Part shown: positions 1 through 37,694 of the stretch, one piece after another | Position numbering within the stretch: position 1 is the stretch's first letter | Layout of the letters: every line of letters begins with the position of its first letter | Assembly: GCA_029262315.1 (NCBI GenBank) | Contig: JAJCZP010000091.1 | Span: forward strand, 1 to 37,694 | Direction of reading: 5' to 3' | Length of the DNA stretch: 37,694 bases | DNA from: Deltaproteobacteria bacterium | GTDB lineage: Bacteria > Desulfobacterota > Binatia > UTPRO1 | Made by a program: the position numbers and the translations under genes | Notes under the pieces: model-generated | Told to the model about the DNA's origin: nothing | Database searches by the model: none | The model's input: the letters and a program-made list of their open reading frames with translations, nothing else

Positions 1-51
1 GACGGGGCTTTCGTGGTTTTTACGGCCCCGGCTCACGCGCGGGGGGGTTCG

Positions 52-68
52 GGGGGGCGCGACCCCCC
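52..68. terminator. G6/C6 hairpin, terminator-like
   Basis: Six G (52-57) pair with six C (63-68) around a CGCGA loop, and a second G7 run lies just upstream (41-47). No T-run follows. It could end an upstream transcript or sit in the leader of the gene at 217. Apart from this hairpin nothing recognisable was seen in 1-216: no known riboswitch core and no convincing gene. Confidence 0.3.
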
Positions 69-216
69 TATCACAAGGTGTGCCGTCGGCGACGTAGATG
101 TGACGCCGTTGTCCTCCGGCGTCGCGGCGGGAGCGAGGGGAAAGGCGCCACAGCAACCACGCCGGGGACTTAGGGACGAGGGCTGCTTGGCATGGGGCTT
201 GCTTTGACAAAGTCCC

Positions 217-1246
217 GTGTCACAGGAACCCAGCGCGGCCCACGCCTCCGGCTACTCGATCCTGGTTGTCGACGCTCAACCGGAGACGCGCGATGCAACG
301 AAGCACACCTTGGAGCTGGATGGCCATGAGGTGCTGTGCGCGGACGGCCTGTCCGGTGCGTTCGAGCTCTTCCGCGAGTACGAGGTGCAGCTCGTCCTGG
401 TCGACTACCCCATGGACCGGATGGCCGACGAGGAGTTCATCGCGTGCGTACATAGGCACGACCCCCGGGTGCAGATCTTGCTGCAAACGGGCGACTCGGG
501 TGAGACCCCGCCGCGTGAGATGCTGCGGCAGCTTGGCATCCAAGGCTATCTCGGCAAGACGGAGGGACCGGCCAAGCTCCTCTCGTGGGTGGATGCGGTA
601 CTCAAGGCCTACGAGCAGCTCAGTGATATAGAGCGTACCTTGCAGGGGGCCATCTTGACGCTGACTGACCTGTTGGCGTTCGTGGCGCCGATGGCCTTCG
701 GCCGGGCCGCGCGCGTGAAACATGTCATGAGCAGGCTCGCGGGGCACCTAAGAGGGCATGGCAAGTGGCAGGTCGAGACCGCCGCGATGCTCTCGCAGAT
801 CGGGTGCACTACACTGCCGCCGGACCTGACAGAGAAGCTCTACCTTCGACTTCCTCGCGATCTCGGGGCTTCCGACCGAGACTGCCGTGGAGACTCTCCG
901 CAGCCGTTGGGGCTGGTACGATCTCGAGTTGCTGGACCGCTTCGCGGAGCTATTGACCCGCGACGAGCTACCGGACTGCACCGAGCAACTAGAGGATGAG
1001 GAGCGCGAGGTGCCGGTCGATGAAATCCAGTCCGGTATGATCTTCGGACAAAACGTAAAGACACCCACGGGTATGCTGATCATTGCGCATGGCCAGCCGG
1101 TCACGGCGGGTGTGCTGGCACGGATCCAGAACTTCTCCGCGGGAGCCGGGGCGCCAGGGGCGCTTAGGATGATCCTGCCTGCACCCGGCCGGCGAACCGT
1201 GCGCGGCGCCTTCAGCGGTCCACGCTCAGGAGCGTTCGTCGACTAG
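217..1246 (+). pseudogene. Response regulator with degenerate HD output domain, internally deleted and frameshifted
   Basis: The GTG start opens a CheY-like receiver: SILVVDAQ, an Asp in LVLVDYPMD, and a Lys in YLGKTEG. An HD-type phosphohydrolase-like output domain begins around residue 145 (FGRAARVKHVMSRLAG, then QVETAAMLSQIGCTTLPP). After EKLY, near base 840, the reading frame changes. The second frame continues FDFLAISGLPTETAVETL and RWGWYDLELLDRFAELL, which is the far end of the same HD domain, followed by the usual C-terminal segment (EIQSGMIFGQNV) and a stop at 1246. From my knowledge of the family, the middle 70-80 residues of the HD domain are missing at the junction. The first frame alone runs to 999 with a nonsense tail. 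The product was probably a two-component output protein. A real deletion or a mis-assembly are both possible. Confidence 0.75.
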
Positions 1247-1709
1247 CCGTCATGCCGAGCCAGCCGCCCGGACCACGGGGCCACCATTGGTCGGCAAGGA
1301 ACGGCAGGTTGGCGCACAACTGCCCGCCTGAAATCAGGTGCCGGTTCAGCCGCTCAATCCGTCGCACACGGGCGCACGCATCTATGCGATCGAACAGGAA
1401 TCGCTAGTTCTCGTCTGACCGCTCCGAGCGCCTTGCAAGCCGGGGGTCGCTGGTTCGATCCCAGTACCATCCATTCTCGAAGGCGCAGATGTCATCGGCG
1501 CTTTCTCGATCCGTCGCCGACCGCATCGGTCGTCGGTTTCGCGTCGGGGCTGCCTGGAACGTGTTCTTCGGCCGTGGCGATGTGTTCCTCGACTCGACGA
1601 GCGACTTCAACCATGTTCGGGCTGTACGGGGCGGGAGCCCCCGAGGCCCCCCTGGCGCGATGTAGTTATCGGGCGCCCTACTGATACGTGGTCGAGAACC
1701 GGCGCACGC
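1247..1709. other. Gene-poor convergent gap with a tRNA fragment
   Basis: This 463-bp stretch lies between the converging response-regulator pseudogene and pdxJ. The only recognisable part is the tRNA-like 3' segment at 1431-1473. Open frames here have no recognisable homology. A short G+C hairpin (GGGGC, loop GGGA, GCCCC at 1628-1641) could help end transcription from either side, but the stem has only 5 bp. Confidence 0.5.
1431..1473 (+). pseudogene. 3' fragment of a tRNA gene
   Basis: A perfect T-arm is present: stem 1449-1453 (GCTGG), loop TTCGATC at 1454-1460, and stem 1461-1465 (CCAGT, one G-U pair). It is followed by a 7-base acceptor strand ACCATCC and discriminator A (1473). Upstream, CTTGCAA could be an anticodon loop, but the matching anticodon stem, the D-arm and a 5' acceptor strand (GGATGGT) were not found. 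No CCA is encoded. The antisense frame reads WYWDRTSDPRLARR, a familiar spurious translation of tRNA 3' ends. It is probably a decayed tRNA or the duplicated tRNA end left by integration of an element. Confidence 0.55.
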
Positions 1710-2435
1710 TCAGCGGAGGGCGACGAGATAGGCGGCAACTGTGGGCGCGAGACCTTGGTAAAGCGCGTCGGCGATGAGTGCGTGGCCGATCGATACCTCG
1801 AGGAGTCCGGGCAGGTTGGCCACCAGATACGGCAGGTTGTGTACATCGAGATCGTGGCCGGCGTTGATGCCGAGCCCGTGCTCGCCCGCGAAGACGGCGG
1901 CGCGGCGGTAGGGCTCGGTCACCTGGTCGCGGGCCTCGGTCGGGAACGCCTCGGCGTAGTCCATGGTGTAGAGCTCGATCCGATCCGTGCCGAGCGCGGC
2001 GGCGCGGGCGATCTGGTCGGTGTCGGGATCCATGAACAGGCTGGTGCGGATACCGGCGCTCTTGAGCCGCGCGAGGACGTCTCCAAGCCCTGTGGCGCCG
2101 TTCCCACCATCGCGGAGATCCCACCCAGCATTGGACGTGAGCACATCGGGTGGGTCGGGCACGAGGGTGCATTGTGCCGGACGCACGTCGCAGACGAGAT
2201 CGAGGAACTCGGGCGAGGGGTAGCCTTCGATGTTGAGCTCGACCGTGAGTGCCGCCGCGAGGTCGTGCACATCGCGATAGCGGATGTGGCGCTCGTCCGG
2301 ACGCGGATGCACGGTGATGCCATGCGCGCCAGCATCGACGCACACCCGTGCCGCGTCGACGACGCTCGGGTTGGTGCCGCCGCGCGCATTGCGGAGCGTG
2401 GCGATCTTATTGACGTTGACGCTGAGGCGGACCAT
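1710..2435 (-). CDS. pdxJ: Pyridoxine 5'-phosphate synthase PdxJ
   Basis: PdxJ condenses 1-deoxyxylulose 5-phosphate with 3-amino-2-oxopropyl phosphate to make pyridoxine 5'-phosphate in the DXP-dependent vitamin B6 pathway. The 241-residue protein matches the family length. It starts at MVRLSVNVNKIATLRNARGG and has the TIM-barrel signatures ITVHPRPDERHI, VELNIEGYPS, TLVPDPPD, SLFMDPDTDQI, IELYTMDYAEAF and GINAGHDLDVHNLP. Frame upstream of this ATG is open but shows no homology, so the ATG at 2435 was chosen; no strong Shine-Dalgarno is visible. It lies 23 bp behind the PNPOx-like gene on the same strand, so the two probably form a B6 operon. Confidence 0.95.
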   Translation of the reverse strand: MVRLSVNVNKIATLRNARGGTNPSVVDAARVCVDAGAHGITVHPRPDERHIRYRDVHDLAAALTVELNIEGYPSPEFLDLVCDVRPAQCTLVPDPPDVLTSNAGWDLRDGGNGATGLGDVLARLKSAGIRTSLFMDPDTDQIARAAALGTDRIELYTMDYAEAFPTEARDQVTEPYRRAAVFAGEHGLGINAGHDLDVHNLPYLVANLPGLLEVSIGHALIADALYQGLAPTVAAYLVALR

Positions 2436-2458
2436 CGATGTCGTTTGCGCTGCCGCGG

Positions 2459-3151
2459 CTACGAGTTTGTCCCAGGGCGGGTATAGGTTACCGCCGCCGG
2501 GTCGGCGACGATACCCTCGGCGAGTGCTGGATCTGTGATCGGGCGGTCGGCGACCTGCCGGAGCGGGATCTCTCCTGCCCAGCATTCCCGTGCCATGTCG
2601 GTGGCGTCATCAATGGGTGGTCCGGTGCGGATCTTGACCGACGCTTCACGGATGGGGAGCGCCAGGACGAGCGTCTCCCGGAGTTCCTCGTCACTTGGGG
2701 CGCGGACCGACGCCTGCCGTCCGGGGATGACGTGCTCGACCAATGCGACCATCGCGGCGCGCTTCTCTTCCAGATCGGTCACGGGGCGTGCCTGGCCGAG
2801 GAGGACGACCGAACGATAGTTCATCGAGTGATGGAACGCCGATCGCGCCAGGACGAGGCCGTCGATGAGGGTGACGGTCACGCAGGCGGACAGGCCGGAC
2901 GCGAGACCCTTGAGGGCCCGATTCGCCGCGGCACCATGGACGTAGAGTGTCGCGCCCACGCGCGCATACGTCGTCGGGATCACGTAGGGTTGATCGCCGA
3001 GGGTGAAGCCGAGGTGACAGACGAGTGCCTCGTCGAGGATCGATTCGACCGTGGCGCGATCGTAGGCGGCGCGTTCACGGCGGCGCTTCACCGTCGTGCG
3101 TACGGTCTGCAGGTTGTCGGATTGCGTGGAAGCTTCGTGCCGGGATTGCAT
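2459..3151 (-). CDS. Pyridoxamine 5'-phosphate oxidase-like FMN-binding protein
   Basis: This 230-residue split-barrel flavoprotein belongs to the PNPOx-like / NimA-related group (Pyridox_ox_2 type). Recognisable stretches are SILDEALVCHLGFTLGDQP, VIPTTYARVGATLYVHGA, VTLIDGLVLARSAFHHSMNY and SVVLLGQARPVTD. Members bind FMN or a related cofactor, but their substrates are often unknown, so PNP/PMP oxidase activity is not proven. The ATG at 3151 is preceded by AAGGAG at good spacing. It is first in an apparent operon with pdxJ and divergent from a MocR regulator across 37 bp, which supports a role in B6 metabolism or salvage. Confidence 0.88.
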   Translation of the reverse strand: MQSRHEASTQSDNLQTVRTTVKRRRERAAYDRATVESILDEALVCHLGFTLGDQPYVIPTTYARVGATLYVHGAAANRALKGLASGLSACVTVTLIDGLVLARSAFHHSMNYRSVVLLGQARPVTDLEEKRAAMVALVEHVIPGRQASVRAPSDEELRETLVLALPIREASVKIRTGPPIDDATDMARECWAGEIPLRQVADRPITDPALAEGIVADPAAVTYTRPGTNS

Positions 3152-3188
3152 TGCGGGCTCCTTATTGTTACAGTACAAAACAAGTAAC
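3152..3188. promoter_or_regulatory. Divergent promoter/operator between B6 operon and mocR-type gene
   Basis: This 37-bp AT-rich gap is unlike its GC-rich surroundings and must serve both divergent units. It carries an inverted repeat, GTTAC (3167-3171), 12-bp spacer, GTAAC (3184-3188), with an overlapping TTGT-N6-ACAA. This is a good candidate operator for the neighbouring MocR-type regulator. A TATAAA just inside the regulator gene (about 3201) may be part of a promoter or coincidental. Confidence 0.5.
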
Positions 3189-4508
3189 GTGCAGTCACAA
3201 TATAAACTCCGCGGATCGAGCGCAAGTGCCATCGCGGCCGACGTCGAGGAGGCGATCCGCGATGGGCGGTTGGCGCCCGGGACGCAGCTGCCGACGGTGC
3301 GCGCCGTCGCGGCGGAGCTCGGGTTGAGTCCTACGACGGTCTCGGCGGCATACCGCACGCTTCGCAATCGGGGTTTCGTGAGCGCGCACGGGCGTCGCGG
3401 GACCCAGGTGAGCCGCCGGCCGCCGCTGACCGCGGGGGCGTTCCCGGTCGTCCCTCCTGGTTTGCGCGATCTTGCCTACGGCAACCCCGATCCCGCGCTT
3501 CTGCCGTCGCTCGGCGCGGCGTTCAAGCGGGTGAGCCGCGGACCCCGCTTGTACGGCGAGGCCAAGAACCATCCCGAGCTGCTGCGTCTGGCGGCGGCGC
3601 AGCTCGCTGCCGACAAGATTCCGACCGATTCGTTGGCCGTCTTCGGCGGGGCCCTTGATGCGATCGAGCGCGTCCTCCAAGCCTGGCTGCGTCCAGGCGA
3701 CAGAGTGGCCGTCGAAGATCCTGGTTACGCCTCGATCTTCGACTTGCTCGGTGCGCTCGGGCTCGTTCCTGAACCGGTCGGTGTTGATGAGTGCGGGGCG
3801 CGTCCGAAAGAGGTCGAGCGTGCCCTCGGCGCCGGGGCGCGTGCGATCATTCTCACGCCGCGGGCGCAGAACCCGACGGGTGCGGCGTTCGATCGCGAAC
3901 GCGTCCGTGCGCTCGCAGGTGCACTCGCGCCGTCTCCCGACGTGCTCGTCATCGAGGACGACCATGCGGGCCCCGTGGCCGGAGCGCCCGCACTCACGCT
4001 GTCCGCCGTGCGCACACGGTGGGCGGTGGTCCGTTCCGTCTCGAAGTCTCTCGGGCCAGATCTCCGGCTTGCGATCACGGCAGGCGATCCGACCACTATC
4101 GCCCGCGTCGAGGGGCGGCAGCATCTTGGCGCGGGCTGGGTCAGTCACGTCCTCCAGGGACTCGTCGCTGCGCTCTGGGCCGATCCCGCAACCGAGAAGA
4201 AGCTCGAGACCGCGCAGCGTACCTATGCGCGCCGCCGCGATGCGCTGGTGCGCGCCCTGGCCGAGCGCGGCCTCACGGCCTACGGAGCGACGGGTATGAA
4301 CGTATGGATTCCCGTGCCCGAGGAGGCGCGCGCCGTGAACGCCATGGCGGCGGCCGGCTTTGCCGTCCGGGCGGGAGAGCCGCACCGGCTGCGGAGCCCA
4401 CCGGCTGTCCGGGTGACCATCGCCACCCTGCGGTCGAAGGACGCCGGACGTGTCGCCGACGTGCTCGGGGCCGCCTTTGCCCCGGCAAGCCTTACCGCGC
4501 CCGCGTAG
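3189..4508 (+). CDS. MocR-family regulator (GntR HTH plus aminotransferase-like domain), PdxR/PtsJ-like
   Basis: The 439-residue protein has an N-terminal GntR winged helix (IAADVEEAIRDGRLAPG, LPTVRAVAAELGLSPTTVS, RNRGFVSAHGRRGTQV) joined to a fold-type I aminotransferase-like domain. The latter has AVEDPGYASIFDLL, ILTPRAQNPTGAAF, VIEDDHAG and the PLP-lysine motif SVSKSLGPDLRL. MocR proteins of this kind sense PLP and control B6 genes, and its divergent position to two B6 genes agrees. The GTG at 3189 was chosen because the protein then begins VQSQYKLRG, the usual start for this subfamily; an in-frame TTG upstream falls within the promoter. The Shine-Dalgarno is weak. It probably autoregulates through the 37-bp gap. 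Confidence 0.9.
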   Translation: MQSQYKLRGSSASAIAADVEEAIRDGRLAPGTQLPTVRAVAAELGLSPTTVSAAYRTLRNRGFVSAHGRRGTQVSRRPPLTAGAFPVVPPGLRDLAYGNPDPALLPSLGAAFKRVSRGPRLYGEAKNHPELLRLAAAQLAADKIPTDSLAVFGGALDAIERVLQAWLRPGDRVAVEDPGYASIFDLLGALGLVPEPVGVDECGARPKEVERALGAGARAIILTPRAQNPTGAAFDRERVRALAGALAPSPDVLVIEDDHAGPVAGAPALTLSAVRTRWAVVRSVSKSLGPDLRLAITAGDPTTIARVEGRQHLGAGWVSHVLQGLVAALWADPATEKKLETAQRTYARRRDALVRALAERGLTAYGATGMNVWIPVPEEARAVNAMAAAGFAVRAGEPHRLRSPPAVRVTIATLRSKDAGRVADVLGAAFAPASLTAPA

Positions 4509-4600
4509 GGGCGCTCGGACATCTGGAACCCGTCTTGCTTCCGAGGATCGGGGCGGCCAGAGCCGGAACATCGTGCATCGACGTCGGGCGCCGACGCGTC

Positions 4601-4633
4601 GCGGCGTGCGGGCACAGAATGCCCGCACGCCGC
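4601..4633. terminator. Perfect 14-bp stem hairpin between converging genes
   Basis: The arms GCGGCGTGCGGGCA (4601-4614) and TGCCCGCACGCCGC (4620-4633) pair perfectly around the loop CAGAA. It sits between the ends of the mocR-type gene and etfA, so it can act as a bidirectional terminator. It lacks a T-run on either strand. The 3' arm plus TAG resembles the sequence before the stop of the dioxygenase gene near 12800-12818, which hints at a repeat family. Confidence 0.7.
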
Positions 4634-4641
4634 TAGGTGCA

Positions 4642-5607
4642 TCAGCCTGCTTTCAGCTTATCGATCGCTTCCTTCATCTCGGGGACGGCCTTGAAGAGAT
4701 CGGCCACGAGTCCGTAGTCTGCCACCTGGAAGATCGGGGCCTCTTCGTCCTTGTTGATGGCGACGATGACCTTCGAGTCTTTCATGCCGGCCAGGTGCTG
4801 GATCGCGCCCGAAAGCCCGACCGCGACATACAGCTCCGGCGCGACGACCTTGCCGGTCTGACCGACCTGAAGATCGTTCGGGACGAAGCCCGCATCGACG
4901 GCGGCACGGCTGGCGCCCATGGCAGCACCCATGGCATCGACGAGCGGCTCGAGGACGGTCGTGAAGTTCTCGCCGTTCTTGAGACCACGGCCCCCGGAGA
5001 CCACGACGCTGGCCTCGGTGAGTACCGGGCGGTCCGACTTTACCTCTTCGAGGTTCTCGAACTTCATGGTGAGGTTGCCCTCGAGTGACGGCGTCACCTT
5101 CTCGACGGTGCCGTTGCCCTCCTTTGCCGCCGGCTCGAACGCCGTCGCGCGGACCGAGATCACGCGCGGCGTGCCCTCGAGCTTCACGGTGGCGAAGACG
5201 TTGCCGGCGTACATGGGGCGAACGACGGTGCCGTCGTCGTTGATGTCCGAGATGTCGGCGGCAAGGGGGGCTTCGAGGCGGGCCGCCAGGCGCGGAGTGA
5301 GGTCCTTACCGATGGCGGTCGTCGTTGCGATGAACGTGTCGATGCCTTTGTCCTTCACCACGGCGGCCAGAGCCGCCGCGTGGGCATCGGCCAGGTAGTG
5401 CTCGAAGCGGGGATCGTCGAGTTGAAGGACGTCGAGCCCGTACGAGGCGGCTTCGCTGGCCAGTGCGTCGACTCCACTGCCGAGGATCACGGCCTTGCAC
5501 GCACCGCCGAGTTTCGCCGCGGCGGCTTTGCCCGCGCCGAATGCGACCAGCGTGGTCTTGGGGAAGGTACCGTTGTGATGTTCTGCGAAGACGAGGATGT
5601 CACCCAT
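4642..5607 (-). CDS. etfA: Electron transfer flavoprotein alpha subunit
   Basis: EtfA with EtfB takes electrons from acyl-CoA and related dehydrogenases and passes them to ETF:quinone oxidoreductase. The 321-residue protein has the N-terminal ETF domain ([37 protein letters not shown]) and the C-terminal FAD-binding domain with [49 protein letters not shown] and [16 protein letters not shown]. Its ATG at 5607 has an AAGGAGAAG Shine-Dalgarno. It is 21 bp behind etfB, so the two are co-transcribed. The nearby acyl-CoA carboxylase genes suit a role in acyl-CoA oxidation. Confidence 0.96.
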
Positions 5608-5628
5608 GATTCTTCTCCTTGAAAACCT

Positions 5629-6381
5629 CTAGATAACTTTGGCTTCAGTGTGGAGGAGGTTCACGAGCTCCTCGACCGATGCGACGATTTTGCCCGCCTC
5701 ACGACTCGGCGGTGGCTCCATCTTGGTGATCGTGACGCGCGGCGTGACGTCGACGCCGAGGTCGGCGACCGGAATCTCCTTCAGCTCCTTCTTGCGCGCC
5801 TTCATGATGCCGGGGAGCGACGCGTAGCGGGGCTCGTTCAGTCGGAGATCGGCGGTGATGACGCCGGGCAGCGGGAAGCTCAAGGTTTCCAGTCCGCCGT
5901 CGACTTCGCGCGTGACGCTCGCCGACTTCTGATCGTCGGAAAGCTCGATCTGCGATGCGAAGGTGCCCTGCGGCCAGCCGAGCAACTCGGCCAGCATCTG
6001 GCCGACGGCGTTCGAATCGTCATCGATCGCCTGTTTGCCCATGATGATCAGATCGGGCTTCTCGTCGTCGACGAGCTTCGCCAGCACACGCGCGACTCCC
6101 AGCGGATCGAGATCGTCGGCGAGGACCAGGATGGCGCGATCGGCGCCCATGGCGAGACCGGTCCGGAGCTGCTCCTGTGCGACCTTGTCGCCGATGCTGA
6201 CGAGGACGACTTCGCTCCCGGCGACTTTCTCTTTGATGCGGAGCGCTTCCTCGACGCCGATCTCGTCGAAGGGATTAACGACCCACTTGATGTTGTCGGT
6301 CACGATCCCGGTGCCATCGGGCTTGACCTTGATCGAGGTCTCGGGGTCGGGCACACGCTTCACGGTCACGAGAATCTTCAC
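5629..6381 (-). CDS. etfB: Electron transfer flavoprotein beta subunit
   Basis: This is the AMP-binding partner of EtfA; 250 residues is normal for the family. Signatures are KILVTVKRVPDPETSIKV, WVVNPFDEIGVEEALRIKE, GADRAILVLADDLDPL, DLIIMGKQAIDDDSNAVG and LPGVITADLRLNEPRYASLP. The start is GTG at 6381, with AAGGAAGG upstream; no ATG fits the conserved N-terminus. It precedes etfA with a 21-bp gap and follows the IclR-type gene by 96 bp on the same strand, so that regulator may control it. Confidence 0.96.
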   Translation of the reverse strand: MKILVTVKRVPDPETSIKVKPDGTGIVTDNIKWVVNPFDEIGVEEALRIKEKVAGSEVVLVSIGDKVAQEQLRTGLAMGADRAILVLADDLDPLGVARVLAKLVDDEKPDLIIMGKQAIDDDSNAVGQMLAELLGWPQGTFASQIELSDDQKSASVTREVDGGLETLSFPLPGVITADLRLNEPRYASLPGIMKARKKELKEIPVADLGVDVTPRVTITKMEPPPSREAGKIVASVEELVNLLHTEAKVI

Positions 6382-6477
6382 AGTGAACCTTCCTTTCCGT
6401 GGTGAGAAACAGGGCAGCTAACTACGGCGGGAAAACGCGGTCAAGATCGGAATGCAAACGACGTTACTGGAACGCGA

Positions 6478-7257
6478 TCAGGCGTTGAAGCCGAGGCGGG
6501 ACGAGAGCTCGTTCCCGGCCTTCTTCATGGTCGGAACCATGTCCTTCTCGATACGTTCGCTCGACATGCGATAGCTCGGACCGCTGACGGCCAACGTGCC
6601 GACCATGCGCCCCGTGTAGTCGCGGATGGGTACCGCGATCGAGCTGACGTCGTCGAGGAACTCGCCTTCGTCGACGGCGTATCCCGCTTCGATGATTGCT
6701 TTGAGATGCTGCACCAATGCGGGGCGTTCGGTGACCGTGCGTCCCGTGAACTTCTTCAAGCCTTCGGGGAGGCGGCCTTTGAGATCGGCATCCGCTTCGA
6801 AGGCGAGATGCGCCTTGCCAACGGCGGTGCAGTGGAGCGGCAGACTCTCGCCGATCTGTGAGACCAAACGCACCGGTTGGTCTGTATCTACGCTATCGAG
6901 CGGCACCATGGCGCCGCGTCGCGACACCGCGACGAAGGCGCTTTCTCGACATTGTTTGACCAGCGCCTCCATGATCGGGTGTGCTTGGCGAAGGATGCCC
7001 ATCCGGCCGACATATGCCTGGCCGAGCCGCAAACTGCGGACGCCGAGGCGGTAGTTTTCGGTGGCCTTGTTTTGCTCGATGTAGCCGCGGGATTCGAGGG
7101 TCGCCAGGAGCCTGAAAATATTGTTCTTGTGGAGCTTCAGGCGCTTGCTGAGCTCCGTGACCCCGAGCTCGTCCGCCTCGCCGAAGAACTGCTCGATGAC
7201 GTCGAGCGCGTGAGAGACCGACCGGATGATGTAGTTCGCTTTCTCGCGTCTCGCCAT
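6478..7257 (-). CDS. IclR-family transcriptional regulator
   Basis: The 259-residue protein has an N-terminal winged helix (IIRSVSHALDVIEQFF, LGVTELSKRLKLHKNNIFRL, LESRGYIEQNKATENYRLG) and the C-terminal IclR effector domain (LHCTAVGKAHLA, GYAVDEGEFLDDVSSIAVPI, GTLAVSGPSYRM). IclR proteins are ligand-responsive dimeric regulators, often of catabolic genes; the ligand here cannot be read from sequence. An AAAGGGCG lies upstream of the ATG. It is followed on the same strand by etfBA, a plausible target, or the three genes may share a transcript. Confidence 0.93.
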   Translation of the reverse strand: MARREKANYIIRSVSHALDVIEQFFGEADELGVTELSKRLKLHKNNIFRLLATLESRGYIEQNKATENYRLGVRSLRLGQAYVGRMGILRQAHPIMEALVKQCRESAFVAVSRRGAMVPLDSVDTDQPVRLVSQIGESLPLHCTAVGKAHLAFEADADLKGRLPEGLKKFTGRTVTERPALVQHLKAIIEAGYAVDEGEFLDDVSSIAVPIRDYTGRMVGTLAVSGPSYRMSSERIEKDMVPTMKKAGNELSSRLGFNA

Positions 7258-7404
7258 GTGTCGCCCTTTGGAACGGCATTTTACGCCTAGAGGACACGAC
7301 CCCCCTTGTCAATGCGGTTTCCTGGGCCCGGCGGTTGAAGGCCCGAACGGCGTATCCTGCGCGGCCTCGCGGGAGCGCGGTGGCCCCGGGGCCGCTGGGG
7401 CGGA

Positions 7405-8061
7405 CTAGTCTGGAGCACTCCGCCGGTGGGGGTGTCGGGGGACCCCGGCAAGAGCGGCCCGGGACGCCGCCCGGGGTGGCGGGCGCCTCGGGCCGCGGCG
7501 TGTTGGCCGCGCGAGCGGTGCTGGCGCCGCCGCGAGTGGCGCGAGGAGGCCGTGGACGGTGTCGAGCCAGCGGAGCTGGGCCTCGTACTGGAGGCGTGTC
7601 GCCTCGACGACCAGCCAGCGGGTGCGACTAGTGCGTGAAACGGGTGCCTGCGCCAGGAGCGCCGTCAGGGTCTCGACCACATCGGAGTAGCGTCGCGCTT
7701 CCGCTGCAAAGGACGTGAGTAGCGCCGGGAGGCGTTCGGGAGGGGCGAAGACGAGTTTTACGAACAGCGGATCGCGAATCGGCCGCAGGCGGCAGGCCGG
7801 CGCCGCGAGCCAGCGCTCGAGCTGATGGCGACCACTCGGCAGCAGGCGGTAGCGCGCGCGCTCCACGTTGCGCGGGCTCGCGGCCGCTTCACCGGTGCGT
7901 TCGACCAGGCGCGCCCGACGCAGCCGCTCGAGGGTCGAGTACACCTGGCCCGAGTTGAGTTGCCAGAAGTCACCGAGTGCACGTTCGAAGCGGCTCTTCA
8001 GCTCGTATCCGGTCAGATCGCGTTGCGCGAGAAGTGCGAGAAGTCCGTGCTTCACAGGCAT
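7405..8061 (-). CDS. PadR-family transcriptional regulator
   Basis: The 218-residue protein begins MPVKHGLLALLAQRDLTGYE, the canonical PadR winged helix, continuing LKSRFERALGDFWQLNSGQV, YSTLERLRRARLVER and ARYRLLPSGRHQLERWL. A PadR C-terminal helical domain follows. The last 45 or so residues are a Pro/Arg/Ala-rich tail with no homology. The ATG at 8061 has GAAGGGAG upstream; the longer open frame upstream is not conserved. It is divergent from the formyltransferase gene at 8295, and the 233-bp gap contains a 19-bp palindrome. Confidence 0.9.
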   Translation of the reverse strand: MPVKHGLLALLAQRDLTGYELKSRFERALGDFWQLNSGQVYSTLERLRRARLVERTGEAAASPRNVERARYRLLPSGRHQLERWLAAPACRLRPIRDPLFVKLVFAPPERLPALLTSFAAEARRYSDVVETLTALLAQAPVSRTSRTRWLVVEATRLQYEAQLRWLDTVHGLLAPLAAAPAPLARPTRRGPRRPPPRAASRAALAGVPRHPHRRSAPD

Positions 8062-8198
8062 GGCGCTGCTCCCTTCGATCGGTCTGTTGCCGGCGGAAGG
8101 AGCAACGTAGGTGCCAGCGATCGGTGCGCGGGTAACGCAGCGTTCTACTGGGGTTCTGCCGAGGGTTGCCGTGCGCGGCAGCGGCGAGCCTGCGGCGT

Positions 8199-8217
8199 GA
8201 CACGACCGGCTCGTGTC
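8199..8217. promoter_or_regulatory. 19-bp perfect inverted repeat, candidate operator
   Basis: GACACGA (8199-8205) and TCGTGTC (8211-8217) flank a 5-bp spacer in the divergent gap between the PadR and formyltransferase genes. A second structure follows: ACCCG-TC-CGGGT (8247-8258) nested between TGTCGC (8240-8245) and GCGACA (8264-8269), shortly before the ATG at 8295. The first looks like a dimeric-regulator site, the second like leader structure. It does not match the ATGT-N8-ACAT pattern known for some PadR proteins. Confidence 0.5.
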
Positions 8218-8294
8218 CGATCCTGACAAGCCGGGTCCGTGTCGCTACCCGTCCGGGTGCATGGCGACAGCGGCTCTGCTAGGCAAACGAGCCC

Positions 8295-9215
8295 ATGAGC
8301 TTGCGTATCGTTCTGATCGGCCAGGCAGCCTTTGCGGAGAAGGTCTTGGAGGGGCTCGTCGCGCGCGGTGACGACGTGGCCGCCGTGTATTGTCCGCCGG
8401 ACGGCGCCCGCCCGGATCCCGCGAAAGCCGCCGCCGAGGCCGCCGGCATCCCCTGCCACCAACCTCCCAGCTACAAGCCGGACGCGGTTCGCGCCGAGAT
8501 CGCCGCGCTTTCTCCCGACCTGATCGTCCTCGCATTCGTGACCAAGATCATTCCCGCGGCGGTTATCGAGGTGCCACGGCTCGGGAGCATCTGCTTTCAT
8601 CCGTCGCTGCTCCCGCGCTACCGAGGTGGGAGCGCGATCAACTGGCAGCTGATCCGGGGAGAAAGCGTGGCAGGAGCGACCGTCTTCTGGACCGATCCCG
8701 GAATCGATACGGGCCCCATCTTGCTGCAACGCGAGGTCCCCATCGACGAGAACCATAGTGCCGGGTCGCTGTACTACAAGGCGATCTTTCCGGTGGGGGT
8801 GGACCTCATGGTGGAGAGCGTGCGGATGATCGCCGATGGGACCGCGCCGCGGCAGGTGCAGGACGAGGCTGCGGCCACGTACGACCCGCTCTGCCGCGAC
8901 GAGCACGCCGCGATCGACTGGTCGCGTCCCGTGCGCGAGGTGCACAACTTGATTCGGGGCTGCGATCCGCAGCCCGGGGCGTTCACAGGTGCCGGATCGG
9001 CGCGGCTTCGCCTCTACGATAGTCGGATCGTCGAAGGGGCGGGCGCTCCGGGGACGGTCCTGGCACTCGACGACACGGGACTCACCATCGCCACGGCTAG
9101 CGGGGCGGTCCGGCTCGGAAAGGCGCGTGTCGACGGTACCAAGGAGAAGAAGGCCGCCGCTGCCGCTGCCACAGACGTGGGCCTGGCTGTCGGCTCGCAA
9201 CTGCTTTCGGGCTAG
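8295..9215 (+). CDS. Formyltransferase-family protein (Fmt / 10-formyl-THF dehydrogenase hydrolase-domain type)
   Basis: This 306-residue protein has the formyltransferase Rossmann domain and a C-terminal FMT-C-like barrel. It reads SICFHPSLLPRYRGGSAINW and ATVFWTDPGIDTGPILLQ. His102 and Asp138 match the catalytic His and Asp of the hydrolase domain of 10-formyltetrahydrofolate dehydrogenase, with the same 36-residue spacing. The HPSLLPRYRGGSAINW wording is closer to that enzyme than to housekeeping Fmt, in which the catalytic Asn-x-His is usual. It likely transfers or hydrolyses a formyl group from 10-formyl-THF; the acceptor is unknown. It lacks a fused aldehyde dehydrogenase domain. It is divergent from the PadR gene and ends 2 bp before a decayed gene. 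Confidence 0.85.
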   Translation: MSLRIVLIGQAAFAEKVLEGLVARGDDVAAVYCPPDGARPDPAKAAAEAAGIPCHQPPSYKPDAVRAEIAALSPDLIVLAFVTKIIPAAVIEVPRLGSICFHPSLLPRYRGGSAINWQLIRGESVAGATVFWTDPGIDTGPILLQREVPIDENHSAGSLYYKAIFPVGVDLMVESVRMIADGTAPRQVQDEAAATYDPLCRDEHAAIDWSRPVREVHNLIRGCDPQPGAFTGAGSARLRLYDSRIVEGAGAPGTVLALDDTGLTIATASGAVRLGKARVDGTKEKKAAAAAATDVGLAVGSQLLSG

Positions 9216-9217
9216 CG

Positions 9218-9328
9218 ATGCATCGGCCCATCACCGGATTCCATCAGGATGATGAGGGCCACTGCGTCGCCGGCCATCGCGCCGTCACCCGACGGCCGAT
9301 CGTCCTCGGAACCTCACTCGCACAGTCC
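9218..9328 (+). pseudogene. Decayed DUF3565-family gene
   Basis: The ATG two bases after the formyltransferase stop opens MHRPITGFHQDDEGHCVA, which matches the conserved DUF3565 N-terminus (ITGFHQDxEGHWVA) except Cys for Trp. What should follow (xLxCGHxQHVRHRPP) is reduced to GHR, then RRPIVLGTSLA, which only loosely recalls the end of the family. Segments appear to have been deleted, and the frame then runs on to 9598 without homology, antisense to the next gene. The intact family is about 60-70 residues with conserved Cys, absent here. The end point given is approximate. Confidence 0.6.
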
Positions 9329-9505
9329 TTCGGGGGCACAGACCTTACTGCAGCAATCCCGATCGACCGTGCACGCAGCGCCTCCGCGTATGCCCCATAC
9401 AGCCGACCATCCATCGGCGACTTCGACATACCGCCATTCCCAGCTAGTCCTACCCGCGCGGCGGGGAGGGCACTGCCGCCGGCACACGCGATCAGATTCG
9501 AGCAA
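9314..9505 (-). CDS. Small Cys-rich ORF of uncertain status
   Basis: A 63-residue frame opens 6 bp after the stop of the receiver protein gene. Its C-terminus, CTVDRDCCSKVCAPEGLC, has the C-x4-DCC-x2-C spacing of small disulfide-knot motifs common in secreted bacterial Cys-rich proteins. The N-terminal part is Arg/Trp-rich, has no signal peptide and no recognisable match, and the frame overlaps the DUF3565 remnant on the other strand. It may be the tail of a broken secreted protein or chance. Confidence 0.3.
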   Translation of the reverse strand: MLESDRVCRRQCPPRRAGRTSWEWRYVEVADGWSAVWGIRGGAACTVDRDCCSKVCAPEGLCE

Positions 9506-9511
9506 TCGACA

Positions 9512-10426
9512 TCACGCATGCGTCGGGTCGAAGTCCAGCAGTTCGTAGACCGTGCTGATCAGCTCGCTGGAGCCGTTGATACACCGAGCTGCGCCTAACT
9601 CCTTTGCCCGCGCCCCGTAGTGCTCCAGAGCCTTCTCACTGGCATAGATGACAACCCGTGTCTTGGGCCAACTCGCTCGGATGAGTTCAAGCAGTTCGAG
9701 CCCCGCATCAGTTTTGTGGCCTCGGCCCATATCCGAGATGACTAGGTCGAAGCGGTCTTCCTTGAGCTTCTGCACAGCCTCAGGTGTCGACTGAACCGCT
9801 TCAACAATAAAGCCGACCTGCTGGAAGATCCGATGCGGCACGACATTGTTCTCGGGAACGTCATCAACCCAGAGGATCCGCTGCTCGGAGCGGGCCTTTG
9901 GGTAAATGACCTCTGCCTTCACTCCCTGCGGTAGCGCCTGGAGCAGGTCGACCATGTCTGTGGCCGTCTTCGCCACGTTGGCCTTCGTTTGGGTGCGCAG
10001 ATCCTCAAGATTGCCGGTAAACTTTCGGACGTGCTCCTTTAAGCTTTGCTGCTGATTCGCGAGTTCCAGCTTGAACTTGTTGAATTCGTCGCCGAGCTCT
10101 TGCTTCAGAGCGGTGTCAAATGCTCGTTCGGCGTCCTTCGCTGCGTTCTTCACTGCCGCGTCGGCTGCGTTCTTCACTGCCTCCGCGGTTCCTCGAAATG
10201 TTCGCAAGCCCAAGAATCCCAGGATGGCGGCGAGAACCGCGATTCCCATGCCCACGATCGTTGCCGACGCCGTCAGCAGGTTCTCAAGGTAGGCTCTATG
10301 CGCTTGCGTCTCCTCACGCAGGAAACGGGCATACTCGAGCAAACTGTCCGTTCCTTCTGCCTCACTGCCTACAACCAAGGCCAGAAGCGACAGTGTTGCG
10401 TCCGCGAACATCCAGAGAGCGTTCAT
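9512..10426 (-). CDS. Membrane-anchored coiled-coil protein with C-terminal receiver-like domain
   Basis: Of 304 residues, two hydrophobic segments (about 4-20 and 53-74) are followed by a charged helical, probably coiled-coil region (78-165). A receiver-like domain follows (183-297): RILWVDDVPENNVVPHRIF, the acidic pair Asp188-Asp189, phosphoacceptor-position Asp232 in DLVISDMGRG, and VVIYAS. The switch Lys of receivers is replaced in GAARCINGSSEL (Asn284), so phosphorylation may be altered or lost. RILWVDD-PENN receivers occur in accessory and conflict-type loci, which is general knowledge and not proof here. ATG 10426 has GGGAGGGAG upstream; an earlier in-frame start lacks one. AVKNAA is tandemly repeated (residues 84-89 and 91-96). 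Base use looks less GC-rich than its neighbours. No kinase is adjacent. Confidence 0.8.
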   Translation of the reverse strand: MNALWMFADATLSLLALVVGSEAEGTDSLLEYARFLREETQAHRAYLENLLTASATIVGMGIAVLAAILGFLGLRTFRGTAEAVKNAADAAVKNAAKDAERAFDTALKQELGDEFNKFKLELANQQQSLKEHVRKFTGNLEDLRTQTKANVAKTATDMVDLLQALPQGVKAEVIYPKARSEQRILWVDDVPENNVVPHRIFQQVGFIVEAVQSTPEAVQKLKEDRFDLVISDMGRGHKTDAGLELLELIRASWPKTRVVIYASEKALEHYGARAKELGAARCINGSSELISTVYELLDFDPTHA

Positions 10427-10745
10427 GACTCCCTCCCTAACAACGTCCTTGAGATGCGACACTTGTATCGGATCTCGCGCCCGACGCGCCAATAGCATCG
10501 GACTCGAGGACAGGCCCGTCAGCGAGCCCGTGTGACCTAGGGGCCCGTGCGCTCAGTGTGGGCCATGATCTCCCTGACGCTCTCGCCCGCGAGGCTCCGG
10601 AGGACGATATCCATGTGCCACCTCGGTGGCGGTTTACCCCACGGGCTAAGTTCGTTCTTCGCTGTCTCACGTGTCGCTCCTGTCCCCATTCGCACTCCGA
10701 GAGTGTCCGCCCTCTCGTTCCTGTCCGTCCGGTCCTTCCGCTCGG
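10427..10745. other. Gene-free stretch upstream of the receiver protein
   Basis: These 319 bases hold the promoter and Shine-Dalgarno of the receiver protein gene. Beyond that only degraded sequence was seen, presumably the lost 5' part of the CDGSH gene that ends at 10808. Open frames on both strands here have no recognisable homology. Confidence 0.5.
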
Positions 10746-10808
10746 GCGAACAAGCCCTTCTGCGACGGGACGCACGGGCACATCAAGTTTCGCGACGATG
10801 CGAACTGA
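10746..10808 (+). pseudogene. C-terminal remnant of a CDGSH iron-sulfur domain gene
   Basis: In one frame the plus strand reads ANKPFCDGTHGHIKFRDDAN and then a TGA stop. NKPFCDGTH is the hallmark second half of the CDGSH (NEET) [2Fe-2S] motif, C-x-C-x2-[ST]-x3-P-x-C-D-G-[ST]-x-H. The first two Cys should lie immediately upstream (CRCGxS), but the same frame gives CPSGPSAR and no recognisable N-terminus, so the cluster could not form. Its stop lies one base from the end of the converging tautomerase gene. Confidence 0.6.
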
Positions 10809-10809
10809 G

Positions 10810-11199
10810 CTACGCGCCGTGCTTGGCGAGCCACTCGGCTTCTTCGCCGGGCTCGGGCAGGATCGCCCCGCCTTCCATGATCCAGCGTGCGGGGACGTCG
10901 ACGGTCGCGACGAGTACGTCCGCGGCGGAGCAGCCGAGAATCGTGCCGATGTCGCGGGCCATGTCCGACGCGAGCCGCGCTTGTTGCTCCGGGGTGCGTC
11001 CGGCACGGATGCTGCCGAAGACGAGCGCCTGTTTGCCATCGGGCAGCTCGGCTTCGGCCACTTCGTTGAAGAAGGCGTGCACGAAGGTCGGGGGGGCACC
11101 CGTGATTTCGCAGTGGATGTCCGTGATCGCCTGTGCGATGCGAGCCCTCTGGTCGAGCGATGTGGCTCCTTCGGCAACTGCGCAGCGGTAGAGTGGCAT
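10810..11199 (-). CDS. Tautomerase-superfamily protein, cis-CaaD-like
   Basis: The 129-residue protein resembles cis-3-chloroacrylic acid dehalogenase and the related MIF-fold group. With Met removed, Pro1 would be N-terminal. His29 (ITDIH), Arg65 and Arg68 (IRAGR) and Glu109 (IMEGGAILPEPGEEAEW) match cis-CaaD Pro1, His28, Arg70, Arg73 and Glu114. The position of the cis-CaaD Tyr103 is Ala98, so dehalogenase activity cannot be assumed; hydratase or tautomerase activity on an unsaturated acid is as likely. It is last in the operon behind a second tautomerase-fold gene (21-bp gap). An AGGAGGAATCC lies before the ATG. Confidence 0.85.
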   Translation of the reverse strand: MPLYRCAVAEGATSLDQRARIAQAITDIHCEITGAPPTFVHAFFNEVAEAELPDGKQALVFGSIRAGRTPEQQARLASDMARDIGTILGCSAADVLVATVDVPARWIMEGGAILPEPGEEAEWLAKHGA

Positions 11200-11220
11200 A
11201 CGGATTCCTCCTCGGCGTTC

Positions 11221-11553
11221 TCAGAGCGGTAACGGCCCGTCGATGGCGGTGACCACGATGTCATTCGTCGTGCAGCCGGTGACCTCGGTCCAGAGATCGC
11301 AGACGCGGGTCAGGAAGGTCTCCCGCTCCGCGTCTGGGTATCCGGCGGGCACGGAGCGTGCGACCAGTGAGGCCCTACTCGGGGCTCCCGCGGTGAAGCC
11401 GAATCCCCCGGATACCTTCATCCATCGGATCTGCACACCCTCTGGTGGATCCCCCAGCAACTCGCACCCGATCCGCGTGAGGCCCTCGGCGAGTTCGGCC
11501 TGCAGGCGCGCGGGCGGCTGATTCTCTTGAACGATGCAGACGTAGCCTTCCAT
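11221..11553 (-). CDS. Tautomerase-fold protein lacking the N-terminal proline
   Basis: This 110-residue protein has the beta-alpha-beta pattern of the 4-oxalocrotonate tautomerase/MIF superfamily: AELAEGLTRIGCELLGDPPE, VQIRWMKV, RETFLTRVCDLWTEVTGC and DIVVTAIDGPLPL. It begins MEGYVCIVQ, so the catalytic Pro at position 2 is absent and it is probably not a Pro1-type enzyme. It may be a non-catalytic partner of the next gene, as in hetero-oligomeric family members, but this is inference. It starts 5 bp after a 27-codon ORF. Confidence 0.7.
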   Translation of the reverse strand: MEGYVCIVQENQPPARLQAELAEGLTRIGCELLGDPPEGVQIRWMKVSGGFGFTAGAPSRASLVARSVPAGYPDAERETFLTRVCDLWTEVTGCTTNDIVVTAIDGPLPL

Positions 11554-11558
11554 GCGCG

Positions 11559-11642
11559 TTATCGTCGCCGGTACCGGAAGTCGCAGTGGTCGGCGCCCTG
11601 CATGATGGTTTGGCTGCGCTGGAACTCAGCGGCGACGCTCAT
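11559..11642 (-). CDS. 27-codon ORF resembling the C-terminus of ATC hydrolase
   Basis: The ATG overlaps the stop of the alcohol dehydrogenase as ATGA and is preceded by an excellent AAGGAGG at 6 bp. The peptide is only 27 residues. From VAAEFQRSQTI to GADHCDFRYRRR it resembles the last 25 residues of the L-2-amino-thiazoline-4-carboxylic acid hydrolase family (RTxTIxxGxxxCDFRxRR). The intact family is far longer, so this is either a gene that lost nearly all its coding sequence but kept its start signals, or a mini-protein. The similarity is from memory. Confidence 0.5.
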   Translation of the reverse strand: MSVAAEFQRSQTIMQGADHCDFRYRRR

Positions 11643-12697
11643 GCTTCCTCCTTCAGCTCCGGGCACACCATGATGCGGACCGGGTTGTCGATCTTCTCTT
11701 CGAGTCTGCGCACGCCGTCGTTGATCTGCTCGAGCGGGATACGCGCCGAGATGGATCCCGCGAGGTCGAGTCGCCCCGCATCGACGAGTCGTACGAGGCG
11801 TGTCACGTCTTCCCGGCGATAGCCGAGGGTGCCGAGAAGCGAGTAGTTCAGCACGTTGAAGATCACGGGTGGCCCGACCGTGATCGGCTCGGCGCCAATG
11901 CCGACGAGCACCGTGCGGCCACCGCGCGTGAGGCATGCGGCGGCTTGGGTGATCGTGTCCGGGCGTCCGACGAGTTCTACGGCCAGATCAACGCCCTGGC
12001 CATCGGTGATCTCACGAATGCGCGCGACGGGATCCTCCGTGCTGGCGTTGATGACGTGATCCGCGCCCAGCTCGCGGGCGCGCTCGAGTGCCGCCGGGAG
12101 CACATCCACCGCGATGAGTTGGCCGGCGCCCGCCATGCGGGCGATCTGCACGGCATGCGTTCCGAGTCCGCCGACGCCGAAGAGCGCGACGCGCTCACCC
12201 GCCTGCAAGCCGCCGCGGACGATGACGGCGTTGAACGGCGTTCCGACGGCGTCGGCGAGGATGGCACCCTGCTCCCACGGAATGGAATCGGGGAGGCGTA
12301 CGAGCGAGTGCGTCGGGAATGTGAAGTACTCCGCGAAGCCTCCTGGGTAGTCGACGCCGACGATACGCGGCACGAGACACCCGGACGGATCGCCGTGGCG
12401 GCACGGTGGGCACTCGCCGCAGGTCTTCCCGGGAACCGTGGCGACGACGCGATCGCCTTCGGTGAAGTCGCGCACCCCGGCACCGCATGCGGCGACGACC
12501 CCCGAGGCTTCGTGTCCGGGGATGAGCGGGATCGGCATCGTCGGAGTCCGAATCTCTCCGTGAAAGATGTGGAGGTCGGATGCGCAGATGCCGCACGCTT
12601 TGACCTGAATCAGGACCTCGCCTGGTGCGGGGTCGGGGCGGGGGACGTCCTCGATCCGGAGAGGCGAGTTCGGTTCGTAGAAATGGGCCGCGCGCAT
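11639..12697 (-). CDS. Zinc-dependent alcohol dehydrogenase (MDR family)
   Basis: This 352-residue medium-chain dehydrogenase has the catalytic-zinc motif CGICASDLH (Cys38), GHEASG (His62, Glu63) and the four structural-zinc cysteines Cys93, 96, 99 and 107 (CGECPPCRHGDPSGC). The Rossmann motif ALFGVGGLGTHAVQIAR points to NAD(P). It should oxidise an alcohol or reduce an aldehyde/ketone; the substrate is not evident. It lies in an operon after the TauD-type dioxygenase (118-bp gap) and overlaps the following 27-codon ORF by ATGA. The start matches the family N-terminus, though no clear Shine-Dalgarno is visible. Confidence 0.9.
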   Translation of the reverse strand: MRAAHFYEPNSPLRIEDVPRPDPAPGEVLIQVKACGICASDLHIFHGEIRTPTMPIPLIPGHEASGVVAACGAGVRDFTEGDRVVATVPGKTCGECPPCRHGDPSGCLVPRIVGVDYPGGFAEYFTFPTHSLVRLPDSIPWEQGAILADAVGTPFNAVIVRGGLQAGERVALFGVGGLGTHAVQIARMAGAGQLIAVDVLPAALERARELGADHVINASTEDPVARIREITDGQGVDLAVELVGRPDTITQAAACLTRGGRTVLVGIGAEPITVGPPVIFNVLNYSLLGTLGYRREDVTRLVRLVDAGRLDLAGSISARIPLEQINDGVRRLEEKIDNPVRIMVCPELKEEA

Positions 12698-12754
12698 GCG
12701 GCGACGATAGGGGGCTGCCCCGGGCGTTGCAAGATCAGCGGCGGGCGCGGATGC

Positions 12755-12816
12755 GCGGCGTGCCGCTGACCGTTTGGTTCGCGCGTCGCTGCTGGCGCGG
12801 AACGCGCGGACGCCGC
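12755..12816. repeat. GC-rich inverted repeat after the dioxygenase gene
   Basis: GCGGCGT (12755-12761) pairs with ACGCCGC (12810-12816) around a GC-rich interior with its own partial complementarity. It lies at the end of the dioxygenase gene and upstream of the alcohol dehydrogenase, so it may attenuate or partly end the transcript. The distal arm through TAG resembles that of the hairpin at 4601-4633. Confidence 0.35.
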
Positions 12817-13712
12817 TAGTCGGTAGTGTTCCGGTCCTTCAAGTACGTATGCAGTTGCCGGTCGTGTCGGCTCGCGGCGCTCAGCGGCTTCAGGGAGGGT
12901 TCCCAGCGCGGGGGGGACGCTGGTTCGGGCTTGTCTCCCATGACCGTGACGCGCTGAATGATCCGCTCGCCTTCGAAATCGTTCAGGACGCTGTGTTGCG
13001 TGCAACGGTTGTCCCACATCGCAATCGTGCCTTCGCGCCAGTGGTAGCGAACCGTAAACCGAGTGTTCGTTGCCCAGCGCGTCAGAAAGTTGAGCAGGGC
13101 GCCGCTTTCCTCGTGACTCAGCTCGACGATGCGCCGGGTGAAGTGCTCGTTTACGAACAGCGACTTGCGGCCAGTTTCGGGATGGACGCGTACGACCGGA
13201 TGGAGCGCCATACTGTCGGGGCGGCCGTGCGGATCGGCATCGTGGAGCGCTGTGAGACCTTCGCAGAATTCTCGCATCGCGGGCGAGAGCTCTTCGTAGG
13301 CTTTGTACATGTTGGCCCAGAGGGTGTCGCCGCCGACGGGCGGGCACTTGACCATGTGGAGGATAGCCATCACCGAGGGCTGTTCCTGGCAGGTGAGGTC
13401 GCTGTGCCATTCGTCGGCGATTGCGCCTTCGCCTCCGGCGGCGTGTAACTCGAAGAACTCCGGGTGCTCCGTGGCGAACGCGAGATTCGGGTGCGCCTCG
13501 AGCTCGCCGAAGAGCCGCCCGAACGCGATGTGCGAGTCCGGTGTCAGATGCTGATCGGGGAAGAACAGTACCAGGTGCTCGAGCAGGAGTGCACGGATCG
13601 TTTCGGCGTCAGCCGGCGTGGCCGCGGCCAGTGATACTCCGCGAACTTCCGCCCCCAACGATCCGGAGAGCCGTGTGATCTCCAGCGGCTGTCGTTTCGC
13701 CACAGATTCCAT
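12816..13712 (-). CDS. TauD/TfdA-family Fe(II)/2-oxoglutarate dioxygenase
   Basis: The 298-residue enzyme has the facial triad His103-x-Asp105 (EWHSDLT) and His240 (TQHSVLND), with the 2-oxoglutarate-binding Arg254 in QRVTVMGD. Also typical are LFFPDQHLTP, GGDTLWANMYKAYEEL, HPVVRVHPETGRKSLFVNEH and WDNRCTQHSV. It hydroxylates a small acid or sulfonate-type substrate with succinate and CO2 release; taurine, 2,4-D-like or another substrate cannot be told apart here. The ATG at 13712 opens the conserved region, but no good Shine-Dalgarno precedes it. It heads an apparent operon with alcohol dehydrogenase and tautomerases, suggesting degradation of an organic acid or xenobiotic. Confidence 0.9.
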   Translation of the reverse strand: MESVAKRQPLEITRLSGSLGAEVRGVSLAAATPADAETIRALLLEHLVLFFPDQHLTPDSHIAFGRLFGELEAHPNLAFATEHPEFFELHAAGGEGAIADEWHSDLTCQEQPSVMAILHMVKCPPVGGDTLWANMYKAYEELSPAMREFCEGLTALHDADPHGRPDSMALHPVVRVHPETGRKSLFVNEHFTRRIVELSHEESGALLNFLTRWATNTRFTVRYHWREGTIAMWDNRCTQHSVLNDFEGERIIQRVTVMGDKPEPASPPRWEPSLKPLSAASRHDRQLHTYLKDRNTTD

Positions 13713-13813
13713 GTCAGGAGGGCTAGTTAGGCTACTCGCCCGATGCTCGTCAACGGCTGGGATTTCGAGCCTCCCGGACGATAGGATCCATCCTGCCCCG
13801 CGCGGGGCGGTGC

Positions 13814-14131
13814 TCAGCCGCCAGGCCGACTTCGCGAGCAGGCGAGGGCTTGTTGGTCGTCGGCGCCGAGCACGACGAGATCGCCCTCGAGATTCTGCAT
13901 CTTCGCCTCGACGCGCTGCACGGCATCGTCGCTGACGCCGTCGCATGGATCGGGTGCGTCAGCGGGGCGGCGTTGGTTCAGGGGATCCGCTGCCCGTTCG
14001 TTCGCGAGGATTTGCGCGATCTCGTTTCGCACCAAGGCCCGTTCGTTGGAGGCGGCCTCGTCCGTACATGCCTCGAGCGTGAGGGCGCAGCCGAGGAGCA
14101 GGCCCACCATCGTCAATCGCCAGATCATCAT
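13814..14131 (-). CDS. Small putative lipoprotein
   Basis: The 105-residue protein begins MMIWRLTMVGLLLGCALTLE and is followed by AC, a signal peptide with a lipobox-like LEAC. The mature part is charged and helical (ERALVRNEIAQILANERAA, DDAVQRVEAKMQNLEGDL), with two further cysteines. No family was recognised. ATG 14131 is preceded by GCGAGG; a GTG two codons earlier is also possible. It is divergent to the ankyrin lipoprotein gene by about 90 bp, and the two may be functionally paired. Confidence 0.65.
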   Translation of the reverse strand: MMIWRLTMVGLLLGCALTLEACTDEAASNERALVRNEIAQILANERAADPLNQRRPADAPDPCDGVSDDAVQRVEAKMQNLEGDLVVLGADDQQALACSRSRPGG

Positions 14132-14221
14132 CCTCACCTCGCGTTCCCCGAATCGTGTGTGTTCGCCGAGATGGTGAATCGCGGGTAGGCGATCGTCGAA
14201 CGGGACGTTACCATTTCTAGC

Positions 14222-15568
14222 GTGCAGACGACGCGGTGCACAGTCGTGTTCTGCGCGCTGGGCTTCGGGGCGGCGGCTTTTCTCGGCTGCCAGCCGACAC
14301 CGGAAGATCAGCTCGCGGCGCGAGATCTGCCGGCAATCTCGGCGGCGTTGATTGCGAGCGCCAAGACGGCTGATGTCGAGGCGGTGCGTCTCCTGCTCGG
14401 GGCGGATGTCGACCCGGATAGGGCCGATGGCGACGGCATGACGGCGCTGGCGTGGGCGGTTGGCGGCGACGACGTGGCGACCGTGGAGGCGTTGACCACG
14501 GCGGGCGCGAGCCTTGCGGGGTCTGCCGGCAACGATGGCATGACGTTACTCATGCGAGCCGCACAGATCGGCTCGCTTGCCGTCGTGCAGGTGCTGGCGG
14601 AGGCGGGCGCTCCCACGGATGCCCAGGATGATTTCGGCAATACGGCCCTGCTGCAGGCGGCGGCCGGCGGGCATCGTGATGTGGCCGCATATCTACTTGC
14701 GCGCGGTGCCAATCCCGATAGCTCGACGACCCAGAGCGGTGCCACGCCTTTGGGAGTTTCCGCGGCTCGAGGTGACGCTCCCATGGTCGCGCTTCTCCTC
14801 GGATATGGCGCCAGTACGGAGGTGCGAGAATCTGCGTTTGGACTGACCCCGCTCGCGGTGGCCGCCTTCAAAGGGCACTTGGAGGTTGCGCGTCTCCTCC
14901 TTCAGGCTGGCGCCGACGTCTCCGCCGTCGACCGCGACGATCAGACGCCCCTTGCCATTGCGACGACGCATGGTCACCAGCGCGTGCGGACACTGCTCGC
15001 ATCAGCTCAACCGAAGCGGGCGCGCCACGACGGTACCGGTCTCTTTCGACGGCAGGCGAGTTTTCAGCCCCCGCCGGGGTGGGTGCTTGCCGACCCGTTT
15101 ACGCGTCGGACCCCCTTCTTCCCCGCGACCGCGACGCTGTCGACGGTAGGCGATCCAGCCGGAACGCGGCGCGCTCTCCTGCGTGGGTCGAACGAGAGTG
15201 GGTCGCAGGCATTTCTTTTGTGCGGTCCCGCGAAAGCGTGGGCCGACACGTTGCGCACCGAGATCGAAGAGCTGGCCTCCCATCCCTTGGTCGAAGAGCA
15301 CCCTGTCCGTGAGGTGCGTACCGCGGACGATGTGCGCGTGGTCGTGCGAGAGTTTCGCATGTTTCCGGGCCTGATAGGCGGAGACGACACGACCTATGTG
15401 TTGGCGAGTGTGGTCGTGGGTGGTGAGGTCCTCGTCTTGGATGCCGGTGGTCCGACCGAGACCTTCTCGCCGGAGGTCGTCCTCGAGATCGTCACCGCAC
15501 TCGACCTGTCTCGGGACCTCGGGTTGGTGCGTGATGTGCGCCCGGTCGTCTCGCGTCCCGGGTCCTGA
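14222..15568 (+). CDS. Ankyrin-repeat lipoprotein with an unidentified C-terminal domain
   Basis: A signal peptide with lipobox AFLGC (Cys23) precedes about seven ankyrin repeats (residues 38-265; for example DGMTALAWAVGGDDVATVEA, DFGNTALLQAAAGGHRDVAA and GLTPLAVAAFKGHLEVARLL). A C-terminal region of about 180 residues follows, which I do not recognise (QPPPGWVLADPFTRR, FLLCGPAKAWADTLRTEIEE, DDTTYVLASVVVGGEVLVLD). Ankyrin repeats bind other proteins, so this is probably a periplasmic or outer-membrane-attached scaffold. The GTG at 14222 was chosen because it starts the signal peptide; no strong Shine-Dalgarno is seen. It converges on the glycosyltransferase gene. Confidence 0.85.
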   Translation: MQTTRCTVVFCALGFGAAAFLGCQPTPEDQLAARDLPAISAALIASAKTADVEAVRLLLGADVDPDRADGDGMTALAWAVGGDDVATVEALTTAGASLAGSAGNDGMTLLMRAAQIGSLAVVQVLAEAGAPTDAQDDFGNTALLQAAAGGHRDVAAYLLARGANPDSSTTQSGATPLGVSAARGDAPMVALLLGYGASTEVRESAFGLTPLAVAAFKGHLEVARLLLQAGADVSAVDRDDQTPLAIATTHGHQRVRTLLASAQPKRARHDGTGLFRRQASFQPPPGWVLADPFTRRTPFFPATATLSTVGDPAGTRRALLRGSNESGSQAFLLCGPAKAWADTLRTEIEELASHPLVEEHPVREVRTADDVRVVVREFRMFPGLIGGDDTTYVLASVVVGGEVLVLDAGGPTETFSPEVVLEIVTALDLSRDLGLVRDVRPVVSRPGS

Positions 15569-15590
15569 GGGACAGTGCCGCCGGGCTTCC

Positions 15591-16958
15591 TCATACGCCC
15601 GAGAGCGCGCGCCTCTGGCCCAACGCCCGTGGGAGGGATTGCGGTCGTTCTTTCACACGAATGGCCATCGCCGCGGCCGAGCGCCAGGAGGGCTTGACGG
15701 TGTCGGTCATGACGGTTTCCCAGGTCGGATAGCGCTCGAGGATGCGGTTTCGGGCGCGCTGCCCGAGCTGCAGTCGGCGCGGTTCGTCACGGAGCAGGCC
15801 GCCGATCGCGTTCGCCCATGCCTCGGGCGTATTGCCGCTGACCATGAGGCTGGCCGGGTCGAGCTCCGTGACGTGCTGGCACGCGCCTCCGCGGGCGCTG
15901 ACCAGCGGCGGTAGGCCAGAGCTCATTGCTTCGACGACCACGTTGGCGAAGCACTCGGTGTCCGAGGGGAAGGCGAACAGGTCGCTCGACGCGTAGATGC
16001 GTCGCAACGTCTCGTGCGGCTGGAATCCGGCGAAGACCACGCGGCCAGGTAAGAGATCCGCGACTTCGGCCCGTTCGGGGCCGTTGCCACACACGATCAG
16101 GGTGAAGCGTTGGTCACGGGCAGCGAGCCGGCGGAGGGCGTGTGCCAGAAGCAGGGGATTCTTCTCCGCACCGATTCGTCCAGCGAACAGGACGACGGGC
16201 TCATCGCGCGCGATGCCGTAGCGATGTGCCAGCCAGCGGCGATCGCGGTGGATCGGTGCAAATTGTTTGGTGTCGATCCCGCGGGGCAGGTACGCCGCGT
16301 GCGCCGCTGGCCCGGTCAGTGACACGTGGCGGGTCTGCTCAGGCGTCGACACGAAGACCAGTGCGCACTGGCGAAGATACCATTCGATCTGACGTTCCAG
16401 GGCGCCGCGAACCCGTCGGGCGAACTCGTCCGGGCGCGGTGCGAGACGGCGCAGCAATCCGCGCCGAAACGCGTGTCGGGCAGCGACCCGGGCGTCGAAC
16501 TCGACGTAGGAGGCCATGTCTGTTTGGAGGGCGTTCACCAGAGGGATGCTGTGGCGCCGGGCCGCAATGAGGCCGGCCATCGAGAACGCCAGGTGGGTCG
16601 AAGTCGTCTGGATGACATCGGCGCCGGCCAACTCTCGATCGAGCGAGGGGATGAACGGATTGACCAGCCAGGAGGTTGGGCTTGCGACCCCGTGTCGTTC
16701 GAGCCAGGGTCGGACGCGGTATCGGACCGCGTGCTCACATACCCGGGCATTGGAGGCGACGGTCTGTACACGGGAGACCGTCGCCGGCGCGTGGAGGGTG
16801 AGGTCGAGATCTTCGTGGCGCGGCGCTTCGCGCAACAGCCGGAGCCAGGTGCGGACCAGGCCGCTGGTTTTGGCGACGCCGAGTTCTTGATCGATGCACA
16901 CGTGGATGCGGAGCGGCCTTCCGCCCCCGCCTTCTTTTCGCTCTTTGATAGTATTCAT
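15591..16958 (-). CDS. Glycosyltransferase family 4 (GT-B)
   Basis: This 455-residue protein is typical of GT4 retaining glycosyltransferases. The acceptor domain is N-terminal (IHVCIDQELGVAKTSGLVRT, ADVIQTTSTHLAFSMAG, IPLVNALQTDMASY) and the nucleotide-sugar domain C-terminal: VVLFAGRIGAEKNPLLLAHA, FTLIVCGNGPERAEVADLLP, and the E-x7-E motif in DTECFANVVVEAMSSGLP. It probably adds a sugar to a lipid or cell-surface glycan. The last 35 or so residues are basic and may contact the membrane. Neither neighbour is a glycan gene, so the acceptor is unknown. Confidence 0.9.
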   Translation of the reverse strand: MNTIKERKEGGGGRPLRIHVCIDQELGVAKTSGLVRTWLRLLREAPRHEDLDLTLHAPATVSRVQTVASNARVCEHAVRYRVRPWLERHGVASPTSWLVNPFIPSLDRELAGADVIQTTSTHLAFSMAGLIAARRHSIPLVNALQTDMASYVEFDARVAARHAFRRGLLRRLAPRPDEFARRVRGALERQIEWYLRQCALVFVSTPEQTRHVSLTGPAAHAAYLPRGIDTKQFAPIHRDRRWLAHRYGIARDEPVVLFAGRIGAEKNPLLLAHALRRLAARDQRFTLIVCGNGPERAEVADLLPGRVVFAGFQPHETLRRIYASSDLFAFPSDTECFANVVVEAMSSGLPPLVSARGGACQHVTELDPASLMVSGNTPEAWANAIGGLLRDEPRRLQLGQRARNRILERYPTWETVMTDTVKPSWRSAAAMAIRVKERPQSLPRALGQRRALSGV

Positions 16959-17136
16959 GGCGCCGATCGTACCGGGTCACAGGTTACTGGATCGTGACAG
17001 CTTCGTGATCGCCCGACGAACTCTCGCCGTGCACGCCGCCCCTTGGAATTGTCGACCGGGACGCCTTCCCTGGTCGGGTGGCGATGCTGCATCTGGCTGT
17101 TCTTGTTGGCGGCCCGCGCCTGACAGCCGGCTACGG

Positions 17137-17799
17137 CTACGTTTCGCGGTCGACGTCCGCAGCGAAATCGGCGTGTTCCAGCGTGGTGAGGTTGGGGTAC
17201 ATGACGGCGAAGGTTTTGCGCATGGCATCGATCGGGATGTCCGCATGCTCGCCGCGGTCGGCGACGTACTCCATATGGCGGTTCCCGGCGAGATCGAACG
17301 GGTGCAAGATCGAGTCTTCGCGGCCGTCGAACTCGAGCGGTCGCAGTCGAAACTTCTGGCAGAGCTGGGCGTTGAACGCCGGCGTCGCCTTCACCCAGCG
17401 GCCATCGAGGAGGATCGAGGTGTATCCGTGCCACGCGAAGAGGTCGGTCTTCATTTGCGCGCGCATGCGTGCGGTCGAGAGGTGGTTCCGTACGTCTGCG
17501 AAGCCAAGCCGTGCGGGAATCGCGAGCGCCCGGCAGCCGGCGGCCAAGAGGACGGCCTTGCTGACGCACCAGCCGTAGCCATTGGCGAGCGTTGCGCTCG
17601 CGCGCAGGCCAGCGACCGAGAGGTCGACACGATACGGATCGTAGCGGAAGCCGTCGCGGGCCGCGTAGTAGAGCTTGACGGCCGCGTCGCGCGGGTCGGT
17701 GGCGCCCGCCGCGTGTTCGCGGGCCCACGCCGCGACTGCCGGCGTGTCCGCGTCTATGAATGGCGTGGGGCTCAGAAACTCATCGCGTTCGATCGTCAC
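17137..17799 (-). CDS. Transglutaminase-like (papain-fold) protein
   Basis: The 220-residue protein has the transglutaminase-core pattern: Cys78 in GYGWCVSKAVLLAAGCRALA, and His124 in FAWHGYTSILLDGRWVKATP. The third position, usually Asp, falls in the KATPAFN segment and appears to be Thr or Ala, so the triad may be incomplete. Such proteins act as peptidases or amidases, or have lost activity. No signal peptide is seen, so it is probably cytoplasmic. It follows the carboxylase BCCP gene by 60 bp on the same strand. Confidence 0.8.
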   Translation of the reverse strand: MTIERDEFLSPTPFIDADTPAVAAWAREHAAGATDPRDAAVKLYYAARDGFRYDPYRVDLSVAGLRASATLANGYGWCVSKAVLLAAGCRALAIPARLGFADVRNHLSTARMRAQMKTDLFAWHGYTSILLDGRWVKATPAFNAQLCQKFRLRPLEFDGREDSILHPFDLAGNRHMEYVADRGEHADIPIDAMRKTFAVMYPNLTTLEHADFAADVDRET

Positions 17800-17859
17800 G
17801 TCGCCGCAGGATAGCGGGAGCCCGAATGCGCTGCCAGTGGCCTGCGCTTCGTGAGCTCC

Positions 17860-18381
17860 TCAGTCGAACGCGAGTTCGACGAGGGTCTGACCTGGCTCGA
17901 CCATCGCGCCGGCGCTGGTCGCAACCCGGACGACCGAGCCGGCGGCTTCCGCCGTGACGACCGTCTCCATCTTCATGGCTTCGAGGACGAGCAGGGTGTC
18001 GCCGGGAGCGACCCGCTGCCCGGTCTCGACGGCGACCTCGATCACCTTTCCAGGCATGGGTGCCGTGACCTCGGGCGAATGAAGGCCCGCGGCGGCTCCT
18101 GCCGCTGCACCGTCCTCGCAGACGGTACAGCGATAGATCTCGGAACCGATAGCGACCCAGACGTCATCGCCCGCGCGCACCACGCGGAGGTGGAGAGGCT
18201 GATCGTTGACGGTGAGGGTCCACGCCGAGCCCGCGCGGGCGATTCCGGCGCGGAGCGCCGTCCCGTCGATTCGTGCGTCGACCTCGCCACCGACGTTGCG
18301 GATCTCGACCTCGAGCTGGTCGGGACCGATGCTCACCAGGTGCTTCACGTGGTCACCAGGTACGTCACGAATTGCGCTCAC
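17860..18381 (-). CDS. Biotin carboxyl carrier part of acyl-CoA carboxylase alpha subunit (separate frame)
   Basis: This frame encodes the linker/BT-like domain (IGPDQLEVEIRNVGGEVDAR, WTLTVNDQPLHLRVV) and a C-terminal biotinyl domain (VTAPMPGKVIEVAVETGQRV, VLEAMKMETVV with the biotinylated Lys, then GQTLVEL). In most methylcrotonyl- and propionyl-CoA carboxylases it is fused to biotin carboxylase. Here it is in a different frame from 18365-19879 and overlaps it by 17 bp. The GTG at 18381 is the best in-frame start if it is a separate gene, but no Shine-Dalgarno precedes it, so a frameshift in one original gene seems more likely. Confidence 0.75.
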   Translation of the reverse strand: MSAIRDVPGDHVKHLVSIGPDQLEVEIRNVGGEVDARIDGTALRAGIARAGSAWTLTVNDQPLHLRVVRAGDDVWVAIGSEIYRCTVCEDGAAAGAAAGLHSPEVTAPMPGKVIEVAVETGQRVAPGDTLLVLEAMKMETVVTAEAAGSVVRVATSAGAMVEPGQTLVELAFD

Positions 18382-19879
18382 CAGGGCGCCAGGCGCCGAG
18401 GGATTCCCAGAGGCTTGGTGTGGCGCTGCTGCCTTCCGTGGAGTCTCCACTGAAGCCGGCATCTGGCGTGGGCGCACGGCTGGCGAGCGCCGCCGCGAGC
18501 GCGGCGAGATCGCGATGGGCGCCGATGGGCGGTTGCCAGCTCGGCAGGTGCTCATCGAGAAAAGCCGTATGCGTGTCGCCCGCCGCGAAGGCGGCATGGG
18601 CGACGACCGCACGGAGAAAATCCCGATTGGTGACCACGCCGAGCACGACGGTGTGATCGAGCGCCGCCAGCATGCGGAGGCGGGCCTCCTCACGGGTCGT
18701 CCCCCAGGTCGCGACTTTCGCCAGCATGGGATCGTAGTCGACGCCGATGACACTGCCTTCGGCGATCCCGCTGTCGAAGCGGACGAACGGCCCGGCAGGT
18801 TCGGTGAGCGCGTGCACGGTACCTGTTGCTGGAAAGAACTGCTGGCTGGCGTCCTCGGAGTACAGTCGGCACTCGATGGCGTGGCCCCGCGGTGTGATCT
18901 CCTGGAAGGAGAGCGGCTCGCCGCGCGCAACGAGGATCTGCTCACGGACGAGATCGAGCCCGGTGACCAACTCGGTGACCGCATGCTCGACCTGGAGACG
19001 GGTGTTCATCTCCAGGAAGTAGAAGCTGCCGTCCGGGGCCAGCAGCATTTCGACGGTGCCGGCCCCGACGTACTCGACCGTTCGGGCCGCGCGGACCGCG
19101 GCGGCAATCATCGCCTCCCGAAGCGGGGCGTCGACCGCGGGTGACGGCGATTCTTCCACGATCTTCTGATGCCTTCGCTGAATAGAGCACTCGCGTTCAC
19201 CGAGATGGACGATCCGCCCGTGGCGATCGCCAAAAACCTGGACCTCGATGTGGCGCGGATGTTCGAGGTAGCGCTCGAGGTAGATCCGTCCATCGCCAAA
19301 GGCGGAGGTGGCCTCGCGGGCCGCGCGTGGAACCGCCGTCGTGAAATCCTCGGCTTTGCGGACGATTCGCATGCCTTTGCCGCCCCCGCCTGCCGCGGCC
19401 TTGATCACCACCGGAAAGCCGATGGTTGCGGCGGCAGCCTCGAAGGCCGCTGGCTCCGGTGCGAGCACTCCACTCGCGGGAACGACCGGTACGTCGGCTT
19501 GCTCCATCAAGCGCCGCGCAGCGACCTTGTCGCCCATGGCCTCGATGGCGCTCGCTGCGGGGCCGACGAACGTGAGCCCCTCCGCTTCGACAGCCCGTGC
19601 GAAGCCCGCGTTCTCCGCCAGAAAACCGTAGCCGGGGTGTACAGCGTCAGCGCCGGTGGCCTTGGCTGCGGCCAGGAGATGGTCGACCATCAAGTAGCTT
19701 TCGCGGGCCGGTGCTGGGCCAATGCGGACGGCTTCGTCGGCAAGTTGGACGTGCGGCGCTCCGCGATCGGCGTCCGAGAAGACCGCGACGGTGCCGACGC
19801 CCATCATCCGGCAGGTGCGCATGATACGCACGGCGATCTCCCCGCGATTGGCGATCAAGAGTTTCGTGACGGCGCCCAT
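18365..19879 (-). CDS. mccA: Biotin carboxylase part of methylcrotonyl-CoA-type carboxylase alpha subunit
   Basis: The 504-residue protein has the three biotin carboxylase domains: KLLIANRGEIAVRIMRTCR, the ATP-grasp domain (VVIKAAAGGGGKGMRIV, EVQVFGDRHGRIVHLGEREC, FLEMNTRLQVEHAVTELVTG) and the C-terminal domain (GHAIECRLYSEDASQQFFP, VIGVDYDPMLAKVATWG). It carboxylates biotin with bicarbonate and ATP. It ends at SLWESLGAWRPGERNS, just where fused homologues continue into the BT and biotinyl domains, which lie in the next frame. ATG 19879 is chosen; a GTG seven codons upstream is possible. mccB lies at 21757-23409. The methylcrotonyl assignment rests mainly on MccB. Confidence 0.85.
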   Translation of the reverse strand: MGAVTKLLIANRGEIAVRIMRTCRMMGVGTVAVFSDADRGAPHVQLADEAVRIGPAPARESYLMVDHLLAAAKATGADAVHPGYGFLAENAGFARAVEAEGLTFVGPAASAIEAMGDKVAARRLMEQADVPVVPASGVLAPEPAAFEAAAATIGFPVVIKAAAGGGGKGMRIVRKAEDFTTAVPRAAREATSAFGDGRIYLERYLEHPRHIEVQVFGDRHGRIVHLGERECSIQRRHQKIVEESPSPAVDAPLREAMIAAAVRAARTVEYVGAGTVEMLLAPDGSFYFLEMNTRLQVEHAVTELVTGLDLVREQILVARGEPLSFQEITPRGHAIECRLYSEDASQQFFPATGTVHALTEPAGPFVRFDSGIAEGSVIGVDYDPMLAKVATWGTTREEARLRMLAALDHTVVLGVVTNRDFLRAVVAHAAFAAGDTHTAFLDEHLPSWQPPIGAHRDLAALAAALASRAPTPDAGFSGDSTEGSSATPSLWESLGAWRPGERNS

Positions 19880-19991
19880 GGACGGATCGCCATCTAGCAC
19901 GATGACAGCCCTGGTCGAAACCGACAGACGAGGCCGCGGGGGGCCGCCTCCAGGTGTCGTTGCCGCCAGCGATTCGGCGGTGTGCCGCGCG

Positions 19992-20783
19992 CTAGGAGCG
20001 CAACTCGAGGCCGATCAGATTCAGGCGATGCTTGATGTCCTTGAACGTCTCCTGGAGGAACGGGTTCACTGGACCGAAAGGCGAGGCTGTCGCGTGGTTG
20101 AACAAGCGCCAGAGCTCGGCGACGAAGTCCTCGATCTGTCGTCGTTCCGCGACGCTGGCATCCCGGAACTTGTCCTGCAGGTAGATGACGCCGAAAGCGG
20201 CATGGCGCGACTCGTCGCGCAGCACGAGCTTGATCAGGTCACGGAGCAGGGGATCGGGGCTGTCCTCCTGGAAACGCTGGAAGAGGCCGACGGCAATGCC
20301 CTCGAGAAAAATCTGCATGCCGACGATCTTCTCGCCGTAGTGGTCCGTGTCGAGTAGGCGGTGGATTAGTTCGACCAGCGGCTCGTTCGCAGGGGCGTCG
20401 GCGCCGAGCTTCTCGAGGTAGCGTCCGAAGACTTCGATGTGCCGTGCCTCGTCGATGATCTGTCCGGCAAGACAGAATTTCGTTTCCATCTCGGGAACCA
20501 TGTTGGTGAGCTGGGCACAGAGGGCGAGTGCGGCCTGCTCTCCCACGAAAAGATTGGTGAAGGTGAAGGCGCGCTCCTGGGCACGAAGTCGATCGTAGTC
20601 CTCGCGGCTGTAGGTGCCTTTGACAGCGGCGTACGATTCTTCGCTGAAGTTCTGGATCGGGCGGGACCAGTCAATCTCGGTCGACGCGTTCCACTGGTAG
20701 GTCTTCAGCTTCTCGTAGAGGTCCATCTCGGCCGGAATGTCGATCGTCAGCTTCTTGTGCCACGTGGGGCGTGTCTCGGTCAT
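19992..20783 (-). CDS. Ferritin-like diiron protein (R2/oxygenase-like)
   Basis: This 263-residue helical-bundle protein carries the carboxylate-bridged diiron pattern. Glu82 (FVGEQAAL), Glu112-x2-His115 (IIDEARHIEVFG), Glu161 (FLEGIAVGLF) and Glu191-x2-His194 (VLRDESRHAAFG) fit the ligand set of R2-like and N-oxygenase-like ferritin-superfamily enzymes. No radical Tyr assignment is attempted. It may be an oxygenase or oxidase; the substrate is unknown. GGAGGAG sits upstream of ATG 20783. It is divergent from the GST gene and about 110 bp ahead of mccA on the same strand. Confidence 0.85.
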   Translation of the reverse strand: MTETRPTWHKKLTIDIPAEMDLYEKLKTYQWNASTEIDWSRPIQNFSEESYAAVKGTYSREDYDRLRAQERAFTFTNLFVGEQAALALCAQLTNMVPEMETKFCLAGQIIDEARHIEVFGRYLEKLGADAPANEPLVELIHRLLDTDHYGEKIVGMQIFLEGIAVGLFQRFQEDSPDPLLRDLIKLVLRDESRHAAFGVIYLQDKFRDASVAERRQIEDFVAELWRLFNHATASPFGPVNPFLQETFKDIKHRLNLIGLELRS

Positions 20784-20966
20784 AGGGCTCCTCCGCAGTC
20801 CTATGAACCGTTCCCGCTGGGCCATGTCAATCGCCCGCACGAGGCGGCTCCCGGGGGAGAATCCATGGGCAGCCTGGTGGGCGTCCGGCGTTCCGCTGCT
20901 TCACTTGCTCCGGGTCCGCGGCTAGCGCATCGTGCGGCGAGTTCGTTGCGCGAAAAGGAGCGGCCC

Positions 20967-21731
20967 ATGATTGACGTGCACTACTGGCCCACCCCGAACG
21001 GATGGAAAGTGACCATCATGCTCGAGGAATGCGGGCTCCCGTACACTATCGTCCCGGTCGACATCGCGCTCGGCGATCAGTTCAAGCCCGAGTTTCTCCG
21101 CTTGAGTCCGAACAATCGCATGCCGGCGATCGTCGATCACGAGCCGCTCGGGGGAGGCGCGCCGCTCGCCATGTTCGAATCCGGGGCGATTCTGGAGTAC
21201 CTCGCCGAGAAGACCGGCAAGTTCCTGCCCCGCGAGCCACGCGAGCGCTACAAGGTGTTGCAGTGGGTCCATTGGCAGATGGCCAACCTCGGGCCGATGA
21301 TGGGGAACGCCAATCACTTCAAGAGCTACGGGAAGCGATTGACCGACGATCCGAAGCAGCTCGAGTACGGCACCAAGCGTTTCGTGGGAGAGGTCGATCG
21401 TCTGCTCGGCGTGATGGACGCACAGCTCTCTGCGAATCGTTATCTCGCGGGCGAAGACTACACGATTGCGGACATCATCACGTGGCCGTGGGCGATGCTT
21501 GCCAGCCGCCTCATCGACGAGAACGTCTGGGAAGGTTTTCCGCACGTGAAGCGGTGGGTCGACGAGATACGTGCCCGTCCGGCTGTCGAGAAGGGGTTCA
21601 AGGTCGGTCTCGAGTGGCGCGATCGCAAGCAGTCGCCCGAGGAGGAAGAGCAGGCCCGGAAGGTGCTCTTCAACCAGACCAACGAATCCGCGCGCGCCGC
21701 ACGCGAGGCCGCCGCAAAAGCAACGCGCTGA
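20967..21731 (+). CDS. Glutathione S-transferase (YghU/YfcG-like)
   Basis: The 254-residue protein has a GST N-terminal thioredoxin domain (MIDVHYWPTPNGWKVTIMLE, PNNRMPAIVDHE, MFESGAILEYLAEKTGKFLP, including the glutathione-binding ES pair) and an alpha-helical C-terminal domain (YLAGEDYTIADIITWPWAML). The TPNGWKV opening is typical of YghU/YfcG-like disulfide-bond oxidoreductase GSTs. The C-terminus is lengthened by a charged helix (EEEEQARKVLF). AAAAGGAG precedes the ATG. It stands alone on this strand between minus-strand genes, divergent from the diiron gene. Confidence 0.93.
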   Translation: MIDVHYWPTPNGWKVTIMLEECGLPYTIVPVDIALGDQFKPEFLRLSPNNRMPAIVDHEPLGGGAPLAMFESGAILEYLAEKTGKFLPREPRERYKVLQWVHWQMANLGPMMGNANHFKSYGKRLTDDPKQLEYGTKRFVGEVDRLLGVMDAQLSANRYLAGEDYTIADIITWPWAMLASRLIDENVWEGFPHVKRWVDEIRARPAVEKGFKVGLEWRDRKQSPEEEEQARKVLFNQTNESARAAREAAAKATR

Positions 21732-21756
21732 CTAGTCGCGCTCCGTGTGGTGCGCT

Positions 21757-23409
21757 CTACATCCGCAACACGCCGAAGCGTGTGGGCTCTATCGGGGCGG
21801 TCGTCGAGGCCGCGAGGGCGAGACCGAGCGCGTCACGGGTCCGGGCGGGCTCGAGGATGCCGTCGTCCCACAACCGCGCAGTCGAGTGATACGCGCTGCT
21901 CTCGTCCGCGTACTTGGCGAGGATCGGCGCCTTGAATGCTTCCTGCTCCTCGGGGCTCATGCTCTCTCCCTGGCCGGCGAGTTGCTGCAGCTTCACCGTG
22001 AGTAGCGTGTTCGCGGCTTGCTCGCCCCCCATGACGGAGATGCGCGCATTGGGCCAGATGAACAGGAAGCGCGGGCTGTAGGAGCGCCCGCACATTCCGT
22101 AGTTGCCGGCACCGTTCGAGGCGCCGACCATGACGGTGAGCTTCGGGACCTGTGCGTTGGCGACGGCGTTGACGAGCTTGGCGCCGTCCTTGGCGATGCC
22201 GCCGTGTTCGTATTTCTTGCCGACGATGAAGCCCGTGATGTTCTGCAAGAAGAGGAGCGGGACGTTCCGGCTGCAGCAGAGTTCGATGAAGTGGGTGCCT
22301 TTGAGTGCGGACTCGGAGAACAGGACACCGTTGTTGGCGAGGATGCCGACGGGGTAGCCGTGGATGTGTGCGAAGCCCGTGACCAGGGTCGGGGCATAGC
22401 GCGCCTTGAACTCGTGCATGCGGCTGCCGTCGACGAGGCGCGCGATCAGCTCGCGAATGTCGTATTGCTTTCGCGGATCGTGCGGGATGATGCCGTCGAT
22501 CTCGTTCGGATCGTAGGCCGGAGGCTCCGGGGCTTCGCGGCGGACCGGACTCGCGTCCGGGCGTGGGAGCGAAGTGAAGATGTCCCGCGCTATCCGAAGC
22601 GCATGGCGATCGTCGCGCGCCAGGTGGTCGCTGACGCCGGAGATGCGGGTGTGGGCGTCACCGCCGCCGAGTTCCTCGGCCGTGACTTCTTCGCCGGTGG
22701 CCGCCTTTACGAGCGGCGGACCGCCGAGAAAGATCGTGCCTTGATTCTGGACGATGACGGTCTCGTCGCTCATCGCCGGGACGTAGGCTCCGCCCGCCGT
22801 GCACGAGCCCATGACCACGGCTACCTGTGGAATGCCGGCGGCCGACATGCGCGCCTGATTGTAGAAGATGCGCCCGAAATGATCGCTGTCGGGAAAGATC
22901 TCCGATTGGAGGGGCAGGAACGCGCCTCCCGAATCGACGAGATAGACGCAGGGTAGGCGATTCTCGAGTGCGATCTGCTGCGCGCGCAGATGCTTCTTGA
23001 CCGTCATTGGGAAGTACGTACCGCCCTTGACGGTGGCGTCGTTGGAGACGATGACCGTCGGCCGTCCCTGGATCGAGCCGACACCCGTGACGATGCTCGC
23101 ACCGGGCGATGCGCCGTCGTACATCTCCCACGCTGCGAGTGTGGACAGTTCGAGGAACGCCGTGCCGGAATCGATGAGCGTATCGATCCGCTCGCGCGCC
23201 ATCAATTTCCCGCGCTCGGCGTGCCGCGCGCGGGCTTTCTCGCCCCCTCCGCGACGCACCGCCTCCGTGCGCGTGCGGAGTTCCGCGACCTGCGCCGCCA
23301 TGGCGGTCGCGTTCTCCTTGAACTCGGGGCTGTCGGTCCGAACGCGACTTTCGATGCGTGGAGTGCTCAGCGCAGCTCCTCGCGGAACAGAGTCGTGGTG
23401 CGCGACCAC
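21757..23409 (-). CDS. mccB: Methylcrotonyl-CoA carboxylase beta subunit (carboxyltransferase)
   Basis: This carboxyltransferase transfers CO2 from carboxybiotin to methylcrotonyl-CoA in leucine/isovalerate breakdown. Diagnostic stretches are [95 protein letters not shown] and [20 protein letters not shown], followed by [10 protein letters not shown], typical of MccB rather than PccB. The longest frame starts at a GTG (23409), giving 550 residues and 43 bp of overlap with the upstream hydrolase gene. Homologues begin near STPRIES, which here follows a CTG (23370) overlapping the hydrolase stop as CTGA with GAGGAG at 6 bp, so CTG may be the true start. Confidence 0.93.
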
Positions 23410-24104
23410 GCGTCATCGGCGGCCGTTTTGTCATAGTCGCCGCGTTCGTCGCAGTTGAATCCGTGCGCGACCCCCGGGTAGATGACGACCTCGCTGCGGA
23501 CGCCGGCCGTGGTGAGAGCCGTCCGTACCGCTTCCGCTTGCTCGAGCGGAATATACGGATCGTTGGCGCCGAAGAAGCACGCGATCCGGCCTTTGATCTT
23601 CGCGGTGCGCTCGATCGTCGGGGGCGTCTCGTTGCCAGGTGCGCCGACTGCGATCCCGCCGCCGTAGTAGCTCGCTGCCGCCGCGATGGGGAGTTCACAC
23701 GCCGCGAGATAGGCGAGATGCCCGCCGAAGCAGAAGCCCATGGCCCCGATCCCGCGTCCGCCGACGTCGCTCCGCGCCTGCAGCGCGGCGATGGCGGCTT
23801 TGGTATCCGCCAGGGCCTCGGACGCCTTCGTCTGCCCCATGAGTTCGACGCCCCGGCCCAATCCCTGCTCGTCGTAGGCGAGTTCCACGCCGGGTGCCGT
23901 GCGATGAAAGACGTCGGGCGCGAGGGCGACGTAGCCCTCGCTGGCGATCCTGTCGGTGACCGCGCGGATGTGTGCGTTGATGCCGAAGACCTCCATGAAT
24001 ACGATGACGCCCGGATGTGGCCCGCCCGATGTCGGACGAGCGAGGTAGGCGCCCATGGTGGCCGATCCGACCGGAATCGTGAGGCGCTCGCTGGTGACTT
24101 CCAT
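23367..24104 (-). CDS. Dienelactone hydrolase-family protein
   Basis: The 245-residue alpha/beta hydrolase has the DLH triad Cys125 ([12 protein letters not shown]), Asp182 (FGANDPYIP) and His214 (PGVAHGF), plus [15 protein letters not shown] near the oxyanion site. DLH proteins hydrolyse dienelactones in chlorocatechol breakdown, but many members act on other esters or thioesters. It overlaps mccB, and the two are surely co-transcribed; an acyl-CoA- or ester-linked role is inference. A GGAGGGAAT precedes the ATG. No signal peptide. Confidence 0.93.
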
Positions 24105-24180
24105 GATGGGATTCCCTCCTCTGCAGCGATTCGGTCGATGTCGCTAACACACGGGTACGGGAAACGCGAGAGTGCCGGGG

Positions 24181-25086
24181 CTAGCGGGAGGTGGCGAAGC
24201 AGGCCTCGATTCCGGGCGCAAGCGTTCGTGCGACGTGCTCCCGAAGCGCAGCGGGGTACACGGCTCCGAAGGAGGGGGTGGCGTTGATGTCGAGGAGGAC
24301 CGCCTCGCCGTTGTGCAGTACATAGTCGAACTTGCCGTAGTCGAAGCGCAGTGCCGAGCGTTCGGCGACGATCCGGTCGTGCACGGGGACTTCGTCGGGT
24401 GCTCGGCCGTTGGCTCCTTTGACGATCGGACCATCAGCCGCGCTTCGGATCGTGATGCTGCGGTCGCCGAGAAATGCGTAGCTCCGTAGATGGTACTGCC
24501 CGCCAATGTGCTCGGGGCGGAATCGCTCGACGATCAGGTCGGGATTGTCGAAGACCGCCGCGGGGACGTCGCGCTTGTGCGGGAAGATCGGGTAGCGGCT
24601 TGGATCGAGCGCCTCGGCGTAGGCGAGGGGGTCGGTCGAGCCGCTAGAGACGACACGCTGCGCGCGCCGTGCCGCGGTGCGGAGTCCCTGTGCCACGCGA
24701 GTCGGCAGCGGTTGGCGTCGTGCGAGCCGGCGTTCTGGCGCTCCGCCGAAGTTGGCGTTTGTCTTGACGATCACGGGGCCCTGATAGCTGTCGTGCTGGC
24801 GGACGAGATTGCTGCTGAAGACGGTCTTCCGGATGTCGGTCACCTCCCGATTGACGACGCACGGGTGAGCGGCGAGCGCGCGTTGGTAGTCACCCGGCAT
24901 GACGCTCAGATCGACCTGCGGCACGACGATGTCGGCGTCGAGAGGTGTGGCGACCCCGAATTGCATGGCAACGTCGAATCCCTCGGCGCGCCACGGCGGA
25001 ACACAATGCGTGACCCGGTACTCGTGCGTGCGGTCTGGGTGTTCATCGGCGTGAAAAAGAATGAGGATGCGCCGCGCCTTACGCAT
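24181..25086 (-). CDS. ATP-grasp ligase-like protein (operon gene 7)
   Basis: This 301-residue protein has an ATP-grasp layout. The N-terminal domain (ILILFHADEHPDRTHEYRVT) is followed by a Lys-bearing strand and glycine loop (PVIVKTNANFGGAPERR), an acidic hinge (DLIVERFRPEHIGGQYHLRS), and the metal/nucleotide segment GKFDYVLHNGEAVLLDINAT, where Asp replaces the usual Glu of E-x-N. Such enzymes join a carboxylate to an amine or thiol using ATP; the substrates are unknown. Its ATG overlaps the stop of the HTTM gene by 8 bp (ATGCGTAA). It is the last of seven tightly packed genes. It differs from the second ATP-grasp at 31959. Confidence 0.75.
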   Translation of the reverse strand: MRKARRILILFHADEHPDRTHEYRVTHCVPPWRAEGFDVAMQFGVATPLDADIVVPQVDLSVMPGDYQRALAAHPCVVNREVTDIRKTVFSSNLVRQHDSYQGPVIVKTNANFGGAPERRLARRQPLPTRVAQGLRTAARRAQRVVSSGSTDPLAYAEALDPSRYPIFPHKRDVPAAVFDNPDLIVERFRPEHIGGQYHLRSYAFLGDRSITIRSAADGPIVKGANGRAPDEVPVHDRIVAERSALRFDYGKFDYVLHNGEAVLLDINATPSFGAVYPAALREHVARTLAPGIEACFATSR

Positions 25087-25927
25087 CGACGACGCCGTGC
25101 AATTCGTCGAGGCGTTCGTGAACGGTATCGGCGTCGAAGTACGCGAGGTACAGGCACCACATGGTGGTCGAGAACGTGCCCATCGGGAGCAGCACGTAGA
25201 AGAGGCCGTGGAGCATGAGCCCCGGAACGGCGAGCCATCGCCGCGTGGCTGCAAAGAGCATCCCGCCGGCAAGCGCGTATTCGAGGGCGACCGTCGTGAC
25301 GGCGAGCAACGGCATGGCCGCCGCGAAGCCCGGAAACGCGGGTGGGCTGGACCCGACGTATAGCCAGCGGAAGATCAGCTCGAGGCGCTCGCCCGTCAGG
25401 AACGCGATGCTGGTCTTGTCGTATGCGGACCAGAAGTAGATCGCGGAGAGCTGACATGCGAGGAGCCGGAGGCCCCAGAGGTTGCCGCGCTCGGCGGGAG
25501 GAGGGCGGTGTTCGCGCCGCGCGCGGCGGACCGCCCACCATCGGTCGAACGAGTACGATCGACCGCATGGAGTGAGCGCGCAGAGGAAGGTCGCGTACGC
25601 GAGCAGAAACGTGTTGTGGTGCCCCCAGTACACGTTGGACAGCGCGTCACCGGCGTACACGAAGGTCAGGGCAGTCGTGGCCGCGATCGCCGTCGTCCAC
25701 TGGCTCCACACGCCGAGAAGCATCAGCGTCGTGGCGGGAAAGAACACGAGGGCGAGCCCGACACCCGCCGGCGTGAGATCGCGAAAGAGCTGCAGGTCGC
25801 TAGCCCAGCGCGCCCACAGGAGTGCCGCGAGGCCGATCCGGATGAGGGCGACGCTGCGGGTGGATCCTTCCGTCTCGACCGCCCACGCGACGAGGCGGCG
25901 TCTGAGATCGTGCGGTGCGAGGCTCAC
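25079..25927 (-). CDS. HTTM-domain membrane protein (vitamin K carboxylase-like fold; operon gene 6)
   Basis: The 282-residue protein has several hydrophobic helices (SVALIRIGLAALLWARW, LALVFFPATTLMLLGVW, TFLLAYATFLCALTP) and HTTM signatures: the YWGHHNTFLLAY, CGRSYSFDRWW and LLACQLSAIYFWSAYDKTS segments. HTTM proteins are related to the gamma-glutamyl carboxylase membrane domain; most bacterial members have unknown functions. GTG 25927 overlaps the stop of the preceding gene as GTGA; this start begins VSLAPHDLRRRLVAWAVE. The 41 codons upstream have no homology. It sits between a small membrane protein and an ATP-grasp gene. Confidence 0.85.
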   Translation of the reverse strand: MSLAPHDLRRRLVAWAVETEGSTRSVALIRIGLAALLWARWASDLQLFRDLTPAGVGLALVFFPATTLMLLGVWSQWTTAIAATTALTFVYAGDALSNVYWGHHNTFLLAYATFLCALTPCGRSYSFDRWWAVRRARREHRPPPAERGNLWGLRLLACQLSAIYFWSAYDKTSIAFLTGERLELIFRWLYVGSSPPAFPGFAAAMPLLAVTTVALEYALAGGMLFAATRRWLAVPGLMLHGLFYVLLPMGTFSTTMWCLYLAYFDADTVHERLDELHGVVDA

Positions 25928-26340
25928 GAGATTTCGGGGTCGTGTGGGGCACACAGGTTGTCGTGACCGCGCGCCAGCGGCCGCCAGCCGTGGGCGGTCG
26001 CCTCGCGTGCGTGCGCTCTCAGGTCGGCGTTCGGACCGAGCCGTTCGCACAGCTGCCGGGTGACTCGGGCGAAGCCCTTGGCCCCGGCGATGCGGAAGAG
26101 AGTCTCGGGTGCCGTCCGCCTCTCGAAGCCCAACACGGCGAAGCGATCGACGGGAGTGTCACGCTGCGGCGTGTCGCGCTGGAAAAACGTCACCTCGACC
26201 AGCCCGGTTCCGACGCCTCGATACATCACCCAGTTCTTGAAGATCGGATTCTGGCCATGCAGGACCTGTCGGTAGAACGGACCGCCGAACTGAAACGCGA
26301 CAATGAGGCCGAACGCGACGAGCCGTGCCCTCTGGGTCAT
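25924..26340 (-). CDS. Small protein with N-terminal membrane anchor (operon gene 5)
   Basis: The 138-residue protein begins with one hydrophobic segment (RLVAFGLIVAFQFGGPF), followed by a soluble domain: NPIFKNWVMYRGVGTGLVEV, a duplicated QRDTPQRDTP, and VTRQLCERLGPNADLRAHAR. I do not recognise a family. Small partners of this type often precede HTTM genes, so the two may work together in the membrane. Its ATG overlaps the lipoprotein stop (ATGA), and its stop overlaps the HTTM start (GTGA). Confidence 0.75.
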   Translation of the reverse strand: MTQRARLVAFGLIVAFQFGGPFYRQVLHGQNPIFKNWVMYRGVGTGLVEVTFFQRDTPQRDTPVDRFAVLGFERRTAPETLFRIAGAKGFARVTRQLCERLGPNADLRAHAREATAHGWRPLARGHDNLCAPHDPEIS

Positions 26341-26909
26341 TGCGTGCTGCAGGGCGGAGCCGCCGCGTAGCGCGCAATCTCGCCGTCGATCTCCGCTGCT
26401 GCGCCGGGACGGCCCTGCAGCTGCCATTCGCGATAGAGCGCACGTCCGGGGTCACTGAGCGGTACCGCGTGGTCAGCGACCCGGAAGTCGCTGATGCGCG
26501 CGGATGCCGCGCGCTCGAGCCAGACGTCTCCGCTCAGCACGGCTTCGGTTTTCCCCGGGGCGAGGGTACAGGCGGCTTCACCCGCGTCGCTCCCCAGCGC
26601 GAGGCCGTCCTCGTCGACGAACGTGAACCCCGTGAGTCTGACGAAGACCTTGTCCTGGAGGTCGCTCTCGACGTCGAGGCGATACCGGACCCGGATCTCG
26701 GGTTCGTCGAGGCGCGTGGCGTCAGCGAACGCGCGCTGCTCGTCAGTTACGGTCCAGGTGGCGGATGTCCGACCCATGATGCGAGCGGCATCGAAGGGCG
26801 CCGTCAGTTCGTGTCGGTCGGCGTCGTGCGTGCAGCCGACGGGGAGCAGAAGTGCGCTGATGAGGACGATCTGCGTGAGGGCGTCGCGCGTCTGTCGGAG
26901 GCGATTCAG
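26337..26909 (-). CDS. Putative lipoprotein with probable CTG start (operon gene 4)
   Basis: The frame gives a signal peptide, RLRQTRDALTQIVLISALLL followed by PVGC, and a mature domain rich in beta-type sequence (EIRVRYRLDVESDLQDKVFV, KTEAVLSGDVWLERAASARI). No family was recognised. No ATG, GTG or TTG lies upstream of the signal peptide outside the preceding gene. The CTG at 26909 overlaps the patatin stop as CTGA and would initiate directly before NRLRQ, giving 190 residues; an AAAGGG lies about 7 bp upstream. A later ATG (MGRTSATW) would lose the export signal. Confidence 0.65.
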   Translation of the reverse strand: MNRLRQTRDALTQIVLISALLLPVGCTHDADRHELTAPFDAARIMGRTSATWTVTDEQRAFADATRLDEPEIRVRYRLDVESDLQDKVFVRLTGFTFVDEDGLALGSDAGEAACTLAPGKTEAVLSGDVWLERAASARISDFRVADHAVPLSDPGRALYREWQLQGRPGAAAEIDGEIARYAAAPPCSTQ

Positions 26910-27886
26910 CGGGCGCCCTTTGATTCCGCGGCGTGAAGTGCCACGACGTTGTCGGAGCCCGCGGTAACCTTGGCCTGAGCCGCGCGTCGGGCGGCTCGCG
27001 CGTCCGCCGTTGCCCGGGCGTGCTGTTCTTCCTGGCGTCGGCGCGCGGCCATGACCCGCTTGGCGTCTCGATAGCCGGCTTCGATCAGCCGCCGATTCTT
27101 TCTCGGGTAGGCGTTGAAGACGTGCAGTGGACCGAAGCCGCTCAACTCCTCCCCGGGTTCGATCACGGTTACGGGGACCCCGTTCAGCTTGCCGTCGTCG
27201 AGCTTCGCGTAGAGGTACCCCATGTTGCCAATCGTCCGCCACATGACGTCGACGAGGCGTTGGACGTAGTCCAACATCGAGCCGAAGCGTCCTTGGTACG
27301 GCAATTGGCTTGCGATCGGCGCCAGGAGGTAGATCTCCGTCGGGTTCAGGGCGAGCGCGTGATCGAGGGGAATATTCCACGCGAACCCACCGTCGACGAA
27401 CCAATCGCCGCGGAAACGCACCGGCGGGAAGAGCATCGGGATCGCGTAGCCCGCGCGCGAGATCGTTCGGAGTTCGCGCCAGTCGCTGCAATCGTTGCGT
27501 GACCAGATCTCCCCCCGCCCGCGTGACAAGTTCAGCAGGATGAATTCGAGATCGATGCGGCTCTCGAAGATCATCGGGAAGTCGATGTACTCCTCGAGTG
27601 CACGGGAGAGACGATCCATCGAAAACATGGAGAGGCCGAAGATCGGATTGTGGCGGAGGCTCGGCGCGAAAATCCTGGGCAAGGAGTGAAACTCGCCCCA
27701 GGCTTCCTCGAGCGTGGGCAGGCCGCCCGAGGCGTACACACACGCGTTCAGGACGCCGATCGAGCTGCCGACGATGGCATCCGGCTTGATGCCCTGCTCG
27801 CCGAGATACTTGAGCGCTCCGACGTGGTGGGCGCCGAGCGCCGCTCCCCCACCGAGGATGAACACGCGTTTCGGACGGCGTCCCAT
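26906..27886 (-). CDS. Patatin-like phospholipase (operon gene 3)
   Basis: The 326-residue protein has the patatin catalytic layout: oxyanion loop LGGGAALGAHHVGALKYLGE, the nucleophile Ser42 in GSSIGVLNA, and the dyad Asp165 in FVDGGFAWN. It should hydrolyse acyl ester bonds of phospholipids or other acyl lipids. The C-terminal 50 residues are a charged helix (RRRQEEQHARATADARAARR). ATG 27886 overlaps the acyltransferase stop as TGATG, and its own stop is followed by the lipoprotein. With the acyltransferase this suggests a deacylation-reacylation cycle on a membrane lipid. Confidence 0.92.
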   Translation of the reverse strand: MGRRPKRVFILGGGAALGAHHVGALKYLGEQGIKPDAIVGSSIGVLNACVYASGGLPTLEEAWGEFHSLPRIFAPSLRHNPIFGLSMFSMDRLSRALEEYIDFPMIFESRIDLEFILLNLSRGRGEIWSRNDCSDWRELRTISRAGYAIPMLFPPVRFRGDWFVDGGFAWNIPLDHALALNPTEIYLLAPIASQLPYQGRFGSMLDYVQRLVDVMWRTIGNMGYLYAKLDDGKLNGVPVTVIEPGEELSGFGPLHVFNAYPRKNRRLIEAGYRDAKRVMAARRRQEEQHARATADARAARRAAQAKVTAGSDNVVALHAAESKGAR

Positions 27887-28884
27887 CAGAAGAAGATGCT
27901 CGTCCGCCGCCTGAGGCCACTCTGCAGCAGGTCGTTGATACGCGCTTTGACCTGGTCGACCTTCTTGCCGATGATCTCGTCCTCGTCGTTGTGGTTGCCA
28001 CGGAACTCCATCGGTTCTCCGAAGTAGATGTGGTAGCGCACCGGCAACGGAATTGGCGTGGCGACGAGCGGAAAGGCGGGCATGCCGAGGAGGCGCGCCA
28101 GCGGTTCGAAGTTGCCGAGAGAGGGCGCCTGCTCTTCGGAGCCCACCACCGCGATCGGGACGATCGGGGTGTCGGTTTGTAGGGCGAGTCGCATGAAGCC
28201 GTATCCGAATTCTTGGAGCTGATAGCGCTGGCTGAAGGATTTGTTCATGCCGCGGACACCTTCGGGGAACGCGATCACGGCCTCCCCGTGCTCGAGGATG
28301 TCGAGGCAATTCTTCGGCGTGCCGACGACGCCGCCCGCGCGGGCCATGAAGACGTTGAAGAACGGGATCGTCGGCAGCCAATACTCGCCCATGCCGCGGA
28401 CGGGACGGGGCGGGTCGGCTTCGAGCACGGTGGCGACGCCGATCATCGTGGCGTCGATGGCGATCTGGCCCGCGTGATTGCTGATCAGGAGCAGTCGCCC
28501 CTCTGGGAGGTTTTCGATGCCGTAGGTCTGCACGCGGAAGTAGTAGCGGTAGAAGAGGGTCATGATCAGCAGCGCGCGCCGAGCGACGTCGGCGTGGAAG
28601 CCCCACGGATCGTAGCCGTAGCTGTTCAGCGCAAGCGGCGACTCGGCGATCCGTTCCCGAATCTCCTGGTTCAGATCACGGAGGGCTTGGGGAGCGAGGC
28701 TCTCGACGATACCGCCGGCGAGGCCGCCAAGGGTCTCGAACGGAGCCATGAGTGCCGTCATGTCGAGCTCGTCGAGTTCATGGTCTGGATCGGGCGCGGC
28801 AGCGCGGGCCTTCGCGCGGCGGCGTCCCGTGGCCGATCGTCGCGTATTGCCGGCTGCCGTCGCGGAACGTCTCGATTTGGCCAC
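27886..28884 (-). CDS. PlsC-like lysophospholipid acyltransferase (operon gene 2)
   Basis: This 332-residue protein has the acyltransferase motif SNHAGQIAID (His137; six residues to Asp144, as in the NHSGQLPFD subfamily) and FPEGVRGMNKSF, plus FNVFMARAGGVVGTPKNCLD. It probably acylates a lysophospholipid or similar lipid. The first 45 residues are basic and low-complexity, and a hydrophobic segment (RRALLIMTLFYRYYF) precedes the catalytic domain. Its GTG start at 28884 has GGGAGGGA upstream; it follows the SDR gene by 19 bp and overlaps the patatin gene by one base. Confidence 0.92.
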   Translation of the reverse strand: MAKSRRSATAAGNTRRSATGRRRAKARAAAPDPDHELDELDMTALMAPFETLGGLAGGIVESLAPQALRDLNQEIRERIAESPLALNSYGYDPWGFHADVARRALLIMTLFYRYYFRVQTYGIENLPEGRLLLISNHAGQIAIDATMIGVATVLEADPPRPVRGMGEYWLPTIPFFNVFMARAGGVVGTPKNCLDILEHGEAVIAFPEGVRGMNKSFSQRYQLQEFGYGFMRLALQTDTPIVPIAVVGSEEQAPSLGNFEPLARLLGMPAFPLVATPIPLPVRYHIYFGEPMEFRGNHNDEDEIIGKKVDQVKARINDLLQSGLRRRTSIFF

Positions 28885-28903
28885 CCTACCGTCCCTCCCT
28901 CAG

Positions 28904-29821
28904 TCAGTGCCGCACGCTACCGAAGGTTTCTTCCAGGGTGAAGAGCGGCTCGAAGCGGGTTGCGTCGCGAAAGCGCCGTCCGTCGATGGTACAGGGGTAT
29001 TTGACGAAATCTACCGCGGCCGAGGGCAGGTGATAGAGGCCCATCTTGAAGAGCCGCTCGATTACGCCCCGGGCCACCGTTTCGGGCATCGGGATGGCGC
29101 TGCCCCCGGTCTCACGGATGGCGACCTTCAGGGGTACGGCGCCGGGGCCGGCGACGTTGAAGACTCCCCGCAAGCCGGTTTCGAGGGTCCGTGCCACGGC
29201 TTCGGCGACGTCCTCTTCGTGCATGAACTGAAGCATCGGATTGAAGCCCATGATCGTTGGGACCCACGGCAGCTTCAGATAGGCGCCGATGGCGCTGTGC
29301 ACGTAGTAGCCGAGCGTGTTTACCGGTCGGAGGATCGCCGTCGCGATCTCAGGATACTTCCACAAGAAGGTGCTGCAGAGCGTATCGACCTCGGCCAGAT
29401 CGCGGATGTCCGGGTAGTGGCGGCTGACGTTGAGCGACGTGTCCTCGTCCATGTAGTAGGGGTTTTCCGGCAGCGCGCCGTACACGTAGGAGCTCGAAAG
29501 CACGACCAGCTTCTTGACGCCGTAAGTGGCGCAGCACTCGAGCAGCCGCTTCGTGCCCACCACGTTGATCTCGTGGCGGACCATGGGGTCTGCCCGGAAG
29601 TGCCGGACAAAAGCCATGTGGATGACCGCCGTCGGGCGCTCGCGGCGGAAGATGTCCTCGAACTTCTTCTTCCGGAGATCCATCGTGTGGACCCGGATCT
29701 GGTGGGGATGGCCCTCCCAGGGGGTACGATCGACGCCGATTACCTCGAACTGGTCGGCGAGCCGTTTGGCGACGAGCCGCCCTTGACCGCCCGTGATGCC
29801 GGTGATGAGAAGTCGTTCCAT
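28904..29821 (-). CDS. NAD(P)-dependent epimerase/extended SDR (operon gene 1)
   Basis: The 305-residue protein opens with the extended-SDR motif LLITGITGGQGRLVAKRLAD and continues with AVIHMAFVRHF, SSSYVYGALPENPYYMDE and PVNTLGYYVHSAIGAYLKLP. The catalytic Tyr-x3-Lys appears as YPDIR, so Arg replaces Lys. Family members reduce or epimerise sugar nucleotides or oxidise lipid-linked groups; the substrate is unknown. SDRs of this type often sit beside PlsC-like genes. The ATG has GGAGGACG upstream. It is first of the seven-gene operon, divergent from the plus-strand membrane gene across 79 bp. Confidence 0.88.
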   Translation of the reverse strand: MERLLITGITGGQGRLVAKRLADQFEVIGVDRTPWEGHPHQIRVHTMDLRKKKFEDIFRRERPTAVIHMAFVRHFRADPMVRHEINVVGTKRLLECCATYGVKKLVVLSSSYVYGALPENPYYMDEDTSLNVSRHYPDIRDLAEVDTLCSTFLWKYPEIATAILRPVNTLGYYVHSAIGAYLKLPWVPTIMGFNPMLQFMHEEDVAEAVARTLETGLRGVFNVAGPGAVPLKVAIRETGGSAIPMPETVARGVIERLFKMGLYHLPSAAVDFVKYPCTIDGRRFRDATRFEPLFTLEETFGSVRH

Positions 29822-29900
29822 CGGTGCCTTGCGTCCTCCGGGGGCCGGATCGGCCCACGGACTAGGTCTATGCCAACCCGGGTCGAAATTGAACCCCGAC
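29822..29900. promoter_or_regulatory. Divergent promoter region of the two biosynthetic-looking units
   Basis: These 79 bases separate the SDR gene (minus) from the membrane-protein gene (plus) and must hold both promoters. I see no clear -10/-35 pairs or a long palindrome, only the SDR Shine-Dalgarno. Co-regulation of the two units is possible but unproven. Confidence 0.4.
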
Positions 29901-30611
29901 ATGAAAACTGAAGACCAGAGTCGGCGGGCACGCCTCGCCACCACGACCGCACTGTTCGCCGCCGCGACGATCGGAATTGCCGTGGCGATGATCATGACCT
30001 TCCCCGCGACGGCTGACCTTCCGCGTGGTTTCTGGACCCCGGTCCTGGCCTTCGAACTCGCGCGCTCCGAGGACGATCTTGACTTTCTCGCGGGCACCGA
30101 CGCGGAGGCGGCCCGTCTACGCGGCCAGATGGACGCGGGGCATCGCTGGGACATGGCGTTTCCTGTCGCGTACGGTGGCTTCCTCACCCTCATCCTTCTG
30201 CAGCTGGCTTTTGATCGCGAGCGGCTGATGTGGCTCGGGGTGCCCGTCGCGTTGGCGACGATTCCCGCCGACATCCGCGAGAATCTCGTCTTGCTCGACA
30301 TCACGGCGACACTCGAGCAGGGCAGGTCCGCCGCGGACTTGCTACCGGCGTTGGATGCGGCGACGTGGGCGAAGTGGGGCGCGCTGGCGGTGGCCATGGG
30401 GTGGTCGGGGATCGGCTTGCTCCGTCGGGGTGCGCGGCTGACGGGCGGCCTTGGCGCGGTGGGTGCGGGCGCGATCGGACTCACGTGGCTGACGAACTCG
30501 CACGCGGGTATCGCCGAAGCGATGGCCGTCGTGGTCTTCGCGTTCTTTCTGGCGAACGCCGCGCGGTCCTTCGCCGCGGTATGGCGCTTGCGCGGGGCCG
30601 GGCGTCGTTGA
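29901..30611 (+). CDS. Multi-pass membrane protein of unknown function
   Basis: The 236-residue protein has about five hydrophobic segments: TTALFAAATIGIAVAMIM, AYGGFLTLILLQLAFD, LMWLGVPVALATIPA, GAVGAGAIGLTWLTNS and AEAMAVVVFAFFLANAA. The loop between the first two contains FELARSEDDLDFLAG and carries charged residues. No family was recognised. ATG 29901 precedes a basic stretch (KTEDQSRRAR) typical of a cytoplasmic N-terminus. It may be a transporter-like or assembly protein for the following ligase genes, with which its end overlaps. Confidence 0.75.
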   Translation: MKTEDQSRRARLATTTALFAAATIGIAVAMIMTFPATADLPRGFWTPVLAFELARSEDDLDFLAGTDAEAARLRGQMDAGHRWDMAFPVAYGGFLTLILLQLAFDRERLMWLGVPVALATIPADIRENLVLLDITATLEQGRSAADLLPALDAATWAKWGALAVAMGWSGIGLLRRGARLTGGLGAVGAGAIGLTWLTNSHAGIAEAMAVVVFAFFLANAARSFAAVWRLRGAGRR

Positions 30612-31939
30612 CGAACGTGACGCGCGCCGGTCTCGATACGCTGACGACACTGTTCCTGTGTCCCCGCACCCACAAACGTGTTGCGGCTTTCCGAGATCGC
30701 CGTGTGCGCGATCTCGTGACTCATGCCTGCCGCAACGTGCCTTACTACGGGCGACTGTTCTCGGCGCATGGCCTTCGTCCCGAAGACGTCAACGGTGTGC
30801 GTGACCTATGGAAGGTGCCGGTCACCACTCGACGCACGCTGCAGGGGTTGCGTCCCGAAGAGATCGTGGCGCGGGGAACGGACCCCGGAGCGCTGATCGC
30901 GGCTCAGTCGAGCGGTTCGACGGGGCGGCGGCTGACGATCCGGCGCACCTGGGCAGAGGAGCGATTGCTGCGCGCGCTTCGCAACAGGGTCGGGCGTCGA
31001 AGAGGTCGGCGGCCGTGGGAGCGGGGCGCGCGGCTCGAGATCCCCGAGCGGCTGCGTCCACACGACGCCCGCCGCCCCGGAATCTTCCTCCCCAAGTTGG
31101 GCCTCTACGATGATCGCTCGATCGATTGCCTCGCCGAGCCGGCGTACATCATCGAGCGGTTGCGGGCCTTGCGTCCGAGTGTGATCGGGGGCTTCCCGCC
31201 GGTGCTTTTCCGTGTGGCGCGTCATGCCGGTGACGGTGGGCTCGCCGATCTCGGCGTTCGCGCGATCGTCGTGGGTGGCGAGGTGCTGACACCGGCCATG
31301 CGGCGGCGCATTAGTGCCGCCTTCAACGCGCCCATCCACGAGAACTACGGCAGTATCGAGTTCGTCCAGATGGCGTGGCAGTGTCCCGTCGGCGAGCAGA
31401 TGCATCTCTGCGACGATACGATGGTTCTGGAGGTGCTCGGGAACAGTCAACCTGTCGCGGAGGGCGAGGTCGGCGAGGTGGTGGCCACGGCGCTTCATAG
31501 CTACGCGATGCCACTCATCCGCTATCAGATCGGCGATCTCGCCACACAGGGCGCGCCGCGGTGTCCGTGTGGAGCGCCGGTTGCGACGATCCGGGGTGTC
31601 CGGGGTCGGATGCTCGACTACTTCCCGCTTCCGGACGGGCGGGTCGTGCACCCGTATGAACTCACCATGCCGATGATGGCGGCGCATGCGTGGATCGAAC
31701 AGTACCAGCTGACGCAGGAACTCGTCGATCGCGTCGTGCTGCGCATCGTCCCCAGCGGTCCACCGCCGGCCGAGGCGATGGCGCACCTCCGGCGCCAGTA
31801 TGCGGAGAGCCTGGGCGCCGAGGTCGCGTTCGAGGTTCACCTCGTCGAAGATCTCAATCTCGACGCCAACGGGAAGTGCCGTGTGTCGCGATCACTGGTG
31901 CGCTCGCCGTACGACGAGCCAGCGGCCGAGATCCCGTGA
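30608..31939 (+). CDS. CapK/PaaK-like adenylate-forming enzyme
   Basis: This 443-residue protein has the ANL-superfamily marks of phenylacetate-CoA-ligase-like/CapK proteins: SSGSTGRRLTIRRT (nucleotide-binding), ENYGSIEFVQMAW, IRYQIGDLATQG, and DANGKCRVS with the catalytic Lys near the end. It also has HACRNVPYYGRLFSAHGL near the N-terminus. It should adenylate a carboxylic acid and transfer it to CoA or an amine; CapK relatives are linked to capsule and lipid-linked products. The start is uncertain: TTG 30608 overlaps the previous stop as TTGA, with GTG 30617 or ATG 30581 as alternatives. Followed 19 bp on by an ATP-grasp gene. Confidence 0.85.
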   Translation: MTNVTRAGLDTLTTLFLCPRTHKRVAAFRDRRVRDLVTHACRNVPYYGRLFSAHGLRPEDVNGVRDLWKVPVTTRRTLQGLRPEEIVARGTDPGALIAAQSSGSTGRRLTIRRTWAEERLLRALRNRVGRRRGRRPWERGARLEIPERLRPHDARRPGIFLPKLGLYDDRSIDCLAEPAYIIERLRALRPSVIGGFPPVLFRVARHAGDGGLADLGVRAIVVGGEVLTPAMRRRISAAFNAPIHENYGSIEFVQMAWQCPVGEQMHLCDDTMVLEVLGNSQPVAEGEVGEVVATALHSYAMPLIRYQIGDLATQGAPRCPCGAPVATIRGVRGRMLDYFPLPDGRVVHPYELTMPMMAAHAWIEQYQLTQELVDRVVLRIVPSGPPPAEAMAHLRRQYAESLGAEVAFEVHLVEDLNLDANGKCRVSRSLVRSPYDEPAAEIP

Positions 31940-31958
31940 GCGTCGTCACCGAGCCCGC

Positions 31959-33005
31959 GTGATCTGTTACCTCGTTACGGTCGATGGTCAGTCGACGATT
32001 GCGGGCTACCTCCGCACGCGCGGTCGCGCGTTCGCCGGTACGGTGCGGATTGTCCCGTACGAGCATTTGCCCCTGCTGCGCTGCCTGCCGGCGGGCACGT
32101 TCATCTTTGCCGATGTCGAGCGGTTGACCCCGGTGGCAGCGGAGCAGGCAGCCGGTGTCTGGAAGGCGCTGGCAGCCCATCGCGGCGACGCCCGCGTGTT
32201 GAATCATCCGACACGGAGCATGCGACGCTTCGAGCTGCTTCGGACCCTGCACGAGCAGGGCATCAACGATACCGATGTGTACCGCGTTGCCGATCTGCGC
32301 ATGCCCGCGCGTTTCCCGGTGTTCGTGCGGCGCGCCGACGATCACGCCGGGAGCTTGTCAGCGCTGGTGCGGACCGGCGCCGCGCTCGCTCGGGAAATCG
32401 ATCGGCTCACCAGTGCGGGCGTGCGGGCGGATGATCTCATCGTGGTCGAGTTCTGCGACACGGCCGACGCACACGGGGTCTATCGCAAGTATTCCGCGTT
32501 TCGTGTCGGTGATCGCATTGTGCCACGTCATCTGCTCTTCAGCCGTGACTGGGCGGTGAAGGTCGTCGATCTGCACGGTCCCGCCGACGTCGTCGAGGAA
32601 CTCGAGTACGTGCGGACGAATCCTCATCGCGAGGAGTTGATGGCGATCTTCGAGCTGGCACGTATCGAGTTCGGCCGCATCGACTACGCCCTTCGCGCCG
32701 GCAAGATCCAGGTGTGGGAGATCAACACCAACCCGATCCTCGGCACCTTCGACGATGGCGGAATGCCGGCGCGGGCTCCGGTGATCGCCCACGTCACTCC
32801 AGCCTTTGCGGAGCAACTGCGAGCGCTCGACCCACCCGACGTGCCGCCCCGAGGGCTCGTCGTGACGACCGCGTCGCGAATGGAGCTGCTCCGCCGTCGT
32901 CTCCGCCTCGTCGTGGAGGCGCTCCTGCGCGCCTGCGGGCTTGGGCGCTACGAGCCAATGATTACCCATCGGCTGGGTGCGCTGCGCCGTCGTATCCTCC
33001 GCTGA
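31959..33005 (+). CDS. ATP-grasp ligase-like protein
   Basis: The 348-residue protein has an N-terminal pre-ATP-grasp domain (ICYLVTVDGQSTIAGYLRTR, VLNHPTRSMRRFELLRTL) and an ATP-grasp core: FPVFVRRADDHAGSL, LIVVEFCDTADAHGVYRKY, RIDYALRAGKIQVWEINTN with the Glu-x-Asn metal motif. A C-terminal region of about 60 residues is basic and hydrophobic (ELLRRRLRLVVEALLRA) and may contact the membrane. It probably makes an amide or thioester bond with ATP. The GTG start fits the conserved beginning; no strong Shine-Dalgarno. It ends about 60 bp from the converging AlaRS-like gene. Confidence 0.78.
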   Translation: MICYLVTVDGQSTIAGYLRTRGRAFAGTVRIVPYEHLPLLRCLPAGTFIFADVERLTPVAAEQAAGVWKALAAHRGDARVLNHPTRSMRRFELLRTLHEQGINDTDVYRVADLRMPARFPVFVRRADDHAGSLSALVRTGAALAREIDRLTSAGVRADDLIVVEFCDTADAHGVYRKYSAFRVGDRIVPRHLLFSRDWAVKVVDLHGPADVVEELEYVRTNPHREELMAIFELARIEFGRIDYALRAGKIQVWEINTNPILGTFDDGGMPARAPVIAHVTPAFAEQLRALDPPDVPPRGLVVTTASRMELLRRRLRLVVEALLRACGLGRYEPMITHRLGALRRRILR

Positions 33006-33067
33006 GTACCTCGCGCGACCGCTGGCAAGTGGACGCGCGGATCGTGCTCGACGTCGATGGCCGCGCG

Positions 33068-34240
33068 TTAGGCCGGGCGACGATTCGAAGCGGGGTAGTG
33101 GGTGACGGCTCGGACGGTCGCTTCGATGGCGTCGCTGAGGTGAGGGTGCCACGACTGTGTAGCCGCGTGCTCGGCGAGGAGGTGCGCGAGCGTCGCCGGG
33201 TCGAGCTCGCGAGACACGTTGCGCTTCAAGCGCGCGGTTCGCTTGCGTCGTTTGGGACTGAGGAGCCGGTCCCCATCCGGCCCCGGACGGAAGACGGCCT
33301 CGGGGTGGAAGTGGAGATCGGTGTAGATGCGGTGCAGGGCACGTAGACTCTCTCCCGCGGCGAGTATCTCGGGTGGAGCGGTGTCGGGGAGAGCGTGCCG
33401 CAGCGCGGTGTAGAACGGTCGCAGGTAGTCGACATCGTGGACACGATCCAATCCGTTCACGACGGCGCAGAGGCGCTCGACGCCGACGCCAATACCGATG
33501 GCGCCGGCATCGAGTTCGGTCAGATCGACGATGCTGTCCCGGCGGAGGTGCGCACCCTCGAAGACGGGACGCCAGGTCAGGTATTCCGACGTGGCCACAT
33601 CGACCAGATCCGGCGTCGTGCGCGTGCCGATATTCACAAAGATCTCGTTGCGGTATCCCCATGGCGTGGGGCGATGGACGTGGAGCGAGAGCAGCGTATC
33701 GCGTGTGCGATCCGGAATCAGGTTCTCCTCGGGCACGCCGGCGCCGCAGAGCGCGTCGTGCGACAGTGTGTCTGGAGGAATCACGACCGGTAGGTCGTAC
33801 GCGCCGCCCGTCAATTCTGCCACCGGGCCCCCCGCGCAGTAGCTCGCGTGCACACGGTCGGCGGGAATGCCCACTGTCGCGAAGAAGCGCACCACCTCCT
33901 CGAGCTGCCAGCCTTGCAGTCGGCGGTAGTCCGGGCGGTGGGCGAGCGCGACTTCGCCATTCAGATCCGCCATCTCGAACACGCCGAGATGCCATCGACC
34001 TCCGAGTCGCAGTCGTTCGATGTCGTCCGCTCGTACGCAACTCTGAACGGTGGAGAACACGAAGTCGTGTTTCCAGTCCAGGAAGCCGCCGTACTCCCCC
34101 AGCCAGTGGTGTTCGGTCGAACTCATGTTGAACGCGCCTGGAAAGGCGGCCGTCAAGAGCGGGGCGCGCCGGACGGTCTCGCAGCCATCATATTTCGGCC
34201 ACGCCTGGAGGCGTTCACGGAGCTCGCGGTACGACGTCAT
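33068..34240 (-). CDS. Stand-alone alanyl-tRNA synthetase-like catalytic domain
   Basis: This 390-residue protein resembles the class II catalytic core of AlaRS: FSTVQSCVRADDIERLRLGG with RWHLGVFEMADLNG (motif 2 region), WGYRNEIFVNIGTR, ATSEYLTWRPVFEGA, and motif 3 as AIGIGVGVERLCAVVNGLDR. Full AlaRS is near 870 residues; the editing and C-Ala domains are absent, so a housekeeping role is unlikely. Stand-alone class II homologues can activate amino acids for carrier proteins or small-molecule synthesis, which fits the adjacent ligases. The C-terminal 60 residues are basic (SPKRRKRTARLKR). The start was placed at ATG 34240 because TSYRELRERLQ matches the AlaRS opening. Confidence 0.8.
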   Translation of the reverse strand: MTSYRELRERLQAWPKYDGCETVRRAPLLTAAFPGAFNMSSTEHHWLGEYGGFLDWKHDFVFSTVQSCVRADDIERLRLGGRWHLGVFEMADLNGEVALAHRPDYRRLQGWQLEEVVRFFATVGIPADRVHASYCAGGPVAELTGGAYDLPVVIPPDTLSHDALCGAGVPEENLIPDRTRDTLLSLHVHRPTPWGYRNEIFVNIGTRTTPDLVDVATSEYLTWRPVFEGAHLRRDSIVDLTELDAGAIGIGVGVERLCAVVNGLDRVHDVDYLRPFYTALRHALPDTAPPEILAAGESLRALHRIYTDLHFHPEAVFRPGPDGDRLLSPKRRKRTARLKRNVSRELDPATLAHLLAEHAATQSWHPHLSDAIEATVRAVTHYPASNRRPA

Positions 34241-34347
34241 TCTCGCCTGCACCAGCCGTTGTTCGGTGTGGCGTCCTGTGCTTTTTGATGGGTGAACGTA
34301 CGACCGTCCCGGCGGCAGGTCGCCGCGACATGGCAAGGGGAGAGCAC

Positions 34348-34791
34348 ATGGACTCTGCGGCTGAGGGGCCCCTGATTCGGCTCGCGATCTCTGAGAGGGA
34401 GTACGACGTCTGTGCTCCCGTGATGTTGCAGCTCCGTCCCCATCTCACCAGGAGTATGCTCGTCACCCAGATGCGGCAGCAATCTCTCGAAGGGTACCAG
34501 CTCGCCTACCTCACGACGGCCAGTGGTCACATTGCCTGCGCGGCGGGTTTTCGCCTGCTTCGCAATCTCGCCTGGGGGCGTTTTCTGTACGTCGACGACC
34601 TCGTCACTGCCGAGGAGGAACGCTCGCGCGGTCATGGCGCCGCGATGCTCCGCTGGCTCGAAGCTCGTGCGCGCCAAGACGGCTGTGCGGCGCTGCATCT
34701 CGATTCGGGAGTGCAGCGCGAGTCCGCGCACAGGTTCTACAAACGTGAGGGGCTCGCGATTTCGTCGTATCACTTCCAGAAACTCTTCTGA
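34348..34791 (+). CDS. GNAT-family N-acetyltransferase
   Basis: The 147-residue protein has GNAT motif A, VDDLVTAEEERSRGHGAAML with the acetyl-CoA loop R-G-x-G-x-A, and motif B (SGVQRESAHRFYKREGLAIS). It transfers an acetyl or other acyl group from CoA to an amine; the substrate is unknown. AAGGGGAGAG lies upstream of ATG 34348; an earlier ATG at 34285 would add 21 unconserved residues. It is divergent from the AlaRS-like gene by about 107 bp and may be part of the same pathway. Confidence 0.88.
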   Translation: MDSAAEGPLIRLAISEREYDVCAPVMLQLRPHLTRSMLVTQMRQQSLEGYQLAYLTTASGHIACAAGFRLLRNLAWGRFLYVDDLVTAEEERSRGHGAAMLRWLEARARQDGCAALHLDSGVQRESAHRFYKREGLAISSYHFQKLF

Positions 34792-34810
34792 CAGGGGAGA
34801 GGGCCGGCGA

Positions 34811-35827
34811 TCACTCCAGGAGCTCGAGCGGGAGTGTCAGGCGGGCCGGGCCGGGCAACCCTGCCGTCGCGTTCAGAGCGGCGGCGCGTGTGGCGGGCGC
34901 ACAGAAGGTGGCGACGAAAGTCGGGGTTTTGGGGTCGCACGTGCCTTTGGCCGCGAGCGGCGCCCCGAAACAGGAGCGGGCGTCGAACTGGCAAGTCCCG
35001 GCCCCAGGAAACTGCGCTTCGCACTCCTTGGAGCCACTCCCCAATTTGCAGGGACGATAGGGGTGCCCTTCGCAGGTGCCGTCGAACGGTCCTCCGTCGC
35101 AGCGATCATTCCCGGCGCATGTTCCGTTCCGACACCCGTTCTTCTGAGTCTGTCCGTCACAGAGGCAGGTGCCACCGACGCGGACGTTGAGACAGGGGGG
35201 CCCGCTTTCGAGGGTGACGTTCCCGGTACGAAGCGCCAGGTCGAGTGCGAGGTCACCGGCCCCTTCGCCGTGTGGCAGACAGTCATTCGACGTGGCGCCG
35301 AAGCGCGCGCTGGCCGCGTGCGCGTCGCAGGGCTTGCCCGCGCGCGCGCCACTGGAGCAGCGGCCTTCGCGACGCGTGTCGTTGGCGGTGGGGTCGTCCA
35401 CACAAATCGGACAGGGGTGCGCTATACTTTGCGCCACGAACACACGGGAGCTCAGCCTGAGTGTGATGGCCGCACATCCATCCTGCCGCCGGATCGTCCC
35501 GTCGACCGCGTCGCGGAGCCGGTTCACGACGCAGGCCGCGGTGCCGCCGCTCGAGAGTGGGATCGGTGCGCCGAAGGCATCACCCGCTGCTCCGCCGCCG
35601 ACGGTGCAGCGTCCGCCGGTGTCGGGGCAGGTCAGCCCGAACGCCAAGATCTGCTCTGCTGGCCACGGCTGCGCGTGGCTGATTCCGGTCCATCCGAGGT
35701 CGATCTGTGCCCCGGGACGCACCTTGTAGCGAAGAATCTGGGCGTCTTCGGCGGCCGCGATCGACCCAGCCATCGCGATCCATACGAGGCCGATCAGCAC
35801 TGGGGCCATCCAGCCGACGGTTCCCAT
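34811..35827 (-). CDS. Secreted Cys-rich protein
   Basis: The 338-residue protein has a signal peptide (MAPVLIGLVWIAMAGSIAAA) and about 30 cysteines in the mature part, many in short Gly/Asn-rich modules (CPICVDDPTANDTRREGRC, TCLCDGQTQKNGCRNGTC, DRCDGGPFDGTCEGHPYRPC). The ends are different: the N-terminal part is beta-like (ILRYKVRPGAQIDLGWTG) and the C-terminus Cys-poor. It is probably disulfide-bonded in the periplasm or outside the cell. No enzyme family was recognised. Such proteins are abundant in some uncultured deltaproteobacterium-like groups. ATG 35827 best fits the signal peptide. Confidence 0.75.
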   Translation of the reverse strand: MGTVGWMAPVLIGLVWIAMAGSIAAAEDAQILRYKVRPGAQIDLGWTGISHAQPWPAEQILAFGLTCPDTGGRCTVGGGAAGDAFGAPIPLSSGGTAACVVNRLRDAVDGTIRRQDGCAAITLRLSSRVFVAQSIAHPCPICVDDPTANDTRREGRCSSGARAGKPCDAHAASARFGATSNDCLPHGEGAGDLALDLALRTGNVTLESGPPCLNVRVGGTCLCDGQTQKNGCRNGTCAGNDRCDGGPFDGTCEGHPYRPCKLGSGSKECEAQFPGAGTCQFDARSCFGAPLAAKGTCDPKTPTFVATFCAPATRAAALNATAGLPGPARLTLPLELLE

Positions 35828-35887
35828 GCGCGGACGGTGTATCGGCGCCGCATGGTCTGGTGGGTGCGGAGTTCTCACAGGTCGTCG

Positions 35888-36607
35888 CTATCGATCGGCG
35901 TCAACGGCCACCCAGGTGGCGCGGGCGCGGCCGCGCAGCTCGCCGTTGGCCGCAAACAGCGCCGTTCCGGCGAAGTGCTTACGCCCGTCGACACCGAGGG
36001 GCCACGCGAGCATCACTAACGCCTCGCCAACGAGCGTGGTGCCGGTCAATTCCGCACCCAGGAGCCCGAGCACGATGGCCTTGCCTTCCGGCACGTCATG
36101 CGTGAAGGCGCCGCCGCAGTCGAGCGCCGCCCACAGGAACTCACTGCGGACACGGCCGCCTGCGTCGCCGAGCGAAGCGTGCGGTGTCCACGTGCACGCG
36201 ACCTGGCGCGTGTCGGCCAGTGGCCCGGGGAAGATGCGCAGACCGTCGCCCCGTGCGCGCTCGGGACCGCAGACAAAGCATCCCGGGAACCAGTGCTCGT
36301 CAAACCCCCGGAAGCTGCGTGATGCGGTCTCGGCCTCGTCCACGGTTGGGGGTGCTGGGACATCCGCATCCACCGGGGCCGGTCGCGCCTGCGCCACCAC
36401 GGTGTCGCCGTCCGTCAACGCCACGACGCCACGCGGCAGCGGCGTGATCACGAGCGGCCGCTCGAGCGGCGGCGGTACCCGCAACCGGACCTCGGCGCTG
36501 CCCTCGATGTGATGGGCCACCATTCCGCAGACGTAGCCGCCATTGCCAGAGTCGGGCGGTCCGTGGAATCGCTGCGCGATACTGAAGGTCGTCGGCGGGT
36601 CGCTCAT
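35888..36607 (-). CDS. Double-hotdog-like protein, possibly acyl-CoA thioesterase-related
   Basis: This 239-residue protein has two halves resembling hotdog folds. The first reads IAQRFHGPPDSGNGGYVCGM and the second has WFPGCFVCGPERARGDGLRI, WAALDCGGAFT and AIVLGLLGAELTGTTLVGEA. FPGCFVCGPxR is a family hallmark I recognise without an assigned reaction. A thioesterase or acyl-CoA-binding role is inference. The start at 36607 has CCGGGGGAGACC upstream. It is 16 bp behind the nitronate monooxygenase on the same strand. Confidence 0.7.
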   Translation of the reverse strand: MSDPPTTFSIAQRFHGPPDSGNGGYVCGMVAHHIEGSAEVRLRVPPPLERPLVITPLPRGVVALTDGDTVVAQARPAPVDADVPAPPTVDEAETASRSFRGFDEHWFPGCFVCGPERARGDGLRIFPGPLADTRQVACTWTPHASLGDAGGRVRSEFLWAALDCGGAFTHDVPEGKAIVLGLLGAELTGTTLVGEALVMLAWPLGVDGRKHFAGTALFAANGELRGRARATWVAVDADR

Positions 36608-36623
36608 GGTCTCCCCCGGGCGC

Positions 36624-37694
36624 TTACCCGCTGGCCCATTCGTCGAGCCGCTCCATCGTGGCCGCGTACTCTTGCACGAGCTTCTCCACGACGCTCTTTG
36701 TGGACGTGACCTGGTTCATCGAGCCGACGATCTGGCCAACGAAGTAGTTGATCAGCTGTTCGGCGCCCGGTGACTTGTGGGCGGAGCGCGAGATGCGCGT
36801 CTGGGCCTCACGGACCAATCGCGGTTGGAGTGGCATCGGTAGCGGGTCGGGGTTGGCCGGGTTGCTCCAGGCCTCGGTCCAGGCGCTTCGCAGCTGACGC
36901 GCGGGCTTCCCGGTGAGCGAGCGGCTGCGGATCGTGTCGCGCGAGGTCGCCCGCAGGAACTTCTCCTTCACGACCGGGTGGGTCTCGGCCTCGGCCGTCG
37001 TCAACCAGACAGAGCCGGTCCACACCCCTTGCGCGCCGAGCGCGAGTGAGGCCGTCACCTGACGGCCGTTGCCGATGCCGCCGGCCGCCAGGACCGGGAT
37101 GGGATCGACGGCGTCCACGACCTCTGGCACCAGCACCATGGTGGATATTTCACCCGTGTGTCCGCCGGCCTCGTAGCCTTGTGCCACGACGATGTCGACG
37201 CCCGCGGCAACGTGTCGGCGCGCATGCTCCACCGTGCCGGCGAGTGCCGCTACTTTCACGCCTCGCGCACGCCCCTGCTCGATCATCCAGCTCGGCGGTG
37301 GTCCCAGGGCACTGGCGATCAGGCTGATGCGGTGGCTGAACGCCAGCTCGATGACGTCGCGCTGTTGTTCGTACCCGACGCTGAATGCCGGACTGACGTG
37401 CGCATCGTCGGCGAGGCGGGGTACCCCGTGTCGGTCGAGGAGGTCCTCGACGAAACGCCGGTGCTCGTCCGGAATCTGAGCGTCGAGCTCGGAGGCATCG
37501 AGGCCGCCGCGGTCACTGCCGACGAACTTCGCCGGGAGAAGGAGATCGACCCCGTAGGGCTTGTCGCCGATCTCGTTTTCGATCCACTCGAGCTCCGTCC
37601 GAAGATTCTCGACCGAGTGGCCGGCCACACCCAGTACGCCGAGCCCACCAGCCTTCGAGACGGCGGCCGCGACATCGCGACAGTGCGTGAACGC
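36624..37694 (-). CDS. Nitronate monooxygenase family protein, 5' end outside window
   Basis: The frame is open to the window edge and already reads VAAAVSKAGGLGVLGVAGHS, the usual start of the conserved FMN-dependent domain. Following are MIEQGRARGVKVAALAGTVE, VDIVVAQGYEAGGHTGEIST, PIPVLAAGGIGNGRQVTASL and GAQGVWTGSVWLTTAEAETH, all typical of 2-nitropropane dioxygenase/nitronate monooxygenase TIM barrels. These oxidise alkyl nitronates or act on related substrates. The 356 visible residues lack only the first strands. It is probably co-transcribed with the double-hotdog gene. Confidence 0.92.
   Translation of the reverse strand, partial: AFTHCRDVAAAVSKAGGLGVLGVAGHSVENLRTELEWIENEIGDKPYGVDLLLPAKFVGSDRGGLDASELDAQIPDEHRRFVEDLLDRHGVPRLADDAHVSPAFSVGYEQQRDVIELAFSHRISLIASALGPPPSWMIEQGRARGVKVAALAGTVEHARRHVAAGVDIVVAQGYEAGGHTGEISTMVLVPEVVDAVDPIPVLAAGGIGNGRQVTASLALGAQGVWTGSVWLTTAEAETHPVVKEKFLRATSRDTIRSRSLTGKPARQLRSAWTEAWSNPANPDPLPMPLQPRLVREAQTRISRSAHKSPGAEQLINYFVGQIVGSMNQVTSTKSVVEKLVQEYAATMERLDEWASG

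Follow-up and report, generated by a model that had tools for sequence, protein, structure and literature searches.

The window, that is the whole stretch of 37,694 nucleotides analysed here, harbours within 4.4 kb a group of genes that had been described from the sequence as three classes of acid-activating enzyme beside a multi-pass membrane protein. Three of these genes lie on the forward strand and have the appearance of one operon. The first encodes the multi-pass membrane protein (29901..30611, putative start), the second a CapK/PaaK-like adenylate-forming enzyme (30608..31939), whose putative start overlaps the stop of the membrane gene, and the third an ATP-grasp-like ligase (31959..33005, putative GTG start), a weak identification. 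The fourth gene, on the reverse strand (33068..34240), encodes a protein made of an AlaRS catalytic core and a helical domain, its probable ATG start at 34240 being taken from relatives; it is convergent with the CapK-like/ATP-grasp-like pair, 62 bp from the ATP-grasp stop, an orientation that the earlier description leaves unmentioned. Divergent to it, a GNAT acetyltransferase gene follows on the forward strand (34348..34791; presumed start, the longest ORF starting at 34285). Neither an Rfam scan nor a tRNA scan of the window gave a hit.

While the four genes are present as first described, the names given to two of them are less secure. The CapK-like protein matched the NCBIfam family of DVU_1553-type CoA ligases (E 1.6e-34, 119.5 bits, with a cut-off of 300) and Pfam AMP-binding (23.4 bits, with a cut-off of 29.9) and, judged by these matches, is a relative of these adenylate-forming families that falls below both cut-offs. 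For the ATP-grasp-like protein, the Pfam search was empty and the NCBIfam match was at chance level (E 0.09); a search of the PDB with its profile placed ATP-grasp enzymes among the top matches, none of them significant (best E 0.025), and its predicted structure was unusable (pLDDT 38.6). The ‘ATP-grasp-like’ label is therefore weak, its basis being mainly motifs spotted by eye. No Pfam or NCBIfam family matched the membrane protein.

The AlaRS-like protein lies far under the family cut-offs of both Pfam (E 0.23) and NCBIfam, where the match was alaS-type (E 2.6e-5). In a Foldseek search with its model, ranks 1-27 were all AlaRS entries (rank 9 through its SYA label), and VIA-align gave a Z of 23.3 against AlaRS, with an rmsd of 3.8 over 325 residues, the next class II enzyme reaching 9.7. 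By its predicted fold, the protein is clearly an AlaRS paralog, its nearest fold being AlaRS and no other class II enzyme; the model is of moderate quality (pLDDT 65.7), dropping to low values in two stretches close to the active site (184-198 and 227-249). The protein has ~390 aa and the AlaRS of the same genome 872, which bears out the earlier remark that the editing and C-Ala domains are missing. This full-length AlaRS is encoded on contig C132, in keeping with the view that the AlaRS-like gene does not look housekeeping, and an ordinary AlaRS was likewise found in all five of the relatives' genomes tested and in G1037, hence in 7/7 genomes with the window genome included. A replacement AlaRS is excluded by the ordinary AlaRS in the same genome. 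The window gene is intact, and its GC, GC3 and codon use fall within the range of nine reference genes of the window (two of these, as well as ATPgrasp2, were cut at non-start codons, in frame), which rules against an alien or misbinned contig.

The residue pattern of the family was counted in 23 member genomes, entered as 26 rows with split-gene pieces separate and gaps excluded, and compared with 32 ordinary AlaRS picked by profile. The class II ATP-binding arginines are invariant (motif 2 R69, 20/20; motif 3 R242, 21/21), as is E241 (21/21), and F90 is kept in 19 of 20 rows. In contrast, D235 is present in 32/32 AlaRS and in 0/21 family rows (two carry Glu), W170 in 31/31 and 0/22, and GY[VI]LRR in 23/32 and 0/26, five of the family rows ending earlier. 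N212 is found in 0/20 family rows, in a column that is alignment-dependent. A new block is conserved in the family, comprising G (22/22), Y (21/22), R (21/22), N (20/22) and E (20/22, two Asp), with a W ahead of it in 18/22. Members share 20-50% identity, and the ATP arginines and the new block are still conserved among them. A smaller count of 16 family and 25 AlaRS rows gave the same residue result; its rows had been chosen by a motif filter that required a portion of motif 3 and that missed two archaeal AlaRS. Trp170 is an alanine-binding residue of AlaRS, and the PSNxxxGYVLRR helix is the element of tRNA-Ala recognition that reads G3:U70. Asp235 of AlaRS binds the alpha-amine of the substrate, according to PMC12143591; a search of PMC9976931 for tRNA-contact residues gave no occurrence. 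As far as sequence comparison goes, the tRNA-Ala recognition motif is lost and the alanine pocket is rebuilt with the G-Y-R-N-E block. The preliminary description had proposed amino-acid activation outside translation. A non-housekeeping core derived from AlaRS, which has kept the ATP arginines and lost the tRNA-Ala features, agrees with this proposal, but the detail that the activated acid is an amino acid is doubtful, since Asp235, the anchor of the alpha-amine, is absent family-wide.

The same description had also joined the CapK-like, ATP-grasp-like and AlaRS-like enzymes into an amide-forming pathway, in which they would act sequentially on one product. Their genes are close together, within the 4.4 kb, and the CapK-like, ATP-grasp-like and membrane genes are operon-like. 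In addition, genome G300 carries a distant ATP-grasp relative (28% over 171 residues) a few genes from a different AMP-binding acid ligase (Pfam 270 bits), and this proximity makes a CapK/ATP-grasp pairing possible; at E 1, the window CapK and membrane proteins found no match in the G300 locus. Against a pathway of three enzymes, the AlaRS-like gene is convergent to the other two, and a phmmer search (E 0.01) of 23 loci of AlaRS-like relatives, 3.6 to 16 kb each and 227.6 kb in total, from 22 other member genomes detected 0 relatives of the CapK, ATP-grasp, membrane and GNAT proteins while recovering its controls. The four nearer ATP-grasp relatives, two paralogs in the window's own genome (one at 45% along most of the length, the other at 34% along a part of it) and a pair on plasmids of Deinococcus and Paracoccus, have no CapK or AlaRS-like neighbours, and ATP-grasp relatives occur in 4/385 sampled genomes of the phylum and the AlaRS-like gene in 1/395 (E 1e-5). 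As far as the 23 loci extend, the three genes are scattered in relatives, an outcome that the preliminary description had itself named as speaking against its proposal. With convergent strands and with the partners undetected beside relatives, a single system of all three was rejected, and a pathway shared by them is highly improbable. The CapK-like/ATP-grasp-like pair is most likely an operon separate from the AlaRS-like gene and is not to be counted with the AlaRS-like family.

A recurrent neighbour of the AlaRS-like gene is a TrmB-type regulator. Among the 22 members whose 5' side is visible, it is encoded divergently in nine, immediately adjacent in seven and with one or two short ORFs between in two, and a part of it is fused to the AlaRS-like protein in one; the remaining 12, including the window copy, have neither fusion nor neighbour. 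All nine regulators are above the Pfam TrmB cut-off, and the fusion, in G762, joins the AlaRS-like protein to a TrmB effector domain, which scores 86.8 bits (E 8e-26) where the best of 200 shuffles reaches 9.0 bits; no winged helix was matched in the fusion protein. Strictly immediate TrmB neighbours were observed five times among 15 of the 23 member genomes (a set without G1021, G1184, G1262, G1281, G1346, G1377, G1385 and G1386), in G810 an ORF lying between TrmB and the AlaRS-like gene. The chance expectation is 0.08 (5' side) to 0.16 (either side), and P(5 or more) is 9e-9 to 3e-7 under a model of one gene per kb and independence, values that are too small because G400, G810 and G1037 are related, as are G1054 and G830. 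Divergence of TrmB and of the AlaRS-like protein across the nine pairs gave a Pearson correlation of 0.64 and was not significant by ranks (Spearman 0.26, Mantel p 0.12). In the part of the family where the AlaRS-like gene is linked to a TrmB regulator, as a divergent neighbour or once by fusion, a TrmB sensor therefore probably governs the reaction or receives a signal from it.

The AlaRS-like family, made up of single-polypeptide class II enzymes, is rare and patchy, and is found mainly in DPANN archaea and Patescibacteria. In genome sets that overlap, members were found in 3/379 genomes at a threshold of at least 330 bits (G403, G661 and G762), in 9/279 and 1/87 of two sets at E 1e-20, and in 5/213 and 10/200 of two sets at E 1e-18. 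In the tree, the window copy falls into a clade of five rows together with four archaeal rows (support 100/100), and because it groups with archaeal copies, the gene was probably gained by horizontal transfer. Phage, plasmid and viral-contig collections held no AlaRS-like relative at the limits used, and a phage or plasmid origin was rejected on this basis. Family membership is doubtful for G1184, whose member is weak (76 bits), long-branched and without the Y-R-N block, although the TrmB regulators of G1184 and G1386 share 55% identity. The internal stops flagged in G1184 and G1281 lie at or near the ends of intact ORFs. In G830, G1262, G1377 and G404 the gene seems to be split or truncated (G404 has its N-terminal half replaced), and it may therefore be dispensable. 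Searches of an open-access library turned up no report of the AlaRS-like/TrmB pair or of the family.

Taken together, we would put at about even chances that the AlaRS-like protein is an ATP-using acid-activating ligase whose substrate is not alanine and which, in some members, is linked to TrmB sensing; chemistry, substrate and direction of transfer are what we infer. ATP would be bound as in AlaRS, via the motif 2 and motif 3 arginines. The remodelled pocket, with G-Y-R-N-E and D-[IV]-[AG]-T at its centre, would receive a carboxylic acid for which the alpha-amine contact of alanine is either missing or not used. The acid would be converted to an acyl-AMP, and water, ammonia, a small molecule or a protein, in place of tRNA-Ala, would then take up the acyl group. 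A bolder extension, which we hold only tentatively and consider unlikely, is that the adenylate or a downstream product is the ligand of the partner TrmB, which would make a BirA-like metabolite switch from an AlaRS core and an archaeal-type TrmB, patchy in DPANN and Patescibacteria and passed to a bacterium with a larger genome.

HisZ and the HisRS-like domain of GCN2 are models for non-catalytic aaRS-like sensors, and the protein could similarly be a sensor or regulatory subunit that takes up a ligand, such as an acid, a nucleotide or a tRNA, and passes the signal on to TrmB or to some other partner. The TrmB linkage, with one fusion to its effector domain, and the loss of substrate-binding residues are consistent with such a role, but invariant ATP arginines and a conserved new block at 20-50% identity favour catalysis, and we regard a purely sensory function as improbable. 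That the gene is a decaying or dispensable former AlaRS without present function is suggested by the split or truncated copies in G404, G830, G1262 and G1377; it is hardly credible for a window copy that is intact and host-like in GC and codon use, in a family whose distant copies retain the same residues. A transferase that moves an aminoacyl group from a charged tRNA to a small molecule, without adenylation of its own, has a precedent in AcmF, a truncated AlaRS-like protein with aminoacylation and tRNA-recognition domains only that, according to PMC12945691, moves Ala from Ala-tRNA. The family is similarly truncated and its alanine-site residues are altered. However, AcmF, compared here by its published description, is said to lack most of the key residues for ATP binding, while the family keeps its class II arginines without exception and has the tRNA-recognition motif in 0/26 of its rows; an AcmF-like reaction appears rather unlikely. 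A family that combines an intact ATP site and a rebuilt pocket with a regulator that recurs, and does so in some very small genomes, would be a sign of a small-molecule or signalling reaction not recognised so far, and the residue pattern supplies positions for testing it.

The family resembles AlaRS itself in fold, for both the catalytic core and the helical domain, and in the motif 2 and motif 3 arginines. It has neither Asp235 nor Trp170, no tRNA-recognition motif, and no editing or C-Ala domain. Known catalytic-core paralogs of AlaRS are few: a 2022 review names only Ala:carrier-protein ligases for AlaRS in its table (PMC9437257), and AcmF, of ascamycin biosynthesis, is a later case (PMC12945691). 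AcmF and the family have in common a truncated AlaRS-like architecture, an altered alanine site and a role outside translation, but they belong to different lineages, and AcmF is described as lacking ATP-binding residues and using Ala-tRNA, while the family has kept the ATP arginines and lost the tRNA motif. AS-A, PoxA (EpmA) and the aa:CP ligases, aaRS paralogs that activate an acid and charge no tRNA, are likewise truncated class II cores reused as ligases, AS-A and PoxA being derived from AspRS and LysRS (PMC9437257), whereas the family derives from AlaRS. Neither a carrier protein nor a connection to EF-P or asparagine stood out here, carrier proteins having been looked for by eye in ORF lists of the window and of relatives' loci. 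BirA is a biotin ligase fused to a winged helix; as in the family, a class II-like domain for acid activation is connected with the control of transcription. BirA carries the winged helix within the same protein, whereas the regulator of the AlaRS-like family is TrmB, usually encoded by a separate gene and fused once in 22 members, through its effector domain only.

The preliminary description read three acid-activating enzymes, encoded close together, as parts of one amide-forming system, and its account of the genes is largely correct. First comes a membrane-protein gene (29901-30611, +), then the gene for a CapK/PaaK-like adenylate-forming enzyme (30608-31939, +), whose NCBIfam matches fall far short of the cut-offs, and then that for an ATP-grasp-like protein (31959-33005, +), a weak label, with a 4 bp overlap between the membrane-gene stop and the CapK start and, from inferred starts, a 19 bp gap from CapK to ATP-grasp; these three genes can be one operon. 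The AlaRS-like gene (33068-34240, -) lies on the opposite strand, convergent on the trio and divergent from a GNAT acetyltransferase gene (34348-34791, +; start inferred). A system uniting the three enzymes is unsupported: at E 0.01, no relative of the window's membrane, CapK, ATP-grasp or GNAT proteins was found in 23 loci of 3.6 to 16 kb (227.6 kb in total) carrying AlaRS-like relatives in 22 other genomes, in a search that recovered its positive controls.

ATP-grasp paralogs in the window's own genome adjoin other genes. One of 45% identity (contig C14, locus L064, 7470-8600, +) stands back to back with a gene (8564-10267, -) for an aKG-HExxH-type peptide beta-hydroxylase (TIGR04267, 116 bits, cut-off 40), possibly marking a peptide-modification locus. 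Of the relatives carried on plasmids, the one in Deinococcus has an ATP-binding protein and histidine-degradation genes as neighbours, and the one in Paracoccus lies within a surface-polysaccharide cluster. In another genome (G300), a few genes separate a distant relative from a non-CapK AMP-binding ligase, so ATP-grasp proteins of this type may still pair with an adenylating enzyme. Our guess is that CapK and ATP-grasp may decorate a glycan or lipid. At 24181-26050 (-) in the window, a second ATP-grasp-like ORF, recognized by eye and in an alignment (A2), sits next to the gene for a membrane protein with an HTTM domain (PF05090, 28.6 bits, cut-off 27.7).

The AlaRS-like protein is barely recognized by sequence profiles (Pfam E 0.23, NCBIfam E 2.6e-5). 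A structure model that drew on five relatives (mean pLDDT 65.7) returned AlaRS entries in all top 27 Foldseek rows, and VIA-align superposed it on AlaRS with Z 23.3 and rmsd 3.8 over 325 residues; the closest class II enzyme of another kind reached Z 9.7. The modelled fold identifies the protein, whose last part is the helical domain, as an AlaRS paralog; the genome's own AlaRS (872 aa) is encoded on a different contig.

Active-site residues (AlaRS numbering) were compared between all 23 member genomes and 32 ordinary AlaRS, with split-gene pieces kept apart and gaps set aside. The family keeps R69 (20/20), F90 (19/20), E241 (21/21) and R242 (21/21). D235, whose role in AlaRS is to hold the amino-acid substrate by its alpha-amine (PMC12143591), occurs in 0/21 family rows (two have Glu) versus 32/32 AlaRS, and W170 in 0/22 versus 31/31. 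The tRNA-helix motif GY[VI]LRR is found in 23/32 AlaRS versus 0/26 family rows, five of which stop short of it. A new family block comprises G (22/22), Y (21/22), R (21/22), N (20/22) and E (20/22), preceded by Trp in 18/22, its main exception being the row of genome G1184. Since the ATP arginines are kept and D235, W170 and the tRNA motif are lost, ATP use is likely, and use of alanine and tRNA-Ala unlikely.

Among the 22 members with a visible 5' side (G1021, starting at a contig end, was left out), seven have an immediate divergent TrmB-type winged-helix regulator (G400, G661, G830, G858, G1054, G1184 and G1386), two are separated from theirs by one or two short ORFs (G810, G1037), one carries a fused TrmB effector domain (G762) and 12, the window included, have neither; without the doubtful G1184 the counts are six, two, one and twelve (n=21). 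All nine regulators pass the Pfam TrmB cut-off. The TrmB gene count ranges from 1 to 16 in 16 member genomes, so chance predicts far fewer such neighbours than were seen; relatedness among members weakens this figure, not the fusion. The fused gene (locus L067, 7297-8928, +) carries the effector domain, without the winged helix, at the AlaRS-like C-terminus. Its tail had no Pfam or NCBIfam match; against a profile built from seven regulators it scored 86.8 bits (E 8e-26; best of 200 shuffles, 9.0 bits). It shares 33-37% identity with two regulators, whereas it does not match two others significantly.

Among named genomes, scanning turned up five relatives, in two Paceibacterota, one further bacterium, a Pacearchaeota archaeon and a Diapherotrites archaeon (a partial copy, with 49% identity over its length). 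Each of the five genomes also has a separate AlaRS that clears the Pfam cut-off by a wide margin. Profile searches found the family in 1/395 genomes of the window's phylum (E 1e-5), 9/279 of the Pacearchaeota record's phylum and 1/87 of the Diapherotrites record's (both E 1e-20), and 5/213 and 10/200 of two orders within the former phylum (E 1e-18). Within the phylum to which the Paceibacterota genome G403 belongs, 122/379 pass E 1e-5; only G403, G661 and G762 reach at least 330 bits, and the remaining matches (at most 51 bits) lie mostly in open frames of ordinary AlaRS length. The searched sets overlap, each containing the genome on which it was centred; 23 member genomes were seen in total, the window's included, and weaker members may be missed. 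In a tree of 26 rows, midpoint-rooted for drawing, the window copy falls in a clade of five (100/100), whose other members are the copy of the Diapherotrites archaeon and three belonging to the Pacearchaeota record's phylum. Because a single carrier was seen in the window's phylum and its copy groups with archaeal ones, gene transfer into this bacterium is the simplest reading. Such a transfer is not recent, since the gene resembles its host in GC and codon use and identity to the closest copy is about 50%.

Further AlaRS-related genes occur in these genomes. G403 encodes a second, distinct AlaRS-core paralog (414 aa, alaS-type E 1e-8, Pro at the Asp235 position) whose gene overlaps that of Tgt, a queuosine tRNA enzyme, by 11 bp (locus L074, 5001-6245 and 3779-5011, both -). 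The arrangement recalls GluQ-RS, a GluRS paralog modifying queuosine, and by analogy the protein could be an AlaRS-derived tRNA-modification enzyme. In G1377 (locus L095, 1447-4921, +) the AlaRS-like gene is broken into two overlapping frames, with a 361-aa class II synthetase-like protein of D/K/N type (PF00152, 112 bits) two ORFs upstream; further split copies occur in G830 (L056) and G1262 (L096). In G404 (L007, 7674-8642, +) some 108 unrelated residues, HAD-like on visual inspection, stand in place of the N-terminal half of the AlaRS-like protein.

The AlaRS-like protein is best read as a putative ATP-dependent acid-activating ligase, linked in some of its relatives to a TrmB sensor; the family itself merits specialist attention. 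The boldest reading, a low-probability one, would be a switch of the BirA type, with TrmB taking the activated acid, or its product, as ligand. A truncated AlaRS-like protein able to work outside translation is known in AcmF, which is described as having lost ATP-binding residues and as using Ala-tRNA (PMC12945691). By that description, the AlaRS-like family shows the opposite pattern.
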